Origin: Bacteroidales bacterium
Lineage (GTDB): Bacteria; Bacteroidota; Bacteroidia; Bacteroidales; UBA932
DNA: 64,000 bases
Direction: 5' to 3'
Assembly (NCBI GenBank): GCA_024401695.1
Contig: JAKSKN010000001.1
Span: 1-64,000, forward strand
Shown here: piece by piece, positions 1 through 64,000 of the stretch
Layout: every line of letters begins with the position of its first letter
Numbering within the stretch: the first letter of the stretch is position 1
Program-made: the position numbers and the translations under genes
Notes under the pieces: generated by a model
What the model saw: the letters and a program-made list of their open reading frames with translations, nothing else
Databases searched by the model: none
Told to the model about the DNA's origin: nothing

Positions 1-104
1 CTGTCGAAAAAAACGCCTCCTGAAGGGCTAAATTTTGACAGGTAGGGGTAAAATCGGGGTACCTGGCCAAGAAACTCGCATTCTGAGCCATATTTTTCGA
101 CAGG
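1..104. repeat. Imperfect inverted-repeat element at left edge
   Basis: CTGTCGAAAAA at 1-11 is mirrored by TTTTTCGACAG at 93-103. A related arm, ATTTTGACAGGT, lies at 32-43, and GGGGTA occurs twice (45-50 and 56-61) between the arms. No reading frame is evident. It could be a palindromic intergenic element or the right part of a larger one cut by the window edge. Confidence 0.4.
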
Positions 105-154
105 TCTGGTCAATATAACGGAAGGGTCTTGAAGGGAAATTGCTCAAGAATAAC

Positions 155-162
155 TAATTTTG
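155..162 (+). promoter_or_regulatory. -7 box of glycerate kinase gene
   Basis: TAATTTTG is a perfect match to the Bacteroidota -7 consensus TAnnTTTG. It ends 2 nt before ATG 165 and 5 nt before ATG 168, so the transcript would have almost no leader. A TTG at 129-131 lies 23 nt upstream, slightly far for a -33 element. Confidence 0.6.
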
Positions 163-164
163 TG

Positions 165-1484
165 ATGATGAAGGTATTTGTTGCGATAGATTCGTTCAAG
201 GGGGCGGTGGGGTCGGCCGCGGCCTGCAGGGCCGCGGCTGACGCGCTGCGCGAACGCTTCGCGCAGCGCGAAGCCGGCGGGCGCCTTTCTGCGCCCGCCG
301 GGTCCGGCCGCTCCGCGGCCTCCCCCGCCGACGTCCGCGAGTTCCCGGTCTCCGACGGCGGCGAAGGCTTCTGCGAATGCATCCACCACTACCTCGGCGG
401 CACCTGGATCCCCCTCCCCGTCACCGGCCCGGATGGGCAAACGGTGGAGGCCAAATATCTGATAGCCAATGGTAAAGCACCGGCAAATGGCAGCATTTTC
501 GGAACCGGCGACGCCTCCGGGGCCGGCGATGCCTCCCCGAAAACAGCTTTCATCGAGTCCGCCTCCGCCTGCGGTTACACCCTCGTCTCCGGCAGCCATC
601 CCGACCCTCGCGAGCATGATACTGACAGCCACGACCGTCCCGACCCTCGCGAGCTGACTACCGCCGGCGTCGGCGAGTTGATAGCCGACGCAATCCGCCG
701 CGGCTGCACCCGCATCGTCCTCGGCCTCGGCGGCACCGCCACGATAGACGCCGGCCTCGGCCTTTACAACGCCCTCCGCAAAGCCTTCCCAGCCGCGCCT
801 GATCCCAACCGCTGCGACGGCGATGATGCAGGCGCCACCCTCGGCGACATCGAGTTCACCGTCTGCGTTGACACCTTCGCGCCCCTGACAGGCCCCGCCG
901 GCGCAGCATATATGTACGGCCCGCAAAAAGGTCTCCGCAAAGACCAACTCGCCGAGGCCGACGCCTGGCTCTCCCGCCAGGCCTCCCGCCTCGGCCTCTC
1001 CCCCACCACCCCCGGCTTCGGCGCTGCCGGCGGTCTCCTCTGCGGTCTCACCGCCGCCCTCTCCCTTCGGCAAATGTCCGAAGGCACGGGCCCGATATTA
1101 GAAATAGTCTCCGGTGCCGATTACCTGATAGAAATCTCCGGCCTGAAAGAGGCAATCCGGGAGATCAGCAAAGATAACATACTGATAATCACCGGAGAAG
1201 GCCGCGTCGACGAGCAGTCCTTGACCGGCAAGCTCACCGGCCGCATCGCCGCCTTCGCCTCCTCCCTAAACCAGGACAGTACCCAGCCTATCAACCAGGC
1301 CTCCCGTCTCCCGCGCACAAAGGTGCTCTGCCTCGCCGGCTCTATCGGCAAGGGCTTCGACCCCAAAAACTCCATCTTCGACGAGGTCCTCGTAATCACC
1401 CCTGAAGGCACCCCCCTCGACAAAGCCCTGGCCGACACCGCCGCAAACATCCGCCGCACCCTGCTGAAGCATTTCTCCGTTTGA
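165..1484 (+). CDS. Glycerate kinase (GlxK/GarK family)
   Basis: This cytoplasmic enzyme phosphorylates D-glycerate with ATP and feeds it into lower glycolysis. The family motifs appear in order: DSFKG at the N-terminus, SDGGEGF, GLGGTATIDAGLG, YGPQKG and TGEGRVDEQSLTGK. The frame is open from a TTG at 129, but paired ATG codons at 165 and 168 follow a -7 box directly and begin the conserved MKVFVAIDSFKG stretch, so 165 (or 168) is the likely start. At about 440 aa the protein is longer than the usual 370-385 aa. The excess lies near residues 18-60, where the DNA is a run of GC-rich palindromes, and near residues 105-160, which contain a duplicated HPDPRE-like segment. Whether these insertions leave the enzyme active is unknown. 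The family assignment is secure; the symbol (glxK or garK) is not. Confidence 0.9.
   Translation: MMKVFVAIDSFKGAVGSAAACRAAADALRERFAQREAGGRLSAPAGSGRSAASPADVREFPVSDGGEGFCECIHHYLGGTWIPLPVTGPDGQTVEAKYLIANGKAPANGSIFGTGDASGAGDASPKTAFIESASACGYTLVSGSHPDPREHDTDSHDRPDPRELTTAGVGELIADAIRRGCTRIVLGLGGTATIDAGLGLYNALRKAFPAAPDPNRCDGDDAGATLGDIEFTVCVDTFAPLTGPAGAAYMYGPQKGLRKDQLAEADAWLSRQASRLGLSPTTPGFGAAGGLLCGLTAALSLRQMSEGTGPILEIVSGADYLIEISGLKEAIREISKDNILIITGEGRVDEQSLTGKLTGRIAAFASSLNQDSTQPINQASRLPRTKVLCLAGSIGKGFDPKNSIFDEVLVITPEGTPLDKALADTAANIRRTLLKHFSV
216..301 (+). repeat. Three consecutive palindromes inside glycerate kinase ORF
   Basis: GCCGCGGCC 216-224 pairs with 230-238. CGCGCTGCGCGAA 242-254 pairs with 258-270, a perfect 13-bp stem with a 3-nt loop. 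The 11-bp arms 274-284 and 291-301 also pair. All are read through in frame within a region absent from typical family members. Confidence 0.7.
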
Positions 1485-1545
1485 AAAATATTTCTTAATT
1501 TTGAGTGAATAACCATTCAGTCAAACAACAACACACCCAGGGATT

Positions 1546-2388
1546 ATGACTCCAAGACAGATAAACCTTTCAGACTGGACGCTCTTCGGAGGAGGCGGAC
1601 AGGGCGACAGTTACAACCACAACACCAACCCAGGACTTATGCTCAAGCTCTTCCTCGCCGACTACCCTGCAAAGGCAGTCACCGACGAACTCGAGATAGC
1701 GCAGCGCATCTACGACCTCGGCATCCCTACCCCAAAGCCGGGCGAATTCGTGATGGCCGACGGCCGCCCGGGCATTGTCTTCGAGCGCATCCAGAACAAG
1801 AAATCCTTCTCCCGCGCATACGCCGACGACCCGTCACTCAAGAACGAACTGGCGAAGCGCTTCGCCTCGATAGGACGTCAGATCCACGGCATCAAGGCCG
1901 ACCGCGAGCACTTTACCAGTATGCACAAGCTGTTCAGGTTCTATATGGACAATGACCCCATCCTGACGGAAGAGCACCGCGAACTCTGCGAGCGGGCACT
2001 TGCCCTCATCCCCGAAGGTGACACCTGCGTCCACGGCGACTTCCATATCGGAAACATCATCACCGACGGCAGCAAAGACTATCTCATCGACCTCGGAGCT
2101 TTCGGCTACGGACGTCCTGAATGGGACCTTTCAATGTTCTGGTTCATGTGCAATATGACTCCGGCACACAAGACCGACGAGATACTCCATCTCACGCCTG
2201 AAAGGCTGAAGGAATTCTGGGATGTCTTCGCCGACGAATACTACGGCAGCAAGCGTCCTTCCGACGACGCATTCCTGCTGTCGTTCGCGCCATACATCAT
2301 ACTCCGCAGTCTGTTCTTCGACGTATCCTGCGGAGGACGCGACCCTATCCCGCCGAAAATGCGCGACGGGCTTGCACAGTTCATCTAG
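1546..2388 (+). CDS. APH/choline-kinase-fold phosphotransferase (TIGR02172-like)
   Basis: This 280-aa protein belongs to the aminoglycoside-phosphotransferase/choline-kinase superfamily. The catalytic loop HGDFHIGNII (about residues 163-172) and the metal-binding LIDLGAFG (about 180-187) are intact, and an N-terminal GGGGQGDSY resembles the nucleotide-binding loop. Its substrate cannot be read from the sequence. It resembles proteins grouped as Fibrobacter-type putative phosphotransferases (TIGR02172). A second, clearly related gene lies at 3767-4636 on the other strand, and both flank ugd. A -7 box TAATTTTG at 1496-1503 precedes the ATG by 42 nt. Confidence 0.8.
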   Translation: MTPRQINLSDWTLFGGGGQGDSYNHNTNPGLMLKLFLADYPAKAVTDELEIAQRIYDLGIPTPKPGEFVMADGRPGIVFERIQNKKSFSRAYADDPSLKNELAKRFASIGRQIHGIKADREHFTSMHKLFRFYMDNDPILTEEHRELCERALALIPEGDTCVHGDFHIGNIITDGSKDYLIDLGAFGYGRPEWDLSMFWFMCNMTPAHKTDEILHLTPERLKEFWDVFADEYYGSKRPSDDAFLLSFAPYIILRSLFFDVSCGGRDPIPPKMRDGLAQFI

Positions 2389-2401
2389 GAATGAATGAAT
2401 C

Positions 2402-3748
2402 TTAGTCCCGCTTGAAGATGTCGCGGGTGTAAACCTTGTCAGCGACGTCATCGAGGCAGGCATCGTAACGGTTGGCAATGATAGCATTGCTCAACGACTT
2501 GAACTTTGCCAGATCGTTGACGACTTCGCTGCCGAAGAAGTGGGCGCCATCCTCGAGCGTAGGCTCATAGATGATGACCTTGGCACCCTTCGCCTTGACA
2601 CGCTTCATAATCCCCTGGATGGAGCTCTGACGGAAGTTGTCGGAGTTGGACTTCATAGTCAGGCGGTACACGCCGATCACCACTTCGTGCTCTTCGGACG
2701 CGTTCCAGGCATTCTGAGTGCTGTAGCTGTAATAGCCGGCTTTGCGAAGCACCTGGTCAGCGATGAAATCCTTGCGGGTGCGGTTGCTTTCGACGATAGC
2801 CTTTATCAGGTTCTCAGGGACGTCGGAGAAATTCGCAAGGAGCTGCTTGGTGTCCTTAGGGAGACAGTAGCCGCCATAGCCGAAGGACGGGTTGTTGTAG
2901 TGGTCGCCGATTCGCGGATCCAGGCCGATACCGTCGATGATTGCCTTGGTATCAAGACCCTTGACCTCTGCATATGTGTCAAGTTCGTTGAAATAGCTGA
3001 CGCGGAGTGCGAGGTAAGTATTTGCGAAGAGCTTGACGGCCTCAGCTTCCTTGATGCCCATTATGAGGGTCGGCACATCCTGCTTGATCGCACCTTCCTG
3101 AAGGAGTGCGGCAAAGTCGCGCGCTTTCTGCTCAAGGTTCGGGTTGGCGATTACCTGGATGGCGGCATTCTCGGCATCGAACTCGTGGCTGGCGAGGATT
3201 TTCGGGAAGCCGACTATGATTCTGGACGGGAAGAGATTGTCGTAAAGGGCCTTGCTCTCGCGGAGGAATTCAGGCGAGAAGAGAAGGTTGAGCTTGCGGC
3301 CTGCGAACTCCGGGGTGCAGGCGAACTTAAGCGCATAGCGCACATAAAGGCTGCGGCAGTAACCTACGGGGATGGTTGACTTGATCACCATCACGGCGTC
3401 GGGATTGACGCTCAGGACCAGGTCGATGACCTCCTCGACGTGGGAGGTGTCAAAGAAGTTCTTCTGCGGGTCATAATTGGTCGGGGCCGCGATGACGACG
3501 AAGTCGGCGTCACGATATGCGGCGGCGCCATCGAGGGTCGCCGTCAGGTCAAGCTTGACGGGTGCGCCGGAAGCATCGGTGCCGCCGAGATATTTCTCGA
3601 GATATTCGTCCTGTATCGGAGAGATGCCCCTATTGATCTTTTCAACCTTTTCAGGGATGACGTCAACTGCTGTAACGTGATGATGCTGCGCAAGAAGCGT
3701 AGCAATGCTGAGGCCCACATAGCCGGTTCCTGCAACTGCTATTTTCAT
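2402..3748 (-). CDS. ugd: UDP-glucose 6-dehydrogenase
   Basis: This enzyme oxidises UDP-glucose to UDP-glucuronate with two NAD+, supplying precursors for capsule or exopolysaccharide. The 448-aa protein starts with the Rossmann motif GTGYVGL, has the [14 protein letters not shown] block, and places the catalytic Cys at residue 295 in [14 protein letters not shown]. It ends in YTRDIFKRD, like streptococcal HasB-type enzymes. The -7 box TATCTTTG sits at 3753-3760 on the minus strand exactly 4 nt before the ATG, suggesting a leaderless mRNA. No other polysaccharide genes are in the window, so the gene stands apart from a capsule cluster. Confidence 0.93.
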
Positions 3749-3752
3749 ATTG

Positions 3753-3760
3753 CAAAGATA
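3753..3760 (-). promoter_or_regulatory. -7 box of ugd
   Basis: TATCTTTG on the minus strand, followed by CAAT and the ugd ATG. It matches TAnnTTTG perfectly. Confidence 0.6.
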
Positions 3761-3766
3761 ATGATT

Positions 3767-4636
3767 TTACTTGCTCCAATCCACGGATTTCACGAGTTTC
3801 GCGTAATTCTCCGGGAGGAATCCGTTCAGGTTATATTCGATAAGGAAACATTTCAGCGCCTGATATGGGATTATCAGGGCATCCGCCTCTTCCACGCTGA
3901 GGCGCCCGCCGAAGTATTCGTCAACAAAGGAAGCCCACACCTTCGCGCCCATTGCGGCATCGATATGCATTTCCTTCTGACGGAATTCATCATCGGAAGT
4001 GACACAGACGCAGCGCATCATCCCTAGGTCGAGCAGCGGGCAACCGCGGGCAAAGTAGCCCAGATCTATGAAGTAGATATCGTGCGGCTGAGAGAGCGGC
4101 GCGCCGTAAGGCAGCGTGCTGATGAGGTTGCCGATGTGCATGTCGCCGTGCAGCGCGGTGCGGTCGTCCGGGATGCGCTGCAGGAAGGCCGACGCCTGCG
4201 CTTTCTGCTCCGCTGAAAGATACACGTCGGCGTCCAGCAAAGCCTGGAACTGCGGCTTTGCGTCAGGAAAAACGCCATCCGGGCACTCTGTAGCGTGGAG
4301 TTTCAGGCAGCAGCGCGCAAATTCGCGGGCAAATTCGTCGTAGCGCTCCGGTTCGTCAGCAAGCATACGCGAAAAGCTGCGCTTCCCGGTTATGCGGCGG
4401 AAGCGGATGCCTATCCGTTCTCCGTCCGTGACCAGTTCGCCCGGTTCCGGCGACGGTACGCCCAGGTCGTAGACCTTCCGTGCCACCTCCAGCTCGCTGT
4501 AAATGGTATCTGTCGGGTAATCAGTGTTGTAGAGTTTCAGCATCACCGTGCTGTCGGCTATGCTGTCGTAGCTCGCTCCGTTCGCTCCTGCGCCCGACTG
4601 TCTGTAGTCGGCCAAATCGATTCTAGCAATATCCAT
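3767..4636 (-). CDS. APH/choline-kinase-fold phosphotransferase, paralogue
   Basis: This 289-aa relative of the 1546-2388 protein shares the same order of motifs: a DLADYRQSGAGANGASYD nucleotide loop, LYNTDYPTDTIYSELEVARKVYDLG near residues 36-60, the catalytic HGDMHIGNL and the metal site FIDLGYFARG. Function is presumably phosphorylation of a small hydroxylated metabolite, but the substrate is unknown. The -7 box TATCTTTG at 4641-4648 lies 4 nt before the ATG and inside the 13-bp gap after the permease stop, so the gene probably has its own leaderless promoter. Confidence 0.78.
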   Translation of the reverse strand: MDIARIDLADYRQSGAGANGASYDSIADSTVMLKLYNTDYPTDTIYSELEVARKVYDLGVPSPEPGELVTDGERIGIRFRRITGKRSFSRMLADEPERYDEFAREFARCCLKLHATECPDGVFPDAKPQFQALLDADVYLSAEQKAQASAFLQRIPDDRTALHGDMHIGNLISTLPYGAPLSQPHDIYFIDLGYFARGCPLLDLGMMRCVCVTSDDEFRQKEMHIDAAMGAKVWASFVDEYFGGRLSVEEADALIIPYQALKCFLIEYNLNGFLPENYAKLVKSVDWSK

Positions 4637-4640
4637 ATAG

Positions 4641-4648
4641 CAAAGATA
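4641..4648 (-). promoter_or_regulatory. -7 box of second phosphotransferase gene
   Basis: TATCTTTG on the minus strand, then CTAT and ATG at 4636. Spacing is identical to that at ugd. Confidence 0.6.
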
Positions 4649-4649
4649 G

Positions 4650-5756
4650 CTAAAAAATCATAGCTATGAAACCGGCTGCGAGCGCGGCGGCGAAGTTGAT
4701 GACCTTGGCCTTGAGGAAGGAGGTTTTACTTTCGGCGAGGAGAGGGAGCGAGGCGTGGCCGTCCTGGCTGATGCAGCTGGCGAGAAGGACCGGCAGAGGG
4801 ACTACGCCGGAAGCGTAAAGGGTGACGAATATAAGATGAGGTCCGGATTCGGGGATGCAGCCCACGAGTGCGGCCAGGATTATCATCAGGGCCGTGTTAG
4901 AGCTTATCCAGCTTTCGATGTTCAGATAATGGAGTCCGAAGCCGAGGAGCAGCAGGACACCGAAGGTCCAGGCGAAGCAGGACGGGAGATGCTTCGTCAC
5001 GACGTGACGCCAGAGATGCTCGTCCACGAAATGGTCCTCGCCAAAGATCAGCACCGCCAGCACGATGAGGCTGAGCGCGCCGAACAGCCAGTACATCCAT
5101 TCTTCGGAGAGAAGGTTGATGCCGCCGAGGCGGGAGCCGGAGAGGGCGGAAACGTCAGAGCCGGCGGGGGCGTCAGCCTCGGCCTCTTCCAGGAGGCCGG
5201 TCAGCAGCGCTGCGATGAAGGCCGCCACCCCGAGGAACATCAGCAGGCGGCGCCAGGAGAAGTGGCGATGGCTATGGCCGTGTGGCCCTGCAGCACCATC
5301 AGCGCCATGAAAGGCATCCTCCTCGTGCAGCGCATACGAAGGGTCGCAGCACACTGCCTGAGGCCGCTTCGGGTGATAAATCGCATCTACCAGGAAACCG
5401 AAAGCGATTGCCAGGCCGAGCAGCACGAGGCTGATCCACCAGGCCTGGTCCGGCATCATTGCAAACATCACGAAAGCCTCGTCCCCGGAAGATGCTATCA
5501 TCATCGCGATCAAGGCGCCGAAACTTATGATGCCGTGCGTGTAGAGAGACACTGAAGCGAACCCTCCCATACAGCCCGGTACGGCGCCGAGCGCTGCCGA
5601 CACAAGGATCTGTCCGGCACGGCTGCGCCTCAGGCCCGAGAAGAAATCGCCGTGGGAGGTGATGTTCATCGACTCGATGAGCATCATCATCACAACCACC
5701 AGGCCCGATACCAGGATCGATGTCCGCAGCGCTTCTATGACAATTTCCCAGACCAT
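4650..5756 (-). CDS. Putative 10-TM metal exporter/permease (ArsP_2-like)
   Basis: This inner-membrane protein has about ten hydrophobic helices in two halves (roughly residues 5-150 and 185-368) separated by a His-rich cytoplasmic or periplasmic loop containing HGADGAAGPHGHSHRH and a Cys pair. It resembles the ArsP_2 (PF11449) family, often labelled a putative manganese or heavy-metal transporter. The frame is open to 5807, but the ATG at 5756 (MVWEIVIEALRTS) begins the first amphipathic segment and avoids a charged extension. The His-rich loop supports metal handling; the metal itself cannot be inferred. Confidence 0.75.
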   Translation of the reverse strand: MVWEIVIEALRTSILVSGLVVVMMMLIESMNITSHGDFFSGLRRSRAGQILVSAALGAVPGCMGGFASVSLYTHGIISFGALIAMMIASSGDEAFVMFAMMPDQAWWISLVLLGLAIAFGFLVDAIYHPKRPQAVCCDPSYALHEEDAFHGADGAAGPHGHSHRHFSWRRLLMFLGVAAFIAALLTGLLEEAEADAPAGSDVSALSGSRLGGINLLSEEWMYWLFGALSLIVLAVLIFGEDHFVDEHLWRHVVTKHLPSCFAWTFGVLLLLGFGLHYLNIESWISSNTALMIILAALVGCIPESGPHLIFVTLYASGVVPLPVLLASCISQDGHASLPLLAESKTSFLKAKVINFAAALAAGFIAMIF

Positions 5757-5788
5757 TTTTCGAGACCGCAAATGTAGGGAAAAAATAT

Positions 5789-5796
5789 TATATTTG
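5789..5796 (+). promoter_or_regulatory. -7 box of hydroxyacyl-CoA dehydrogenase gene
   Basis: TATATTTG, a perfect -7 match. It lies 3 nt before ATG 5800 and 42 nt before the preferred ATG 5839. Confidence 0.55.
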
Positions 5797-5838
5797 TGAA
5801 TGGACAAAAGTCATTGCAAAACCAACAATATTCAGAAT

Positions 5839-6795
5839 ATGGAAATGAAGAAAGTAGTAGTCGCCGGAGGCGGTGTCCTGGGAAGCCAGATCGCATTCCA
5901 GGCAGCATTCTGCGGATGCGATGTAACCATCTGGCTCCGCAGCCAGGGCAGCATCGGCCGCACACAACCTAAAATCGATTCTCTCAAGAAGTCCTACACC
6001 GAAGCCATAGAGGAAATGGCAACTGGTGGCGAATGGTGCCGCGGCATCGCCGATGCGGGCCAGCCGTTCGACAAGGCCGCCGCGCTTGACAGGCTCGACA
6101 AGGCTGCAGCCGGGCTCAAGCTTGAGCTCGATATGGCCGCCGCCGCCAAGGATGCCGACATCATCATCGAATCCGTCGCCGAGAACGTCGAAGACAAGAT
6201 TGCCTTCTACAAGGCTCTGGCTCCGCTTATGGACGAGAAGACCATCCTGGTCACCAACTCCTCCACCCTGCTCCCGTCAACCTTCGCAAAGTTTACCGGC
6301 AGGGCCGACAAGTACCTCTCACTCCATTTCGCAAACGCCATCTGGAAGAACAACACCGCCGAGGTAATGGCCCAGGCCGAAACCGCGCCGTCTTCCTTCG
6401 ACGCCGTCGTCGGCTTCGCCAACCAGATCCGTATGGTCGCCCTCCCTGTCCTCAAGGAGAAATCCGGCTACCTTCTCAACTCTATGCTCGTGCCGTTCCT
6501 CCTCTCCGGCCTCGACCTCTACGTCAACGGCGTATCCGATCCGCAGAGCATAGACAAGGCCTGGACCCTCGGCACCGGCGCACCTCGCGGCCCGTTCCAG
6601 ATATTTGACGTCGTGGGCGTGCAGACAGCCTACAACATCGTCCTCCAGTACCAGAAGGTCCCGGGACTCTTCAGCCCCCTCCTCAAGAAGATGATGCTCC
6701 CTTACAATTTCAAGGGAATGGAGAAGGTCCTCAAGCAGATGCTCGACTCCGGCAAGACCGGCAAGGCGGCAGGCGAAGGCTTCTACAAATACTAA
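5839..6795 (+). CDS. 3-hydroxyacyl-CoA dehydrogenase (NAD-binding)
   Basis: This cytoplasmic enzyme interconverts (S)-3-hydroxyacyl-CoA and 3-ketoacyl-CoA with NAD. It has the N-terminal Rossmann fold (VVVAGGGVLGSQIAFQAA), the catalytic-region motif TNSSTLLPSTFA followed by SLHFAN, and a helical C-terminal domain with GAPRGPFQIFDVVG. The frame is open from ATG 5800, directly after the -7 box, but ATG 5839 or 5845 (MEMKKVVVAGG) begins the conserved fold. If transcription starts near 5801, translation from 5839 uses a short leader. It is monocistronic and convergent with the next gene. Short-chain 3-hydroxybutyryl-CoA dehydrogenase is the closest role. Confidence 0.85.
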   Translation: MEMKKVVVAGGGVLGSQIAFQAAFCGCDVTIWLRSQGSIGRTQPKIDSLKKSYTEAIEEMATGGEWCRGIADAGQPFDKAAALDRLDKAAAGLKLELDMAAAAKDADIIIESVAENVEDKIAFYKALAPLMDEKTILVTNSSTLLPSTFAKFTGRADKYLSLHFANAIWKNNTAEVMAQAETAPSSFDAVVGFANQIRMVALPVLKEKSGYLLNSMLVPFLLSGLDLYVNGVSDPQSIDKAWTLGTGAPRGPFQIFDVVGVQTAYNIVLQYQKVPGLFSPLLKKMMLPYNFKGMEKVLKQMLDSGKTGKAAGEGFYKY

Positions 6796-6798
6796 AGG

Positions 6799-8640
6799 CT
6801 AATCCCTTTTCAGCACCCGCAGGTTGAACCAAAGGCCCTCATCCCAGGATGTATACCCGTCGAAGGCAGTATTATATACCTTGAAATCAGGGCCGATGAA
6901 CTGCTTTCTCGTCTCAACAAGGACCTGTTTCGTACGGACGGAGCCGACCCATTTATCTCTCTTTATCTTGTTTTCCCGGCTCAAGACTGCATCGTTAAGG
7001 AAAATCGCCCTGGAATCGGGTCCTCCGGGGCCGGGAATGTTAACGGCTATTGACAAAAGTATCATAGTCGCCTTGGCATTCACGTCCACGACACCGTCCC
7101 CGCCGGCAGGATTGATAGCGAATCCGATTTTGTCCAGAAGACCGAGCAGTGTCGTTTTCTCCTTGGAATAGTACTTCATCAGAGCATTATATTCCCATTC
7201 CGTCGTGAACCGCTCCTTGTAGATAACATCTCTGTTAAAACCAAAAACCAGCCATTCCGCCGAAATCCACATTTTCGGATCTGTCGGATACCAGAATGGG
7301 TTTTTGAGGTCACGCCACTCAAGATTCCTGCTGAACACCATATGGAGTCCCGGTATCTGGCAGATCATTTGGTCGGGATGACGGATTACAGGAGCACTTC
7401 TGTATGATGCGTCCATCGTGCCCAGGAGTTCCATCTGTGCTTTGGCCTGCCTGTCGAGGGTCTCTTCCGTTATCACCGTCGGCTCCACCCTGTTTCTTAC
7501 CGCATAATAGAGGACCGTCAATGCAGAAGCGGCGCCTACGAGAGCCTCGTCTGTAGTGCGAAGCATTTCCCGCCATTCGTATCCGTCAGATTCCCAGGCA
7601 AGCGTTTCACGTGCAAATTCGTCATATAGTGCCGGATATTCTCCTGATGCACCGACATAATTGTGCACGGCCGTATATACAGGATTTCCATTGACCGTTT
7701 CCTTTCCCCACTCGAGGATCAATTTCTCTATGGCAGCACTGGCAGCTTCGTGGTCATCCTTGTTCCCGGCAATGGCGCCTTCGATATTCAGCATAGTATT
7801 GCTTATGGATGATGCCAGTGCGATATAGGTGGAATTGCGGTTCTGCAGATTCTGGCGGAGCAGCTCGATCTTGATTTCCCTGAGCTGTTTTTCAATGATT
7901 TCCAGTTGCTGCTTGATTATGCTGATGTCCTGCATTATGGCGATGATATTGCCGGCCATCGGGTCATCAGACGGAAACAGCTGTTTCCATATGGCGTCGA
8001 CCAGTATCGAACTGAGCTTCTTAGAGGCAGCATCGAGAATCTGCTTCCCCACGTAGGAAAGAATGGTCTCCGTGACGACATTGGCAATTGTGCCCGAATA
8101 GTTGTTCATCGGTTCGATCGGATTATCCCAGGCAAGCTTGGGGAGCTCATATTCCGGGGACTGCGGTCCTGAATTCCTGTCAGATGGGAATTGTATCGAT
8201 TCCACCTCCGGTAACATACTGCTTCCCAGTTCTTTACCGGCATAGCAAAAATGCAGACGGTCCGTTTCTCCGAGGTTGTCGGAGTATGTGATATTCCCCG
8301 TCCAGCTGTCACTGCCTGCCAACGGTTCAAGCACGATCTCCGAGATGCCCGACCTGTTGTCGATTCCACTGAAAGACAGCTTCACCTGCCCGTTTTCCTT
8401 GTCTATGACGAACGGGACCTGCATCTCCTCCCTGAAGATTTCAGGATCGAAATGATATGCCATATATGTTGCGGAATTGGCTCCTTCTGCAAATGTCAGC
8501 GTCCGCTCGACACCATCTGGCAGAATATGTTCCACCCAGACGCCGGCGGTCGGCCTTACTTCTTTTTTCTCTTCCTTCCGGCAGGCTGCGGACAGGCAGA
8601 AGACTGCTACAAGGGCAAGCAGAAAGCTGATTCTTTTCAT
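6799..8640 (-). CDS. Large lipoprotein with helical domain, unknown function
   Basis: I do not recognise this protein firmly. ATG 8640 gives a lipoprotein signal peptide ending in the lipobox LSAAC; codons upstream to 8679 would add a non-signal extension. Residues 20-170 look beta-rich. Residues about 180-360 are helical and contain a strong coiled-coil-like run (QLEIIEKQLREIKIELLRQN). The combination of a hydrophobic helix, a WKQLFPSDDP turn and this long helix recalls the N-terminal helical bundle of Cry-type pore-forming toxins, but this is only a visual resemblance. The remainder to residue 613 is mixed. Its -7 region reads TATCTTCG at 8669-8676, back to back with the microprotein promoter. 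Confidence 0.7.
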   Translation of the reverse strand: MKRISFLLALVAVFCLSAACRKEEKKEVRPTAGVWVEHILPDGVERTLTFAEGANSATYMAYHFDPEIFREEMQVPFVIDKENGQVKLSFSGIDNRSGISEIVLEPLAGSDSWTGNITYSDNLGETDRLHFCYAGKELGSSMLPEVESIQFPSDRNSGPQSPEYELPKLAWDNPIEPMNNYSGTIANVVTETILSYVGKQILDAASKKLSSILVDAIWKQLFPSDDPMAGNIIAIMQDISIIKQQLEIIEKQLREIKIELLRQNLQNRNSTYIALASSISNTMLNIEGAIAGNKDDHEAASAAIEKLILEWGKETVNGNPVYTAVHNYVGASGEYPALYDEFARETLAWESDGYEWREMLRTTDEALVGAASALTVLYYAVRNRVEPTVITEETLDRQAKAQMELLGTMDASYRSAPVIRHPDQMICQIPGLHMVFSRNLEWRDLKNPFWYPTDPKMWISAEWLVFGFNRDVIYKERFTTEWEYNALMKYYSKEKTTLLGLLDKIGFAINPAGGDGVVDVNAKATMILLSIAVNIPGPGGPDSRAIFLNDAVLSRENKIKRDKWVGSVRTKQVLVETRKQFIGPDFKVYNTAFDGYTSWDEGLWFNLRVLKRD

Positions 8641-8697
8641 AGTGCGGTGGTATTTGTATAACATTCTGCGAAGATACAATATTTTAAAAATATTGCC

Positions 8698-8705
8698 TAC
8701 CTTTG
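8698..8705 (+). promoter_or_regulatory. -7 box for microprotein/FISUMP operon
   Basis: TACCTTTG followed by C, a canonical -7 element. About 105 nt of GC-rich leader with a possible stem (GGTCCGG/CCGGAC near 8749-8784) lies before the microprotein ATG at 8817. Confidence 0.6.
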
Positions 8706-8816
8706 CGGCCGCTTCCGCCCGGCACCCGGCGTGCGGAGGAACGATAGCGGTCCGGCAGAGTGCATCCGTAAGGAAGGACCGGACAAGTCAGTAATTATTG
8801 GACAGGTTAGTTATTT

Positions 8817-8951
8817 ATGGGAAAAGAAGAAATGGAATTCTACGTATCTCCCAATGTGAAGATTGTAGAGATCAAAACATCGCAGATTCTCTGCGGTTCG
8901 AACCAATCGTTTTCGAGTGGAAACAACTATGGCGAAGGATATTGGAATTAA
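8817..8951 (+). CDS. 44-aa microprotein of YVPxxVKVIE family
   Basis: This short ORF encodes a 44-aa peptide reading FYVSPNVKIVEIKTSQIL followed by CGSN and a Gly/Asn/aromatic C-terminus ending YGEGYWN. Five further short ORFs in this window share the pattern Y-V-x-x-x-V-K-v-I-E, a central (V/I)(L/M/I)C-x-S, and an aromatic tail, and each directly precedes a surface lipoprotein gene. Here the stop codon overlaps the strong ribosome-binding site of the FISUMP gene, so the two are probably translationally coupled. No signal peptide is present. Short ORFs of this kind occur widely in Bacteroidales to my recollection, without an assigned function. Confidence 0.75.
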   Translation: MGKEEMEFYVSPNVKIVEIKTSQILCGSNQSFSSGNNYGEGYWN

Positions 8952-8957
8952 GGAGGA
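8950..8957 (+). promoter_or_regulatory. Unusually strong ribosome-binding site
   Basis: AAGGAGGA lies 8 nt before the ATG at 8965. Shine-Dalgarno sequences are rare in Bacteroidota; this one decides the start at 8965 over the upstream in-frame ATGs at 8917 and 8929. Confidence 0.7.
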
Positions 8958-8964
8958 ACTGAAA

Positions 8965-10290
8965 ATGAAGAAGATCATCATTGCAATTGCAGCACTTTCA
9001 GCTGCACTTTCATTCACCTCCTGCAACAAGGAGGAAGTTGTGACCGGCGGCAGCGATATCCAGCCCGAGGCACCCGTCACCGTGTATGCTACGACCGGCG
9101 CGATGACAAAGACGTCCCTCAGCGACGGATACCAGGTCCTCTGGTCTGCGGACGACGAGATCATATTCGTCAGCAAATCCAACCCTGCCAAAAAGGCCTT
9201 TTTCACCCTGACTGATGGGGTTGGAAAGACAAGCGGAACTTTCAAACTCAAGGGCGAGACCGCTCCTGAGGACGGAGACTATATCGTTTATTATCCGGCC
9301 ACATATGACGGCACGAACTGGCCGGCTTCTCAGACCTATGTTGAGGGAAATATCTCCGGGTCCCCGATGAAAGCCGAGGCCAACGTAAGTGGGGGAAAGA
9401 TTTCCGACCTCAAATTCCAGAATGCCGGAGGTATTCTCAGGATTACGGTAGCACAAAATACAGAAGTTGCAATCAAAAAAATCTCCTTTTATGCAAAAGA
9501 ACTGAGTTCGCCTGTAGTACTCAACTGCAGCAGCAGTGTGAGTCTGAGTTCCGAAGCCAAGACATTCCACATTGCAATGCCTGCAAAAAAATATTCCGAA
9601 GTCAAAATCTTTTTGACCGATTCATACGACAAAACTTGCCGCAAGTCGTTCAAAGGCACTGCCGGACTCGTTATAGGACCTAGCGAAATCGCCACGGCAT
9701 CATTTTCAGTTGATAAAAACAAGTTTGTAGCAGCTGGTGATATACTCACCTTCAACGGTCACGAAGGCATCGTGGTAGATCTTGGCACAACTTTGGGTAT
9801 GGTAATTGTCGCAACAATGAATGTAGGAGCTGAATCCGTGAATGGTTCAAAGTGTCTTGGCGATAAGATGAAATACGATGAAGCTTGTGCAGCTTGTGCA
9901 GACTGGAGCGGATGGCATCTGCCAACCGTGGACGAGCTTACTGCATTCTGCGATCCCAGGTATCCTGGTGTTTGTGGAAATACTGAAGGTGCAGCAGGTT
10001 GTTATGGTGCCGTGATGTGGGACATTGATAGAGATGGAGAAATTGATTTATACTTGCCTCTCAATGACTATGAAGAGACCGAGAGTGGGTCGTACCCCTG
10101 TGACAAATATTGGACAGGAACTGCTGGCAATGATGGTAAATATTTTTATTTTGTTCCGGAAATAGATTGGGACGGCTGGGGCGGAAACACATATTATCCT
10201 ATAGCCTATGAAGACAGAGAACTGCCCTATAAGGCGGAAGCGGATACAGACAGCGAATTCCTCGTCCGTCTCTTCCACGACCTGCCGTAG
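8965..10290 (+). CDS. FISUMP-type surface lipoprotein
   Basis: A 441-aa lipoprotein: the signal peptide MKKIIIAIAALSAALSF ends in a TSC lipobox followed by NKEEV, typical of surface-exported Bacteroidota lipoproteins. Residues 30-270 form a beta-rich fimbrillin-like region (TKTSLSDGYQVLWSADDEI). The C-terminal 150 residues carry the Fib_succ_major (FISUMP) pattern (GWHLPTVDELTAF, then YWTGT). The C-terminus ends in RLFHDLP instead of the IRPVSD-type ending of its relatives. It probably acts as an outer-membrane adhesin or binding protein; no ligand can be named. It forms an operon with the upstream microprotein. Confidence 0.82.
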   Translation: MKKIIIAIAALSAALSFTSCNKEEVVTGGSDIQPEAPVTVYATTGAMTKTSLSDGYQVLWSADDEIIFVSKSNPAKKAFFTLTDGVGKTSGTFKLKGETAPEDGDYIVYYPATYDGTNWPASQTYVEGNISGSPMKAEANVSGGKISDLKFQNAGGILRITVAQNTEVAIKKISFYAKELSSPVVLNCSSSVSLSSEAKTFHIAMPAKKYSEVKIFLTDSYDKTCRKSFKGTAGLVIGPSEIATASFSVDKNKFVAAGDILTFNGHEGIVVDLGTTLGMVIVATMNVGAESVNGSKCLGDKMKYDEACAACADWSGWHLPTVDELTAFCDPRYPGVCGNTEGAAGCYGAVMWDIDRDGEIDLYLPLNDYEETESGSYPCDKYWTGTAGNDGKYFYFVPEIDWDGWGGNTYYPIAYEDRELPYKAEADTDSEFLVRLFHDLP

Positions 10291-10340
10291 CGATCAATAG
10301 CATCCGGCCGGTAGCCGGAAGCATTGTATACAATAATAGA

Positions 10341-10372
10341 GAAGGCGACTAAGTGATTATTGGTCGCTTTCT
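10341..10372 (+). terminator. Hairpin after FISUMP gene
   Basis: GGCGAC and GTCGCT form a stem around an A/T-rich loop, extended by GAA/TTC, and are followed by TTTCTT. It lies 50 nt after the stop codon. Confidence 0.45.
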
Positions 10373-10401
10373 TCGTAGATGGCTGCGACTCCACGGCGAG
10401 G

Positions 10402-10525
10402 CTGCTCGCTTGTGTTCTGTGGAAGTAACTGATATAACAATAATTACGCGAAATGACCCCTCTGAATTTCGTGGGGGTCATTTCGTTTATTTTATTGAGT
10501 TATAGCAACTTGCTCAGAACGGTCT
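10402..10525. repeat. 124-bp palindromic MITE-like repeat, copy A
   Basis: This copy is almost identical to 24972-25095. Left and right ends are imperfect inverted repeats (GTTCTG..AAGT..CTGATATAAC against the right end read backwards), and a 35-nt core at 10450-10484 has perfect 11-bp arms GAAATGACCCC/GGGGTCATTTC. The core is the exact reverse complement of the core in copy B, while the flanks keep their orientation. It has no coding content and abuts a transposase remnant. Confidence 0.8.
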
Positions 10526-10658
10526 AGTGTCAACCATCAGGCCGATGAGTACAAGGCTGAAGCCAAACGCTTCAGACTGAAGTCTAACGCCAAAGTTTAG
10601 ATCGAGTTCGGCCTCGTGGCCCTGGCACATAACCTCAGTCGCTTCGCGATACTTTGAA
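10526..10658 (+). pseudogene. IS1182-family transposase remnant
   Basis: In frame from 10526 the sequence reads NHQADEYKAEAK, then RFRLKSNAKV, a TAG stop, and IEFGLVALAHNLSRFA. These match the C-terminal end of IS1182-type DDE transposases, whose last block is normally RRFRLxxxxKVxxEFGLVAIAHNL. Comparison with the usual order implies an internal deletion of roughly 30 codons between the two blocks plus a nonsense codon. The upstream part of the transposase is missing, and repeat copy A occupies its place. Confidence 0.6.
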
Positions 10659-10720
10659 ATATCCGACTTTTCCGATTAACTTTCGGGGAGAATCTGCAAC
10701 CTATATGTAGAAATGCAAAG

Positions 10721-11206
10721 ATGACACGTCCGGAATTCAACATATTCTCTGAGAAAGTGAGGGCAAAGCTGCTTGTCGTGGCCGGGAAAACCGGTATGGC
10801 AGAGACCTCCGCGGAGGATATCGTGCAGGAAGCGCTGGTGACACTCTGGAGGTTGTCCGAAGAGGGATATCCGATACGCGACGCGGAGGGGCTGGCGGTA
10901 AGGATCACCAGGAACCTGGCGGCGGCGCGGTTCAGGAGGCAGAAGCTGAAGCTTACGGAACTGACTGAGATGGAGGGCGGCGAGGAAGCGACATCAAGAA
11001 CCGATGCCGGAGACCGGAAGATGATACGTGAGCGGCTGTACGGAAGCCTGACCGCGACACAGAGAAAATACCTCGAACTCAGGAACGAACTCGGACTCTC
11101 GCTGGATGAGATTGCAGAGACGACCGGCAGGCCGAAATCCAGCATCAAGACCTCGATATCCACCGCCCGAAAGCAGATGCTCGAGCAACTAAAAAAAGAA
11201 TTGTGA
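10721..11206 (+). CDS. ECF-type RNA polymerase sigma factor
   Basis: This 161-aa sigma-70 family protein directs RNA polymerase to a specific promoter set. Region 2 spans about residues 5-75 (AEDIVQEALVTLWRL), followed by a short linker and region 4 (about residues 105-158) with the helix-turn-helix GLSLDEIAETTGRPKSSIKTSISTARKQM-like pattern. It heads a three-gene operon with 4-nt and 2-nt gaps, followed by a TM protein and a TonB-plug-like protein, which suggests regulation by a membrane signal. A weak -7-like element TAACTTTC lies near 10677-10684. Confidence 0.88.
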   Translation: MTRPEFNIFSEKVRAKLLVVAGKTGMAETSAEDIVQEALVTLWRLSEEGYPIRDAEGLAVRITRNLAAARFRRQKLKLTELTEMEGGEEATSRTDAGDRKMIRERLYGSLTATQRKYLELRNELGLSLDEIAETTGRPKSSIKTSISTARKQMLEQLKKEL

Positions 11207-11210
11207 TAAA

Positions 11211-11756
11211 ATGATTGACAATAAAGAATATAGGAGCAAGCTCATTGCAAGATACCTCGAGGCCGAGACTTCAGTCAAGGAGGAGATCGAGCTCGCAGAA
11301 TACTACAGCGCGGTACGCGAAGGACGGCTGGATGCCGATGAAGCCGCAGTGGCAAGGCTGATCCTGGCCGACCATCCCGAAGTTGCAGTCCTCTCTGCAG
11401 AAGGCGGGAAGGAATCCAGCCACAGGAACCGGCGTCCAGCCAGGCCGTTCGCCACAGTCAGAGCAGCAGCTTTCGCCTTCGCCGCCCTGGCATTGTTCTT
11501 CGTGATCCATCTGCACCGGCAGAAAAGCACGGAGTGTATATTCTCTCCTATGGAGATCGCCCAGAGCATCAACACTATGATGAATATGGACACAGATGAA
11601 ATAGAGTCAATAGTCGCGGAGCCAAAAGGCGCCAATGTCATTCTGATCGCTAAAATGAAGGACGGGAGTTCGAACACGTTCATCATGAGCCGCAATCCGG
11701 AGGACGGTTCCACGAAAATATTGGCACAAAATAACGTAAAAACAAAAATCAGATAA
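11211..11756 (+). CDS. Single-pass membrane protein, candidate anti-sigma factor
   Basis: This 181-aa protein has an acidic cytoplasmic N-terminal part (about residues 1-80), one hydrophobic segment (TVRAAAFAFAALALFFVIHL, about residues 85-104) and an extracytoplasmic C-terminal domain of about 75 residues. No known family motif is clear. Position directly behind an ECF sigma gene and this topology fit an anti-sigma factor holding the sigma at the membrane; the inference rests on context and topology only. Confidence 0.65.
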   Translation: MIDNKEYRSKLIARYLEAETSVKEEIELAEYYSAVREGRLDADEAAVARLILADHPEVAVLSAEGGKESSHRNRRPARPFATVRAAAFAFAALALFFVIHLHRQKSTECIFSPMEIAQSINTMMNMDTDEIESIVAEPKGANVILIAKMKDGSSNTFIMSRNPEDGSTKILAQNNVKTKIR

Positions 11757-11758
11757 CT

Positions 11759-12313
11759 ATGCTTACTACATTGCTTTCAGCGCTCTGCGCCCTCTCGCTC
11801 AACGTCAGCGAGGCCATCGTACCAACCACTTCCGCCGCTCCGGCCGACACCACCACCCGATACTCCATCGACGGCAAGGTCGTTGCAGACTTCGACGGTT
11901 CACAGCTCGTCGGCAAGACAGTCAGGTCATATCAGATTGAAATTCTGAAGGGAAAGAAGGAAGTCATCAAACTCCACAACATCACCACTATGAGAATCCG
12001 CATCCCCGAAGCGCCGACAGTCTTCGCCGCCGATTCCGTGGATTTCAAGATAGTCACTTCAGGAATGATGCAGAGCATCCAGACCGATGGCGAATCCCCG
12101 AAAATCATCATCAAAAGTACCACGGGCACAGCCCCGAACATGGTCTATGTCCTTGACGGAAAAATCATCTCAGCCAATGAATTCCAGAAAATCAAACCGG
12201 CGGATATCGTCTCGATGGAAATCATCAAGGACAACTCCTTTGAGATCAAGAAGAAATACACCGACAAGGAAGACGCCGGCGTGATTCTGATCACATCGAA
12301 GAACGCAAAATAA
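11759..12313 (+). CDS. Secreted TonB-plug-like small protein
   Basis: This 184-aa protein has an N-terminal hydrophobic segment (MLTTLLSALCALSLNVSEA) that may act as a signal peptide. Its C-terminal 55 residues read VYVLDGKIISANEFQKIKP, then ADIVSMEIIKD and DAGVILITSK. This is the plug-domain signature of TonB-dependent receptors, but no barrel follows. Stand-alone plug-like proteins occur in Bacteroidota, often beside regulators. Being third in a sigma/anti-sigma-like operon and convergent with a TonB-dependent receptor gene, it may take part in signal transfer across the envelope. The role is inference. Confidence 0.65.
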   Translation: MLTTLLSALCALSLNVSEAIVPTTSAAPADTTTRYSIDGKVVADFDGSQLVGKTVRSYQIEILKGKKEVIKLHNITTMRIRIPEAPTVFAADSVDFKIVTSGMMQSIQTDGESPKIIIKSTTGTAPNMVYVLDGKIISANEFQKIKPADIVSMEIIKDNSFEIKKKYTDKEDAGVILITSKNAK

Positions 12314-12319
12314 ACGGCA

Positions 12320-14557
12320 TTAGAACAGCGCTACGTTCACCCCGAGCTCGACGGTGAACGGACGGATGAATTTGCCCGACATAGGGAAATTCCGGTAGGC
12401 GGAAGCATCCGTGATGAGGTCGGCGCCTCCGATATTGCCGCTGGCGCCCTTCTGATTGAGGATGTTGATGACATTCAAGCTGAACCTGAAATGCTCGTTC
12501 AGCTTGAAGTCTATGCCGCCGAAGGTCTCAATCCTGCCGTTGAAGAAGAGGGAGTTGGTCTTGTTGATGAACTGCCGGCTGATATATCTGGCGGTCAGCC
12601 AGAATCTCCATTTGTTCACAGTATAAGAAGGCTCGACGGAAATCTCGGCCTTGTGGAGTCCGGTGACGTTGTTGCCGCTGAAGTCGTGCATCTCGCGGAC
12701 ACCGTCGCTGAAGGTGGCATCAAACAGGAAGTCCCTGTACTTCGGGTCGCGCAGTATGAACTGGAGGTGGAGATCGAACCCTCCCCTTGTAGAGATTATG
12801 GCATCGGTTGTCCAGCTGAAGGACTCAATTCCATACGACACCGGAAGCGCCTTGGACTCGATATATCCGGCAGGAAGGTCGCCTACAGGCTTTTCCAGCG
12901 CGTGGGTGAAGGTGGTTCTAAGCTGGAAATTGGTCTGCATTATATATGACAGCCTCGAAGTCAGGTTCAGCCAGCTGTTGACATAGGAGAAACCCGCCTG
13001 TGCAAAATACGTGCAGGTAGGATCGCTGGAAGGATACGCGAAACCGCCGTAATGGTAAACGGTGTTGTGGCCCATCGTGGCGATGCCCTGGGCAATGATA
13101 GAGAATCCCCTGCCCACATTGCAGACAAAGTCGAGGCCGGCGGAGCCGTTGAGGAAATTCTCGTTGAACGGGGTTATCTTTCCTTTGGTCAGATTGAAGC
13201 CGGCATAGCGGCTGTTCGATGTGTCGCCGTCGATATTGTTGGCGCTCTTGCCGGAGAGGCCCTGGTATTCAAGTCTGAGGAAGCCGCTCAACGCCGTCCC
13301 GCCGCTGATCTTCCATTCATCCTTGGCATATGCGGCCAGCTTGTGCTCCACGCCGTCATAGTACTCTCCCGAAAGGTTGAAGGTTCCGGTGATGCTGCCG
13401 TTGCGGTACAGAGGGCGGGGGTCCTTTCCCGCCTCGTGGGCGAACATAACCGAAGAGGTGACATCCTTCGCAAAGTTCATCTGATAATCCAGGCCGGCAC
13501 GTATGCCGTGCTGACCGCGCCGGAAGGCAATCTCGGCATTGCTCATCCAATCCGTCTCCCGTGCTTCGAACTGCAGGATGCTTCTTTTCTGGACGAATCC
13601 GCTGTACGGGCCGCCGCCTTCATACACATAGCCGGACGCAGCATCGGCTTTCTCAACGCCGCCAAGAGTGCCGGAGCCCCTGCTGGACGTGCCCGTCTTG
13701 AACCTGCTGCGCACCTTCAGGAGAATCCCGTCCGCAATCCGGCGTTCGAGGGTGAAGGTGGCGTGATGGGACTTGTCCAGGTCGCCATACTGATGTTCGG
13801 CCATCTCCCCCGTCAGGAAATCCATATACCGGAATGTCTTCATCTGCGGGATATAGCTGTCGGTACCCATCGCAAATCCGTCGATCGGAGCCACGGAACC
13901 GTCACCCACGAAGATGAACGGCCCGTAATTGTCCATAAGCGTGAAATAGCGGACGTGCTGATACACCAGGCTCATATATCCATTCCCGTCGTCGAAATCC
14001 TTTGAGATTGCCGCCTTGTAGAAACGATGCTTGTCCCTGAGGCCATAGGAACGGGAGAAATTGGAGCCGGGGTCAAAGTTCAGGAAAGCATTGACGGAAT
14101 ATTTCCAGCCGCCGGCTATGGGACCGGTGACGTTCAGGTCCAGTTTGTTCTGACCGTAGGAGCCCAGCGTGTAGGATATCGCCCCGCGAAGCTTGTCGCT
14201 GCCCCTTTTGTTGTAGCTGTCGACGAAGGTGTTGATCTCGCCATAGCGCATCGCCGCCTCGAAGGGGCTCATCGAGCCGTTTGAGGATGCGCTGGTGCCC
14301 CCGTGCCAGGATTTGTACGGCATCAGCTGGTAGATGTAGTGCGAGACAGGCAGCCCGTCCTCGAATATCTGGACGGAGCCGAGGGTGTTCGTCGGCAGGC
14401 CGAGGGATACTTCACGCGGCTTGCTGTCGGATTCTGCATTGAGGAAGATGGCGCTGTTGCCACTGGCGGTTGTCAGGGAGTCGGCCTTCGGTTTCTGCGC
14501 AAATGCACACGAAACAGGAAGGAGAAGCATCAATATCGTCGTGGGCAGGCTTTTCAT
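12320..14557 (-). CDS. TonB-dependent receptor-like outer-membrane protein
   Basis: This 745-aa protein has a signal peptide (cleavage near CAFAQ), a short plug-like region (residues 40-110: PTNTLGSVQIFEDGLPVSHYIY) and a long beta-barrel ending in the aromatic-terminated strand IRPFTVELGVNVALF. No N-terminal carboxypeptidase-like extension is visible, and no SusD-like partner is adjacent. It would transport a ligand across the outer membrane with TonB energy. It is convergent with the sigma operon, 6 bp apart, with no obvious terminator between. The ligand is unknown. Confidence 0.82.
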   Translation of the reverse strand: MKSLPTTILMLLLPVSCAFAQKPKADSLTTASGNSAIFLNAESDSKPREVSLGLPTNTLGSVQIFEDGLPVSHYIYQLMPYKSWHGGTSASSNGSMSPFEAAMRYGEINTFVDSYNKRGSDKLRGAISYTLGSYGQNKLDLNVTGPIAGGWKYSVNAFLNFDPGSNFSRSYGLRDKHRFYKAAISKDFDDGNGYMSLVYQHVRYFTLMDNYGPFIFVGDGSVAPIDGFAMGTDSYIPQMKTFRYMDFLTGEMAEHQYGDLDKSHHATFTLERRIADGILLKVRSRFKTGTSSRGSGTLGGVEKADAASGYVYEGGGPYSGFVQKRSILQFEARETDWMSNAEIAFRRGQHGIRAGLDYQMNFAKDVTSSVMFAHEAGKDPRPLYRNGSITGTFNLSGEYYDGVEHKLAAYAKDEWKISGGTALSGFLRLEYQGLSGKSANNIDGDTSNSRYAGFNLTKGKITPFNENFLNGSAGLDFVCNVGRGFSIIAQGIATMGHNTVYHYGGFAYPSSDPTCTYFAQAGFSYVNSWLNLTSRLSYIMQTNFQLRTTFTHALEKPVGDLPAGYIESKALPVSYGIESFSWTTDAIISTRGGFDLHLQFILRDPKYRDFLFDATFSDGVREMHDFSGNNVTGLHKAEISVEPSYTVNKWRFWLTARYISRQFINKTNSLFFNGRIETFGGIDFKLNEHFRFSLNVINILNQKGASGNIGGADLITDASAYRNFPMSGKFIRPFTVELGVNVALF

Positions 14558-14604
14558 CGATTCATTTGTGCAGACACAAATATACGAATCAAATGTGAAT
14601 AAAC

Positions 14605-16317
14605 CTACAGAAAAAGCTGAGCCCTCCTGAGGGCAGGGATGATATGAGGCTGGATGCAGCCGTCCGAGAGTTTCTCGTCGATCCCGAACTTGTGCAGCGT
14701 CGACTGGACATCGGGGTTAACGCCGGAGAGGATGACCTTCACGCCGCGACGATGGTTGCGGTCAATGATGTTCCTGAGGTTGTTGATGCCGGTTGAGTCG
14801 ATGAACGGGACGTTGCGCATACGGATGATCCTGACTTTGGTGGCAGCCATCCGCCGCCTGTTCTTCTTGTCCTCGAACTCATCGAATTTCGAAGCCAGGC
14901 CGAAGAAGAACGGGCCGTTGATCTCATAGACATCGACGCCTTCCGGGATATCCAGATACTGGATGTCGTCCGGGTTCACGATTTCATTGGCCTCCGTGCC
15001 GGCGATCCTGGAATCGGCGTCGAGGACGTCGATCGACGAGGTCTGCATCACACGGCGCACGAAGAGGATGACGGCAAGAAGCAGTCCGACCTCGATCGCA
15101 ACCGTAAGGTCTACGATCACAGTCAGAAAAAAGGTGATAAGGAGCACCGCCACATCGGTCCTGTCGCCACGGAGAAGGTATTTGAATGTGCGCCATTCGC
15201 TCATATTGTAAGCCACTGAGACCAGGATGGCGGCCAGGGCGGACAGCGGGATATAGATGGCGTAAGGCATCAGGAAAAGGTAGATCAGCAGGAGCACGAC
15301 GGCGTGGATGAGTCCGGTGACCGGAGTCTTGCCGCCGTTGTTGATGCTGGCCATCGTACGCGCGATGGCGCCCGTGGCGGGGATTCCCCCGAAGAGCGGG
15401 GTGATTATGTTGGCAATCCCCTGGCCTATCAGCTCGGTGTTGGAGTTATGATGCTTGCCCGTGACGCCGTCGGCGACCATTGCGGCCAGCAGGGACTCGA
15501 TGGCACAGAGCACCGCGATGGTGAACGCCGGTGAGACGAGTTCGCGCACCGTCTCGAAAGTAATTTCAGGGACTACAGGCTTCGGCATCGGCAGGCCGTT
15601 TGCAAGTTCCGGGAACTTGGTGCCGATGGTGGCAAGCTGGATGCCTGCAAAGCGGTCAAGGCAGACCGACGCGACGGTGCCGATGACAAGGGCGACCAGG
15701 GAGCCGGGGACTTTCTTGGAAAGACGGCTCCAGAACAGGATCACGATAAGGCACACGATGCTGGCCGCGGCCTCCGCCCAGTTGATATTGTCCAGGTTCG
15801 TGAGATAGGCGCCCCATTCAGGCAGGAAGCCGGACGGGATGTCGATCGTATAGCCGAAGAAATCCTTTATCTGGGTTGAGAAGATAGTTACCGCAATGCC
15901 GCTCGTGAAGCCGACGACTATAGGATAAGGGATGAATCTGAATACTCCGCCGAGTTTCAGCAGGCCCATCGCCATAAGTATGGCACCTGCCATTATGCTG
16001 GCGATGATCAGGCCCTGCATCCCGAACTTGGCGACAATGCCTGCAACGATTACAATGAATGCGCCCGTGGGGCCGCCGATGAGGAAATTGGAGCCGCCGA
16101 AAAGGCTGATGAGAAAACCTGCGACTATTGCTGTGATGAGGCCCTGCTGAGGGGTGACGCCGCTTGCGATACCGAATGCGATGGCAAGAGGAAGTGCGAT
16201 GATTCCGACGATAATGCCTGCAATCAAGTCGGAGATAAAGGTCTGTCTGTCGTACTTGCCCTTACGGAACAGACGGAAAAACTGAGGTCTGAAAACCTCC
16301 TTCAAACTGAATGACAT
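14605..16317 (-). CDS. SulP-family anion transporter with STAS domain
   Basis: This inner-membrane transporter of about 570 aa has ten or more helices starting at SDLIAGIIVGIIALPLAIAF, the family signature region PLFGGIPATGAIARTMASINNGGKTPVTGL, and a C-terminal cytoplasmic STAS domain (about residues 430-555) containing VRIIRMRNVPFIDSTGINNL. SulP proteins carry sulfate, bicarbonate or other anions; the substrate is not clear here. The frame is open to 16344, but ATG 16317 lies 24 nt after the -7 box TACTTTTG, making it the better start. Confidence 0.9.
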   Translation of the reverse strand: MSFSLKEVFRPQFFRLFRKGKYDRQTFISDLIAGIIVGIIALPLAIAFGIASGVTPQQGLITAIVAGFLISLFGGSNFLIGGPTGAFIVIVAGIVAKFGMQGLIIASIMAGAILMAMGLLKLGGVFRFIPYPIVVGFTSGIAVTIFSTQIKDFFGYTIDIPSGFLPEWGAYLTNLDNINWAEAAASIVCLIVILFWSRLSKKVPGSLVALVIGTVASVCLDRFAGIQLATIGTKFPELANGLPMPKPVVPEITFETVRELVSPAFTIAVLCAIESLLAAMVADGVTGKHHNSNTELIGQGIANIITPLFGGIPATGAIARTMASINNGGKTPVTGLIHAVVLLLIYLFLMPYAIYIPLSALAAILVSVAYNMSEWRTFKYLLRGDRTDVAVLLITFFLTVIVDLTVAIEVGLLLAVILFVRRVMQTSSIDVLDADSRIAGTEANEIVNPDDIQYLDIPEGVDVYEINGPFFFGLASKFDEFEDKKNRRRMAATKVRIIRMRNVPFIDSTGINNLRNIIDRNHRRGVKVILSGVNPDVQSTLHKFGIDEKLSDGCIQPHIIPALRRAQLFL

Positions 16318-16341
16318 GATACAACTACTAAAAAACGGCCG

Positions 16342-16349
16342 CAAAAGTA
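16342..16349 (-). promoter_or_regulatory. -7 box of SulP gene
   Basis: TACTTTTG on the minus strand, divergent from the pncA promoter 30 nt away. Confidence 0.6.
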
Positions 16350-16358
16350 AGATAATTT

Positions 16359-16387
16359 TTGGATTTTAAAAAATTTTAATAACTTTG
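16359..16387 (+). promoter_or_regulatory. Promoter of pncA-pncB
   Basis: TTG at 16359-16361 and TAACTTTG at 16380-16387, separated by 18 nt. The ATG follows 8 nt later. Confidence 0.65.
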
Positions 16388-16395
16388 TTTGAAGT

Positions 16396-16932
16396 ATGAG
16401 AACCATAATTGTCATCGATATGCAGAAAGACTTCTACTCCCCCGAGGGAAGTCTTTACGTCAATGGCGCCGAAGTGCTGCCGGAAAGGTTTGTAGAGGAG
16501 ATCAAAGACTTCGACAACGTCATCTTCACACTTGACTGGCACCCGTCAAGGCATTGCTCCTTCAAGCCGCAGGGAGGCATCTGGCCGCCGCACTGCGTCC
16601 ATTACACCCACGGAGCCTCACTCCCTGAGCCTGTAGTAGAGGCTGCCGCCGACAAGAATCCGATGTTCTACCTCAAGGGACAGGACATCAACGAGGAAGA
16701 ATACGGAGCCTTCTCCGACATCCCGGAAGACCAGCTTGCAGTGCTGCGCGAAAGCGACGAAATCGCCATCGGCGGTCTCTGCGGAGACTACTGCGTGAGC
16801 GAAAGCATCAAGATCCTCGCAAAGCTGGGCCTGGCCGCCAAGCTCGTCGTCCTCAATGACTGCACCTTCTCGATCGACGGCGGCACAGTCCTCAAAAAGA
16901 CAATCAAGGAATTCAAACTCAAGACAAAATGA
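16396..16932 (+). CDS. pncA: Nicotinamidase
   Basis: This enzyme hydrolyses nicotinamide to nicotinate and ammonia in NAD salvage. The 178-aa isochorismatase-fold protein has the catalytic triad Asp8 (VIDMQKDF), Lys94 (FYLKGQD) and Cys133 (GDYCVSESI). The metal site is seen in DWHP (Asp47, His49) and the WPPHCVHYTHG segment. It overlaps the downstream nicotinate phosphoribosyltransferase gene by 4 nt (ATGA), so the two steps of the pathway are translationally coupled. Confidence 0.92.
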   Translation: MRTIIVIDMQKDFYSPEGSLYVNGAEVLPERFVEEIKDFDNVIFTLDWHPSRHCSFKPQGGIWPPHCVHYTHGASLPEPVVEAAADKNPMFYLKGQDINEEEYGAFSDIPEDQLAVLRESDEIAIGGLCGDYCVSESIKILAKLGLAAKLVVLNDCTFSIDGGTVLKKTIKEFKLKTK

Positions 16933-18125
16933 GACAGATAGTCACGCACTTCACTGACAACGACCTGTACACCTTCACCTGTCAGTATTACATCCTCGAG
17001 ACCTATCCCCGAGCGGAGGTGGAATATTCCTTCTTCGACCGCAACGGCACTAAATACCCTGCCGGCTTCGCCAAGCTCCTCCAGGAGCAGGTCGACGGTA
17101 TGCGCAACGTGGTGATAACCCAGGAAGAGGTCGACTATATGCGCGACAGCTGCTACTTCCTCCCCCTCTGGTACTTCACATTCCTACGCGGCTACCGTTT
17201 CAACCCGGCAGAGGTAAGGATATCCCAGGACGAGGAAGGCCATCTCGACATCACGGTCCACGGCAAGTGGTTCTCAACCATTATGTGGGAGATGCCGCTT
17301 CTGTCCGCGATCTCCGAGCTGATGCACGAACTGAACGGCGACCTCGCCCGCTACGATGCCGCCCTTGAGGAGCGGCGCGCCCGCGCAAAGGCCGAGAAGA
17401 TATTTGCCGGAGGCATAACCCTCGGCGATATGGGCACACGCCGCCGCCTGAGCTTCGCCCACCAGGATATGGTGATCCGCGCTATGAAGGAAGTCTACGA
17501 ATCCCGGCAGTGGCCCGGCATATTCACCGGCACCAGCAACGTCTATCTCGCAATGAAATACGGCACCAAGTGCCTCGGCACAATGTCGCACCAGCTGATC
17601 TCGTTCGAAGAGACCGTAAGCGGCATCTTCGAATGCAACTTCAACGTGATGAAGAAATTCAGCGACGTCTATGACGGCGACAACGGTATCTTCCTGTATG
17701 ACTGTTTCGGCGACAAGGTCTTCTTCAACAATCTGTCAAAACGGATGGCGATGATGTACAAGGGCCTCCGCGTGGACAGCGGGAACGAAGAGGAACAGAC
17801 CGAGAAGATCATCGCGAAATACAGGTCGCTCGGCATCGACCCTGCCACAAAGCAGGTTGTCTACAGCAACGGCCTGGATGTGGACAGAGCCATAGAGATC
17901 CACAAGTACTGCAACGGACGCGTGCAGGACTCCTACGGTATCGGCACCCAGATCACCTGCGACGTCACCGGCTGCAAGCCTATGAACATCGTCGTCAAGC
18001 TCACCCGCGGCCGCATCACGGAACTCCGCGAATGGCACGACTGCGTCAAGCTGTCCTGCGACAAAGGAAAGACACTCGGCAATCCTGCCAAGTGTCAGTA
18101 TCTTCTGTCAGTTGTCGGGGAATAA
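16929..18125 (+). CDS. pncB: Nicotinate phosphoribosyltransferase
   Basis: This enzyme joins nicotinate and PRPP to form nicotinate mononucleotide, the step after PncA in the Preiss-Handler route to NAD. The 398-aa protein has the N-terminal YTFTCQYYILETYP region, GGITLGDMGTRRRLSF, the TSNVYLAMKYG/GTMSHQLI block with the histidine of the phosphorylated-enzyme mechanism, and the C-terminal DVTGCKPMNIVVKL. Length and motifs are normal. The gene ends directly against hisS on the opposite strand, with no intergenic space. Confidence 0.93.
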   Translation: MRQIVTHFTDNDLYTFTCQYYILETYPRAEVEYSFFDRNGTKYPAGFAKLLQEQVDGMRNVVITQEEVDYMRDSCYFLPLWYFTFLRGYRFNPAEVRISQDEEGHLDITVHGKWFSTIMWEMPLLSAISELMHELNGDLARYDAALEERRARAKAEKIFAGGITLGDMGTRRRLSFAHQDMVIRAMKEVYESRQWPGIFTGTSNVYLAMKYGTKCLGTMSHQLISFEETVSGIFECNFNVMKKFSDVYDGDNGIFLYDCFGDKVFFNNLSKRMAMMYKGLRVDSGNEEEQTEKIIAKYRSLGIDPATKQVVYSNGLDVDRAIEIHKYCNGRVQDSYGIGTQITCDVTGCKPMNIVVKLTRGRITELREWHDCVKLSCDKGKTLGNPAKCQYLLSVVGE

Positions 18126-19508
18126 CTAAGCCAGGAATTCCAGGATACCCTCGGTATCATCTTTCTTGAAGGACTTCTGCTCACCGGAACGGAGGTCCTT
18201 TATGCTGACGATACCCTGCGCGACCTCGTCGCCGCCTGTAATCGACAGGAACGGGATATGCTTGCGGTCGGCGTAGTCGAACTGCTTCTTGAGTTTCGTG
18301 TTGTCCGGATATATCTCGACCGGAATGCCGGCGGAACGGAGCGCGCCCGCCACAGGGAGGACATACCGGAGTTCGTCGGCGCCCATATTCGCGAATAGCA
18401 GTGTGGTGGCGCTGGCAAGGTCCTTCGGGAATTTGTCCAGGCCCTTGAGGACATCGTAGATACGGTCTGCGCCGAAGCTGACGCCGACGCCGGACATATC
18501 CGGAAGTCCGAAGATGCCGGTAAGATTGTCATAGCGCCCGCCGCCGCAGATGCTGCCTATCTGCCAGTCGAGAGCCTTGACCTCGAAGATGGCTCCGGTA
18601 TAATAATTGAGTCCGCGCGCCAGCGAGAGGTCTATCTCCGTCGCTGTCCTGATGCCCGCCGCCTCTATGTAGCCGAAGAGCTCCTCAAGTTCGTCGAGGC
18701 CCTTGAGTCCTTCTGCACTTGAAGCCATAATACCGCGCATTTTGGCAATCTTCTCGCTGTTGGTGCCGGAAAGGGTGAGGACAGGTTCCAGAATGGCCAC
18801 GGCTTCACTCGTAAGCCCCTTTTCGATCATTTCCTCCTTGACCGCGTCAAGCCCCACCTTGTCGAGCTTGTCTATGGCTACGGTGATGTCGACGACCTTG
18901 TCCGGGAAGCCGCAGATTTCCGCGAGGCCTGCAAGGACCTTTCGGTTGTTGATCTTCACGAGGACATTGATGCCGAGCTTCTCGAAGACCTTGTCAACTA
19001 TCTGGACAAGCTCAAGCTCGCAGAGCTGGCTCTTGCTTCCGATCGCATCCACGTCGCACTGGTAGAACTCGCGGTAACGGCCCTTCTGAGGCCTGTCAGC
19101 GCGCCATACAGGCTGAATCTGGAAGCGTTTGAACGGGAAAGAAATCTCATTCTGATGCTGGACGACAAAACGGGCGAACGGCACGGTAAGGTCGTAGCGG
19201 AGGCCTTTTTCGCAGACCTTCAGGGAGAGGGCCTTGCTGTTGTAGCTGCCGTCCTCGAGCTTGAAACCGTCATAATCTATGCCAGTGAAGGCATCTCCGC
19301 TGTTGAGGATGCGGAAGAGGAGCTTGTCGCCCTCGTCGCCATATTTGCCCAGCAGTGTGGAGAGGTTCTCCATAGCCGGCGTCTCTATCTGGGAGTATCC
19401 GTATGTGCGGAATACGCTGCGTATGGTGTCGAAAATGTAGTTTCTCTCAGCCATTTCAATCTGGCCGAAGTCGCGTGTGCCCTTTGGTATTGATGGTTTC
19501 TGTGCCAT
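18126..19508 (-). CDS. hisS: Histidine--tRNA ligase
   Basis: This class II aminoacyl-tRNA synthetase charges tRNA-His. The 460-aa protein shows motif 1 around the N-terminus ([19 protein letters not shown]), motif 2 RYREFYQCD, the histidine-specific [15 protein letters not shown], motif 3 GGGRYDNL and a C-terminal anticodon-binding domain from about residue 365. Its -7 box TAAATTTG at 19528-19535 on the minus strand is back to back with the sppA -7 box. Confidence 0.95.
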
Positions 19509-19527
19509 TTGCTCTTTATTTATCGCG

Positions 19528-19544
19528 CAAATTTACTACTTTTG
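19528..19544. promoter_or_regulatory. Overlapping divergent promoters of hisS and sppA
   Basis: TAAATTTG (minus strand, 19528-19535) and TACTTTTG (plus strand, 19537-19544) are separated by one base. Polymerase bound at one should exclude the other. Confidence 0.6.
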
Positions 19545-19564
19545 CTAAAATTAATAGGTTAGAA

Positions 19565-21337
19565 ATGAAAGATTTTGTCAAAATGACTCTGGCCGTCATC
19601 TGCGGCCTTATCATTGTTTCGATTCTGAGTTCCATTCTCTTCTTCGGATTCATCGGCGCAACAGCCCTTGCCGGAAAGAGCAGCACGGAACTTCCAAAGC
19701 AGGGCGTGCTCAAGATCGATATGTCCAAGACGGCAATTGACGAGCAGGGCGCAGAAGGCAGCCCGTTCTCCGATCTGGCAGTGCCGGCCATCAGCGGCGT
19801 CAGCATTTCAACTCCGGGCGAGACCATCGGAATCTGGGATGCCGTGCAGGCCCTGAACAAGGCTGCGACCGATCCGGCCGTCCAATACATCTACCTCAAG
19901 ACCGACGGGATGAACATAAGCACCGCGCTCCTTCAGGAGTTCCGCAAGGCGCTCTCGAATTTCCGCACAGTGAGCGGCAAGCCTGTCGTGGCCTACATCG
20001 AGGCCCCTTCCACCGGCTCATACTATCTGGCCTCCGTGGCAGACAAGGTATATATGACCGCCAATCCGGGTGCGACTACGACCGTCAACGGTGTAAGCAC
20101 CAGTATGATGTTCTACGGTGACCTCCTCAAGAAACTAGGCGTGAACGTCCAGCTCATCCGCCACGGCAAATACAAGTCGGCGGGCGAGACATTCACCCGC
20201 AACAGTTCCTCCCCTGAGAACCGCGAGCAATACCAGGCTCTCGTTGATGCTCTCTGGAAGTCAATCGCCGCAGAGGTGGCCGAGAGCCGCAGCATCAGCG
20301 TTGACCAGCTCAATGCGGCAATAGACAACCTCAGCCTCTGCCTTCCTCAGGATTTCGTGGATGCAGGCCTCGTCGACGAGCTCTTCACCCGCAGCCAGCT
20401 CAACGACAAGCTCGCCTCCCTCGCCGGCGTAGAGGATGTGGAGGATGTCAAGGCATTCACCCTCAGCGACTACATATCAGCCAGGAAGAGCATCTCCAAG
20501 GCAAAGCAGAAAATCGCGGTCATCTACCTCAACGGTGAGATAGTCGACGGCCGCGGCAACACTGAAGTTGCCGGAGACCGTTTCGCATCCATCATTTCCA
20601 AAGTCCGCGCAGACTCCACCGTGAAGGCTGTCGTAATGAGGGTCAACTCCCCTGGCGGAAGCGTCCTTGCTTCGGACAAGATCAAGACCGAGCTCGACCT
20701 TCTCAAGGCCGAGAAGCCTCTTGTAGCCTCCTATGGTGCATACGCTGCTTCCGGCGGCTACTGGATCTCCGCCAACGCAGAAAAGATCTTCTCCGATGAG
20801 ACCACACTCACAGGCTCTATCGGAGTGTTCGGAATGATCCCTGATTTCTCAAAGACCCTCAAGGACATAGCACACGTCGGCGTGGAGACCGTCACTTCCA
20901 ACAGGCACGGCGATATGTACACGCTTATGCGTCCTTTCGACCAGGCGGAATATGACTATATGCTCCGATCCATCGAGGACATCTACGACAGGTTCACCGG
21001 CCTCGTCGCCGATGGCCGCGGCCTCGAAAAGACATTCGTTGACGAAGTCGGCCAGGGTCGTGTATGGGCAGGCTCCGATGCACTGACCATTCACCTGATC
21101 GACGAGACAGGCACTCTCGAGGATGCAGTGAAGTATGCTGCAAGCCTCGCCGGCGACCCGGACCTTACTGCCTGGAACATCAAGGGCTATCCTCGCGAGA
21201 AATCCCAGATGGATGCCATTCTGGAAATGTTCAATGGCGGAAGTCAGGATAAGGTCAGCGCAGCGGTCAAGAACATCAAGGATATCGACAAACTCACCAT
21301 AATGGCACGTATGCCGTACGACCTGGATATTAAATAA
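19565..21337 (+). CDS. sppA: Signal peptide peptidase SppA, 67K type
   Basis: This membrane-anchored serine protease degrades cleaved signal peptides. The 590-aa protein has one N-terminal transmembrane helix (residues 8-30) and two tandem S49 domains. The catalytic Lys lies in RHGKYKSAGE (first domain) and the nucleophile Ser in AYAASGGYW (second domain), as in the E. coli Ser/Lys dyad. The frame is open from 19403, but ATG 19565 follows the -7 box by 20 nt and starts just before the TM helix. The upstream region overlaps hisS. Confidence 0.92.
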   Translation: MKDFVKMTLAVICGLIIVSILSSILFFGFIGATALAGKSSTELPKQGVLKIDMSKTAIDEQGAEGSPFSDLAVPAISGVSISTPGETIGIWDAVQALNKAATDPAVQYIYLKTDGMNISTALLQEFRKALSNFRTVSGKPVVAYIEAPSTGSYYLASVADKVYMTANPGATTTVNGVSTSMMFYGDLLKKLGVNVQLIRHGKYKSAGETFTRNSSSPENREQYQALVDALWKSIAAEVAESRSISVDQLNAAIDNLSLCLPQDFVDAGLVDELFTRSQLNDKLASLAGVEDVEDVKAFTLSDYISARKSISKAKQKIAVIYLNGEIVDGRGNTEVAGDRFASIISKVRADSTVKAVVMRVNSPGGSVLASDKIKTELDLLKAEKPLVASYGAYAASGGYWISANAEKIFSDETTLTGSIGVFGMIPDFSKTLKDIAHVGVETVTSNRHGDMYTLMRPFDQAEYDYMLRSIEDIYDRFTGLVADGRGLEKTFVDEVGQGRVWAGSDALTIHLIDETGTLEDAVKYAASLAGDPDLTAWNIKGYPREKSQMDAILEMFNGGSQDKVSAAVKNIKDIDKLTIMARMPYDLDIK

Positions 21338-21339
21338 TT

Positions 21340-21369
21340 TTGAAAATTAGAAAAATTGGTCTACCTTTG
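21340..21369 (+). promoter_or_regulatory. Promoter of initiator tRNA gene
   Basis: TTG at 21340-21342 and TACCTTTG at 21362-21369, 19 nt apart. The tRNA starts 14 nt downstream. Confidence 0.7.
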
Positions 21370-21382
21370 CAGTCCCAAACAT

Positions 21383-21453
<71 letters not shown>

Positions 21454-21455
<2 letters not shown>

Positions 21456-21650
21456 CTAAAAAAGAGAAAGTCAGCGACTTTCTCTTTTTTAGTAGCCGCT
21501 GCCTTTGGCAGCGCTGCTTCTCAACCCTCTGTCGCTTGCGCGACATCTCCCTGTCAGGGAGAATGCGGCTCCACTCACGTTCCGCCGGCGACTCCCGTCG
21601 TTCGCATCGCTCACTCCTTCGTCGCGGCCGCTGATGCGGCCTTCGCCGCT
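21454..21650 (+). repeat. 197-bp repeat, copy 1, beginning with tRNA terminator hairpin
   Basis: The first 42 nt (21454-21495) form the hairpin AAAAAAGAGAAAGTC-AGC-GACTTTCTCTTTTTT, a plausible tRNA terminator. The rest is a chain of palindromes: GCTGCC/GGCAGC, TGTCGC/GCGACA, TCTCCCT/AGGGAGA and GGCCGC/GCGGCC. Copy 2 at 23869-24065 has the same length and differs in the hairpin loop, which is inverted, and in one T/C change. The two copies bracket the tandem toxin-antitoxin cassettes. Confidence 0.8.
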
Positions 21651-21710
21651 CCGCGGCTCAAAAGGGTTTTGCGCCTGAGCACTCAAATGGGAGGAGAATT
21701 CCGTTCAGGG

Positions 21711-21736
21711 GCGGAGAATTCTACGGAGTTCTCCGC
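21711..21736. repeat. Hairpin GCGGAGAA..TTCTCCGC, copy 1
   Basis: A 26-nt palindromic element identical to 22810-22835. Each copy lies upstream of one toxin-antitoxin cassette promoter. Confidence 0.7.
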
Positions 21737-21778
21737 CTTTGCGTGGTATAAGAAGCATAATGGATTTTACAAGTATTA

Positions 21779-21810
21779 TTTGTACAATTCAGAACTTGTA
21801 ATTATATTTG
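21779..21810 (+). promoter_or_regulatory. Promoter and candidate operator of TA cassette 1
   Basis: TTTG 21779-21782 and TATATTTG 21803-21810 are 20 nt apart, and the ATG follows 4 nt later. The palindrome TTGTACAA (21780-21787) overlaps the -33 element and recurs at the same place in cassette 2. An ACAAGT/ACTTGT inverted pair surrounds it. Confidence 0.65.
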
Positions 21811-21814
21811 CAGT

Positions 21815-22366
21815 ATGAAATTTGTCAGCATAAACGGAGAAAGGATTTGGTCTGTCATTTATGACGGGGAATCGGTTGATGCTTTGACAAGGTTGTTCCG
21901 GGATTGGAATGATCTGGACTTTCTGGAAGAGTTTTTTACGAAAAATTCAGTGGATCTTGCGTCCTATTTCAGAATAACGGACATTGACCTCGCAATATAT
22001 GACACCCTTGAAGATGCAAATGAACTGCGTTGTGTGATTTTGGATATTTCTCCCGATACAGACGTTGACAGATTATTCAGGCATCTGGAAAACTCCAGAA
22101 TAACAGAAATGCTCTTGGGGCGGGAGAAGGCAAGAGGCAGGCGAAGAGCCCACGATTCTTGGTTAAGGATTTACGCATTGAAACTTGAGCAGAATACATA
22201 TTTGATAACAGGTGGCGCAATAAAGCTGACACGCACGATGGAAGAGCGGGAGCATACTTTGGCTGAATTACGGAAGATGGAGCTGGTACGCAATTTCCTC
22301 ATTGAGCAGGGCGCTGTTGACATTGACGGCTTAAAAGATATTGCAAGCGATGGAAAGAGCAATTGA
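21815..22366 (+). CDS. Putative RelE/HigB-like toxin, TA cassette 1
   Basis: This 183-aa protein has no assigned function that I can name with certainty. The C-terminal half (WLRIYALKLEQNTYLITGGAIKLT, then MEEREHT) resembles the RelE/HigB toxin fold as found in Bacteroidota, where the gene precedes a helix-turn-helix partner. The N-terminal half is acidic (DWNDLDFLEEFF). The paralogue at 22918-23475 shares the whole layout. The gene starts 4 nt after its -7 box and overlaps its HTH partner by 17 nt. A toxin-first order fits HigBA-type modules. Confidence 0.7.
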   Translation: MKFVSINGERIWSVIYDGESVDALTRLFRDWNDLDFLEEFFTKNSVDLASYFRITDIDLAIYDTLEDANELRCVILDISPDTDVDRLFRHLENSRITEMLLGREKARGRRRAHDSWLRIYALKLEQNTYLITGGAIKLTRTMEEREHTLAELRKMELVRNFLIEQGAVDIDGLKDIASDGKSN

Positions 22367-22730
22367 AATTGTAAAAAAGAATCAAATTGAGAGCAACCAG
22401 TGGCAGAAGGAAGCCGCTGAGGCCAGAGAAAGTTGGGGTTGGATGAAATATTCGATGCAGATAGCATTGAAAGTCCGCTCTATAATGAAGTCGGACGGCA
22501 TCACCCAATGCGCATTGGCGGCCAAACTCGGCTGTACCCAGCAATATGTATCACTGATTCTCAAAGGCAAGGAGAATCTTACTCTGGAGACAATAGCGAA
22601 ACTTGAATCCGCCTTGCAGATCGACTTGTGGGGCCAGTCCTGCATGGTCAATGGATATCAACTCGTCCATTCAACCCGTCAATATCTCAGTGACAGTACT
22701 GCCACTGAATATGGAAAATGCAAGAAATAA
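22350..22730 (+). CDS. HTH antitoxin, TA cassette 1
   Basis: This 126-aa protein has a Xre/HTH_3 domain (about residues 50-105: TQCALAAKLGCTQQYVSLIL, then GKENLTLETIAKLESAL) and a conserved tail LSDSTATEYG. It should neutralise the preceding toxin and repress the promoter, probably at the TTGTACAA palindrome. ATG 22350 lies inside the toxin gene, giving a 17-nt overlap identical to that of cassette 2. Confidence 0.78.
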   Translation: MERAIEIVKKNQIESNQWQKEAAEARESWGWMKYSMQIALKVRSIMKSDGITQCALAAKLGCTQQYVSLILKGKENLTLETIAKLESALQIDLWGQSCMVNGYQLVHSTRQYLSDSTATEYGKCKK

Positions 22731-22797
22731 GGTTCGATTCCCGGACCGTTTGGTCTACTAAAAAAGAGAAAGTCGCTGACTTTCTCTTTTTTAGTAG
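22731..22797 (+). repeat. Cassette junction repeat with hairpin (middle copy)
   Basis: GGTTCGATTC, then CCGGACCGTTTGGTC, then the 42-nt hairpin at 22756-22797 whose loop is GCT. The same string, with one base changed, follows cassette 2 at 23843-23910. The first part resembles a tRNA T-loop (GGTTCGATTCC), but no tRNA can be folded. Confidence 0.7.
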
Positions 22798-22809
22798 CTA
22801 TGCCTCCTG

Positions 22810-22835
22810 GCGGAGAATTCTACGGAGTTCTCCGC
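22810..22835. repeat. Hairpin GCGGAGAA..TTCTCCGC, copy 2
   Basis: Identical to 21711-21736 and in the same place relative to the cassette 2 promoter. Confidence 0.7.
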
Positions 22836-22871
22836 TTTAGAGTTGTGCCTCACCGAATGACAACATATATA

Positions 22872-22902
22872 TTGTACAATATAAATATTGTCACTAAATT
22901 TG
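22872..22902 (+). promoter_or_regulatory. Promoter and candidate operator of TA cassette 2
   Basis: TTG 22872-22874 and TAAATTTG 22895-22902 are 20 nt apart. TTGTACAA begins at the -33 element, as in cassette 1, and an ATATTGT copy follows. Confidence 0.65.
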
Positions 22903-22917
22903 CAAAAACAATTTGAT

Positions 22918-23475
22918 ATGACATTTGACAGAATATTGGAGGATGGACGGCTATGGGCCGTCCGTTATGACTGGCAAGATGACAACTGTTTTGTAAAGTT
23001 ATTCGACAGCTGGTTCGATATGCAATGGCTGGCTTCCTTCTTTAAAGACAATCTTGATGACTTAAAGTCGTATTTTCATATTACTGATGTGTATGAAGCT
23101 GTAATGGAAACCGTTGAGGAAGCCTCAAGAGTGGAATGTCTGATGCTCGACATCACTCCTGATGCAAATTTGGATATGCTATTCAAGCATTTGGAGAACA
23201 GTAGGTTTTCAGAAATGTGGCTGAGCAAAGAGAAAGCGAAAGGCGATGGTTCTTACCGCCATCCATCATGGCTGAGGATTTATGCTATACGAGTTGAACA
23301 AGGCGTATATCTGGTGACCGGCGGCGCAATCAAGCTAACTGCAACAATGGCGGAAAGAAGCCACACGCTATCAGAATTGGCAAAACTTGAAAAAGTTCGC
23401 AATCATTTGATAGACAATGGCGTATTTGACAAAGATGGATTTACTGAATATATTGACAATGAGCAAGGCAACTGA
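22918..23475 (+). CDS. Putative RelE/HigB-like toxin, TA cassette 2
   Basis: This 185-aa paralogue of the cassette 1 toxin shares DGRLWAVRYD at the start, an acidic first half and the C-terminal WLRIYAIRVEQGVYLVTGGA with IKLTATMAERSHT. The ATG at 22918 lies 15 nt after the -7 box; the frame extends upstream to 22888 without promoter support. It overlaps its antitoxin gene by 17 nt. The divergence between the two cassettes is large enough that they are unlikely to be a recent duplication, so independent insertion at the same site is plausible. Confidence 0.7.
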   Translation: MTFDRILEDGRLWAVRYDWQDDNCFVKLFDSWFDMQWLASFFKDNLDDLKSYFHITDVYEAVMETVEEASRVECLMLDITPDANLDMLFKHLENSRFSEMWLSKEKAKGDGSYRHPSWLRIYAIRVEQGVYLVTGGAIKLTATMAERSHTLSELAKLEKVRNHLIDNGVFDKDGFTEYIDNEQGN

Positions 23476-23842
23476 CTTTTTAAACGATCACCAATCGGCA
23501 ATACCTTCAAAGTGGAAGGAAAATGCGCAATGGCGGCGGGATAATGAAAAATGGCTTGGGTATGCCAGAATCATAACTGCAAAAGTATTGAAAGCGATGG
23601 ATGAGCAGTCTGTCACCCAAGTTATACTTGCAGAAAGAATGGGATGCACCCAACAATATGTTTCCAACCTGTTGAAAGGAAGTTCAAATATGACATTGGA
23701 AACAATCTCCAGATTGGAATCCGCCCTGCATATAGATTTATGGGGCTCATCTTGTCTGCTCGATGGATATCAATCCGCCCAACCAGCCAGGCAATACCTT
23801 AGCGACAATGCTACTCCAGAATATGGGAACCGTCAAAAATAA
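23459..23842 (+). CDS. HTH antitoxin, TA cassette 2
   Basis: This 127-aa Xre-like protein has the HTH segment TQVILAERMGCTQQYVSNLL followed by GSSNMTLETISRLESAL, and ends LSDNATPEYGNRQK, close to its cassette 1 counterpart. It is the expected antitoxin and autorepressor for the cassette 2 toxin. Confidence 0.78.
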   Translation: MSKATDFLNDHQSAIPSKWKENAQWRRDNEKWLGYARIITAKVLKAMDEQSVTQVILAERMGCTQQYVSNLLKGSSNMTLETISRLESALHIDLWGSSCLLDGYQSAQPARQYLSDNATPEYGNRQK

Positions 23843-24065
23843 AGGTTCGATTTCCGGACCGTTTGGTCTACTAAAAAAGAGAAAGTCGCTGACTTTCTCT
23901 TTTTTAGTAGCCGCTGCCTTCGGCAGCGCTGCTTCTCAACCCTCTGTCGCTTGCGCGACATCTCCCTGTCAGGGAGAATGCGGCTCCACTCACGTTCCGC
24001 CGGCGACTCCCGTCGTTCGCATCGCTCACTCCTTCGTCGCGGCCGCTGATGCGGCCTTCGCCGCT
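23843..24065 (+). repeat. Cassette junction and 197-bp repeat, copy 2
   Basis: GGTTCGATTTCCGGACCG and GTTTGGTC lead into the 197-bp repeat 23869-24065, matching copy 1 at 21454-21650 except for the inverted hairpin loop and one T/C change. From 24066 to 24228 there is no gene; two imperfect GAAGAAC..TTTTTGTTCT hairpin-like units (about 24139-24167 and 24192-24220) are the only structure I see. Confidence 0.75.
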
Positions 24066-24228
24066 TTTGCGTTGTGGGCGGTGCGGTATTCGTTTGATAT
24101 TGAGCCTTGAAGCTTATCACTACGGCACTGCCCCTTGGTAGGAAGAACATTTTCGCGATTTTTGTTCTTATACGCGGGATTTTTCCGGGCTTGAAGAACG
24201 TCTTGACCGGTTTTTGTTCTCGCAGGGT

Positions 24229-24729
24229 CTAAAATTCGGGAAACATCCTCCGGACTGCATCAATCTCCATCCTCAGAATTCGGGAAATCTGTTTGGCCGA
24301 GGAGTTGTAATCAAAACGCATCATCTTGGCAACGGACACTTTTGCCTCGGCGGGAATCATTGCCGGAGACTTGCATCCATACTGCTTGGAGCACTTCTGA
24401 GCTACGATTGAATATAGTTCATTATCCGTATAAAAGACTGATTCCCCGATTTCTTTTGCTATTGCGGCACTGGACTCTACGCTTTTACTTATTTTCGAGA
24501 AGAAATGATGGGCATTTATGAAGAGTCCTTCAGCAAGACGGATATGGCAAAAGCACATCGGTGAAACATATCCGTCCAGGTGGTTCAGCCCCGTCAGATT
24601 ATCACCCAGATTGCTGTGAAAAGCATTCCGTTTCCACCTTACCGTCGTCAAAGTTTTAAGCGATTCATATCGGCATTTCGCTTCACCGTTGAAGAAAAAC
24701 CTGTTGGCTCCCCAAGGATAGGAACACAT
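24229..24729 (-). pseudogene. N-terminally truncated Y1/RAYT transposase
   Basis: The 166-aa frame begins CSYPWGANRFFFNG and ends AKQISRILRMEIDAVRRMFPEF. This is the C-terminal half of REP-associated tyrosine transposases as found in Bacteroidales: a YPWSS-like segment after the catalytic domain, then a helical tail with KQIxRxLR. The HUH motif and catalytic Tyr that should lie upstream are missing, and an ATPase gene fragment lies there instead. It sits beside a palindrome-rich repeat of the kind such enzymes mobilise. Confidence 0.5.
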
Positions 24730-24768
24730 AAATGCTACACTTTAGGCCGCAAACGTAGCAACCATTTT

Positions 24769-24888
24769 TTCGCCATCGAGAAGAGGCATTCCTGCTTGAA
24801 AATCCTGATAAACAGTGGACTCAGGTAGTGGTGATAACAACTCGCGGGCTTAAGCAAAAAAATGCCAATCAGAAGCCGTTCGATAAAA
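24769..24888 (+). pseudogene. Fragment of DUF234-type ATPase gene
   Basis: Bases 24769-24860 match 26980-27070 in the intact ATPase gene with very few differences and encode RHREEAFLLENPDKQ and WTQVVVITTRGLKQ. After the A-run the frame continues only briefly. It is either a relic of a second ATPase gene or a segment copied from the neighbour. Confidence 0.75.
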
Positions 24889-24971
24889 TGATTCTGATGG
24901 AATATAATTGTGTAGGTATCGGAATAGTCGGTCACCTGGGCGCTTCAGGCTCAAGTAGGCGCTACGAAGCT

Positions 24972-25095
24972 CTGCTCACTTGCGTTCTGTGGAAGTAACT
25001 GATATAACAATAATTACGCGAAATGACCCCCACGAAATTCAGAGGGGTCATTTCGTTTATTTTATTGAGTTATAGCAACTTGCTCAGAACGGTCT
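24972..25095. repeat. 124-bp palindromic MITE-like repeat, copy B
   Basis: The second copy of the element at 10402-10525. Its 35-nt core at 25020-25054 is the exact reverse complement of the copy A core, while the outer sequence runs in the same direction. It overlaps the last codons of the ORF 25084-25416. Confidence 0.8.
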
Positions 25096-25416
25096 TCTAA
25101 AAAATGCATACAATTTATAGATTGCCATCTCCGATCCGAGAAGACCGTCCTTCTCTGCAGCCGCAATCATCTCTGAATATGGAGTATCGGGATATCTGTT
25201 GTAGTTTTCTCCTATGTCGTAATCGTATCCGGTAACCGAATCTGTCGCCAGCACCAATTTATCGAATGATCCGAACATATTGATACAATAATCAATACTG
25301 CATAACAGCGATGGAGGCATAAAAAAGGGAAGGCCGAAACCTCCCCTATAGACTTGCCCCAAGATTACGTGCTGGATCTTTACCTTACGGTGAGGCTCGG
25401 GGCGGGGACTTTGCAC
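25084..25416 (-). CDS. Hypothetical protein, probably truncated by repeat copy B
   Basis: The 110-aa frame contains a credible protein segment (CSIDYCINMFGSFDKLVLATDS, split here as CSIDYCINMF and GSFDKLVLATDS, then GYDYDIGENYNRYPDTPYSEM). Its first 25 residues look unlike protein, and its last residues are encoded by the MITE-like repeat. I do not recognise the family. It is best viewed as a gene remnant. The 293 nt between it and the next gene contain only A/T-rich DNA with the ATPase promoter. Confidence 0.35.
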   Translation of the reverse strand: MQSPRPEPHRKVKIQHVILGQVYRGGFGLPFFMPPSLLCSIDYCINMFGSFDKLVLATDSVTGYDYDIGENYNRYPDTPYSEMIAAAEKDGLLGSEMAIYKLYAFFRRPF

Positions 25417-25667
25417 TTAGCGAATTACCTCATCCACATCACGGCTTAAATCTCATTGCAAATATGAGTGATTATTTTTTACCTTAAGCAAACAATTTTT
25501 GTAACATTAGAAAAATATATTATTGTTTGGTTCTTCTGAGTTTTGCAAACATTTAGAAGAGAATCGTAATACTCAAACTGATTCAACCGCTCATATCGTT
25601 CTAGCGGAAATATATCAAAATCAGAGAAAATCCGCACGAACGTTAGTGGTATTCAAGAGATATTTAC

Positions 25668-25675
25668 TATATTTG
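25668..25675 (+). promoter_or_regulatory. -7 box of ATPase gene
   Basis: TATATTTG, perfect consensus, 34 nt before the ATG at 25710. Confidence 0.55.
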
Positions 25676-25709
25676 TCCTCGGTAATTAATTCATTGAATA
25701 TCAATATAT

Positions 25710-27140
25710 ATGGAAAAGATAATAGGTAGAGATAAAGAACTCGAAAGGCTTGCAGAAATCGCACGGTCTGGTAGGCCTGAATTTGTAGCGGTATATGGAC
25801 GAAGGCGTGTAGGCAAGACGTTCCTCGTAAGAAGAGCATTCAATGACAAGTTCGTGTTTTATGCAACGGGAGTTGTAGAGGGCTCGCGTGAGGATCAGCT
25901 TGCAGCGTTCAATATTGCTCTGGAACGTTATGGCTATATAGGTGAGCCTGCGGCGAACTGGATGGATGCTTTCAACAAACTATCCCAACTGCTGGCCAAG
26001 AAATGCGCAAGACGCAAGACCCGCCAGATTGTTTTTATTGACGAATTACCTTGTTTTGATACCGCAAATAGCGGCTTCGTTTCTGCCCTTGATTTCTTCT
26101 GGAATTCATCTGCGTCATGGATGGACAATGTCATGTTTGTTGTATGCGGCAGTGCAACAAGCTGGATGCTCAAGAAACTGATCAACTCACGCGGTGGCCT
26201 GCACAAACGTCTGACCCATCATATTCATCTGCATCCGTTTGACCTTGCCACGACCGAAAAATACTGTCGCTCGCGCAAGGGGAAATGGGACCGCCTCTCT
26301 ATCCTGCAGGCGTACAGCGTATTGGGCGGAGTCCCGTACTATCTCAGCCTCCTGGATTTCAATAAAAGTGTTGCAGACAATATCGATGAGATGTTTTTCT
26401 CTGACGACGCCAAGCTCAAAGAAGAGTATCGGGCTCTCTATCGTGCCATATATTCGAATCCAGAGGACTATATGGCAATCATAAATCTCCTTGCAAAGAA
26501 ACAGAAGGGTATGACCCGTTTGGAGATTATTGATGAGCTGGGATTGAGCGACAATGGTAAAATCGGAGAAATGCTGGAGGATCTTGTGAGCTGCGATTTC
26601 CTGAGAAGCTATAGTGACGGTGGCAAACAGAATGGTGTCATATATCAGTTGATGGATTTCTTCACCCTATTCTATCATCGTTTCGGAATGGGCAAGACCA
26701 CTGACAATCATTTCTGGCGCAATATGCTCAATGATCCGAAGCAGAACACATTCTATGGTCTTGCGTTTGAGCGTGTGGGATTATTCCATTTCCGTCATAT
26801 CACATATGCGCTGGGGGTCAGTGGTGTCCACACAGAGTTCTATTCATGGCGCAGCAAGCAATCAGCCCCTCAAGTTCAGATAGATATGGTCATTGACCGC
26901 AGGGACGGAATCGTTAACATATGCGAAATGAAATATTCGAGGTTGCCGTATCAGATGACTGCGGTAGAGGCCGATAAGATTCGCCATCGAGAAGAGGCAT
27001 TCCTGCTTGAAAATCCTGACAAGCAGTGGACTCAGGTAGTGGTGATAACAACTCGCGGGCTTAAGCAAAATGCTAATTCGGATGTGGCGGTGAAGCAGCT
27101 GACTCTTGATGATTTATTCATCTCGATAGCTGCAGAATAG
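25710..27140 (+). CDS. AAA+ ATPase with C-terminal DUF234 nuclease-like domain
   Basis: This 476-aa protein of the archaeal-type ATPase superfamily has Walker A GRRRVGKTF (about residues 31-39), Walker B IVFIDELP, and a sensor-like FVVCGSATSWML. A winged-helix-like middle part follows, then a C-terminal DUF234 domain with QIDMVIDRRDGIVNICEMKYS. The spacing D..ExK fits a PD-(D/E)XK nuclease active site. Such proteins are common in Bacteroidota accessory DNA, and their role is not established. A diverged relative is at 46545-47999 and a fragment at 24769. Proposed roles include defence or mobile-element control. Confidence 0.82.
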   Translation: MEKIIGRDKELERLAEIARSGRPEFVAVYGRRRVGKTFLVRRAFNDKFVFYATGVVEGSREDQLAAFNIALERYGYIGEPAANWMDAFNKLSQLLAKKCARRKTRQIVFIDELPCFDTANSGFVSALDFFWNSSASWMDNVMFVVCGSATSWMLKKLINSRGGLHKRLTHHIHLHPFDLATTEKYCRSRKGKWDRLSILQAYSVLGGVPYYLSLLDFNKSVADNIDEMFFSDDAKLKEEYRALYRAIYSNPEDYMAIINLLAKKQKGMTRLEIIDELGLSDNGKIGEMLEDLVSCDFLRSYSDGGKQNGVIYQLMDFFTLFYHRFGMGKTTDNHFWRNMLNDPKQNTFYGLAFERVGLFHFRHITYALGVSGVHTEFYSWRSKQSAPQVQIDMVIDRRDGIVNICEMKYSRLPYQMTAVEADKIRHREEAFLLENPDKQWTQVVVITTRGLKQNANSDVAVKQLTLDDLFISIAAE

Positions 27141-27234
27141 AATCAACTCCTCGAACCATTTTCGACAAATATAGATCGATAATGTATTCTTAAATTGCAA
27201 AAAGTTATTGCTTGCTAACAAATATGATGAAATC

Positions 27235-27265
27235 TTGGTAAACCAGTAAGAAAAGTCTATATTTA
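27235..27265 (+). promoter_or_regulatory. Promoter of microprotein-lipoprotein operon
   Basis: TTG 27235-27237 and TATATTTA 27258-27265, 20 nt apart. The microprotein ATG is 29 nt further on. Confidence 0.55.
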
Positions 27266-27294
27266 TAGATTGAATTAATAATCAGCAAGAGAAT

Positions 27295-27453
27295 ATGACA
27301 GACAAGACATACGGCTCAACTGACAATAGGCTCCGCTACAGAAGACCTGAAGCCAAAGAGATTCCATTGACAGTGCAGGGCGTTCTCTGCCAGAGCGGCA
27401 ACGGTCCTATGGGTGAAAAGGACTATGGAGACGGTGGTTTCTTCAATATGTAA
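27295..27453 (+). CDS. 52-aa microprotein of YVPxxVKVIE family (divergent)
   Basis: The 52-aa product has RYRRPEAKEIPLTVQGVLCQSG followed by a Gly/Asp-rich tail ending DYGDGGFFNM (the first run is RYRRPEAKEIP plus LTVQGVLCQSG). The central QGVLCQSGN and the aromatic glycine-rich tail align with the other five microproteins, although the YVP motif is changed. It lies 25 nt upstream of a lipoprotein gene, with its own promoter. No signal peptide is seen. Confidence 0.65.
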   Translation: MTDKTYGSTDNRLRYRRPEAKEIPLTVQGVLCQSGNGPMGEKDYGDGGFFNM

Positions 27454-27478
27454 CGGTTTACTTGAAAGGAACAACGAT

Positions 27479-29326
27479 ATGAGAAAAACAGCAATATTGG
27501 CAATCAGCCTGACAGTGGCAATTGCATCCGTATTATCCTGCAACAAGATGGATGAGAAGAGGACCGGTATACACGATGGGGAAAAATCATTGATCAACGC
27601 CGTGGCTATGGCTGTCGGCAATGATACCAAGGCCCATAGTGCCATATGCTATGAGGCTCTCTGGGACGAGAGCGACCGGATATTCGTAACTGATGGCAAG
27701 AAAACGGACTACTTCAGCCTCTGCGCCGGAGCGGGGACCGTCAAGGGCACATTCATACAGGAACTTGACCATAAATTGAATCCTCCCGGGAAGATGATAG
27801 CAGGTGAAGTGGAGATTTTCTCCCCGGCCTCCCTGAGATTCGGCGACCATTATGAATGGCCTGCGATCCAGACCGCAGACCAGGCCGTTCCGATGTATGC
27901 CAGCCAAAATATCTCCGGGACCGGTGACGAGACCGTCTACTTCTCCAGTCTCGGGGCAATGCTTCAGATAGCCCTCACGGCATCGGAGAAGGACATAGAA
28001 TTGGCAGAAATAAGGCTGTCAGACGCCAACAAGCCGCTGAGCGGTGAATTTGTCGTGACAGACGGCAAGGCAGTGATGACAGGCTCTTCGAACGACGGCA
28101 TCACCCTTCAGCTGAACAATGTCATCATAGGCAAGACTGTCAAATCTTTCTACATCGCCGTCCCTGCCGGGAAATACGAAGACCTTGAGCTTGATTTCGT
28201 TTTCAGTGACGGACGCATCCGCAAGATGCGCTCCACCACAATGCCCGGGATTGAACTCAACACAATGGCAAAGATTGCCCTCTACCTGGACGTCTCCCAT
28301 ATGCCGACAAAAATTCAGTTAAACCATATGAATCTGGACCTGGAGCCCGGCGTTTCATTCCAGCTCTCGGCGACCGTTCTGCCAAAAGATGCAGAAAACA
28401 AGAATGTCATCTGGAAAAGTTTGGATGAATCCATTGCTACGGTGGACCAGACCGGCAAAGTGACGGGCGTTGCCGAGGGAACGGCCACCATTACGGCAAC
28501 GACCGAGGACTCCTGGCTTACGGACTTCTGTATCGTGACGGTGGATAAAATACCTGCAGGAGCTCTTTCAGGGAAGTTCAGCGTGTCTGAAGGCAAGCAG
28601 GTTTACTTCTCCCAGGGCAACCTCTGGCTCGGAAACTGGATTTATGACCGGAGGATGGATACCGACTATTATTTCGAAGACCACCAATGGCAGCACCAGC
28701 CTTTGCGGGACAGCACCTGGCTAACGTCTCACAAAAACCATTTCTTCTGGAGCAAATTCCAGGAAATCACACTTTATGAGCTGTTCCCGGATCCTGAATT
28801 ACATGCGACTAAAGAGGATGTAATCTTTACGAACGATACGGACACCACCCCGCGTAAGGACTTCGGTGTCATCATCAACGGAAAGCGGAGAGTAGGCTTA
28901 TGGCGCACCCTTTCCGCTGCGGAATGGAAATACCTTCTTGAGGAACGGCCAATGACCTATGGCAAGCCAAGATACACCAACTGGTGGGGAGGCGTAAAGA
29001 TTGAGGACCCGATATTCCACGGAGTGTTCATCTATCCGGACGACTACAACGGGGATGAAGTGGTCAAAAGCAGTCATACTTGGAAAGAGATAAATGACGC
29101 GGGTATAGCCTTCCTGCCGGTTGCCGGATTACGCGAAAGGACGAAAATAACCAAAATGCCCGGGAGTCCTTACAGCATAGGCTGGTACTGGGCTTCGGAC
29201 ACCAATAAAAAAGATGATAGAACAGCGTGCACCATATACTTCGATGGTATGGTGTTAAAGTACTCTGACGACACGTACCGAGGAACAGGCATTTCTATAC
29301 GTCTCGTCAGGGATGTAACGGAATGA
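27479..29326 (+). CDS. FISUMP-type surface lipoprotein with BIG2 domain
   Basis: This 615-aa lipoprotein begins with a signal peptide whose lipobox is VLSC followed by NKMDEK. A fimbrillin-like N-terminal region (residues 35-280) is followed by a BIG2 immunoglobulin-like domain (about 285-370: LEPGVSFQLSATVLP, ATVDQTGKVTGVAEGTATIT) and a C-terminal FISUMP-like domain (WRTLSAAEWKYLL, IGWYWASDT, ISIRLVRD). It is probably surface exposed and adhesive. The next gene overlaps or abuts it, so this, the microprotein, the amidohydrolase and the following lipoprotein appear to form one operon. The frame is open from 27413, but 27479 gives the signal peptide. Confidence 0.82.
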   Translation: MRKTAILAISLTVAIASVLSCNKMDEKRTGIHDGEKSLINAVAMAVGNDTKAHSAICYEALWDESDRIFVTDGKKTDYFSLCAGAGTVKGTFIQELDHKLNPPGKMIAGEVEIFSPASLRFGDHYEWPAIQTADQAVPMYASQNISGTGDETVYFSSLGAMLQIALTASEKDIELAEIRLSDANKPLSGEFVVTDGKAVMTGSSNDGITLQLNNVIIGKTVKSFYIAVPAGKYEDLELDFVFSDGRIRKMRSTTMPGIELNTMAKIALYLDVSHMPTKIQLNHMNLDLEPGVSFQLSATVLPKDAENKNVIWKSLDESIATVDQTGKVTGVAEGTATITATTEDSWLTDFCIVTVDKIPAGALSGKFSVSEGKQVYFSQGNLWLGNWIYDRRMDTDYYFEDHQWQHQPLRDSTWLTSHKNHFFWSKFQEITLYELFPDPELHATKEDVIFTNDTDTTPRKDFGVIINGKRRVGLWRTLSAAEWKYLLEERPMTYGKPRYTNWWGGVKIEDPIFHGVFIYPDDYNGDEVVKSSHTWKEINDAGIAFLPVAGLRERTKITKMPGSPYSIGWYWASDTNKKDDRTACTIYFDGMVLKYSDDTYRGTGISIRLVRDVTE

Positions 29327-29331
29327 TACAT

Positions 29332-31161
29332 ATGACGAAAAACTTTCTGACACTATTGGCCGTTTCCGCCATTGCGATGGCGGGATGCACGGGCAAAGAG
29401 GGCCCGCAACCCGAAGGATCTGACAATGTCATCGTGTATGGCAAAATATACACAGCCAGAGTGGACGAGTCCAAGGCCAAGGATATGCTCAACGGCACTG
29501 ACCAATACGTCATTGCGGACGCTATGGTCATCAAGGATGGCAAATTCATCTGCGTGGGCAGCAAGGCCGAGGCGGACAAGTACAGGAATGACAAAAGCCA
29601 GATAATCGACCATACCGACAAAGGCATCATCATCCCGGGTATCACCGACGGCCACGCCCACTATCTGATAAAATTCATCAACGAGCAGATGAGCGCGAAC
29701 ACGCTCCAGTTCACCGGGGAGCAGAATTATCAGCAGGTTCTGGACCAGGTGCGCGATTTCGTGGAGAATGCACGGAAAGAAGGCAGGCAGCTGGAATATG
29801 TCTATGGTGAGGGTTATAGCCTTGTCAATATGATGGAAGACGGTCACGACCTCCGCAACTGCAAGGACCTGGATGCCATCACCACCGAAATACCTGTTTT
29901 CCTCACCGGTTTTGACCACCACAGCACACTTGTCAACACCCGTGCGATGATCAATGCCGGCATCCTGGACGAAAAGGGCAATGTCATCCGTGACCGCATT
30001 GCCGGCGGATTCGTGCATCGTGACGAGGACGGCAAGCTGAACGGCGTATTTTCCGAGCGGGCCTTCTCGCTGCTTCAGGGGCCCGGCCTCAACGGCAAGA
30101 TGCGCCCTACCCCCGAACAGATTGCCCGGGGCATTGAAAATATGCAGCGATATCTGCTGTCCGTAGGCATCACTAACACCATTGATGGCTGGACCAACAA
30201 CTACGACAAGGATGATGAATCGCTGTTCCAGGCATTGACCGCCTTGGATCAGGACAAAAAGCTGCACCTCAACATCTCCCTGACCTACGAGATTGAGCCC
30301 TGGTACAACAACAACGATCCTTTCTGCTATGTGGACAATGCCGCTTCCGTCCAAAAGAGGTATCAGAGCAAACACGTCCATCCGGACTATCTCAAACTCT
30401 TTATGGACGGACTGCCTGAGGTGGGGACCGGATTCTTCCTGGAGGGCTACACGGATAGCCCCACCGACAGCATTTATTCCGGCCACGGTACTCCTCTATG
30501 GAGCGAGGAGGATATGAAGGCTCTCGTATCAGCCGCCAACAACAAGGGACTGACCGTGCATACTCACGCAATGGGAGACGGAGCCGTTCACCGCTGCGTT
30601 GTGGCGTACAGCACCTCAGGCAAAGACGAATTGCGCAACACCATCGTCCATCTCCGTAATGTAGATCCGGATGATTATGAGGTAATTAAAGAGCACGATA
30701 TCGCGGTTGCCGCCAATATGAACTGGCATTGCATGACGGAAGGATTTGCCAAGTATTATGAAACAATAATCCCTTATAAATATGCTCACGAGGCTTATCC
30801 TATGAAGTCCTTCTTCAAACACGGAATATTTGCAAGCCAATGCACGGACACACCGGCAGACGACGGCATCAATTACCCGTTCTACTGTATGCAGGTTGCC
30901 GTTACCGGCGCGTATGAGCCGAGCACGTATGCCTGGCAGCCGGAGGAACTGATAAACCGCTACCAGTTCCTGCAGGCTATGACCTGGAATGGCGCCTGGC
31001 AGCTGCACCTGGAGAACGAACGCGGCAGCATCGAGCCCGGCAAATATGCGGACTTCGTCATTCTGGATACCGACATACTGACCTGTGACGCGCAGTCCCT
31101 TATGGACGTCACGGTGCTGAAAACCTTCTTTGAGGGACAGGAAGTGTATTCCGGGCAATGA
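29332..31161 (+). CDS. Lipoprotein amidohydrolase (YtcJ-like)
   Basis: This protein of about 609 aa carries a lipoprotein signal peptide (AIAMAGC). It then has the amidohydrolase-3 fold: GITDGHAHY with the first metal-binding HxH, the later THAMGDGAVHR, and a C-terminal GSIEPGKYADFVILD. Members hydrolyse amide or related bonds in small substrates; the natural substrate is unknown. Most relatives are cytoplasmic, so the lipid anchor implies action in the periplasm or at the surface. An ATG at 29323 overlaps the previous gene; ATG 29332 gives the cleaner signal peptide. The operon context links it to a surface binding lipoprotein. Confidence 0.82.
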   Translation: MTKNFLTLLAVSAIAMAGCTGKEGPQPEGSDNVIVYGKIYTARVDESKAKDMLNGTDQYVIADAMVIKDGKFICVGSKAEADKYRNDKSQIIDHTDKGIIIPGITDGHAHYLIKFINEQMSANTLQFTGEQNYQQVLDQVRDFVENARKEGRQLEYVYGEGYSLVNMMEDGHDLRNCKDLDAITTEIPVFLTGFDHHSTLVNTRAMINAGILDEKGNVIRDRIAGGFVHRDEDGKLNGVFSERAFSLLQGPGLNGKMRPTPEQIARGIENMQRYLLSVGITNTIDGWTNNYDKDDESLFQALTALDQDKKLHLNISLTYEIEPWYNNNDPFCYVDNAASVQKRYQSKHVHPDYLKLFMDGLPEVGTGFFLEGYTDSPTDSIYSGHGTPLWSEEDMKALVSAANNKGLTVHTHAMGDGAVHRCVVAYSTSGKDELRNTIVHLRNVDPDDYEVIKEHDIAVAANMNWHCMTEGFAKYYETIIPYKYAHEAYPMKSFFKHGIFASQCTDTPADDGINYPFYCMQVAVTGAYEPSTYAWQPEELINRYQFLQAMTWNGAWQLHLENERGSIEPGKYADFVILDTDILTCDAQSLMDVTVLKTFFEGQEVYSGQ

Positions 31162-31222
31162 CGATTAGACAGCATACGGGTAGAACAGCCTGTAAAAAAT
31201 TGATTTCAAAAAATTCATTCTT

Positions 31223-32317
31223 GTGAGTACAATTAAAGCATCTTCAATATTATCCGTTCTGGCAGGCGCAGTTGTCCTGCTTTCTTCCTGTGACAAGGAG
31301 AACCCTCAACAGTATAAATATGAAGCCACCTTCTATGTGGGAGGCAATGTCGCAAAGGATGCCGCCTACATCTACAAGGGTAATGAGCTCCTGTATCGTC
31401 TTGACGACAACTCTACGCTGTCCGGGCTTGCCGTAATGGAGGACGGCATATATTCCTGTGGCGAATTCTGGAACTTGGATGCCAACGGCAAGCTCCAGTT
31501 GTCCGGTCCTGTTATCTGGAAGGACGGAAAACGGCTTGACGTTGATTTCGGGGGAACAACTGGAAGCATCCAAAATATGGTGAAGAGCGGGAAGGACTGG
31601 CTTTGTTGCGGAACCATAACGGGCGATGATGGTAAAAATTACGGCATCATCATCGAAAACGGAAAAGTAGTGTTCCGCAGCGGGGACCCGGTCTCTTTCG
31701 ATTATTTGTGTCTCGGTGCGTCAGGAGACTATTATGTATTGGTGACTGATCTCGGCAGTGTGGAGCTTTGGCGGATAGATGCCGAAACAAAACAGCTTGT
31801 ATCATCCGAGACAATCGCCTCTCAGGAAGGATACGATGCCTGGTTTGGAACCTGTATGTATGTCGGTTTACGCGACATTGCCGTCGGGATGTGGAAGATG
31901 AATCTGCTGGATGGCACATATCGTTCGTATATATGGCTGAGCGGGAGCAAAGGCCTTGTGGACCTGCAGGAAAATTCGTCCATCGAAAGTCTGTGTTTTT
32001 TCAACGGTTACTGTCTGGCCGGGGGTAGCGTTTATACAGAATGGAACGAATCCGGCTCTCCGACATCCAGCAAGGCTGTCCAGTGGATTGTAAACGACAG
32101 GACGACCGCTATGCAGGATTTCAGCATCGGATGTATCGGGAAGAGCCAATTGAATCTGCTGATGAACTATGACGACAGGTTCCTGTTCCAGGGTGTACGG
32201 CACGACGGAGGCTTTCAGATCTGCCAGGACGGCGCACTGCTGGAAGAGATCAAGACTCCGAAAGGATTTAATGCAAACGCCTGGGAGGTGACAGTGGAGA
32301 AGGTGCCTGTCCAATAA
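31223..32317 (+). CDS. Lipoprotein of unknown function, repeat-containing
   Basis: This 364-aa protein starts at GTG (MSTIKASSILS) and has the lipobox LLSSC followed by DKENP. The rest is beta-rich with repeated AAYIYKGNELLYRL/GPVIWKDGKRLDVDFG/YGIIIENGKVVFRSG units about 50 residues apart, suggesting a beta-propeller or similar repeat fold. I do not recognise a named family. It is probably the last gene of the operon that starts at 27295; a 61-nt gap separates it from the amidohydrolase. Confidence 0.68.
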   Translation: MSTIKASSILSVLAGAVVLLSSCDKENPQQYKYEATFYVGGNVAKDAAYIYKGNELLYRLDDNSTLSGLAVMEDGIYSCGEFWNLDANGKLQLSGPVIWKDGKRLDVDFGGTTGSIQNMVKSGKDWLCCGTITGDDGKNYGIIIENGKVVFRSGDPVSFDYLCLGASGDYYVLVTDLGSVELWRIDAETKQLVSSETIASQEGYDAWFGTCMYVGLRDIAVGMWKMNLLDGTYRSYIWLSGSKGLVDLQENSSIESLCFFNGYCLAGGSVYTEWNESGSPTSSKAVQWIVNDRTTAMQDFSIGCIGKSQLNLLMNYDDRFLFQGVRHDGGFQICQDGALLEEIKTPKGFNANAWEVTVEKVPVQ

Positions 32318-32324
32318 GTCTTGC

Positions 32325-33014
32325 CTACAAATCAAAGAGTTTCCAGATGCTGTACGAGATGTCGTTGTCATAGACATCCGTCTGTTCGTGCTTCTTCACC
32401 CAGGCCACGATGCGTATTGTAAGCGGAAGGACGATTATCTCATACGCAGTTTTGAGCCCGACCTGGACAAGCATTATCCATAGCAATTCCCTGGCGGGAA
32501 CGATGCCCAAGAAGGCCAACGGGAAGAAGATGACGGAATCCGCCGTCTCGCCGAAGACCGTACTCAAGATGGCGCGCAGGGAGAAGCGCTTCTGCCCGTC
32601 GCGGAGCTTCATCTTCGACATTACGTATGCATTCACGAAGCTTCCGCAAATGAAAGCAGCGAACGAGGCGCCGGCAATGCGTGGCGCAAGTCCGAAGACG
32701 GCGTGGAAGCCATCGGCGTTGTCCCAGTAGGCTGCTCCGGGAAGCAGGTCGCAGAGCGCCCCGACGCCAACGAAGAAGAAGTTCATAATAAAGCCCGCCC
32801 AGATAAGCAGGCGGGCTTTCTTGAAGCCCCACACCTCACACACGACATCGTTGATGATGTATGAGATCGGGAATACGATCAGGCCACCGGTCTGGCTATG
32901 GCCGAAGAATGCTATCTGTTTGGTTTCGAACACGTTTGCCGCGATAAGGCAAACGCAGAAGAGTATGCTGAAGAGCATAAACAGCACACTCACGGAGTGA
33001 TTCGTTGCTTTCAT
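32325..33014 (-). CDS. yhhQ: Queuosine precursor transporter (YhhQ/VUT family)
   Basis: This 229-aa inner-membrane protein has six or more helices and the family motifs: an N-terminal NVFETKQI, PISYIINDVVCEVWGFKKAR and FGETADSVIFFPLAF. YhhQ proteins import queuine precursors such as preQ0/preQ1 for tRNA queuosine modification. A preQ1-I riboswitch directly precedes the start codon, which independently supports the assignment. Confidence 0.92.
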   Translation of the reverse strand: MKATNHSVSVLFMLFSILFCVCLIAANVFETKQIAFFGHSQTGGLIVFPISYIINDVVCEVWGFKKARLLIWAGFIMNFFFVGVGALCDLLPGAAYWDNADGFHAVFGLAPRIAGASFAAFICGSFVNAYVMSKMKLRDGQKRFSLRAILSTVFGETADSVIFFPLAFLGIVPARELLWIMLVQVGLKTAYEIIVLPLTIRIVAWVKKHEQTDVYDNDISYSIWKLFDL

Positions 33015-33017
33015 TTA

Positions 33018-33047
33018 CTTGTTTTTAAAGAGGTTGTCAAGAACTCT
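33018..33047 (-). promoter_or_regulatory. preQ1-I riboswitch controlling yhhQ
   Basis: Read on the minus strand: AGAG, loop TTCTTGAC, AAC, CTCT, then TTAAAAACAAG. This is the compact preQ1-I layout: a 4-bp P1 stem, an A-rich tail that folds back into the loop, and the ligand-binding C before P1 closes. The A-rich tail ends 3 nt before the ATG, so ligand binding should hide the translation start. A -7-like box TTAATTTG at 33051-33058 puts the transcript start at the riboswitch itself. Confidence 0.8.
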
Positions 33048-33110
33048 GGGCGCAAATTAACGAATATATCCCGAAATTGCCAAACGGAGGCAGACTGTTT
33101 TTCCAGTAGT

Positions 33111-33365
33111 TTACAACAGTGAAATCAGCTTTTCCGCAACATTTTCAGACTTATTGAAAAACACGTCGAGTCTGACGCTGCCACCGTCATTCCCCTGCTT
33201 GTTCTTGTAACCGCATTTATAGAAAAGAAGCATAAGCAATCCGCAGACGGCTATGCAGATGCCCAGTCCCCTGTTGACGAAGAACAGGCCGGCTCCGGCG
33301 AGAAGAACTATTGTTGATATTGCGAGATCCTTTCCTGTATGGACCTTTTTGAAATTGATTTCCAT
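33111..33365 (-). CDS. Small two-helix membrane protein
   Basis: This 84-aa protein has two hydrophobic helices (AISTIVLLAGAGLFFV and ICIAVCGLLMLLFYKCGY) and a basic, then mixed C-terminal tail. The family is unknown. It is the last of three minus-strand short genes that share one promoter at 33793-33800, 12 nt after the 37-aa gene. Confidence 0.6.
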   Translation of the reverse strand: MEINFKKVHTGKDLAISTIVLLAGAGLFFVNRGLGICIAVCGLLMLLFYKCGYKNKQGNDGGSVRLDVFFNKSENVAEKLISLL

Positions 33366-33377
33366 TTGATTTCGAAA

Positions 33378-33491
33378 TTAGTTTTTTGTAAACAGATAGT
33401 AATAGTACGCCGCAAAGGTGAGCAGCATATTGAATACGTTCGAGCCGAGGACTATCAGTCCCAGGCCGACCAGCAGCAAAATGATTGTCAT
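33378..33491 (-). CDS. 37-aa single-helix membrane peptide
   Basis: The product is almost entirely a transmembrane helix (MTIILLLVGLGLIVLGSNVF) followed by NMLLTFAAYYYYLFTKN. It lies between two other short membrane or lipoprotein genes in the same direction. Function is unknown; the length and tyrosine-rich end are similar to small regulatory membrane peptides. Confidence 0.5.
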   Translation of the reverse strand: MTIILLLVGLGLIVLGSNVFNMLLTFAAYYYYLFTKN

Positions 33492-33619
33492 TGCTGATGT
33501 TTTGTTAGTTGATAATGATATTGTTTAGCCTTGGAAAATGATGGGCATAGGCTAAATCAGCAACTGACAGAGAGAATAGATGTATCGGTTTGTGGAATGA
33601 ATCCCGGACGGAAACTGCT

Positions 33620-33778
33620 TCAGATCCGTCTGGAATGTGTAGAAATTGCGCCTGTATCCTGCTTTTCGGGCCCGATAACTGCGCCTTGGGCAATGTCGCG
33701 GACTTTCTCATCAACGGACATCCCGTCGCCGAAATTGCAGGACAGGATAAGACCGATTATGAGAAGAAGATGTTTCAT
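33620..33778 (-). CDS. Short putative lipoprotein
   Basis: This 52-aa ORF starts 14 nt after a -7 box and encodes a lipoprotein signal (MKHLLLIIGLILSC) followed by 38 residues ending THSRRI. The next gene starts 128 nt later, so the frame may once have been longer. It could be a lysis-type or entry-exclusion-type lipoprotein, but there is no specific evidence. Confidence 0.5.
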   Translation of the reverse strand: MKHLLLIIGLILSCNFGDGMSVDEKVRDIAQGAVIGPEKQDTGAISTHSRRI

Positions 33779-33792
33779 ACTGTTCGATCGGT

Positions 33793-33800
33793 CAAAGGTA
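33793..33800 (-). promoter_or_regulatory. -7 box of small membrane-protein operon
   Basis: TACCTTTG on the minus strand, perfect consensus. Confidence 0.6.
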
Positions 33801-33859
33801 CGAAAAAAACTGCGTTTATTTGTTTCTTTACAAGGTCATACCCGATAAATGTCAATTAG

Positions 33860-34003
33860 TCTTCCCTGATTCAGGAAGGGTACGAAATCCCCGACATCGT
33901 CAGTACAATGCTGAAAGAATACGATGTGGGAGAGGCCGTTCTTCGTGGCGAAGTAGAAAAGTTCGTGGCGCTCCTTCACGAAGAAATTATTGTTAAATAT
34001 TGA
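33860..34003 (+). pseudogene. C-terminal remnant of PqqD-like (RRE) gene
   Basis: After a TAG at 33857 the frame reads SLIQEGYEIPDIVSTMLKEY, then DVGEAVLRGEVEKFVALLHE and EIIVKY. This matches the C-terminal half of PqqD-family proteins, whose helices read xxxIVxxLxxxYDVxxxxxxxDVxxFLxxL. PqqD domains bind leader peptides of modified peptides. The N-terminal half is missing. It ends just inside the promoter of the leader ORF unit. Confidence 0.5.
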
Positions 34004-34020
34004 ATTATTTCGTACTTTTG
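33990..34020 (+). promoter_or_regulatory. Promoter of leader ORF / microprotein unit 1
   Basis: TTG 33990-33992 and TACTTTTG 34013-34020 are 20 nt apart. The leader ORF ATG is 9 nt after the -7 box, a distance kept in all three units. Confidence 0.7.
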
Positions 34021-34029
34021 AGAATCGCT

Positions 34030-34188
34030 ATGGTAGCGCATACCTCAAATAATCGTCTTTCAATGCCAGCCCTTATTCAGGGGGGGGTATCTAACTATCT
34101 GATAGATAGTGATTTAGCATCATTTGATAACAATATTTGCCGCTTGGAATTCAATCGTGAACCCCGGGCGGATTCTTTGTGCATATAA
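34030..34188 (+). CDS. Leader ORF with 8-G tract, unit 1 (open)
   Basis: This 52-aa frame starts 9 nt after the -7 box: MVAHTSNNRLSMPALIQGGV, then SNYLIDSDLASFDNNICRL and a tail ending DSLCI. Eight consecutive G residues (34080-34087) encode the central Gly pair. Homologous frames lie at 36071 (nine G, shifted out of frame) and 38039 (no G tract, shorter, also ending DSLCI). Synonymous differences in the shared N-terminus suggest coding, though a structured 5' leader RNA is an alternative. Slipped-strand changes in the G tract would switch the frame. Confidence 0.5.
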   Translation: MVAHTSNNRLSMPALIQGGVSNYLIDSDLASFDNNICRLEFNREPRADSLCI

Positions 34189-34227
34189 CCTGGAAATCAA
34201 AAACAACCCAAAAATAACACAGTCAAA

Positions 34228-34374
34228 ATGAAAGAAAACATCAGAAACAAAGAACTGCGGGAGCGTCAAGAGTACGTTCCTGCAAGCGTGAAGGTGATCG
34301 AGGTCACCGCACAGAAAGTGCTCTGCGGGAGCAATCCGAACAGCCCGGAACAATATGGAACCGACACCTGGTGA
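34228..34374 (+). CDS. 48-aa microprotein of YVPxxVKVIE family, unit 1
   Basis: The product has a charged N-terminus (MKENIRNKELRERQE), the core YVPASVKVIEVTAQKVLCGS, and a tail ending YGTDTW. Residues 1-30 are nearly identical in units 1-3, whereas the part after the Cys differs in every copy. This pattern, a constant N-terminal part and a variable end, resembles precursors of modified peptides. No such maturase is present in the window, apart from the PqqD-like remnant just upstream. It lies 26 nt before the lipoprotein gene. Confidence 0.75.
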   Translation: MKENIRNKELRERQEYVPASVKVIEVTAQKVLCGSNPNSPEQYGTDTW

Positions 34375-34400
34375 TAGTTGAACCCCAAAAGAGAAAGACA

Positions 34401-35930
34401 ATGAAAAAGACAATAATTCTTGCATCAGTTGCAATCGCAACCCTTTTCGCGTTCTCTTCCTGCCAGAAGGAGAGCCCTACCAACACGTCAAATGAGGGTA
34501 TCCGCGTCATTACAGCCACATTCGATAATAACGGAACCAAGACAGCTCTGGACGACGACGGCACGACCCCCGAGTGGGTGGCCGGCGACGTGCTCCGCGT
34601 CCTCAGCGCCACCGCCTATCAGGACGTAACCCTCGCTGCCGGTGACATCACAGGCAACAAGATAACGTTCACAACAACCCTCACCGGCACTCTCTATGCA
34701 GTTTATCCAGCATCAGTCACTACGATGGAAAGCTGCGGCGATGGAAACATTACCTTCACCATCCCCGCAGTTCAGGATGGCAGCTTCGCCAGCGCCAACA
34801 TCTGCGTAGCGAAGAGCAGTACAACCGATGAGACCAACAAGGACAACCTGATGTTCTGCAATGCAACGGCTGTGCTTGCATTCAGCCAGACTGCTGTCAC
34901 TAACAAGGTTCTCGGCGTAAGGGTTGAGGCCGCAAATGCAATAGTTGGTCCCATGACCGTAGGCTTCAAGGCAGACGGGACGCTCGATACTCCGACAACG
35001 TCATCTCTTTCCGGCCAGCTCATCAGAGTAAAGTCTTCTGAAGCAAAAGACAAATACTACATCGCTGCCGCTCCCGTCGCAACAGGCAGAATCGAGTTTG
35101 AGTATCAGCAGGCTATAAAGGTTGCCACCGTGACTACGGAAGCGGGAAAGACACTGGCAGCGAATATAATCTATGCCTGCCCCTCAATGGATGGTGAGAC
35201 ATACGAGGTCAAGAAAGGCACTATTAATGGACACGACTACGTTCAGATAGGTTCCGTAAAGTGGGCCACGATGAACATCGGTGCTACAACCATCACAGGC
35301 ACAACAGGTTATGGCGACTATTTCGCGTGGGGAGCAGCCGAAAAGGCTTATAGCGATTATAGTAGCTATACGTTCACTTTCCTGTCTTCGCGTCCGAGTT
35401 CATACGGTACAGGTGATTGGGATAAGAGTTCTGGATTTTGTTATAAAAACACGCCATATTGTGATGAAACTGGTGTGTATAGTAAGTATACCGGTTCTGA
35501 TTCCAAATACGTCCTCGAACCAAAGGACGATGCGGCACACTGCATCTGGGAATCAACCTGGAGGATGCCAACAGGAGGAGAATTCGATGCATTGTGTAAA
35601 GCAACCTATTGGAAATGGGATGATACAGATGAAGGATATTACGTTTATGTTCCGAACCCATCCGCAGATGCTGGTAAATACAATGGAAATGGCACAGGTG
35701 AATATGACAAGTCCGATGCTTTGCTGTTCTTCCCTTCTGCCTACCAAGGTGATGGATGCGACAACTGGATTTGGTATTGGTGGCCGGGCGTCGAAGGTTT
35801 CTATTGGACAAGCACGCTCGGGAACCCTTCAGAACATGCAAATTTTTTGCATTTCACGAAAGGCGCTGTCGCCCCGAACAATGGTTCGTTCCGTTATTTT
35901 GGCTGCTCTATCCGTCCAGTCTCAGATTAA
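34401..35930 (+). CDS. FISUMP-type surface lipoprotein, unit 1
   Basis: This 509-aa lipoprotein has the lipobox FSSC followed by QKESP. The N-terminal fimbrillin-like region begins RVITATFDNNGTKTALDDDG and contains GTLYAVYPAS. The C-terminal FISUMP domain starts near residue 285 (HDYVQIGSVKWATMNIGA), passes through STWRMPTGGEFDALC and YWTSTLG, and ends SIRPVSD. The conserved frame and variable inter-motif segments are typical of ligand-binding C-type-lectin-like folds. Probably outer-membrane anchored and surface exposed. Confidence 0.85.
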   Translation: MKKTIILASVAIATLFAFSSCQKESPTNTSNEGIRVITATFDNNGTKTALDDDGTTPEWVAGDVLRVLSATAYQDVTLAAGDITGNKITFTTTLTGTLYAVYPASVTTMESCGDGNITFTIPAVQDGSFASANICVAKSSTTDETNKDNLMFCNATAVLAFSQTAVTNKVLGVRVEAANAIVGPMTVGFKADGTLDTPTTSSLSGQLIRVKSSEAKDKYYIAAAPVATGRIEFEYQQAIKVATVTTEAGKTLAANIIYACPSMDGETYEVKKGTINGHDYVQIGSVKWATMNIGATTITGTTGYGDYFAWGAAEKAYSDYSSYTFTFLSSRPSSYGTGDWDKSSGFCYKNTPYCDETGVYSKYTGSDSKYVLEPKDDAAHCIWESTWRMPTGGEFDALCKATYWKWDDTDEGYYVYVPNPSADAGKYNGNGTGEYDKSDALLFFPSAYQGDGCDNWIWYWWPGVEGFYWTSTLGNPSEHANFLHFTKGAVAPNNGSFRYFGCSIRPVSD

Positions 35931-36045
35931 CGGCTGCCAGTTCTCCGGAAGTAGCACTGTGATGTCCTCCTCGGTAGGAATGCGTCCGAGCGTATCTTCG
36001 AGCCAGAAATAATCGACGGAGCCGGGCGGCTTTGCCGATTGAATA
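35928..36045 (-). pseudogene. Possible C-terminal gene remnant
   Basis: On the minus strand the frame reads PPGSVDYFWLEDTLGRIPT followed by EEDITVLLPENWQPL and a stop that overlaps the FISUMP stop codon. The composition looks protein-like, but no start, promoter or family can be identified, and the upstream end runs into the unit 2 promoter. Confidence 0.25.
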
Positions 36046-36061
36046 ATTTTTTGTAGATTTA
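36031..36061 (+). promoter_or_regulatory. Promoter of unit 2
   Basis: TTTG 36031-36034 and TAGATTTA 36054-36061 (one mismatch) are 19 nt apart. The leader ATG is 9 nt further. Confidence 0.5.
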
Positions 36062-36070
36062 CAAAATCTT

Positions 36071-36136
36071 ATGGCAACGCGTACCTTCAACAACAGTCTT
36101 TTAGGGCCTACTTCTATGCAGGGGGGGGGTACGTAA
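36071..36136 (+). pseudogene. Leader ORF with 9-G tract, unit 2 (shifted)
   Basis: The frame opens MATRTFNNSLLGPTSMQ as in units 1 and 3, then meets nine G residues (36121-36129) and stops at TAA 36134 after 21 codons. With eight G it would continue GGVRNYLTDNNLASS, closely matching unit 1. This is the OFF state expected of a phase-variable tract, or a decayed copy. Confidence 0.5.
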
Positions 36137-36265
36137 CTACCTCACAGATAACAATTTAGCATCATCCGTCAACAATTTTGCCATCTGGGACTCAACCTTG
36201 AGCCCCAGACAGATTCGTTGTGCATATAGCCCGGAAACAAGAACAAATCAAAAATACAATCAAGT

Positions 36266-36409
36266 ATGAAAGAAAACATCAAGAACAATGAACTGCAGGA
36301 GCGTCAAGCCTACGTTCCTGCGAGCGTGAAGGTGATAGAGGTCACCGCGCAGAAAGTAATGTGCACAAGTCCGAGTTTCAGTGACTACAATGACGGAGGT
36401 TCATACTAA
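36266..36409 (+). CDS. 47-aa microprotein of YVPxxVKVIE family, unit 2
   Basis: MKENIKNNELQERQAYVPAS, then VKVIEVTAQKVMCTS and a tail ending DYNDGGSY. The first 32 residues are almost those of unit 1. It ends 19 nt before the FISUMP gene, whose strong ribosome-binding site AGGAGG (36415-36420) lies between the two. Confidence 0.75.
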   Translation: MKENIKNNELQERQAYVPASVKVIEVTAQKVMCTSPSFSDYNDGGSY

Positions 36410-36414
36410 TCGAC

Positions 36415-36420
36415 AGGAGG
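36415..36420 (+). promoter_or_regulatory. Strong ribosome-binding site of unit 2 FISUMP gene
   Basis: AGGAGG lies 8 nt before ATG 36429 and selects it over the in-frame ATG at 36381. Confidence 0.7.
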
Positions 36421-36428
36421 AAAGCATT

Positions 36429-37886
36429 ATGAAGACAACATTCAAGTTCATCATCGCAGCGATGGCTGCCGTTTCAGTGTTCTCATCCTGCCAGAAGGAA
36501 CTGGCTAATGAGACAGTCAACAACACAACTGGCGGAGTCCGCACAATTGCTGTGCAGTTCGACAATTCCACGAAAGCGACCCTCGACGAGTTCACGCCGA
36601 AGTTCGCAAACGGCGACGCAATCAGGGTTTCCAACACTGAAAAATCAGAGGAGTGCACGGTAAGCGTTGACGGTAGCGGCAATGCCACATTCTCAACAAC
36701 ACTCTCGGGCAACCTCACAGCCATCTATCCTTCAGCCGCGGCTGTTCTCGCCTCAGAGGCAACCGATGCTCCTATTGCATCTTCCAACAATTTCAAGGTT
36801 CTCGCGACTCAGGACGGTACAGTGGAAAAAGCAATCATCGCAAGTGCCACTGTAGAGGAAGGGGTGACCACAGCTACCTTCGATGGGCTGACAGCATTGT
36901 TCCAGATTACTCCTCCTGCAGGAGCGACAACCTTCACAATCACATCACTCAACAAAATTGACGCCACCACCGGCCGTCGTTCAACTACTGCGAATGCCGT
37001 GGCTATCAACACTGAAGGTGCAGATGATGCGGCAAAACGTGTAATTAACGTTAATGTGCCTTCCGACGGTACGGCTTATGTGGCCCTCAAGGTCGGTGTC
37101 AATCTCACTGACCTCTCGTTTGATGCAGGCGGGACCTACGGAATGAAGGGTATTCCGGCGAAAGACATCACCGCGAAAGGAAAGACCGACGCAACCGCAG
37201 CCAAAACGAAATATACAATCGACAATACCAACTGGCACCCCTACGTCACCGTCAACGGCAAGAAGTGGGCCACGATGAACATCGGAGCAACTGCTTTAAA
37301 GGGAAAGCCATATTGCTGGGGATATATTCTCGCTTGGGGAGCAGTTAAACCGTTTCTTTCCGCGTCGTCTAATGACGGAGGATCGACAATTAATTTTAAT
37401 ATAGCGGCAAACAACCCCGATGCTGTAAGATACAACCCCGACACATGGGCTCCGGGAAGCGGCTTCGAAGCCTGTAACGCTCCTTATTACAACGGCTCAG
37501 CATATACCAAATATACTGGAGAAAGTGGTGACAGCAAGGACGTCCTTGACCTTGTCGACGATGCTGCATATTACTGGTGGGGCGGTTCCTGGCGTATGCC
37601 TACCAAGGAGGAATTCGATGGTCTCATAAGCCTCATAGATAGTTATGATCAAACGGATAAGGGATGTTATATCGGTGAATCGGAGAAGTTCTTCCTTACT
37701 GCTAACGTCTTTGTCATGGGTACATCGCCCATGTTTGGTTGGGCCGGCAACTATTGGACATCCTCGTTGAATACCGAAGATTCCAATAGTGCTCGCACCT
37801 TCGACTTTAGCAAAAGCGGTTTTGATGATACCATGGGTGCCCGTGAACGTTCCTACGGCCGGACCGTTCGCGCCCTCTCAGATTAA
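36429..37886 (+). CDS. FISUMP-type surface lipoprotein, unit 2
   Basis: This 485-aa lipoprotein has the signal peptide MKTTFKFIIAAMAAVSVF and lipobox SSC followed by QKELA. The N-terminal region has RTIAVQFDNSTKATLDEF and LTAIYPSAA. The FISUMP part begins near residue 277 (HPYVTVNGKKWATMNIGA), continues GSWRMPTKEEFDGL and NYWTSSL, and ends RTVRALSD. Its similarity to unit 1 is concentrated in the signal region and FISUMP motifs, with little in between, so these are old paralogues or strongly diversified ones. Confidence 0.85.
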   Translation: MKTTFKFIIAAMAAVSVFSSCQKELANETVNNTTGGVRTIAVQFDNSTKATLDEFTPKFANGDAIRVSNTEKSEECTVSVDGSGNATFSTTLSGNLTAIYPSAAAVLASEATDAPIASSNNFKVLATQDGTVEKAIIASATVEEGVTTATFDGLTALFQITPPAGATTFTITSLNKIDATTGRRSTTANAVAINTEGADDAAKRVINVNVPSDGTAYVALKVGVNLTDLSFDAGGTYGMKGIPAKDITAKGKTDATAAKTKYTIDNTNWHPYVTVNGKKWATMNIGATALKGKPYCWGYILAWGAVKPFLSASSNDGGSTINFNIAANNPDAVRYNPDTWAPGSGFEACNAPYYNGSAYTKYTGESGDSKDVLDLVDDAAYYWWGGSWRMPTKEEFDGLISLIDSYDQTDKGCYIGESEKFFLTANVFVMGTSPMFGWAGNYWTSSLNTEDSNSARTFDFSKSGFDDTMGARERSYGRTVRALSD

Positions 37887-37912
37887 TTCTTGAAAACACT
37901 CAAAAGCATTAT

Positions 37913-37937
37913 CGCGCTGCTCCACCCGGGCAGCGCG
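37913..37937 (+). terminator. Hairpin after unit 2 FISUMP gene
   Basis: CGCGCTGC (37913-37920) pairs with GCAGCGCG (37930-37937) across a 9-nt loop. No strong T-run follows. A second stem, TATGCGG/CCGCATA, lies just downstream. Confidence 0.5.
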
Positions 37938-38021
37938 TAATGTATATATGCGGAAGTCGACCCGCATAACATACATCGGTATTGGTTCTGCCTGAATGAT
38001 GGTAGATTGAAATATTTTTTG

Positions 38022-38029
38022 TATTTTAG
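38022..38029 (+). promoter_or_regulatory. -7-like box of unit 3
   Basis: TATTTTAG, one mismatch from TAnnTTTG, 9 nt before the leader ORF ATG, the same spacing as in units 1 and 2. Confidence 0.4.
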
Positions 38030-38038
38030 GAAATCGTT

Positions 38039-38140
38039 ATGAAAACGCGTACCTTCAATAACAATTTAGCAGTATTCAACAACATCGTTTATCGTCTGGG
38101 ATTCAACTGTGAGCTCCGGACGGATTCGTTGTGCATATAA
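38039..38140 (+). CDS. Leader ORF, unit 3 (no G tract)
   Basis: A 33-aa frame, MKTRTFNNNLAVFNNIVYRL followed by a tail ending RTDSLCI. It shares its N-terminus and its DSLCI end with unit 1 but lacks the segment carrying the poly-G tract, so it cannot switch. It precedes the microprotein ATG by 41 nt. Confidence 0.45.
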   Translation: MKTRTFNNNLAVFNNIVYRLGFNCELRTDSLCI

Positions 38141-38181
38141 CGAGTAAATCAAGTACAAACCAAAAATAATTTTCAATCAGG

Positions 38182-38340
38182 ATGAAACAAGACATCAAAA
38201 ACAATGAACTGCAGGAGCGTCAAGCCTACGTTCCTGCAAGCGTGAAGGTGATAGAGGGCACCGCACAAAGAGTAATCTGCACAAGTGGCGACGAAACAAC
38301 CCCCGGTCTGAGTCCTGATAATAATCCTTATTTATTCTAA
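38182..38340 (+). CDS. 52-aa microprotein of YVPxxVKVIE family, unit 3
   Basis: MKQDIKNNELQERQAYVPAS, then VKVIEGTAQRVICTSGDE and a tail ending DNNPYLF. The first 35 residues match units 1 and 2; the tail is unique. It lies 12 nt before the FISUMP gene. Confidence 0.75.
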   Translation: MKQDIKNNELQERQAYVPASVKVIEGTAQRVICTSGDETTPGLSPDNNPYLF

Positions 38341-38352
38341 AATTTTGCAGCA

Positions 38353-39729
38353 ATGAAAAAATACATTTTTGCAGTTTTTGCAGTTGTTGCAGTTCTCTCA
38401 TCCTGCAGCAAGAATCTTGAGCTCAACGAGGATATCAACTCCGAGGCTAAAGCAATCACAACAATCGGCGCATCAACCGAAATTTCCACACGTGCCGTTG
38501 TCAGCTCATCAGAAGACACAATAGTCAATTGGGAAGCTGGAGACCAGCTTGGCGTATTAGGCGCAAATGGTTCATCAGAAGCAAGGAATCTTGCATACAC
38601 TCTGGACGGCGTTGGTGGCAGCACAACCGGCAAATTCAAGAATGGTGATTCTGATATTACCGCCATCTCTGCCATAATGTACCCTTACCAGGAGAACGCC
38701 ATCTGGGATGGCACGAACAGCAAGCTCACCTGTGAGATTCCTCCTGTGCAGACAGCAGTGAAAGGTTCCTTTGACAAAAATGCTGCGGTAATGTACTCTA
38801 TCGGCAACACCACTGATGCGGATCTCAACTTTGCCGTAAATTTCCTGAAGGTCACGATTGGAACCGGAGATACCAATATCCATTCAATAACCATCAGCAG
38901 CCCTTCGACAGAACTGAGCGGAAAGATAGATATCACATCTTCAAGTGTCGCTGCCGTTTCGGACCAATCATTGAAGAGCGTTACACTTACAGCCGGGAAG
39001 AATCAGACATTTGCGGCGGGAGATTATTACATTGCAATAATGCCAAGCGATATAGTCACTCCGACCATCAGCATAATCCGTTATGAAGACGGCCACACGG
39101 CAAAAGAATATTCCAAGGTTGGTGGCAGTGGCAATCTGGAATTTGCCAGCGGAAAGAACGTAAAACCTATCTCGGTTAATTTCAGTACAATTACAACCGC
39201 CACTGGACGGGAGGCTGTCCAGCTCTGGGCGGAAGGTCCGTATTGGGCAACGTTTAACGTAGGTGTCACTGATGGTAATGCAGCAAGTCCTGGCGGCTAT
39301 TACGGTTGGGGAGGAAGTACAGATAAAGATCTTTCCGATTACAATAAAGGCACATCAGTACTTTCTGGCTCATACGACACCGCCGCCAAGCTCTGGGGCA
39401 GCAACTGGCGCATGCCGACACTAAACGAACTTAAGAATGAAGAAGGCGGACTTCTCAAGGAGTGTGATTGCACTATTGATAATAAAGGCTTGAAGTGTAC
39501 TGGCAAGGGTGGCTATTCAACTAAGAGTGTGTTCCTTCCTGCCGCTGGCACATATAGTGCTGGAAATGTAAATTTTGGTGAATATTTTGGGAGCTACTGG
39601 TCTTCCGAGCCTTGTGGACAGGATCAGTCGAAAAAATTATTCGTGGACGCAATGAGAAGCACATTCTACATAACAGACGAATACCGCGATACCGCCTGCT
39701 GCTCCGTCCGCGCGGTGCTTGCGGATTAA
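38353..39729 (+). CDS. FISUMP-type surface lipoprotein, unit 3
   Basis: This 458-aa lipoprotein has the signal peptide MKKYIFAVFAVVAVL and lipobox SSC followed by SKNLEL. A fimbrillin-like region (residues 30-285) precedes a short FISUMP domain (GREAVQLWAEGPYWATFNVG, GSNWRMPTLNELKNE, YWSSEP, CSVRAVLAD). Two Cys pairs (ECDC and CC near the end) are unusual among the four paralogues here. Probably a surface adhesin. Confidence 0.85.
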   Translation: MKKYIFAVFAVVAVLSSCSKNLELNEDINSEAKAITTIGASTEISTRAVVSSSEDTIVNWEAGDQLGVLGANGSSEARNLAYTLDGVGGSTTGKFKNGDSDITAISAIMYPYQENAIWDGTNSKLTCEIPPVQTAVKGSFDKNAAVMYSIGNTTDADLNFAVNFLKVTIGTGDTNIHSITISSPSTELSGKIDITSSSVAAVSDQSLKSVTLTAGKNQTFAAGDYYIAIMPSDIVTPTISIIRYEDGHTAKEYSKVGGSGNLEFASGKNVKPISVNFSTITTATGREAVQLWAEGPYWATFNVGVTDGNAASPGGYYGWGGSTDKDLSDYNKGTSVLSGSYDTAAKLWGSNWRMPTLNELKNEEGGLLKECDCTIDNKGLKCTGKGGYSTKSVFLPAAGTYSAGNVNFGEYFGSYWSSEPCGQDQSKKLFVDAMRSTFYITDEYRDTACCSVRAVLAD

Positions 39730-39747
39730 CTTGAAAGCTGCATATAG

Positions 39748-39794
39748 GCTGTCATAGTTCCAGCGCACCCCAAGGTGCGCCCAAGCCATGACAG
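39748..39794 (+). terminator. Nested hairpin after unit 3 FISUMP gene
   Basis: Outer arms CTGTCAT/ATGACAG enclose a perfect 7-bp stem GCGCACC/GGTGCGC (39763-39780) with a 4-nt loop. TTTGTATG follows. It acts as a terminator or boundary structure 20-60 nt past the stop. Confidence 0.55.
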
Positions 39795-39830
39795 TTTGTA
39801 TGTATATACAAATGCCCAAAACGGAAAACA

Positions 39831-39962
39831 ATGGCAAATCTTGAGGAGATAATAAAGCCAGAAAAGTCGCGAAGCGACTCGCGCACATTTTCTCAGATAC
39901 CCCTTTTCAAGGAAGGAGCCTTTCTTCGTGCGTACGAGCAGAGTGCTTGGCTGATGATATAA
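39831..39962 (+). CDS. 43-aa ORF resembling start of a MutS-I-like protein
   Basis: MANLEEIIKPEKSRSDSRTF followed by SQIPLFKEGAFLRAYEQSAWLMI, then tandem stops (second run split as SQIPLFKEGAF and LRAYEQSAWLMI). The string LFKEGxFxRAYExSAWL recalls the LFrxGdFYElF motif of MutS domain I, and I recall longer proteins of this type beside Bacteroidota surface-protein and retroelement loci. Here it is cut short, so it is either a remnant or a short peptide. Nothing else supports its expression. Confidence 0.4.
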   Translation: MANLEEIIKPEKSRSDSRTFSQIPLFKEGAFLRAYEQSAWLMI

Positions 39963-40028
39963 TAAATTCCTTGAAAACTATAACACCGGTGCTCCGAAAC
40001 AGACGGAGGTTAATATTCAAATCTGCGT

Positions 40029-40178
40029 ATGAAAATTGCTCAAAAGGAAAATGAACGGTATGTCCCGCCGATGATGAAGATGATATCGGTTTCCACTCAC
40101 TCCAATATCTTGAATGTCAGCTTCTGGGATGAAACGGATCCTGTCAATGGTGGTGATATGAACGAAGGAATATGGTGA
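40029..40178 (+). CDS. 49-aa microprotein of YVPxxVKVIE family, divergent
   Basis: MKIAQKENERYVPPMMKMIS followed by a variable part and a tail ending GGDMNEGIW. It keeps the YVPP, K-M-I-S and aromatic-end features but lacks the central Cys (ILNVS takes its place). The stop overlaps the spacing to the next ATG by design: TGATATG joins it to the fimbrillin-like gene, so translation is coupled. Confidence 0.65.
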   Translation: MKIAQKENERYVPPMMKMISVSTHSNILNVSFWDETDPVNGGDMNEGIW

Positions 40179-40179
40179 T

Positions 40180-41091
40180 ATGAAAAAAGTTAAATGGATA
40201 CTGGTTGTCATCGCGATGGCGGTGATTTCCTGCACCAAGCAGGAGAATGAAGGCGAATTGACCTACTTGAGGATTAATTCGGTATCGACTGTGCAGTCCG
40301 ATGATGCTTCCAAACTCACCAAGGCGGCAATCCAGGGCACGTCGTTCCCGACCGGCGAAAAAGTCAGCGTCGGTCTGTTCGTTGTAGGCGAAGGTTATAC
40401 GGATGCGAAATATCGCAATATTGAATACACAAAACCGGCAGGTTCAGACACTTTCACTGATCCCGGAATCGCCCTTATCCAAGGTAAGACAGCGACTGTC
40501 TATGCCTATTATCCGTATGACGGGGCAATCTCCGATATAACGCAAATCCCTGTCACTTCTTCCGTTGGAGGCAATGACTGGATGTGGGCGACACCAATAG
40601 AAAACGTCAGCACGGAAAATCCGTCCATCGACCTGACGTTCCATCACTCGCTTGCGTTGGTGGAGATAATTTTCAATGTCTTTGGCCCCGCAGGAAGGAG
40701 TATGACCAATGTCACGGTAGCAGGAGGCGACGGAGCATTCTCAGCAACAGGTACTATGGACGCAACGGACAGCGGAAAACTCATCCCCGGAACTGCGGCA
40801 ACCAAGTCCGCGCCGTTCTCGCAGGATGTCAGCCTTCAGGTGTCCGATAGTAAGATAGTTGCGGACTGCCTGCTCGTTCCCGGCAAGACCGGCGACGATG
40901 CCGATGCCCGTCAGGACTTCTACATAAAATGCACCTATAACGGCAAGGAATACGGTATCTCGCTCACAGGCAGCGAAAAGGGCGTGATTGTCCGCAGTAA
41001 GACCAAGTCCACAATCCTTCTCAACATCAAGGATGATAAACTTGAGGTAGTTGCAACGGATTATGACATTGACACTTCAAAATGGTGGTAA
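40180..41091 (+). CDS. Fimbrillin-family lipoprotein (Mfa-like)
   Basis: This 303-aa lipoprotein has the lipobox VISC followed by TKQENE. Its sequence (TKAAIQGTSFPTGEKVSVGLFV, given as TKAAIQGTSFPTGEK and VSVGLFV, then ATVYAYYPYDG and LTFHHSLALVEIIFNV) matches the N-terminal fold of fimbrillin/Mfa-like proteins (PF13149). It is probably a surface fimbrial or adhesin subunit anchored in the outer membrane. It is followed 17 nt later by a FISUMP lipoprotein, giving a three-gene unit with the microprotein in front. Confidence 0.85.
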   Translation: MKKVKWILVVIAMAVISCTKQENEGELTYLRINSVSTVQSDDASKLTKAAIQGTSFPTGEKVSVGLFVVGEGYTDAKYRNIEYTKPAGSDTFTDPGIALIQGKTATVYAYYPYDGAISDITQIPVTSSVGGNDWMWATPIENVSTENPSIDLTFHHSLALVEIIFNVFGPAGRSMTNVTVAGGDGAFSATGTMDATDSGKLIPGTAATKSAPFSQDVSLQVSDSKIVADCLLVPGKTGDDADARQDFYIKCTYNGKEYGISLTGSEKGVIVRSKTKSTILLNIKDDKLEVVATDYDIDTSKWW

Positions 41092-41108
41092 AAATGAGAG
41101 GAGAAAGA

Positions 41109-42677
41109 ATGAAAAGATTATTTTTTGCGATATTGGCCATAGCTTCGCTTGTATCCTGCCAGAAAGAGGAACTTCAGGAGCAGGACACAGCTGGCACAAA
41201 CAAGATAAGGGTAATCACAGCATATTTCGACGATGCCCGGACCAAAACCGATCTCGATGATAATGGCAAAACGCCCAAATGGACTGTGGGTGACAAGATT
41301 TTGTTGCTTGATGAAAACGGCAAGGAAGAGATCACATTGGCAGATGATGATATCAAAGGAAATGAGGTGACGATAAAGACCACCTTGTCCGGCACGCTGT
41401 ATGCCGTCTATCCGTCAGAGGCTGCGGCCGCTGAAAAGATAGTGACAGAGAATAGTGTCCCTGTCACTTTATCCGCCTCTCAGGATGGCTCTTTCGGGAG
41501 TGCGAACATCTGCGTCGCCAAGGAGAGCTCCGGCACCATCATTTTCAAGAACGTTACTGCAGTCCTCCATATCACGCAGACAGCCGCCGCCACAAAGGTG
41601 AAGGAGATCACCATAAATGCTCATTCTGTAAATATCGCCGGTACCGGTACAGTGGATATCAGCTCCGCAACCCCGGATTTGAGATTGAGCTCCGGCGAGT
41701 CCAACAAGATCAAGGTCAAATCCGACGAAGCCCGTTCGGACTTCTATATCGCAGTGGCTCCTGCCACACTCCCGAAAGCCACTGAATTCGGCTTTGCCAC
41801 AGGCAGTGAGCTTGGAGGTGTAAAGCTTTCGGAAGGAAAGAATGTAGCCGCCAATACCATCTACAACATAGGCAGTATGGATGCTTCCGACATTGCACCG
41901 AATACATACCACCCTTATGTAGAGATAAATGGCCTGAAATGGGCGACCGATAACCTTGCAATCACCGAATCCGGCAAGAGGGAATTCAAAGGGACAGGTC
42001 ACATCAACGGTGACTACTTCCAGTATGCCGCGTATGAGGATTATGGTGGACCGGGAACGGGCTACCTTATTTATACTGCATTCACAAGCAAGGCATGCGG
42101 AGATGACAGCAATGGCTTTACTCTTTTCGAAGGCAAGGACTATTTCACCGGCCCGACGTCGGCGACGGGTAAAGTTAAATCCGATGCACCGTATTACACC
42201 CTCACCGAGACAGCACATTTTTATACAAAATACAATGACTTTTATTCCCAAGTCCTTGACAGGACGGGAACTTACTCGGGTCACAACGATGATGCGGCCA
42301 ATGCCATTCTCGGTGGCAGTTGGCGTATGCCTGTAATAGAAGAGTTGCAGGCACTGAAAAATGAAAACTATTGGGTTTGGGATAATGGATATGGCTTTTA
42401 CATATTTGCTCCTGATGCGAACCATCCGGCCGGAGTACATGCAGAGACATTTCCTGAAGACCTGAACAAATCTGACGCTTTGCTGTTCTTGCCGGCAGCT
42501 GGAAGCCATGGATTTTATAATGTGGGAACTAACTGTATGTATCGGTCAAGTACGAACCAAAGCAGTGACAACGCGTTAATTTTTCATAGCGGACTTTGGA
42601 ATTCGAAATTGGAATTTTATTTAAATGCTTCGACATTCCGTTACTATGGAATACCCATCCGCCCTGTCGCAGATTAG
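41109..42677 (+). CDS. FISUMP-type surface lipoprotein, unit 4
   Basis: This 522-aa lipoprotein has the lipobox LVSC followed by QKEEL. N-terminal RVITAYFDDARTKTDLDDNG and GTLYAVYPSEA resemble unit 1 most closely. The FISUMP part begins near residue 270 (HPYVEINGLKWATDNLAI), contains GSWRMPVIEELQALK, and ends IPIRPVAD. It lacks its own microprotein; the fimbrillin-like gene and the 40029 microprotein lie upstream in the same unit. The frame is open from 41082, but 41109 gives the signal peptide. Confidence 0.85.
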   Translation: MKRLFFAILAIASLVSCQKEELQEQDTAGTNKIRVITAYFDDARTKTDLDDNGKTPKWTVGDKILLLDENGKEEITLADDDIKGNEVTIKTTLSGTLYAVYPSEAAAAEKIVTENSVPVTLSASQDGSFGSANICVAKESSGTIIFKNVTAVLHITQTAAATKVKEITINAHSVNIAGTGTVDISSATPDLRLSSGESNKIKVKSDEARSDFYIAVAPATLPKATEFGFATGSELGGVKLSEGKNVAANTIYNIGSMDASDIAPNTYHPYVEINGLKWATDNLAITESGKREFKGTGHINGDYFQYAAYEDYGGPGTGYLIYTAFTSKACGDDSNGFTLFEGKDYFTGPTSATGKVKSDAPYYTLTETAHFYTKYNDFYSQVLDRTGTYSGHNDDAANAILGGSWRMPVIEELQALKNENYWVWDNGYGFYIFAPDANHPAGVHAETFPEDLNKSDALLFLPAAGSHGFYNVGTNCMYRSSTNQSSDNALIFHSGLWNSKLEFYLNASTFRYYGIPIRPVAD

Positions 42678-42846
42678 TCGTATGCCTTCTGCGGGCATAG
42701 CTGCATCGGGTCACGCAGGCTTCCTTCCCGTTACAGGCTACCACAGTGTCCGTCTTATTTTAGAATCTCAGTGGTACTCGGAAGAAGAATGATGTTTGCA
42801 TCAGTTCTGTCGAAGTAAATTCGGATATTGCTTGCAAACTTCATTA

Positions 42847-43217
42847 GTCCATACAGATGAACCAGGAACGCACGCTTTTGCATTCCATACCGATGTACGT
42901 TTTATCCGTGCAGATCAGCAGCGAAAGCTGAATTCAAGTTACGTGGATACGCTCCTCAGGTGCGTAGAATGGATATTGGCGTAAATTGAGGCTTTATTTT
43001 CGGCCTCAAGTTACGCGGAAAGCGTCTGGAAGTGCCTGGAAGCAGGGTTCCCGTTACTTGATTTTTATTTACCGACTTCTCAGCGGCAGGCTCCGGCATC
43101 TGAATCACGTCCAGCCGTGCCGCAAACGTATATACTTTACAGCCGTCTAACCAATCCTGTTTCATCCGTCCATACAGATGAACCAGGAACGTACGCTTTT
43201 GCATCCGATGTACGTTT
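42847..43217. repeat. Mosaic spacer repeat R1
   Basis: The 622-nt gap between the FISUMP gene and the DinD-like gene is mostly this repeat. Its modules are: a (42901-42943, CCGTGCAGATCAGCAGCG.. to CAAGTTACG), b (42944-42963), a unique stretch with a TTGAGGC/GCCTCAA stem ending in a second CAAGTTACG, c (43016-43049), d (43050-43139) and e (43140-43170). A CCATACAGATGAACCAGGAA motif flanks both ends. R2 has a-b-d-e and R3 has a-c-d. Confidence 0.75.
43123..43154 (-). promoter_or_regulatory. Minus-strand promoter carried by repeat R1
   Basis: TTG at 43152-43154 and TACGTTTG at 43123-43130, 21 nt apart, read leftward. The transcript would start with a strong GCGGCA..TGCCGC hairpin and could encode a short peptide beginning MPEPAAEKSVNKNQVTG at 43099. 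R2 carries the same promoter intact. Confidence 0.55.
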
Positions 43218-43300
43218 TCATTCGAATCGCCCCTACGTATTTTCACTTTCCATTGCTGTAGTTCCCACAAAAGACTTAACTTTACGAAAAAATCGATGCT

Positions 43301-44176
43301 ATGTCACAGGAACTGCTGATAAAACTGTTTGAGAACAACCAGATACGCGTAATTTGGGATGAAAGTAAAGAAGAACATTTTTTCTGTGTCAATGACATTG
43401 TCACCGCCTTGACTGAAACAGTGGATGCTACGAATTATCTCAAACAACTTCGGCATAGGGATTCCGAACTTTCAAAAGGATGGTTACAAATTGTAACCCC
43501 CCTTTCAGTGGAGACTGCCGGAGGCCTCCAAAAAATGAATTTCTCAACACTGGAGGGAATATTCCGCATTATTCAGTCGATTCCAAGCAAGAAGGCAGAA
43601 CCCATTAAGCGTTGGCTTGCGGCAGTTGGTGCAGAGCGTATTGACCAAATGCAGGACCCTGAAAAAAGCATTGAACAGGCAATCGCAGATTACAGACGGC
43701 TTGGTTATTCTGAACAGTGGATAAATCAGAGAATCAAGACAATAGAAATACGCAAGAAACTTACCGATGAATGGAAACGAGGAGGTATTTTGGACGATGT
43801 CCAGTACGCTTCTCTTACTGATATTATCAGCAAGACATGGAGCGGTTTGACAACAAGGGAATACAAGAATCGTAAGGGTTTGCATAAGCAGAGCCTGCGT
43901 GACAATATGACTGATATTGAGTTGATGTTGAATGGCTTGGCTGAAGCTTCTGCGACAGCAATCAGCAAAGAGGCTGACCCTGAGGGATTTGAAGAAAACG
44001 CCTCGGTTGCCATCAAGGGAGCTAAAATTGCAAAGAATGCAAGGCTGGAACTGGAATCAGAATTGGGACATTCTGTCATTTCGTCAGAAAATGCCATAGG
44101 CCATATTACTGCAGAGGACGAGTTGCCTATGAATGACGGAAACGCCTTGTCTGAAGATAATCGGGAAACATTCTAA
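43301..44176 (+). CDS. DinD-like Bro-N domain protein
   Basis: This 291-aa protein has an N-terminal Bro-N domain (about residues 10-115: RVIWDESKEEHFFCVNDIV, then TNYLKQLRHRDSEL) and a C-terminal part of the DNA-damage-inducible protein D type (YSEQWINQRIKTIEIRKKLTDEW, split as YSEQWINQRIKTIE and IRKKLTDEW, then WSGLTTREYKNRKGL). DinD-type proteins bind or modulate DNA repair factors; they are frequent in mobile DNA. A TAACTTTA element about 20 nt upstream may be the -7 box. It is the first gene of the repeat-separated array. Confidence 0.8.
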   Translation: MSQELLIKLFENNQIRVIWDESKEEHFFCVNDIVTALTETVDATNYLKQLRHRDSELSKGWLQIVTPLSVETAGGLQKMNFSTLEGIFRIIQSIPSKKAEPIKRWLAAVGAERIDQMQDPEKSIEQAIADYRRLGYSEQWINQRIKTIEIRKKLTDEWKRGGILDDVQYASLTDIISKTWSGLTTREYKNRKGLHKQSLRDNMTDIELMLNGLAEASATAISKEADPEGFEENASVAIKGAKIAKNARLELESELGHSVISSENAIGHITAEDELPMNDGNALSEDNRETF

Positions 44177-44220
44177 GAGAAAGCAAATCGTGTTGCACTG
44201 AACAAGACTTACGCTTTATC

Positions 44221-44426
44221 ATTCCATACCGATGTACGTTTTATCCGTGCAGATCAGCAGCGAAAGCTGAATTCAAGTTACGTGGATACGCTCCTCAGGT
44301 GCCCGTTACTTGATTTTTATTTACCGACTTCTCAGCGGCAGGCTCCGGCATCTGAATCACGTCCAGCCGTGCCGCAAACGTATATACTTTACAGCCGTCT
44401 AACCAATCCTGTTTCATCCGTCCATA
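44221..44426. repeat. Mosaic spacer repeat R2
   Basis: Modules a-b-d-e: identical blocks to R1 without module c and without the unique central stretch. The junction b-d replaces b...c-d. The minus-strand promoter (TTG 44404-44406, TACGTTTG 44375-44382, 21 nt) is intact. This fills the gap between the DinD-like gene and the GNAT module. Confidence 0.8.
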
Positions 44427-44489
44427 CATATGATTTGAACATACTGAGAACAGAAAATTGTGCCTTTTGGCTTCAGATAAAGGGCATAA

Positions 44490-44519
44490 TTGAACCAAAG
44501 TAAATTTTGCGTATATTTG
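44490..44519 (+). promoter_or_regulatory. Promoter of GNAT TA module
   Basis: TTG 44490-44492 and TATATTTG 44512-44519, 19 nt apart. The antitoxin ATG is 17 nt downstream. Confidence 0.65.
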
Positions 44520-44536
44520 CAGAAATTGTTTTTGAT

Positions 44537-44707
44537 ATGGCAAAACCGATTAAAGAAACACCGATTTTAACGGGTAAAGACGCAGAGCGGTTCGTTTCTG
44601 AGATGCAAAGAGTGGACAATCTTAGTGCTGAGCAACGCAAATCCAATTACGCACAATTGATGGCTCAGTATAAGGACGCAACACGGAATATTGAAATTTG
44701 CCTCTGA
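44537..44707 (+). CDS. Small putative antitoxin of GNAT TA pair
   Basis: This 56-aa protein begins MAKPIKETPILTGKDAERF. Short proteins with the KPIKETP..GKDA pattern occur upstream of GNAT genes in Bacteroidota, to my recollection. It overlaps the acetyltransferase gene by one base (TGATG). It has no ribbon-helix-helix motif that I can see, unlike classic TacA antitoxins. Its assignment as antitoxin rests on size, order and coupling. Confidence 0.65.
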   Translation: MAKPIKETPILTGKDAERFVSEMQRVDNLSAEQRKSNYAQLMAQYKDATRNIEICL

Positions 44708-45222
44708 TGAAATTAGTCCGTCTGACTGCTGATTATCCCCTCCAGTCCTTTGACTGCGGAGATGAGGACTTGAATGAGTTCCTTCTTGATGATGCGAAAC
44801 ATTTTCTTGCAAAACGCATCGCGAATACCTTCATTCTTGAAGATGAGGGAAAGATTGTTGCATATTGTTGCTTGCTCAACGATAAAGTGACGCGATTGGA
44901 GATTATCGGAAGTCAGTGGAAGAAAATCAAAGACACATTTCCGGACGGGAAGAAATTCCGCAGTTACCCATCAGTCAAAATAGGACGTTTTGCGGTTGCC
45001 AAGGAATATCAAAGCCAACATATAGGAGCTCAGTTGATATCCATCATCAAGGTTTTGTTAAGCGATGATAATATCTATTCGGCGTTTCGTTTCATTACTG
45101 TTGATGCATACTGCTGTGCTCTCGATTTCTACAGGCACAACGGCTTCAAGGAGTTAACCCAGACAGACGAGAACGACAGCACAAGGCTTATGTATTTCGA
45201 TATGCTTGAGGTGGGTAAATAG
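44707..45222 (+). CDS. GNAT acetyltransferase, putative TA toxin
   Basis: This 171-aa GNAT-fold protein contains the acetyl-CoA-binding region YPSVKIGRFAVAKEYQSQHI followed by GAQLISIIK, and CALDFYRHNGFKEL near the C-terminus. TacT/AtaT-type toxins of this family acetylate aminoacyl-tRNA and stop translation. Coupled translation with a tiny upstream ORF and location in a toxin-antitoxin array support a toxin role over ordinary metabolism. A terminator follows at 45259. Confidence 0.75.
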   Translation: MKLVRLTADYPLQSFDCGDEDLNEFLLDDAKHFLAKRIANTFILEDEGKIVAYCCLLNDKVTRLEIIGSQWKKIKDTFPDGKKFRSYPSVKIGRFAVAKEYQSQHIGAQLISIIKVLLSDDNIYSAFRFITVDAYCCALDFYRHNGFKELTQTDENDSTRLMYFDMLEVGK

Positions 45223-45258
45223 TTGCAGCATAATACTTTTTGACGAAATATAGCAAAA

Positions 45259-45285
45259 CCGCACCATTATGATGCGGATTTTTTT
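45259..45285 (+). terminator. Intrinsic terminator of GNAT TA module
   Basis: CCGCA/TGCGG stem around a short loop followed by a run of seven T residues. Confidence 0.7.
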
Positions 45286-45395
45286 GGGGAAGCATTCCTA
45301 TAGTTTGATTTCTTCAATCGCAGTAGCCCGACTTTTTCTCAGTAGGTCAAACGCATCCGTGCAGACGGATGATTCTGAAGCGGATGCTTTTCGCA

Positions 45396-45896
45396 TTAAA
45401 TAATGCCGATTTTTCTGTTCTGCTCGAAGTAATTCAAGGCGATTTTCCCTTTTATGCGATCATACTCTGATGTATGGAATTCATTTCGGCTGATTTCAAG
45501 AAGAGCCATCATCGTAAGAGGATTTGATATAATCCGCAGCATCTTACCATTGGATTCAGATGGGACTTGTCCATCTTCATAGTTCTTGAGCTGATTGATG
45601 CCGAAGCCTAGCATACGGGACAACTGCGTGCGGTTAAGGCCATAATTTTCCCGGAGAGCCTTTATTTCTTGTGCTGAAGGAATGCCATGCGTCTTTCTAT
45701 ACTGGTCGTAGAGTTCGCTGGTCCATAGATTGTCCTGCTCAGTCGTTGTGAACTGTTCACCAGTATCTTCGCACTGGTAGTAGCGGACATTCACAGTATA
45801 TTTCTCCCCGCGAAATGTCTTTTGCTCGACATCGTGGACCTCATACACTTTACCGCCTGTGAAAGGGCTCTCAATATTAACGTATTCTTTTGTCAT
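45396..45896 (-). CDS. MqsA-like HTH antitoxin
   Basis: This 166-aa protein has an N-terminal segment with a Cys-containing domain (SPFTGGKVYEVHDVEQKTFR and YYQCEDTGEQF) and a C-terminal HTH (LRENYGLNRTQLSRMLGFGI, then NQLKNYEDGQVPS). This order is that of the YgiT/MqsA antitoxin family, although only one of the zinc-binding Cys residues is evident. It overlaps the upstream toxin gene by 4 nt and should repress the shared promoter. Confidence 0.78.
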   Translation of the reverse strand: MTKEYVNIESPFTGGKVYEVHDVEQKTFRGEKYTVNVRYYQCEDTGEQFTTTEQDNLWTSELYDQYRKTHGIPSAQEIKALRENYGLNRTQLSRMLGFGINQLKNYEDGQVPSESNGKMLRIISNPLTMMALLEISRNEFHTSEYDRIKGKIALNYFEQNRKIGII

Positions 45897-46135
45897 TTGT
45901 TTCTCTCCTTGAATGCATATTTGTTAGGAAATTCGGATTTGTGGAAAGAAATACATATTGTATCCGTTTCTATATTTCTGATTACATCCGCCCTCTGCGC
46001 CGGAGTTATCCCCAATGCAGCAATTGCTTCATCATTCTTCTTCCTGTCAATGAAGAATATCCCCCAGATATCAAATTTCGGGAGGAATGAATTCAGAAAA
46101 GCCTGAACGTGTTCTCGTGTTTCTATTTTCTTCAT
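45893..46135 (-). CDS. MqsR-like toxin with internal deletion
   Basis: This 80-aa protein begins with the Bacteroidota MqsR-like pattern FDIWGIFFIDRKKNDEAIAA followed by LGITPAQRADVI, and ends TICISFHKSEFPNKYAFK. As I recall the family, about 35-40 residues normally lie between these blocks (including DYxxGP and WVFGKxVKGxEIYIKI). Here they are missing in frame, so the toxin is probably inactive. The -7 box TATATTTG lies 4 nt before the ATG, a leaderless arrangement. Confidence 0.6.
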   Translation of the reverse strand: MKKIETREHVQAFLNSFLPKFDIWGIFFIDRKKNDEAIAALGITPAQRADVIRNIETDTICISFHKSEFPNKYAFKERNK

Positions 46136-46139
46136 GATG

Positions 46140-46147
46140 CAAATATA
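46140..46147 (-). promoter_or_regulatory. -7 box of MqsRA-like operon
   Basis: TATATTTG on the minus strand, followed by CATC and the ATG at 46135. Confidence 0.6.
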
Positions 46148-46246
46148 ACATTAAAATGAAGAACAAACAAATATTCTCACTTTAAGGTGATATAATTCGA
46201 ATTATCCATATCTAATTTGATCAAAAAGTTTGTGGGCACCTTACTG

Positions 46247-46415
46247 TTTTATCCGTGCAGATCAGCAGCGAAAGCTGAATTCAAGTTACGCGGAAAGCGT
46301 CTGGAAGTGCCTGGAAGCAGGGTTCCCGTTACTTGATTTTTATTTACCGACTTCTCAGCGGCAGGCTCCGGCATCTGAATCACGTCCAGCCGTGCCGCAA
46401 ACGTATATACTTTAC
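46247..46415. repeat. Mosaic spacer repeat R3
   Basis: Modules a-c-d: the block ending CAAGTTACG joins directly to c (CGGAAAGCGTCTGG..) and d. The minus-strand -7 box TACGTTTG (46398-46405) is present, but the sequence diverges before the -33 position, so that promoter is probably dead. It lies in the 409-nt gap before the second ATPase gene; the remainder of the gap is unremarkable A/T-rich DNA. Confidence 0.8.
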
Positions 46416-46544
46416 GCCTTCTAAAATAAAACAGGATCTTAGACAAAACGCAGCGACGATGCATTTACATGGTCGGAATTGCGTGGAATTATTTGGCCGT
46501 TAATACCAATTTTGATATATTCGCGGCTGAATAATTATTTGGAT

Positions 46545-47999
46545 ATGAAATCACTTATTATAGCCCGAGAAAAAGAGCAGGCGATGCTTGACAGGCTTCT
46601 GACGGAGCCGACGTCTCAGTTATTGACCATTTATGGAAGAAGGAGAATAGGAAAGACTTTTCTTATTCGTGAGTATTTTGATGACAACTTTGCCTTTAAG
46701 CATACGGCAGTATCACCATTGGAGTTCAAGGATAAAGACGAGAAACTCCTTTATAGGATACAGCTGGATGAATTTGCTCATTCCATGGAGAAATATGGTG
46801 CCAGGTTGGATGGACCACTTAAGGACTGGTTTGATGCATTTCACAAGTTGGAGGATTTCCTAAGTAAGAAACGTTCCAAGAAGAAGATGGTGGTCTTCAT
46901 TGATGAAATGCCATGGCTAGATACTCCCAGGTCCGGCTTTATGTCAGCATTTGAACACTTCTGGAATGATTGGGGTTGTGGAAAGCATAATCTATTGCTG
47001 ATTGTCTGTGGTAGTGCTACTACCTGGATGCTGGATAAGCTTATCAATAATAAAGGGGGCCTATACGGCAGAACAAACCGTGAAATGCATATGCATCCAT
47101 TCACTTTGGATGAGACGCAGCTTTATCTTGAGTCCAGGAATGTCACCATGGACAGATATGATATCGTGCAGACCTATATGATGATGGGAGGAGTGGCATA
47201 CTATATGTCCTTCTTTGAGCCAGGGAGGTCGCTTGCTGAAAATATTGATGCTGTGTTCTTCAGTGAAGGTGGCTTCCTGGGTTCCGAATATGACCGTTTA
47301 TTCACTTCTCTTTTTGCTGACAACAAGAACTACAGGAAGATTGTAGAATACCTGTCGTCATTAAGATATGGCGCTACAAGGCCTCAGATCTCGGAGAAAA
47401 CCGGAATAACGGAAGGTGGAACACTCAGCGATATGCTGAAGGCGCTCGTTAAAAGCGACTTGGTGACTACGTATTACAACTTTGGAGAGACTAAGAGGAA
47501 TTTGTATTATAAGCTTACAGATATGTTCTGTTTGTTTTATCTGGGCTTTGTAAGCAGGAATCCTACTAATAATCCTCACTACTGGTATGATAATCAAAAC
47601 TCGCCCAAGTTGAACAGTTGGAGGGGAATTGCGTTTGAGGATGTATGTTTTGTGCATCAGGGCCAGATACGTGCCGCACTCGGTATTTCCGGAGTTCAAT
47701 CAGAGATATACCCGTGGAAGACTTTAGGGGAGAATGAATCCTCAGGAGCACAGATTGATATGCTCATAGATAGAGCAGACCGTGTCGTAAACCTTTGTGA
47801 GATGAAGTTCACAAGGGACGAATTCATAATTGATAAAGACTATGATGCAAAACTGAGGGCTAAGATAGAAGCACTGACGCGTGCCACGAAAAACAAAAAG
47901 AATATTCAAACTACTATTGTGACGACTTATGGTCTGAAAAGCAATATGTATAGCAGTAGAATACAGCGCGTTGTGCCAATGGAAGCTCTCTTCAGGTAG
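46545..47999 (+). CDS. AAA+ ATPase with DUF234 nuclease-like domain, relative 2
   Basis: This 484-aa relative of the 25710-27140 protein has Walker A GRRRIGKTFLIR, Walker B MVVFIDEMPWLD, LIVCGSATTWMLDKLI, and the C-terminal QIDMLIDRADRVVNLCEMKF, with the same D..ExK spacing. The frame is open from 46479, but ATG 46545 aligns with its relative's start. Both proteins sit beside repeats and toxin-antitoxin modules, so they may be maintained for a role in element stability or defence. The function is not established. Confidence 0.82.
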   Translation: MKSLIIAREKEQAMLDRLLTEPTSQLLTIYGRRRIGKTFLIREYFDDNFAFKHTAVSPLEFKDKDEKLLYRIQLDEFAHSMEKYGARLDGPLKDWFDAFHKLEDFLSKKRSKKKMVVFIDEMPWLDTPRSGFMSAFEHFWNDWGCGKHNLLLIVCGSATTWMLDKLINNKGGLYGRTNREMHMHPFTLDETQLYLESRNVTMDRYDIVQTYMMMGGVAYYMSFFEPGRSLAENIDAVFFSEGGFLGSEYDRLFTSLFADNKNYRKIVEYLSSLRYGATRPQISEKTGITEGGTLSDMLKALVKSDLVTTYYNFGETKRNLYYKLTDMFCLFYLGFVSRNPTNNPHYWYDNQNSPKLNSWRGIAFEDVCFVHQGQIRAALGISGVQSEIYPWKTLGENESSGAQIDMLIDRADRVVNLCEMKFTRDEFIIDKDYDAKLRAKIEALTRATKNKKNIQTTIVTTYGLKSNMYSSRIQRVVPMEALFR

Positions 48000-48036
48000 G
48001 TAGATACGCCCAGCAATGAACGTAAGCTGAAACATT

Positions 48037-48100
48037 CAAATACCGATGTACGTTCTGTCATCCGTCCATACAGATGAATCAGGAACGTATGCCTTATCCT
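48037..48100. repeat. Partial spacer repeat R4
   Basis: CATTCAAATACCGATGTACG, then TTCTG, TCATCCGTCCATACAGATGA and ATCAGGAACGTATGCC. These are the flank motifs of R1 (42847 and 43160) without modules a-d. It closes the array. Confidence 0.65.
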
Positions 48101-48146
48101 GATAATATAAAAATTTGCTAACTTCGCGATTAGGCTGTTACAGATT

Positions 48147-49106
48147 ATGAAAGGAATACTCAAACTGGCCGTTTGCGCTATTGCGGCTGTTGCTGTTCTG
48201 ACTTCCTGCTCCAAGACAGAGCCGGAAGTGACCGTTGTGGACAGGCGTATCGTGATTCTATCTTCCATCGGGGGGATGGGAGACCACGGCTACAACGACC
48301 TTGTGATGTCAGGGCTGCTGAAGTCCTATTGGGCGAGAGGCCGCTTTGATGCGCATATGTTCTATCTCGGCCCTGAGACAATGGAAGAAGCCGAAGACTT
48401 TGTCGAAAGGTGGACAGGTCCCGAGACCAAGACGGCAAAACACACATTGCTGGTGATGTGCTCGTCTGATTATCGTGAGCTTGCCGAGAAGAAACTTGCC
48501 GACAGGGATTTCACTTCGGAGAATGAAGTGGAGATGCTGGTGTTTGAGGTTCCTGAGCTGCCGGAGCCGCAGAACGGGATAAAGGCTTATTCCTTTATGA
48601 TTCCGATGTACGGTGCATCATACGATGCGGGGGTCTTTGCCGCGCAGAACGGGTACGGGAAACCGCTTGTCTGGCTTGCGGACGAGAGCGATGCCCTGAC
48701 AAGGAAGGCAGGAGAAGGTTTTTCCGACGGTTATGAGTCCGTAACAGGCACGGCCCCTGAATGGAGGTTCCTTTGCGATGACTGGCACGGATACACAATG
48801 GGAGGAGAAGCTTATGCCCAGATGGAGGAGGTCAGCGGGCAGAATGACTTCATCTTCCCCGTGATGGGAGGCTCGAATATGGGCATCTACCGTTATCTGA
48901 GGGAGAACCCCGACGGCCCTGCGGTCGTTGGGATGGACGTGGACCAGAGCATATATTCGGCCAACGTGGTTGGCAATATCTTGAAGCACATCGACGTGGT
49001 GCTGCAAGGACTGATCGAAGACTGGATGAACGGCAACCCGATAGAACATTATAAGGAATATGATACACAGAGCGGACATATTGAGTGGAGCCCTGTTGCT
49101 CGCTAG
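48147..49106 (+). CDS. BMP-family lipoprotein
   Basis: This 319-aa lipoprotein has the lipobox LTSC followed by SKTEPE. Its body has the Bmp/Med-type periplasmic-binding fold: ILSSIGGMGDHGYNDLVMSG at the start, GASYDAGVFAA, and VVGMDVDQSIYSANVVGNIL near the end. In other bacteria such proteins bind nucleosides for ABC transporters, but no transporter is adjacent here. The downstream gene overlaps it by 47 nt, so the two are likely coupled and may act together as sensors. A TAACTTCG -7-like element is at 48119-48126. Confidence 0.82.
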   Translation: MKGILKLAVCAIAAVAVLTSCSKTEPEVTVVDRRIVILSSIGGMGDHGYNDLVMSGLLKSYWARGRFDAHMFYLGPETMEEAEDFVERWTGPETKTAKHTLLVMCSSDYRELAEKKLADRDFTSENEVEMLVFEVPELPEPQNGIKAYSFMIPMYGASYDAGVFAAQNGYGKPLVWLADESDALTRKAGEGFSDGYESVTGTAPEWRFLCDDWHGYTMGGEAYAQMEEVSGQNDFIFPVMGGSNMGIYRYLRENPDGPAVVGMDVDQSIYSANVVGNILKHIDVVLQGLIEDWMNGNPIEHYKEYDTQSGHIEWSPVAR

Positions 49107-51156
49107 TCTTGTCTTATTTGCCGGCTGCTCGAAAGAATGGCCGACCCACTGCGAGGAGACCGACCTGCAGGAATGCAGGGTGGCGGTAGTGCTGCCTCTT
49201 TCCGACGGGCAGGAGGCCGACTGGAAGCAGTGCCTCGGATTCTGCACCACATATCTGACACAGGCTTTCTGCAATACCGGTCTGGGAGTGAAACTCGTTT
49301 ATGAATGGTATGACGAGCAGTCTCCCGACCTGCAGGGCATAGCTTCCGAACTTGCTTCGCGCGGCGATATCAAAGCCGTGATCGGTGGCCTGCATTCCGA
49401 CAACGCAATGGTGCTTGCCGATGCCCTCAGCGAGAAGGACAAACCGTTCTTCACCCTTGCCACCACGGATCAGCTTGTGCGCGGATATTCATCCTGGGGC
49501 AATCTATGGGCGATGACTGAGACGGATATCACCCAGTGCGAGGTGATGCTGAGCAAGGTCATCCAATACGGGGCGAAGTCGGTAGCTCTCCTGGTAGGCG
49601 GTGAGAGCGCCTACGGACAGACCTTCACGGACTGGTTCCCGTTCCAGGCACAGGAACTCGGGGTTAAGAATGCGGGAGTTTTCTCATATTCCGGCGATGT
49701 CGAGGCGCAGACCCGTGCCGCATTATCTTCGGATGCCGATTATATACTGTGCGCTCCGAACAATGTGGATGAGCTTGAAAAGATTCTCAAGACTTACAAC
49801 GCTACGGAACATACCGCGAGGCTCCTGATGAGCGAGGCGGCATATTCCGGCGATGCCATTGAAAACCTTGGTGAACTGGCTGAAGGGATAGAAGGCGTAT
49901 GTTATAGCGCAGACCCTTCAAGCGGGTTCGAGGTGGCATACTCGGCAATCGTAGGACGTGTCCCTGTCCTCGGCGAGGCTCAGGTATATGACGCTGCGAT
50001 GCTTATCGGATACGCCTCGATGGTTCAGATGCTCCATAAAGGTATGAGCTTCAAGGATGCGATGTGTGAACTTGTGAGCGGAAGGGACAAGGTGGACAGT
50101 TTCTGGGGTACCGATGGTATGCTCCGCGTGACGAAGTCCCTCGCCTCCGGCGGGCATCCTGACGTGAACGGTGCTTCAGGAAGTCTGGACTTCGACGAGA
50201 AAGTCTTCACCAACGTACTCAAGACCTTCTATTGCAATTACATTGTCTACCAGCAGGAATATGTCGTGCTGGAGTACTGCTCAACCAAAGGTGACCGCAG
50301 GTCCGCACCGACGCTGGCCGAGTGGAACTGGAAGAATTCGAAGGCGCAGGACATCGAAGGAGGAGGCGATATCGTTTATCCGGCACTTGACAAGCGCTGG
50401 GCACTTCTTATAGCAACATCATCAGGATGGGACAACTACCGCCATCAGGTGGACGTGCTGAACATCTACCAGCAGCTCAAAGCCGGGGGCTACGATGACG
50501 ACCACATAGTGCTTGTAATCGAGGATGACCTGGCAAACAACACCGCCAATCCACAGAAGGGAGTGCTCTATTCCCGGATGGACGGAGTGAACGTGCACAA
50601 GGATGTCAAGGTGGATTATCACATATCTGATCTGAAACCGAATGATGTCAGGGAAATATTGCTGGGCAACAGGTCCGACAGGCTTCCTGCGGTGATAGAG
50701 TCGGACGAGGATGACAACATCTTCGTGTTCTGGTCGGGCCACGGGGCGCCGGGATATCTGGGTTTCGGGACATTCTCATATTCCAGGGACAATATGGAAT
50801 CCTGCCTTGCGGCGATGGATGAGAAAGGGCGGTTCCGTCAGGCTCTGTGGTTCATTGAGGCCTGCTACTCCGGTTCCGTAGCCAGGATGGCCGACAATCA
50901 CAGCCACACCATCATATTCACCGCGGCCGGAGAGGACGAGACATCCAAGGCCGACGAGTACAACCGCGACTGGAAAGTGTGGATGAGCAACCGCTTCTCC
51001 GCCACACTCCAGGACTGTATGAAGGACGAGCCGGATATGCCGCTGCGCGACCTGTATTACAGGCTCTTCCAGTCCACCGTCGGCTCGCACGTGCGCGTAT
51101 ATGGCATAGATGGATACGGAAGCCTTTATAAGCACTCGTTGGAGGAGATAATGTAG
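49060..51156 (+). CDS. Lipoprotein fusing type I periplasmic-binding fold to C13 legumain-like peptidase
   Basis: This 698-aa lipoprotein has lipobox LFAGC followed by SKEWP. Residues 40-380 form a branched-chain-amino-acid/receptor-type binding fold (RVAVVLPLSDGQEADWKQCL, AVIGGLHSDNAMVLADAL, LLVGGESAYGQTF). Residues about 440-690 form a C13 (legumain/GPI-transamidase) caspase-like domain: WALLIATSSGWDNYRHQVDV, HIVLVIEDD, the catalytic His in FWSGHGAPGYL and the catalytic Cys in WFIEACYSGSV. It probably cuts after Asn or Asp, at the outer membrane or periplasm, in response to a bound ligand; that link is inference. ATG 49060 lies within the preceding gene. Confidence 0.85.
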   Translation: MIHRADILSGALLLASLVLFAGCSKEWPTHCEETDLQECRVAVVLPLSDGQEADWKQCLGFCTTYLTQAFCNTGLGVKLVYEWYDEQSPDLQGIASELASRGDIKAVIGGLHSDNAMVLADALSEKDKPFFTLATTDQLVRGYSSWGNLWAMTETDITQCEVMLSKVIQYGAKSVALLVGGESAYGQTFTDWFPFQAQELGVKNAGVFSYSGDVEAQTRAALSSDADYILCAPNNVDELEKILKTYNATEHTARLLMSEAAYSGDAIENLGELAEGIEGVCYSADPSSGFEVAYSAIVGRVPVLGEAQVYDAAMLIGYASMVQMLHKGMSFKDAMCELVSGRDKVDSFWGTDGMLRVTKSLASGGHPDVNGASGSLDFDEKVFTNVLKTFYCNYIVYQQEYVVLEYCSTKGDRRSAPTLAEWNWKNSKAQDIEGGGDIVYPALDKRWALLIATSSGWDNYRHQVDVLNIYQQLKAGGYDDDHIVLVIEDDLANNTANPQKGVLYSRMDGVNVHKDVKVDYHISDLKPNDVREILLGNRSDRLPAVIESDEDDNIFVFWSGHGAPGYLGFGTFSYSRDNMESCLAAMDEKGRFRQALWFIEACYSGSVARMADNHSHTIIFTAAGEDETSKADEYNRDWKVWMSNRFSATLQDCMKDEPDMPLRDLYYRLFQSTVGSHVRVYGIDGYGSLYKHSLEEIM

Positions 51157-51212
51157 AAAATAATTATATTTGCATTGCTTAGGAATTATTGATAGCCCAA
51201 AAAGAGTACGAT

Positions 51213-51632
51213 ATGAGAAAATTACTGTCATTGTTTGCCATTGCCGCATTATTGATGATGCTTGGCGGCTGCTCAAAAGAAGAAAAAGATCCGGATCCTC
51301 CGGTGAATGAGGAACAAGTCTTTGGCGACGTAGAGTGCAGTTCTTGCCATACCCATTATAGGGTGAAAGGACAGACGTGGTCGGGAGCTGGCGTAGTCGA
51401 ACCATACACGGCCTACCCGTTTGCAAATAACACTTATTCCGTTTATACATTAGTTGACGGACAAGAAGATCAGTCCGTTCCTTTTTTTGTCTCAAGCAAT
51501 GGCCAGTACCTCAAATGGATCTGTGTGGGGAACAAGGATGGCGGAGTCTGCGGCAAAGAATTGAAAGTTGAATTCGATATCAAAGTAGAAGGAGTTATGC
51601 CTCGGACAAGAGATCACCTTCTTATTAAATAG
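51213..51632 (+). CDS. Small lipoprotein with Cys motifs
   Basis: This 139-aa lipoprotein has the lipobox MLGGC followed by SKEEKDPDPP. The mature part has VECSSCHTHYR and ICVGNKDGGVCGKEL, a zinc-ribbon-like or disulfide arrangement. The next gene, 12 nt later, encodes a clear relative. I do not recognise the family. It may be the third gene of the operon starting at 48147, although 56 nt separate it from the legumain-like gene. Confidence 0.65.
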   Translation: MRKLLSLFAIAALLMMLGGCSKEEKDPDPPVNEEQVFGDVECSSCHTHYRVKGQTWSGAGVVEPYTAYPFANNTYSVYTLVDGQEDQSVPFFVSSNGQYLKWICVGNKDGGVCGKELKVEFDIKVEGVMPRTRDHLLIK

Positions 51633-51644
51633 AACAAAGCAGAT

Positions 51645-51953
51645 ATGAAAAAACTTTTTTCTTTGCTTGCCATTGCCGCATTGATAATGGCCTGCGGCTG
51701 CTCGAAAGAAGAAAAAGACCCGGAGGCTCCCGAGAATTCTTTTGATAATACTCACACGTGCAGACTTTGCGGTCAAGAGTATATTAAGCGTAATGAGCCT
51801 TTCGGGAGTAATTTGAACTGGATTAACATATATGCCATTGTTGATGATGAACTGATACTGGTCGGTGGCAAATGTTCTGATGCTCATATAAATATCAAAT
51901 GTATCGGGAAAAATGAATATGGAACGCCTTGCAATGCTCCTATTCGTTTTTAA
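51645..51953 (+). CDS. Small lipoprotein with Cys motifs, paralogue
   Basis: This 102-aa lipoprotein has the lipobox MACGC followed by SKEEKDPEAPE. TCRLCGQEY and KCIGKNEYGTPCNAPI repeat the Cys spacing of the preceding protein, so the pair arose by duplication. A strong terminator follows. Confidence 0.65.
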   Translation: MKKLFSLLAIAALIMACGCSKEEKDPEAPENSFDNTHTCRLCGQEYIKRNEPFGSNLNWINIYAIVDDELILVGGKCSDAHINIKCIGKNEYGTPCNAPIRF

Positions 51954-51991
51954 TAGCATTGGGAAATAGAAAACGTTGATATGAAAAAGAT

Positions 51992-52026
51992 AGTGCGATG
52001 TCCGATGGTGGGCATCGCACTTTTTT
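51992..52026 (+). terminator. Intrinsic terminator
   Basis: AGTGCGATG/CATCGCACT stem (51992-52000 and 52013-52021) with a 12-nt loop, followed by TTTTT. It ends the plus-strand operon and touches the stop region of the convergent gene. Confidence 0.8.
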
Positions 52027-53308
52027 ACAGGTCTTTTGTCAGGTCAATGGAATAGACATTGGACAGGTCGTCGTGCATATTGAAGATCAGCGTCCGCTCC
52101 TGAGGATTATAGACGCAAGACCAGTCCGTCAGGTATCCTATCACATCCAGACCGAAATTGCCGTACTGCAGGCACCGCAAGGCTTCCTCTTCGCTCATCA
52201 CGGGTGAATAATGTCCCATCATATTGCCAACGCGTGTCTTGTGGGAGTATTCGCGCTGCCAATAATCAAAAATATGGGTTCTCTGAGCCTCGAGGTTGCA
52301 GTAATAGTTTTCTATGCTGTAATATTCGTAGGGCACCTGGGTATATGCCTCGTGCATAATGTAGTATCGATCCAGAGAAGTCAGTTCCAGGAGAACGTCA
52401 TTCCCATCACTGTCTTTCCAGTATTCCAGAATCCGGTACTCTCCGCTTGCGTCGGCGACAAGGAGATGGATATTTATAAACTGCTCCGTTGCCGTATAAT
52501 CAACGGAATGCAGAAAATCTATCGCCTCGCTGACCGTTGCACATCTGGATAATATATTGTAGAGCAGTCCCACAGTGGTCAGTTGCTTTTTACCAGTCTG
52601 CTGATCCGGTCCCCAGGGCCTTGGAGTTTTGTTTTCCATAGGATCCACGATTTCGTATTCTCCGGAATTCTGAAAGTAAGGGAGTTCGAATGCCGCAAGG
52701 CAGAAGCCCTTCTCGTTCATACCGTCCATCATATACATCGGCTGCAGGAGGAGCGAGGTGAGGTCCTGTGTTTCTTCTGGCCACACCGTCATTGTCACGC
52801 TCTTGTATTCCCCTGCCTTTACAGCCTTGTTGAATGATACGACCAGGGGTTGTGTATCTCCGTCAAAATTACGGCCGAACAGCAGTTCGTTCTCCTCGTT
52901 GTAGCACACGAAACCGGAGCAGGCGCTCGACTTAAGCGGTATGGGAAAATGCGGCGGATTACGGTACAATAAAGAATTGGCGCGCTTGTGCGACTCTTCA
53001 GAATCATAACGGGCCACACGGTTCGACGGCTCATATAGCAACTCGCCCCAATCCACATTTGCCATATTGTCCATATAATAGAGGGAATACGGTCCGATAT
53101 GACGGAATGAACGGAGTGTGGCTTCAGAGCCTTCAGGAATGCAGTTGGTTACGTCATAGCTCGCACCTGGAACCACCTCCCCCACCGACTTCAGTTCAAT
53201 GATGTTCAACTTGTTCTGGGGCTCCACGTCCGAATTCTTCTGACAGGAACAAATAAAAAGGCATCCAATGATTGAAACTGAAATTGCGATGATGGATTGA
53301 ATCTTCAT
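52025..53308 (-). CDS. Ntn-hydrolase lipoprotein (linear amide C-N hydrolase type)
   Basis: This 427-aa protein has a lipoprotein signal peptide (lipobox LFICSC followed by QKNSD). The mature protein contains SSACSGFVCYNEENELLFGR followed by NFD, the N-terminal nucleophile pattern of the choloylglycine-hydrolase/C45 group in which Cys is the nucleophile after processing. GMNEKGFCLAAFELPY is a second family block. Relatives cleave conjugated bile acids, N-acyl amides or acyl-homoserine-type amides. The substrate here is unknown. The Cys is about 120 residues from the start, so autocatalytic removal of a long pro-segment would be needed, or the anchor is part of the active form. Confidence 0.78.
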   Translation of the reverse strand: MKIQSIIAISVSIIGCLFICSCQKNSDVEPQNKLNIIELKSVGEVVPGASYDVTNCIPEGSEATLRSFRHIGPYSLYYMDNMANVDWGELLYEPSNRVARYDSEESHKRANSLLYRNPPHFPIPLKSSACSGFVCYNEENELLFGRNFDGDTQPLVVSFNKAVKAGEYKSVTMTVWPEETQDLTSLLLQPMYMMDGMNEKGFCLAAFELPYFQNSGEYEIVDPMENKTPRPWGPDQQTGKKQLTTVGLLYNILSRCATVSEAIDFLHSVDYTATEQFINIHLLVADASGEYRILEYWKDSDGNDVLLELTSLDRYYIMHEAYTQVPYEYYSIENYYCNLEAQRTHIFDYWQREYSHKTRVGNMMGHYSPVMSEEEALRCLQYGNFGLDVIGYLTDWSCVYNPQERTLIFNMHDDLSNVYSIDLTKDL

Positions 53309-53455
53309 AGTACTGATTTCGGGTTGATTTTCGTTGTAAATTTAAGAAAAAATCCGCGCAGCAGGAGATACTCCTCTTGCATATGATTTATAAAAAAAGT
53401 AACTTCGTGTTAAATACTGCTGTTGCAGTGTAGTGAAACCATATTCGTAATAATT

Positions 53456-53851
53456 ATGAAATTATTGATTCTTCTTCTGGCGATTCTCGCTCTTATCATT
53501 GTTTTAACTTTCACTCGTCATCTTTGGGAAAAGCCTAAGGATAAAGTGGATATGATAAAGAAATTCGACACTATCATCCAGCACGCATATTCTATTGAGA
53601 ATGACGGACGCCTGCTTGAACTTAGAGATAATTTCGTAAAGGTTGGCACCCGCAATGCAAATGGTCAGAAAGCATATATGGTCAAACAACGTCCCGGCAA
53701 TGAATTCAGAGTGTTGTACGAATGCCGTTATGACAGAGAATATTGCGATTTCAAATTCAATCACGTCTATCCTGACAGCTTTGACCAGAGCAAGATAATC
53801 GAAGAGTTTGAGAAAGAGATCAAGTCAAATCTTGTAAAGAGAAAACAGTAG
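53456..53851 (+). CDS. Membrane-anchored hypothetical protein
   Basis: This 131-aa protein has one N-terminal TM helix (MKLLILLLAILALIIVLTFT) and a soluble domain rich in charged and aromatic residues (KVGTRNANGQKAYMVKQRPG, YECRYDREYCDFKFNHVY). The family is unknown. A TAACTTCG -7-like element at 53399-53406 precedes it; ATG 53456 was preferred over an upstream ATG at 53423 because it starts the TM helix. Confidence 0.6.
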   Translation: MKLLILLLAILALIIVLTFTRHLWEKPKDKVDMIKKFDTIIQHAYSIENDGRLLELRDNFVKVGTRNANGQKAYMVKQRPGNEFRVLYECRYDREYCDFKFNHVYPDSFDQSKIIEEFEKEIKSNLVKRKQ

Positions 53852-53856
53852 GCAAT

Positions 53857-53880
53857 CCCACGAATGAATTCGTGGGTTTT
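53857..53880 (+). terminator. Intrinsic terminator
   Basis: CCCACGAAT/ATTCGTGGG stem with a 2-nt loop followed by TTTT. Confidence 0.75.
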
Positions 53881-53892
53881 CCCGGGCGAATT

Positions 53893-54504
53893 TCATAAGT
53901 CGATAATTGTATTTTCTCCTTCGAATTTGAGGTGCGGGGTGACATTCTCCAAAGGCCTGCCTGATTTCAAAAAGGACAAGGTGCTGATGAACTGGGTGGA
54001 GATCATTTCGCTTATCATTTCTTCCGAGTAATCATCCGGCGACTGCGTGGCGAGTACTGCAACTCCACAGGTGAAGGCCCAGAGTTGACGGTACAGAATC
54101 AGGATCTGACCGTCTGTCAATTGATACGCGTCCTTGATATTTCCCAGACAATTCAGTGCGGCTGCAGGAGCGTTGTCCAAGAGACTGTTCCCCCGTTCAA
54201 AAAACAGCTGGAAAATATTTTGCTCCTGCTTGGCAAAGCGGATGAGCCTCATTCCGTATTCCTTGAACGCCGGCTGGTAATCAAAAACGTCTTTCACATA
54301 GTCTGCGAACAAAGCGGCTGCAGCCTGCCTGACAGCAGTCTGGATTTCATCCATATCTTTGAAGACTGTGAATATTGGGCTGAGTGAGCACCCGAGCTGT
54401 TTGCTGAGAGCCCGTGCAGTAAGCGCTTCGACACCCTGCTTGCGAATGATTTCAAGCCCTGCTGCGGCAATGGCTTCCTTAGAGAAGAATGCAGATCTTG
54501 GCAT
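53893..54504 (-). CDS. TetR-family transcriptional regulator
   Basis: This 203-aa protein has an N-terminal HTH (FFSKEAIAAAGLEIIRKQGV, then LTARALSKQLGCSLSPIFTVF) and an all-helical C-terminal ligand domain. It is divergent from the acyltransferase gene. Two AACAnnTGTT palindromes lie between its own -7 box (TATATTTG, minus strand, 54535-54542) and its start, consistent with autorepression and control of the neighbour. Confidence 0.88.
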   Translation of the reverse strand: MPRSAFFSKEAIAAAGLEIIRKQGVEALTARALSKQLGCSLSPIFTVFKDMDEIQTAVRQAAAALFADYVKDVFDYQPAFKEYGMRLIRFAKQEQNIFQLFFERGNSLLDNAPAAALNCLGNIKDAYQLTDGQILILYRQLWAFTCGVAVLATQSPDDYSEEMISEMISTQFISTLSFLKSGRPLENVTPHLKFEGENTIIDL

Positions 54505-54509
54505 ACAAG

Positions 54510-54533
54510 AACATTTGTTTTAGAACATCTGTT
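54510..54533. promoter_or_regulatory. Twin palindromic candidate TetR operators
   Basis: AACATTTGTT (54510-54519) and AACATCTGTT (54524-54533) share the palindrome AACAnnTGTT, with centres 14 bp apart. They lie between the divergent TetR and acyltransferase genes. Confidence 0.6.
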
Positions 54534-54554
54534 ACAAATATATGAAATAAACAG

Positions 54555-54562
54555 TATATTTG
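54555..54562 (+). promoter_or_regulatory. -7 box of acyltransferase gene
   Basis: TATATTTG, 39 nt before the ATG at 54602. Confidence 0.55.
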
Positions 54563-54601
54563 CATTGATGACATACAAAAAAGTCATCTCGGAATAATAG
54601 T

Positions 54602-55702
54602 ATGAGGAAGAATTGGCTTGACAATCTGAGGTGGTTCACGGTGCTGCTGGTACTGCTGTACCACGTATTCTATTTCTATAACAACAAGGGGGTGTTCGGC
54701 GGTGTCGGCGGATTCAACCCCGACCCGATGAAGCAGCCACAGGACATCGTGATGTACATCCTGTATCCCTGGTTTATGATGCTGCTGTTCCTGCTTGCAG
54801 GTATCAGCGCCAGGTATTCGCTGGAAAAGCGCTCCGCAAAGGAGTTTCGCAAGTCGCGCACGCTCAAGTTACTGGTGCCCTCTACCATCGGCCTTTTGGT
54901 ATTCCAATGGACAACCGGATACTTCAATGTCAACTGCGGTGCGGAGCACCCCGATCTTTCGCAGGTTCCTGTTTTAATAAGATGGATGATCTACTCGGTC
55001 AGCGGAAGCGGTCCGCTCTGGTTCGCACAGGAGCTGTGGGTATTCTCGCTGCTGCTCCTGCTGATACGCAGGCTGGATGCCAATGACAAGTTCAGGAATC
55101 TCTGCGCAAAAGCATCTACGCCAATTATCATTCTGATGGGCGTGCTGATATGGTTCGGTTCGCAGTTTGTTATTATGAATCCGAAGCTGGAAAGCCTGGA
55201 CGGTATGTACAATCTTTACAGACCGGCAGCATACTTCATTCCGTTCCTGATGGGCTATTTCGTATTCTGCAACGACAGCGTCCTTGAGCGTGTGAAGGCG
55301 ATGTGCATTCCGATGACGGTGTGCGCCGTAGCAGCGTGCGTGGCGCTCTGCATCACAGGATGGGGGCGGGACTATACCTGTCCTCAGTACCTCTCCGGCT
55401 GGCTTAACTGCCTTTATGCCTGGCTGATGATACTTGCCGTGATGGGCATCTTCATGCGCTGGTTCGATGGCACGAACCGATTCTGCGCATATATGAACCG
55501 GAGCAGCTACGGCTTCTATGTGCTTCACTACAGCATACTCGTATCCTTCGGCTATATGTTCAAGTCATATACTCAGATGCCCGCTTGGCTCATATACATT
55601 GCACTGGCTGCCTCTGTGTTCACCCTGACACCGCTGCTGTATGAAATTCTGCGCCGCATACCTCTGCTGCGCTGGGCGATACTCGGAGAGAAACGCAAAT
55701 GA
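54602..55702 (+). CDS. Membrane acyltransferase (acyltransferase 3 family)
   Basis: This 366-aa inner-membrane protein has about ten helices and begins RKNWLDNLRWFTVLLVLLYH, with the conserved His of the acyltransferase-3 family. Such proteins transfer acetyl or other acyl groups to glycans or other envelope molecules. Here the gene is divergent from TetR and followed by two small genes, so it is probably an inducible modification enzyme. The acceptor is unknown. Confidence 0.85.
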   Translation: MRKNWLDNLRWFTVLLVLLYHVFYFYNNKGVFGGVGGFNPDPMKQPQDIVMYILYPWFMMLLFLLAGISARYSLEKRSAKEFRKSRTLKLLVPSTIGLLVFQWTTGYFNVNCGAEHPDLSQVPVLIRWMIYSVSGSGPLWFAQELWVFSLLLLLIRRLDANDKFRNLCAKASTPIIILMGVLIWFGSQFVIMNPKLESLDGMYNLYRPAAYFIPFLMGYFVFCNDSVLERVKAMCIPMTVCAVAACVALCITGWGRDYTCPQYLSGWLNCLYAWLMILAVMGIFMRWFDGTNRFCAYMNRSSYGFYVLHYSILVSFGYMFKSYTQMPAWLIYIALAASVFTLTPLLYEILRRIPLLRWAILGEKRK

Positions 55703-55712
55703 ATTTCAAGCA

Positions 55713-56141
55713 ATGAAACTGATAGATAAATACCTGCCATCTGATTACTGTGACAGTGTCTCCAAAAGGATTAAGCCGACGGAACCACTTTCTCCGGACA
55801 ATATTTTCGAAGAAATGTTCTGCAACTTTCCAAAACCGGTGGACTGGCTTTTCAAATTGCGGAATGCCATTGTGAAGCCTTTTGGCCTGCAGGGAGGCGG
55901 AGGATTCGGAAAGCTGATATCCGAACGAAACAATGAGGAAATCATACTCAGCAAGAATGACAAGCACCTGTGTTTCTGGGTCGGCATCTATTGTTCCCAG
56001 CCTCTGGATGGCTGGCAGGAAGCATCCGTCACGACTGTCGTAAAGTACAACAACCTTCTCGGAAGAATATACTTCATCGGGATATGGGTGTTTCACAAGC
56101 TGCTTGTGAAAGGCCTTTTCCGCAGAGCAATAAAAGATTAA
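55713..56141 (+). CDS. DUF2867-like hypothetical protein
   Basis: This 142-aa protein begins [16 protein letters not shown] and contains [25 protein letters not shown] and a C-terminal [20 protein letters not shown] that looks like the DUF2867 end, a SRPBCC-like fold. No function is established. It starts 10 nt after the acyltransferase stop and is immediately followed by a GNAT gene, so the three are probably one operon. Confidence 0.65.
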
Positions 56142-56142
56142 A

Positions 56143-56889
56143 ATGAAAGATTCATCTCAATATCAAATCATTCGCATTGCCGACCGGCCGGAACTAAAAG
56201 AACGTGCGGCACAGTGGTTCTCTGAAAAGTGGAGCATTCCGAAGGAGGCATATCTGGAAAGTATCGAAGAGTCGTTCAATTCCATCGTGCCAAGTTGGTA
56301 CGTCTGCCTCGACGGTGAAGAGATTATTGCAGGAATGGGTGTCATTGAGAATGACTTCCACGACAGGAAGGACCTTGCCCCGAATGTCTGCGCCGTTTTT
56401 ACAGATGAAAGATATCGCTGCCGGGGCATTGCCGGAAGACTGCTCGATTTTGTCTGTAGAGATATGGCGGCGAAAGGCATCGAAACCCTTTATCTGCTGA
56501 CTGACCATACAGACTTCTATGAGAGGTATGGTTGGGAGTTCTATTGTTTGGCTATGGGAGATGGCGAGGATAAACCGTCAAGGATGTACATTCATCGACA
56601 GAATTTGGAAACTAAAAGATTGATTCTCCGTCCTTGGCTTGAATCGGACGCCGGGATGCTGTTCAAATATGCATCGGACCCCGACGTGGGGCCGCGCGCA
56701 GGATGGCCTCCGCATAAATCGGTGGAGGAAAGCCTTGAAATCATACGGACCGTCTTCAGCGGCGAAGGTATGTGGGCTGTCATCGACTATTGCTTCAACG
56801 TAAAGGGGTTCTCCGTTCTCTGGAGTGATTATTTCCCTGATAATCCCGCATCCGGCCGTGTGATGGAAATTTCTTCATTTAACTCTTGA
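56143..56889 (+). CDS. GNAT acetyltransferase with fused, eroded second GNAT domain
   Basis: This 248-aa protein has a full N-terminal GNAT domain (residues 1-145: [20 protein letters not shown] with the acetyl-CoA loop, and [10 protein letters not shown]). It continues through [12 protein letters not shown], the normal start of a RimJ/RimL-type acetyltransferase, but after about 60 residues jumps to [10 protein letters not shown] and [10 protein letters not shown], the C-terminal part of that family. The central catalytic portion is missing, and the end lacks KLGF. The fusion looks like a deletion between two neighbouring acetyltransferase genes. The first domain is probably still functional. 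Confidence 0.75.
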
Positions 56890-56910
56890 CTCGTACCCTA
56901 CGGCAGTATA

Positions 56911-56918
56911 TATCTTTG
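56911..56918 (+). promoter_or_regulatory. -7 box of truncated MerR gene
   Basis: TATCTTTG with TTG at 56886-56888, 22 nt upstream; the promoter of the eroded gene remains intact. Confidence 0.5.
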
Positions 56919-56947
56919 CGGGCGTTAACAATCAGTGCACAGATGTC

Positions 56948-57073
56948 ATGAACAGCAATCGTTTGAAAATCGGGGAGTTCTCACGCCTTGGCAGAGTCAC
57001 GGTGCGGGCTCTGCGGCATTATGAGGAGATAGGTCTCCTGCGGCCGGAAATTTCTGCAGTTTTCAAAAGATGA
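56948..57073 (+). pseudogene. MerR-family regulator, truncated after the HTH
   Basis: The frame reads MNSNRLKIGEFSRLGRVTV followed by RALRHYEEIGLLRPE, which is the complete MerR helix-turn-helix and start of the wing. It then ends at TGA after ISAVFKR. The remainder of the DNA-binding wing, the coiled coil and effector domain (normally another 200 or more residues) are absent. The next 110 nt have no clear gene. Confidence 0.7.
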
Positions 57074-57183
57074 TTCCTTGTTTTTATTTCTCCAAAATAT
57101 GTCGTAGGACCAACAGCGAAGGCCGTTCCACTGGGACTCAAACTGAAGATAATAATGCCTGCATCCACATCTGGAGGGGAAGT

Positions 57184-57750
57184 TCACAACTTTTCAAACC
57201 ATTTATCGATTAGATAAATGATATAAATAGGAGCCCAAATAGGAACAAATATTATGGCCAAACACTTAATTAACACTAGAGTTGGCTTTTCGTCTATATC
57301 ATCAGTAAAAAATGGATCCTTAAATACTGCGCAACGAGACCACATAACATTATCGCACCCTAGGCAAAATAATATAACGAAGTCGTAATATTCCCCAGTC
57401 TCATATATGGCAAGCACTTTGCTTCCGCACTTAATGCAAACATTGCTTAATATGTAGGCACAGCTCACTCTACAATTTCCAGATAAGCGCATTGCTTTCA
57501 ACCACTCCCGAATATTTGCTTTTCGGTTGATCTGCAGATGTTCCGGTACAATTCCTTTTATTTGTTCCTCTTCTCGAATCCTGAGAGGCGCAAATTCGAA
57601 CCTGTCAAGTTCTTCATTGTAATGGGCAAGGATTTCTTTCAATCGCCTGTGGCGTTCCAGTTCTTCTTCCACCCAGTTTATGACACAAAATATTGCAAAA
57701 ACAACCGCATAAAAGGCATAAATCGACAATGTTATTATTAGTGTTTTCAT
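57184..57750 (-). CDS. Membrane protein with Cys-pair domain, unknown function
   Basis: This 188-aa protein has TM helices at both ends (residues 5-27 and about 158-182) and a central soluble part with VCIKCGSKVLAIYETGEYYD and LFCLGCDNVMW. The two CxxC pairs about 28 residues apart suggest a zinc ribbon. I do not recognise the family. It is 13 nt after the TPR protein gene and in the same direction, probably cotranscribed. Confidence 0.55.
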   Translation of the reverse strand: MKTLIITLSIYAFYAVVFAIFCVINWVEEELERHRRLKEILAHYNEELDRFEFAPLRIREEEQIKGIVPEHLQINRKANIREWLKAMRLSGNCRVSCAYILSNVCIKCGSKVLAIYETGEYYDFVILFCLGCDNVMWSRCAVFKDPFFTDDIDEKPTLVLIKCLAIIFVPIWAPIYIIYLIDKWFEKL

Positions 57751-57763
57751 ATAATCCAGTTGT

Positions 57764-59389
57764 TTATTGCGTAATTGGTATGCCTTTATATTGCCTGATT
57801 AGGGCCTTGTACTCCGGAAGATTGCGCAGCGGGTCCATATCGTCATCGTGTTCAAGGTGCGCAAACCTGCGGTATCCCTTTTCGAATGCGGTCTTCAGCG
57901 CCTCAAGAGCATCGTCAGTGCGTCCCATTCTTGCAAAGAGACAGGCTTTGTCATAGTAAACCCCACTATCATATGGATTGTTTTCAATAATCTTTTCCAT
58001 CCATTCCAAGGCCTCATCTCCCCTGCCAAGAGCGTGGAGTGCATAATGGCGGCAACTTCCGTCCTTCGCCACCGTATCCTTGGCAACAACCATTTCATAA
58101 TCAGCATTAGCCAATCCGGTCCTGCCTTGCTTCTTATACTGGTCGCCACGGCTCAGGAACAGGTATGGGTAGTCCTTGTCCAGGTCGATTCCTGCATTGT
58201 AGTCCTCCATAGCCTTTACATCATTGCCCGACAACTCATAGCTCCAGCCCCGGGCATAATAGAAATAACTGTGTGACGGGTCGATATCCATAGCCGCCGT
58301 ATAGTCAGCAATAGCCTTGTCATACATTCCGGCACTGCGGAAAACGTCTCCGCGCAACGAAAGGACATTCTCATCACCCGGCTCAAGAGCAAGAGCTTTT
58401 GTCAAGTCCCTGATGGCCTTCTGAAATTCCCCCACCTCTTCGTAACAATTGGCTCGAAAAACACTCAGGGTGGCGTTTTCGCCATATTCGGCCTCGACCT
58501 TGTCGTAGAGTTCGATTGCCTTGGCATAATCACCGTGACTTTCGTAGAGTCTGGTGAGCAGGACAACCCAGGAGCCGGATGCGTTTTCCTTATTCATCTC
58601 CGCCTTCACTTTGGCGACAGCGTATGTGTAGTGCTTGCCGGCATACTCGGCAACGGCACCAATGGGCGCATCGTCGTCCGTTTCCATATACTTCAAAGCA
58701 GCATCCACTGACTCATCAGTCTTACCCATCTTGTCAAGAATCATCATTTTGAAACGGTATATCTGAGAATATGACTCATCATAAGACTCCGCCATTTTAA
58801 TGTACTTCATTGCTTCCTCATACCTCTCCTGATCCATATAATTCCTGGCAAGGCCAACCATAGCGGCACAGTCTCCTTCGTCCGCATTAAGCATCCGGAA
58901 ATAAACTTTCTCGGCTCCGGGGAGGTCGCCAGAGTTGTATAGCGCCTGTGCATAATCGAAGGTATAGCTCTGGACTTTTTCGGGGTTATCCCGTTTCGCC
59001 AGCTTGGCTGCCATCTGATAGTCCTTGGCCGCTTCTGAGTATCTTTCCATATCGTCATAGATTGCACCCCGAAGGCCATATAGCGTGGACTTATATACTG
59101 ACGGCTTGCCCTTATAATTCCTGATGGCATAATTTACGTCACGGAGGGCCACGTCGTATTGGCCTTCAAGCCCCATAATTGCCGCGTGAAGGAATCGGGA
59201 ATCCAGATGATCCGGCGTATCATCAAGAATCTCATCGAGAAGTTCGAGAGCCTTGGCCTCATCGTCTTCATCCCTATAGGCTTCAATAGCCTTCAGGTAC
59301 TTGTAGTCGGAAGTTGCGTTGCGCTGGGCGCAGGAGGGATTGATTAAAAGCACCAAGGCCGCAAATAGAGAAACCGCAAACTTTTTCAT
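57764..59389 (-). CDS. Secreted TPR-repeat protein
   Basis: This 541-aa protein has a signal peptide ending LINPSCAQ; the Cys could be lipidated. It then has about 13 tetratricopeptide units (for example YSEAAKDYQMAAKLAKRDNP, AIADYTAAMDIDPSHSYFYY and GRTDDALEALKTAFEKGYRR). TPR arrays bind partner proteins, here probably in the periplasm. The family is broad and the partner unknown. Last block RFAHLEHDDDMDPLRNLPEY resembles the C-terminal cap of related Bacteroidota proteins. Confidence 0.82.
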   Translation of the reverse strand: MKKFAVSLFAALVLLINPSCAQRNATSDYKYLKAIEAYRDEDDEAKALELLDEILDDTPDHLDSRFLHAAIMGLEGQYDVALRDVNYAIRNYKGKPSVYKSTLYGLRGAIYDDMERYSEAAKDYQMAAKLAKRDNPEKVQSYTFDYAQALYNSGDLPGAEKVYFRMLNADEGDCAAMVGLARNYMDQERYEEAMKYIKMAESYDESYSQIYRFKMMILDKMGKTDESVDAALKYMETDDDAPIGAVAEYAGKHYTYAVAKVKAEMNKENASGSWVVLLTRLYESHGDYAKAIELYDKVEAEYGENATLSVFRANCYEEVGEFQKAIRDLTKALALEPGDENVLSLRGDVFRSAGMYDKAIADYTAAMDIDPSHSYFYYARGWSYELSGNDVKAMEDYNAGIDLDKDYPYLFLSRGDQYKKQGRTGLANADYEMVVAKDTVAKDGSCRHYALHALGRGDEALEWMEKIIENNPYDSGVYYDKACLFARMGRTDDALEALKTAFEKGYRRFAHLEHDDDMDPLRNLPEYKALIRQYKGIPITQ

Positions 59390-59640
59390 ATAATGTTGGT
59401 GTTAGAGAGGTTTATCGTCTGAGTTTTTACTGTTTTTAGGGTTCTTTACGGAACAAAAATGAACAAAAAGATTCAGTCCAGAAAGCAATTTCCCGGGCAA
59501 TGTACGAAATGAAAAACTCGTGTATGAAATCAAAAGAACGCTCCTCGGAAGAGGAACGTCCCATGTCAAAAACATCGTTAATAATGCTATTTCTTCTTGA
59601 GGTCTTTCAACAGAGGCAACACTCTCTATTTTGTGACATT

Positions 59641-60255
59641 TCAAAATCGTTCCACAATTGTTGCAGAAGTTATTTTCAAATATTTTTCTCCAGCATTATG
59701 TATTATCGGAGTATATTCATTTTTCATCGCTCCATATTCTCCTTCACTAGTTGTATTTCCAGATTTTGCATGGAATTTAATACGCAAACCATTTTGTACT
59801 TTTTTTGAGATGCAATGAAAATAGCAAATATTCAAATCTCCTAATCTGACTTCGATAAATTCAACTTCATCACTTGGACACTTTACATCCAATTTCATTC
59901 TACTCCAATTATTCTCAAAGATAGCTTCTAATCGCACAATATTTCCGTTTGAAAGATGCTCATTGCTCTTATTTGAAATAGGTGACATAAATTTTTGAAC
60001 GACATTAATATCAGCCACCAAAGAATTTAATTTATAACGTTCTTCTTGCGAAACATGAACCCCTTTGATTATTTCTCGAAGTTCATCTAACTGACTGTAA
60101 ATCTTTTCATTTTGCGCCTGTTCGGTTGGGATTTGTAAAAAAGCCCCCATTAATAAATTAAAATCGGCATATGCGGCATCACAAATGTTATCATATTGAG
60201 CATAACTTTTTGCAGAACAAAATAGAATGCACAACAGGCACAAGATTCGTTTCAT
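59641..60255 (-). CDS. Secreted hypothetical protein
   Basis: This 204-aa protein has a signal peptide (MKRILCLLCILFCSAKSYA) and a beta-rich C-terminal half with the fragment YFHCISKKVQNGLRIKFHAK. I do not recognise it. The DNA is clearly richer in A/T than the preceding genes, as are the other genes between 59.6 and 61.8 kb, which suggests different origin. The 251-nt gap to the TPR gene and the 196-nt gap upstream hold no gene I can support. Confidence 0.6.
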   Translation of the reverse strand: MKRILCLLCILFCSAKSYAQYDNICDAAYADFNLLMGAFLQIPTEQAQNEKIYSQLDELREIIKGVHVSQEERYKLNSLVADINVVQKFMSPISNKSNEHLSNGNIVRLEAIFENNWSRMKLDVKCPSDEVEFIEVRLGDLNICYFHCISKKVQNGLRIKFHAKSGNTTSEGEYGAMKNEYTPIIHNAGEKYLKITSATIVERF

Positions 60256-60451
60256 AAATCACTTTTCTTAATGGGCAACTACAAATGGTTCAATGATTTC
60301 TAAAACCCCAAAAGAGGAATAAGTCAATTTATTATTTTGATTGCCATTCCTCGTTTTCGTTATAAAAACCTTTTTTACCAAGTGTAACCTAATGATACGT
60401 GGCCAACCAGTATAAGCGTAAAAAAACACAATAAGCATTTCGTACAATATG

Positions 60452-60643
60452 TTAATGATTGTCGTCTATATTTTCCCATTTTCTTTTTTTTTCAGCATCT
60501 TCTTTTTTTTGTTTTGCCCTTTGTACTAGAAAAATACCTAGAAACAAAAAAAACAGGCCACCGATAGGATTACTGCCTCCAATAAGAGATCCCAGTAAAG
60601 CAATAGCACCGAATACAATGAGAATAATACCTGTCGTTTTCAT
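60452..60643 (-). CDS. Small two-helix membrane protein
   Basis: A 63-aa protein with two hydrophobic helices (TGIILIVFGAIALLGSLIGG and PIGGLFFLFLGIFLVQRA) and a highly charged C-terminal tail (KQKKEDAEKKRKWEN). No family is recognised. It lies at the end of the minus-strand group 60452-61746. Confidence 0.55.
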   Translation of the reverse strand: MKTTGIILIVFGAIALLGSLIGGSNPIGGLFFLFLGIFLVQRAKQKKEDAEKKRKWENIDDNH

Positions 60644-60672
60644 AGGAGTATTTTTGAGAAAATAAATTTTAA

Positions 60673-60915
60673 TTATTCTTCAGTAGGTGGTGTTTTATCA
60701 CTAGTCACCTCTACGAATTCAAAATCTCTTTTCTTACTTAAAAGAGTAATGATAATTCCAATGAGTGGGCTTAAAAGAAGACTAAAAATGAAACTCCAAG
60801 TAAAGCCTATTTTTCTGTTTTTGCCAAGCCGGCCAACGAGAATACAGAGGATTACATTAATAAATAAAAATAAGATAGATCCTCCCATATTAATAAATAA
60901 AATAGATTCTCCCAT
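60673..60915 (-). CDS. Small membrane protein
   Basis: An 80-aa protein with two TM segments (ILFLFINVILCILVGRLG and FTWSFIFSLLLSPLIGIIIT), then a charged tail ending VTSDKTPPTEE. A repeated SILFINMGG/SILFLFINV at its start suggests a short duplication; the DNA repeats an ATATTAATAAATAAAATAGAT unit around 60860-60912 (given approximately). Function is unknown. Confidence 0.5.
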   Translation of the reverse strand: MGESILFINMGGSILFLFINVILCILVGRLGKNRKIGFTWSFIFSLLLSPLIGIIITLLSKKRDFEFVEVTSDKTPPTEE

Positions 60916-60925
60916 ATCTCAATAA

Positions 60926-61351
60926 TTAAAAAGTAATTCCAAGTTCATTAATTGCTCTTTCTTTTATTGCCTCAAGAGCTTTAAGGTCATTTTTATTTTT
61001 AGTTATTAACTGAAATATTTCCAATGCTTTCTTATTCTTCTCACTGTCATCAGGGAATCTATCCGGATGACATTTTACAATAAGAGTCTTATATATTTCT
61101 GATGAATGAAATGCACTATTTACGATGTTATTGAAATCAACTGATTCTTCCAAAATCTTCTTTTTAATACCAGACTTGGGATTAGTTCTATTTTTAGCAC
61201 TAACATATGAATATAAGCCTACAATAATAGCCAATTCAATTATAGCAATATAGGTCCAGCCATTTATCAAAAAAAAATTATGAACAACTGATTGTTGCAT
61301 ATCAAGAGAGCCCGGCCCTTTTACCAAGGAATCAATGATTTCTTTGTTCAT
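60926..61351 (-). CDS. Membrane-anchored J-domain-like protein
   Basis: This 141-aa protein has one TM helix (about residues 28-50, TYIAIIELAIIVGLYSYVSA) and a C-terminal helical segment with YKTLIVKCHPDRFPDDSEKN. The HPD tripeptide between two helices is the mark of J domains, which stimulate Hsp70 (DnaK) ATPase. The flanking helices fit a J-like fold, although helix I is not easily seen. ATG 61351 was chosen over 61399 because it begins the compact protein. The gene starts 5 nt after the next gene upstream. Confidence 0.65.
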   Translation of the reverse strand: MNKEIIDSLVKGPGSLDMQQSVVHNFFLINGWTYIAIIELAIIVGLYSYVSAKNRTNPKSGIKKKILEESVDFNNIVNSAFHSSEIYKTLIVKCHPDRFPDDSEKNKKALEIFQLITKNKNDLKALEAIKERAINELGITF

Positions 61352-61356
61352 CGTGG

Positions 61357-61746
61357 TTATCCTTCTATTTGTATGTAATCTCTTATTTGCCAACGGCATC
61401 CAAATTCACCAACATCTCCACATATCTCTAACGTATCAAAACCCAACACCACAAGTTTCCGGACCAATGTTCTATCTGACATTATTACATTCCCGATTTG
61501 CATAATTTCATTTTTTGAAAGTTGAGTACCATTAAATGCTTGTATTCTAAAACCCGTATATAGCCAATCCGAAAACTGATGACGATATGACCTTTCACCT
61601 CTTGAAATTGATGCTTTCATAAGTGTAGGAGCAACACTAGAAATAAAGGACTCTCGTGCAGCTTCATTAAAACTACGGACTAACTTTCTCCTTTCGCTTC
61701 TATCCTTAAACCAATCAACTATTCGATTCCAATTATTCGCTAACAT
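61357..61746 (-). CDS. Conserved hypothetical protein paired with J-domain-like gene
   Basis: This 129-aa protein starts MLANNWNRIVDWFKDRSERR and contains SISRGERSYRHQFSDWLYTG and CGDVGEFGCRWQIRDYIQI. I recall this protein adjoining a similar J-domain-like gene in other Bacteroidota, which suggests a functional pair. No enzymatic motif is seen. The -7 box TATTTTTG at 61773-61780 probably drives this gene and the downstream small membrane genes. Confidence 0.6.
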   Translation of the reverse strand: MLANNWNRIVDWFKDRSERRKLVRSFNEAARESFISSVAPTLMKASISRGERSYRHQFSDWLYTGFRIQAFNGTQLSKNEIMQIGNVIMSDRTLVRKLVVLGFDTLEICGDVGEFGCRWQIRDYIQIEG

Positions 61747-61772
61747 ATTTGAGTTTATCAAAACTTTTTATG

Positions 61773-61780
61773 CAAAAATA
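61773..61780 (-). promoter_or_regulatory. -7 box of J-domain-like operon
   Basis: TATTTTTG on the minus strand, 26 nt before the ATG at 61746. Confidence 0.5.
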
Positions 61781-61796
61781 GCAAAAACTGATGATT

Positions 61797-62579
61797 TCAG
61801 TTCACAATCCAGAAAGTTAACCAATTTGTACAATAATCATGTGTCTTGGGATGTATTATTACCGCCGGGCCTATCAGTTCGGAGTTGACCTCGGGCCTGT
61901 ACCAAGAATGGTTCCATCCTGCGCCCATGTCCAGATACAAAGCTTCAGTCGTACCTGCGGCAAGCAAGTTATTTATGAATTCGCCAAATGTACCCCAGTC
62001 ACGCGCATCTGCAATACATAACTTCCCGTCGATCTCACATAAGGCACGGAAAAGATTTTCACTTGACGCCATTCGGGTATGAGGGACTTCTACTCCACCA
62101 TGTATCATCATCTCCTGGGCAAAGCCGGAGCCAAAATAAGCAGCAGCAGAATCAAGTTCGGCAGAATAGTTCTTATGGAGGAATTTCCACCTTCCATTAT
62201 ATGCAACAAATGCCCCATTGTTTCTAGTACATCGAAAACCACGGTATCGCTTCCCCATTCCGTCACTAACATGGTCTCCGGCAATATTACTATGCCTGAA
62301 CTCATTCAGACATTGTCCAGTAAATGCTGCAGCGCAGCAGAAACTGATATTAAAACTGCTTGTGTCCGGCATCTCGCCAGTTACAAGGCCTACAGAGCCA
62401 AGATGAGGATAGTATATCCTCAACCCGGCTTGAGTCGTATCAACCTCCACAGCCGCCCACATTTCCGATTCAAAATCGGCTTCTAGGGCAAATTTATTAC
62501 GGCCATTGCCTGCACAACTGCCAAGCGACAAAAAACAGCATACAAGAAATATACTATGCAACAACCGGTCAATTCCCAT
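61797..62579 (-). CDS. Lipoprotein resembling phosphodiester glycosidases
   Basis: This 260-aa lipoprotein has the lipobox LGSC followed by AGNGRN. The mature part reads SFNISFCCAAAFTGQCLNEF, then RNNGAFVAYNGRWKF and GTFGEFINNLLAAGTTEALY, ending with LDMGAGWNHSWYR. This resembles the NAGPA-like phosphodiester-glycosidase fold (FNGGFF-like segment, DGG-like end), although key residues have changed. ATG 62579 starts the signal peptide; it overlaps the next gene upstream by 11 nt. Confidence 0.55.
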   Translation of the reverse strand: MGIDRLLHSIFLVCCFLSLGSCAGNGRNKFALEADFESEMWAAVEVDTTQAGLRIYYPHLGSVGLVTGEMPDTSSFNISFCCAAAFTGQCLNEFRHSNIAGDHVSDGMGKRYRGFRCTRNNGAFVAYNGRWKFLHKNYSAELDSAAAYFGSGFAQEMMIHGGVEVPHTRMASSENLFRALCEIDGKLCIADARDWGTFGEFINNLLAAGTTEALYLDMGAGWNHSWYRPEVNSELIGPAVIIHPKTHDYCTNWLTFWIVN

Positions 62580-63357
62580 ATTCTTCAATAAATTCGTGAA
62601 AACTCTCAATGAATTCGTCCATAGTCTTGCCCTCATAGGAAATCAAGACAGGGTACATCAACTTACCAAAGTTGGATGGAATATCCGCCAGGTCATCGAT
62701 GTTAAGAATGTCGTGCGTCAGCTCGTGATACATAAGCCAGTAGCGCATAGCTTTACCGAACTTCGCCCACGATGATGGGTTGATATAAATCTCTATGATA
62801 TCATCACGGTCATAGCCATAAGACATAGCATGTGCATGCCTGACATCTGTAATCTTGTCGAGATTTGCGAACTTGATAATGGTCTTATGAGGGTGTGTTG
62901 GGATGATGTCGAAAAACTCAAGGTCCCTGTAATACTTGTCCAGATAGAACTGGAAATCCACATCAGGATCGTCATAAGCGCTTGCAACAATCTCTTTATA
63001 TAGCAAGTCCGCCTCACTCTTCCTGGGAATAATGCATACAACCAAAAGAATAATGGCGGCTAGGCCTATGCAGACAGAAAGCCATACCTTCGCGATAAAA
63101 TGCTTCTTTTCCTTGGCTGATGGCAAAAGAGAAGTTAGACTCTGCTCTTCAATCGGTTGAGGGTTCTCTTCCTGTGGGAGCGGCGGAGGAACGGCCCAAC
63201 AAAGATGCTTCAGTTCATCTATTTCTGAAATGGGTGTCCACCTTTCCAATCCGATGCACCAAAACTTCGTGCCGGGACTGAATTGCATGTCGTTCAGTCC
63301 TTCCAGGGTAACGGGGCCTTTCCTCTCTCCGTTTTGTATGTAATAGTACTGGTTCAT
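62569..63357 (-). CDS. GYF_2 - TM - HELTH putative metalloprotease
   Basis: This 262-aa protein has an N-terminal GYF_2-type domain (YYYIQNGERKGPVTLEGL, FWCIGLERWTPISEI; residues 3-50). A proline-rich linker PPPLPQEENPQPIEE, a TM helix (about 86-110) and an extracytoplasmic domain containing YHELTHDI follow. HELTH fits the zinc-protease signature HExxH, with acidic residues downstream (DDLAD) as possible third ligands. The architecture suggests a membrane protease with a cytoplasmic adaptor. No direct activity evidence exists, and the third zinc ligand is not certain. Confidence 0.6.
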   Translation of the reverse strand: MNQYYYIQNGERKGPVTLEGLNDMQFSPGTKFWCIGLERWTPISEIDELKHLCWAVPPPLPQEENPQPIEEQSLTSLLPSAKEKKHFIAKVWLSVCIGLAAIILLVVCIIPRKSEADLLYKEIVASAYDDPDVDFQFYLDKYYRDLEFFDIIPTHPHKTIIKFANLDKITDVRHAHAMSYGYDRDDIIEIYINPSSWAKFGKAMRYWLMYHELTHDILNIDDLADIPSNFGKLMYPVLISYEGKTMDEFIESFHEFIEEYGN

Positions 63358-63360
63358 AGG

Positions 63361-63954
63361 TTATTTCTTGTATTGATCTGTGAATACCAGACTACAAACT
63401 GATGCATCAAACAAAGACTCAAGGGAATCATTCCAATTAGCAGAGGTGAACATTCCGGTAATTGTTATTACCTTATCCTCGTAAAACGTATAATAATATT
63501 TGCAAGTCATTCGCAGACTGTCCCCATATCCGGACATCGTCAAACTGACTTTGTAGGTAAAGAACGGATATTTGTCCACTGTGAGTATTTTCTTGCTCAA
63601 AAGTTCCGGAGAGCTATTAGGATAATCCTCCTTTATCATATCAAGAACGGAACCCGACATTACATCGTACATATCGAGGAACTCTTTTCTCGAAAAAAAG
63701 GTGACGTTATCCGTTACAAGCAGGGATAGTTTTGCCGAATTCTTCGAACTATACATCTTCACGATATGCGGGCGACGCGCCTGCTGTTCTGTCCACCCCT
63801 TCGGAGGCTGGAATTTCAAGTTAACCCCCAATGACCTGGGCAACCCGTCAATGCTCACATAGCCATCCAGCCAATCAACGTATGACGGCTGGGCGTAGGA
63901 AAGGCCTGCCGAAAACGAAAATAGGATGACGATAATTAAGAGTTGGCGTTGCAT
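63361..63954 (-). CDS. Secreted hypothetical protein
   Basis: This 197-aa protein has a signal peptide (MQRQLLIIVILFSFSAGLSYA) and a single domain with VNLKFQPPKGWTEQQARRPH and ITGMFTSANWNDSLESLF, which resembles small Bacteroidota proteins that carry a PsbP/LpqN-like fold. ATG 63954 was preferred over the upstream 63999 because it begins the signal peptide. The gene is followed 3 nt later by the GYF_2-TM-HELTH gene, so the two are coexpressed. Confidence 0.6.
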   Translation of the reverse strand: MQRQLLIIVILFSFSAGLSYAQPSYVDWLDGYVSIDGLPRSLGVNLKFQPPKGWTEQQARRPHIVKMYSSKNSAKLSLLVTDNVTFFSRKEFLDMYDVMSGSVLDMIKEDYPNSSPELLSKKILTVDKYPFFTYKVSLTMSGYGDSLRMTCKYYYTFYEDKVITITGMFTSANWNDSLESLFDASVCSLVFTDQYKK

Positions 63955-64000
63955 GGATTGAAGGCAAAATGTTATTAATTTCCTGAAGATGCTTCCCAAA

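Follow-up and report, generated by a model that had tools for sequence, protein, structure and literature searches.

The window analysed here, a 64,000-nucleotide stretch of Bacteroidales DNA, contains six short ORFs encoding peptides of 44–52 aa, all present as a first-pass annotation had claimed. Each is followed by a lipoprotein gene, and the measured spacings fall within the 1–26 nt reported there (Table 1). The partner lipoproteins in the window open with MKK, MRK or MKT.

Table 1. Short ORFs, partner lipoprotein genes and a PqqD-like fragment in the window
Feature	Coordinates	Strand	Length (aa)	Gap to lipoprotein gene (nt)	Remarks
Precursor-like peptide 1	8817..8951	+	44	13	
Partner lipoprotein of peptide 1	8965..10290	+			N-terminus of lipobox type; without Pfam family
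Precursor-like peptide 2	27295..27453	+	52	25	YRRP variant
Partner lipoprotein of peptide 2	27479..29326	+			Big_2 domain
PqqD-like C-terminal fragment	33866..33991	+			34/42 residues as in PqqD of the C65 radical-SAM cluster
Precursor-like peptide 3	34228..34374	+	48	26	
Partner lipoprotein of peptide 3	34401..35930	+			
Precursor-like peptide 4	36266..36409	+	47	19	
Partner lipoprotein of peptide 4	36429..37886	+			C-terminal Lcl_C match, weak
Precursor-like peptide 5	38182..38340	+	52	12	
Partner lipoprotein of peptide 5	38353..39729	+			
Precursor-like peptide 6	40029..40178	+	49	1	Without Cys
Partner lipoprotein of peptide 6, fimbrillin-like	40180..41091	+			Mfa_like_1, E 7e-19

The likeness among the six peptides is looser than first described. 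Only M1, Y16 and K22 (P0003 numbering) are invariant across all of them, and the copies at 27295 and 40029 deviate from the proposed shared motif Y-V-x-x-x-V-K-v-I-E. The (L/M/I)C-x-S motif occurs in five of the six, just as had been stated; the aromatic residue said to end each peptide is in last position in four and merely near the end in two. As to the partners, which had been called FISUMP or fimbrillin-like, the second name fits the gene following peptide 6 but the first is weakly supported, by weak Lcl_C matches in the window and by TIGR02145, which two of ten partners taken from other genomes match below its cut-off. For peptide 3, where Ser35 is conserved and the variable core ends at Trp48, the leader/core split of the family predicts a leader extending to about Leu32/Cys33. 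The PqqD-like fragment upstream of it is probably a remnant and not the working RRE. A close relative of peptide 4 was found in a Candidatus Alistipes equi MAG (L093), and a contig scan with six close peptides gave five loci, which come from MAGs; two or more of these have horse faeces in the title. A conserved 5′ UTR was considered as a regulatory element and rejected, since the 5′ UTRs are alike in the three tandem copies only.

The six peptides gave nothing above cut-off in Pfam and NCBIfam; several Pfam matches were weak, and the strongest among them, zf-IS66 (E 0.006), was taken as chance. Among 33 members of the peptide family we found no PHROGs or NCBIfam family and two Pfam matches at chance level, and the peptide profile matched none of the solved chains of at least 20 residues up to E 10. 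The open-licence literature, for the most part as titles and the beginnings of abstracts and including PMC8939145 and PMC12710340, yielded no description of such peptides in Bacteroidales.

Pairing and coding constraint across genomes

The pairing extends far beyond the window. The source genome carries 18 peptides of the family, 17 of which lie directly upstream of a lipoprotein ORF as judged by eye, the lone exception being L025 on contig C54. In other genomes of the same bacterial family, all 66 readable matches precede a lipoprotein gene, 59 by the lipobox pattern and seven by eye, with translation taken to begin at a later Met. One further match, the 67th, lies at a contig end. These 67 follow the rank order of the family-wide search, with three lower-ranked matches from the same regions added, and with matches skipped where loci already existed (e.g., G041:C48, G027:C103, G080:C14, G034:C9 and G052:C6) or where the match was at a contig start (G579:C70). 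The claim that chance pairing is unlikely is thereby upheld, and the peptides lie upstream of lipoprotein genes well above expectation: the lipobox pattern is found in 55 of 56 deduplicated partners vs 16 of the 102 remaining ORFs in these regions that reach 150 aa. In G112, a genome outside the family, no lipoprotein gene follows the peptide. Partners range from 273 to 1019 aa among the 22 listed. Altogether 184 of the 298 genomes in the family bear peptides; the highest count for a single genome is 23 or more, since scoring covered no more than 23 candidates in each.

The peptides share an ungapped block with Tyr0, Pro3 and Cys17-x-Ser19, past position 20 of which conservation falls, and their conserved N-terminal half follows the pattern Y-x-x-P ... 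V-x-E-V-x-x-E-G-V-I. YxxP is present in 77 of 85 peptides; in the source genome Y-x-P takes its place in 7 of 18. When the seven Y-x-P peptides are excluded from the 85, the Ser of C-x-S is found in 72 of the remaining 78 and Thr in none. The C-terminal half is variable and acidic, with 354 D/E vs 27 K/R among 1379 core residues. The block is under purifying selection, with a pN/pS of 0.19 (18 pairs drawn from 17 peptides, with a block identity of 85% or higher), an excess of synonymous changes among homologues that points to coding constraint. This value takes in all 18 closest pairs, including one without synonymous change that a first run had dropped; set A5 excludes L058, L060–L062, L067 and near-duplicates.

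The variable half also appears to follow its neighbour. Related lipoproteins carry similar cores (0.56 vs 0.12), whereas leaders differ little (0.54 vs 0.44), and the co-divergence of core and lipoprotein gives a Mantel p of 0.001 with a weak overall rank correlation of 0.16, for the 85 of 88 peptides whose available partner reaches 150 aa. Such co-divergence could, on these sequence comparisons, arise from linkage alone.

Machinery genes and their co-occurrence with the peptides

Genes for a PqqD-type RRE, an HprK-like kinase, an S24 peptidase and an ABC exporter mostly lie together in one operon. The source genome has a single kinase, S24 peptidase and exporter on C2, with PqqD apart on C13, and its exporter shares 57% identity with the G484 exporter (E 4e-192). 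In one genome, G297, peptide, lipoprotein, kinase, S24 peptidase, PqqD, NTase and exporter genes form a contiguous cluster, with Pfam matches for S24, PqqD, NTP_transf_5 and the ABC exporter; such a cluster was seen in G297 only, and in the family the precursor genes are scattered. No PqqD was seen beside the G146 operon, and the stretch in G309 holds kinase and nucleotidyltransferase only. The NTP transferase (PF14907) is present in L226, G297, G309 and G146 and was not seen in many operons, that of the source genome included.

PqqD (PF05402) is above cut-off in 210 of the 298 family genomes, and against solved structures its profile best matches the leader-binding lasso RREs TfuB1, TbiB1 and PbaB1 (37, 36 and 33 bits), followed by LppB (9x8z; E 4.8e-5, 26 bits). 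The S24 peptidase conserves Ser/His/Asp in all nine aligned sequences, with the motifs GxSMxP, V-x-H-R and GDGN, and its motif pattern adjoins PqqD in 16 of 17 loci; the only peptidase models matched were Peptidase_S24 (PF00717, E 1.9e-6) and, weakly, LexA. In the kinase the P-loop (6/6) and NDDNP are invariant, and TIGR04352 matches with E 5.5e-4, under its cut-off. The exporter is a fused permease/ATPase (ABC_membrane plus ABC_tran).

Peptides and machinery occur together. Over the 298 family genomes, peptide and PqqD are both present in 171, with 13 having the peptide only, 39 PqqD only and 75 neither (p = 9e-28); for the kinase the corresponding counts are 171, 13, 31 and 83 (p = 2e-33). 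Both PqqD and kinase are missing from 9 of the 184 peptide-bearing genomes, and some of the genomes lacking one or both are 95–99% complete. Because genomes share ancestry, these Fisher p-values overstate independence, and tests at genus level and outside the family are fairer. At genus level the sets with peptide and with kinase are identical, 12 of 24 genera. Within the genus of the source genome the peptide and kinase counts are 105/5/22/14 (p = 1.6e-6) among the genomes listed, of which the ‘neither’ cell may be too small. Outside the family, a strong kinase was found in 5 of 5 peptide-bearing genomes vs 0 of 60 controls (E up to 6e-60; p = 1.2e-7), and if weak kinase matches in seven of the controls (4e-7 to 2e-17) are counted, p becomes 1e-4. 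The controls are the first genomes of the order by handle (G099–G160 minus matches), most of them presumed to be peptide-negative, since the peptide search names all genomes with a match but only some of those lacking one. A 16-residue match without YxxP (L074/G293) was taken as chance and excluded from this test.

Comparison with known peptide systems

The closest parallel is with linear polyphosphorylated peptides (LPP), described in 2026 as restricted to Bacillota (PMC13381572, Nat Commun). According to the available part of that report, the LPP gene set comprises an HprK-like kinase, a discrete RRE, an SpI-like Ser/His/Asp protease homologous to SipW (archaeal-type signal peptidase), an NTP transferase and an MsbA-like exporter; precursor genes lie inside the biosynthetic cluster and encode the motif YxxPxVLxHQxIxFETxxS followed by a highly variable C-terminus, and core Ser3 is polyphosphorylated and the leader cleaved (PMC13381572). 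As far as that part of the report allows comparison, the Bacteroidales system has the same kind of kinase, discrete RRE, signal-peptidase-type Ser/His/Asp protease and ABC exporter, along with, in part of the genomes only, the NTP transferase, and its peptides likewise have a YxxP N-half, a variable C-terminus and a Ser, never Thr, at a fixed distance past the Tyr. It differs in phylum (Bacteroidota), in having dispersed precursors usually paired with lipoprotein genes, in having a single machine for up to twenty or more of them, and in the peptide itself, where C-x-S lies one residue farther from the Tyr and neither HQ nor FET precedes the putative cut. Nor, by profile score, is the RRE any closer to LppB than to the lasso RREs.

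In lasso peptide leaders, positions −17 to −12 read YxxPxL and the penultimate residue is conserved, as given in the available part of PMC10368454. The lasso system (RRE B1, paeninodin-type kinase) shares with ours the YxxP leader motif and PqqD-type RRE as well as kinase, NTP transferase and exporter, but in the ORFs read next to PqqD we noticed neither a macrolactam cyclase nor a B2 peptidase. The use of one enzyme set for many precursors has a parallel in prochlorosins, where a conserved leader is joined to a variable core; there the chemistry is that of lanthipeptides and the precursors are not known to be paired with lipoproteins. RiPP clusters with GG leaders occur in the same order of bacteria and follow RiPP logic too, but their rSAM or YcaO enzymes, C39 peptidase transporters and GG motifs differ from what we find (PMC10352776; its main text, the part available, does not use the word ‘lipoprotein’). 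The conserved block has no GG motif, and on this ground identity with GG-leader RiPPs was rejected.

A candidate precursor pathway and its rivals

We propose, with a probability of roughly 0.75, that the microproteins are precursors of a dispersed LPP-like RiPP pathway whose cores would act with their cognate surface lipoproteins. What is observed are the peptide sequences and the constraint on their coding, their pairing with lipoprotein genes, the co-occurrence with the machinery, its conserved catalytic motifs, the single contiguous cluster and core–lipoprotein co-divergence. On this view a single PqqD-type RRE, acting in trans, would bind the conserved N-half as a leader, and the near-invariant Ser of C-x-S would be the likely phospho-acceptor for the HprK-like kinase. 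The S24 peptidase, a Ser-His-Asp enzyme that may be SipW-like, would then cut off the leader near I-C-x-S; by analogy with LPP the simplest cut would be I16 | C17, which would make the conserved Ser core Ser3. The fused exporter would free the acidic, variable core, roughly 18 residues long, and each core may work together with the product of the next gene, a surface lipoprotein, whether as its ligand, its subunit or its cargo. An earlier suggestion of modified-peptide precursors, constant in the leader and variable at the end, is to this extent supported by the way the peptides co-occur with genes for RRE, kinase, peptidase and exporter and by the linkage in G297; binding, modification, cleavage and export are steps that we infer.

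This would offer a testable function for a large class of unannotated gut microproteins, found in 184 of 298 genomes of one bacterial family, and would extend to Bacteroidota, in dispersed form, an RRE–kinase–peptidase RiPP logic held in 2026 to be restricted to Bacillota. On the same reading, some of the surface lipoproteins may function together with exported, possibly phosphorylated peptides. More tentatively, at somewhat less than even odds, the arrangement may amount to modular surface display, in which one RRE–kinase–peptidase–exporter machine processes phosphorylated peptides encoded at scattered sites, as many as twenty or more, each core being the dedicated ligand or subunit of the adjacent lipoprotein. 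If so, new peptide–lipoprotein pairs could spread as cassettes, the leader fitting each into a machine already in place.

If the pairs were of bacteriocin type, the core would be secreted as an inhibitor, and the lipoprotein would confer self-immunity or be the target; the precursor and export steps would be the same and the role different. A precursor followed by a dedicated gene, a common exporter, many diverse cores and a patchy distribution would all fit, but the cores are strongly acidic, and the partners are large and a few have adhesin- or fimbria-like matches, whereas immunity proteins are usually small; we regard this reading as unlikely. Slightly harder still to favour is a cytosolic role, in which the microprotein is a chaperone or regulator of the downstream lipoprotein and is neither exported nor modified. 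Strict pairing, a C-half that co-diverges with the lipoprotein and the lack of a signal peptide apparent by eye in the family are consistent with it, but it does not account for a leader-type motif common to the peptides, for their occurrence alongside the machinery genes (RRE, kinase, peptidase, exporter) or for the cluster in G297.

The first-pass annotation had considered signalling, chaperone and translational-coupling roles to be equally open. This no longer holds, since an ORF whose sole role is to couple or tune lipoprotein translation, its peptide having no function, is very improbable. The stops in the window do lie close enough to the next start for coupling, which would matter where, as in this phylum, Shine-Dalgarno sites are little used. 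However, pure coupling is disfavoured by the pN/pS of 0.19 and the link to the RRE/kinase operon, as well as by an amino-acid block that is ungapped despite otherwise different DNA and by the likeness of 5′ UTRs being confined to tandem copies. Equally improbable, given the few Cys in the family's cores and no C65-type rSAM noticed beside the PqqD loci read, is that the peptides are precursors for the rSAM/SPASM-PqqD cluster of contig C65, even though a PqqD fragment resembling that cluster's PqqD lies just upstream of peptide 3 and the cluster encodes a Cys-rich precursor with the same leader motif, which matches the peptide family profile with E 5e-4.

Short peptides and their lipoprotein genes

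The six short ORFs that the first-pass annotation reported in the window are all present as described, and each stop codon is followed within 1-26 nt by a lipoprotein gene (gaps of 13, 25, 26, 19, 12 and 1 nt). A profile built from these six peptides finds 18 members in the 2.65 Mb of the window's own genome, leaving out a 19th row that is a chance match (E 0.98). By eye, a lipoprotein ORF lies directly 3' of the peptide in 17 of the 18; the single unpaired copy, on contig C54, is without a large ORF downstream.

The pairing extends to the rest of the taxonomic family, where 184 of 298 genomes have matches to profile A5 (37 peptides; E up to 0.003) and the richest has at least 23. We inspected 67 matches from other family genomes, taken nearly by rank. 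One sits at a contig end, and in all 66 others the ORF next after the peptide encodes a lipoprotein (59 by lipobox pattern, 7 by eye). Lipoprotein neighbours are also enriched: among deduplicated ORFs, the lipobox pattern flags 55 of 56 partners versus 16 of the 102 other ORFs (150 aa or longer) from these regions. Order-wide, profile A3 (E up to 0.001) matches 8 of 295 genomes, including the own genome and a genus-mate as well as a chance match in genome G293; at such sensitivity the peptide is rarer than in the family.

The three tandem peptide-lipoprotein units of the window have a common 5' UTR, with 74-76% identity over 106-188 bases. Elsewhere in the genome it matches stretches of 14-19 bases, and family members on the other own-genome contigs lack a UTR of this type. 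Since the UTR is unshared between contigs, the conserved thing is the peptide itself.

Separately, 15 Mfa_like_1 matches occur in the own genome, on C4, C6, C12, C71 and in the window. Only three adjoin a peptide match, so many fimbrillin-like genes seem to be without one.

Locations of features discussed in the text
Feature	Sequence	Position	Remark
PqqD-like ORF, C-terminal fragment	window	33866-33991	about 240 bp 5' of peptide 3
5' UTR, first tandem unit	window	34020-34230	
5' UTR, second tandem unit	window	36070-36256	
5' UTR, third tandem unit	window	38064-38169	
Mfa_like_1 beside peptide	window	40318	
Mfa_like_1 beside peptide	contig C6	17097	
Mfa_like_1 beside peptide	contig C12	114183	
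Orphan peptide (L205, L025)	contig C54	about 82290-82440	window-type N-half, no lipoprotein gene after
Radical-SAM RiPP cluster (L203)	contig C65	815-2700	minus strand
Natural in-frame fusion (L073)	genome G309	about 1495-2607	peptide + lipoprotein-like ORF

A common N-half and a core that follows the lipoprotein

The motif Y-x-x-P is found in 77 of 85 peptides and Y-x-P in 7, all of the latter from the own genome and including the three central window copies. In the 78 peptides that align on Y/H-x-x-P/S, an ungapped block carries Tyr at position 0 (77), Pro at 3 (77), Glu at 9 (53), Gly at 14 (52), Val/Ile at 7, 10 and 15, and Ile/Leu at 16. Cys is found at position 17 in 70 peptides and Ser at 19 in 72, with Thr at that position in none. 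Past position 20 conservation collapses, and the remainder, of mean length 18 residues, is strongly acidic (Asp/Glu 354 versus Lys/Arg 27, of 1379 residues); 71 of the 85 peptides have an aromatic residue within the final four positions. Coding constraint on the block is clear: over its 20 codons the anticipated synonymous excess appears (pS 0.346, pN 0.065, ratio 0.19) in 18 non-independent pairs, from 17 peptides, that are at least 85% identical in the block.

The two halves have separate histories. A copy on contig C8 and the window copy at 34228 have identical C-halves and similar lipoprotein N-termini, but different N-halves. Across 85 peptide-lipoprotein pairs (3570 comparisons, lipoprotein residues from 46 on), core similarity averages 0.56 in the 35 comparisons between related lipoproteins versus 0.12 in the rest, whereas leader similarity hardly differs (0.54 versus 0.44). 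The rank correlation with the lipoprotein is weak overall but significant for the core (rho 0.16, Mantel p 0.001), and is 0.08 for the leader (p 0.012). Because the core but hardly the leader tracks the lipoprotein, the C-half appears to travel or co-evolve with it while the N-half serves something common. Linkage by itself could be a partial source of this co-divergence. That the cores are dedicated partners of the lipoproteins is a tentative reading, to which we give slightly less than even odds.

The predicted processing machinery

The block looks like the YxxP motif in lasso-peptide leaders, which RREs are known to recognise (PMC12710340). PqqD is present in 210 of the 298 family genomes and co-occurs with the peptide (both 171, peptide only 13, PqqD only 39, neither 75; p 9e-28). 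Most PqqD genes inspected belong to a small operon that also encodes an S24 peptidase, an ABC exporter with permease and ATPase fused, and a P-loop protein (about 290 aa) with weak similarity to HprK-related kinases; some of these operons add a nucleotidyltransferase (PF14907). Fixed patterns, which overlook some visible ORFs, flag the peptidase at 16, the kinase at 13, the exporter at 12 and all three at 9 of 17 PqqD loci (16 elsewhere and the own C13 locus, where none is flagged). The own genome matches PqqD at three places: free-standing on C13, inside the radical-SAM cluster on C65, and in the window fragment. Its kinase, peptidase and exporter lie together on C2, apart from the C13 PqqD, and this exporter is 57% identical to that of genome G484.

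The kinase, found in 202 of the 298 genomes, is a more specific marker of the peptides than PqqD (171/13/31/83 in the same order; p 2e-33), and the same 12 of 24 genera have both peptide and kinase. Within the own genus the counts among the genomes listed are 105/5/22/14 (p 1.6e-6). Among the 184 peptide-bearing genomes, 13 are without a kinase match, 13 without PqqD and 9 without both; marker genes put several of these at 95-99% completeness, so gaps in the assemblies may not account for all.

The association holds outside the family. In five peptide-matching genomes from four other families, picked before the kinase search, the kinase is found in 5/5 (E 6e-60 or better) versus 0/60 control genomes from the order that have no peptide match (p 1.2e-7). 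Weak matches in 7 of these controls (4e-7 to 2e-17), probably other kinases, would give p 1e-4 if counted. Genome G297 has a single-strand row of peptide, lipoprotein, kinase, S24, PqqD, nucleotidyltransferase and exporter (by Pfam: S24 2e-6, PqqD 1e-8, NTP_transf_5 6e-40, both exporter domains). Kinase, S24, PqqD and exporter lie together in G112 and G348, the G112 peptide being about 10 kb away with no lipoprotein gene behind it. G146 has exporter, nucleotidyltransferase, kinase and S24, with no PqqD seen at the locus, and the G309 stretch shows kinase and nucleotidyltransferase but nothing else of the operon.

The solved structures that best match the PqqD profile are TfuB1 (6jx3), TbiB1 (5v1u, 5v1v), PbaB1 (9x90) and LppB (9x8z), RREs with leader-peptide structures cited in PMC13381572. 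The 'DxxxF' Asp, taken from the LppB alignment to be LppB D70, the residue holding the leader Tyr, is conserved in 11 of the 13 PqqDs aligned; the other 2, both in other gene contexts, have Glu. The kinase P-loop is kept in 6/6 and the peptidase Ser, His and Asp in 9/9, paralleling S29, H68 and D93, which LppS requires (PMC13381572).

Comparison with LPP and a proposed mechanism

The gene set for the linear polyphosphorylated peptides (LPP) of Bacillota comprises an HprK-like LppK, the RRE LppB, a SipW-like LppS, the NTP transferase LppN and the exporter LppD. The precursors have a conserved YxxP N-half and a variable C-terminus; cleavage of the leader falls behind Thr(-1), and the core residue phosphorylated by LppK is Ser3, for which Thr is no substitute (PMC13381572). 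The main text of that paper, in which 'bacteroid' is absent, states LPP to be restricted to Bacillota. The same gene set, YxxP block and Ser-never-Thr pattern argue that the Bacteroidales system works like LPP. We do not file it as a member because the FET leader end is missing, the Tyr-to-Ser spacing is longer by one residue, the precursors as a rule lie outside the biosynthetic cluster, and the RRE profile does not score closest to LppB.

We consider it probable (roughly three in four) that the peptides are precursors handled by the RRE and the exporter. In the likely order of steps, of which the genetic and sequence parts alone are demonstrated, PqqD would bind the leader and the kinase would phosphorylate the conserved Ser. 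The S24 peptidase might then cut near I16/C17, which on the model of LPP would give Cys1-x-Ser3, or alternatively after Ser19, following the small-x-small rule for signal peptidase cut sites. The ABC exporter would release the acidic core, which would act with its lipoprotein. A specialist would not anticipate a genome with as many as twenty or more RiPP precursors at dispersed sites, almost every one paired with a surface lipoprotein of its own.

Two further PqqD contexts were seen. In genomes G089 and G494 of the same family (loci L215 and L216), PqqD lies beside sulfotransferase-like ORFs, named by eye. The C65 cluster combines PqqD and an rSAM/SPASM protein (TIGR04463-like, below cut-off) with a precursor that is rich in Cys and has a leader of the same FEAPEVKVMEI type. 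The window fragment, identical to the C65 PqqD at 34 of 42 residues, looks like a remnant.
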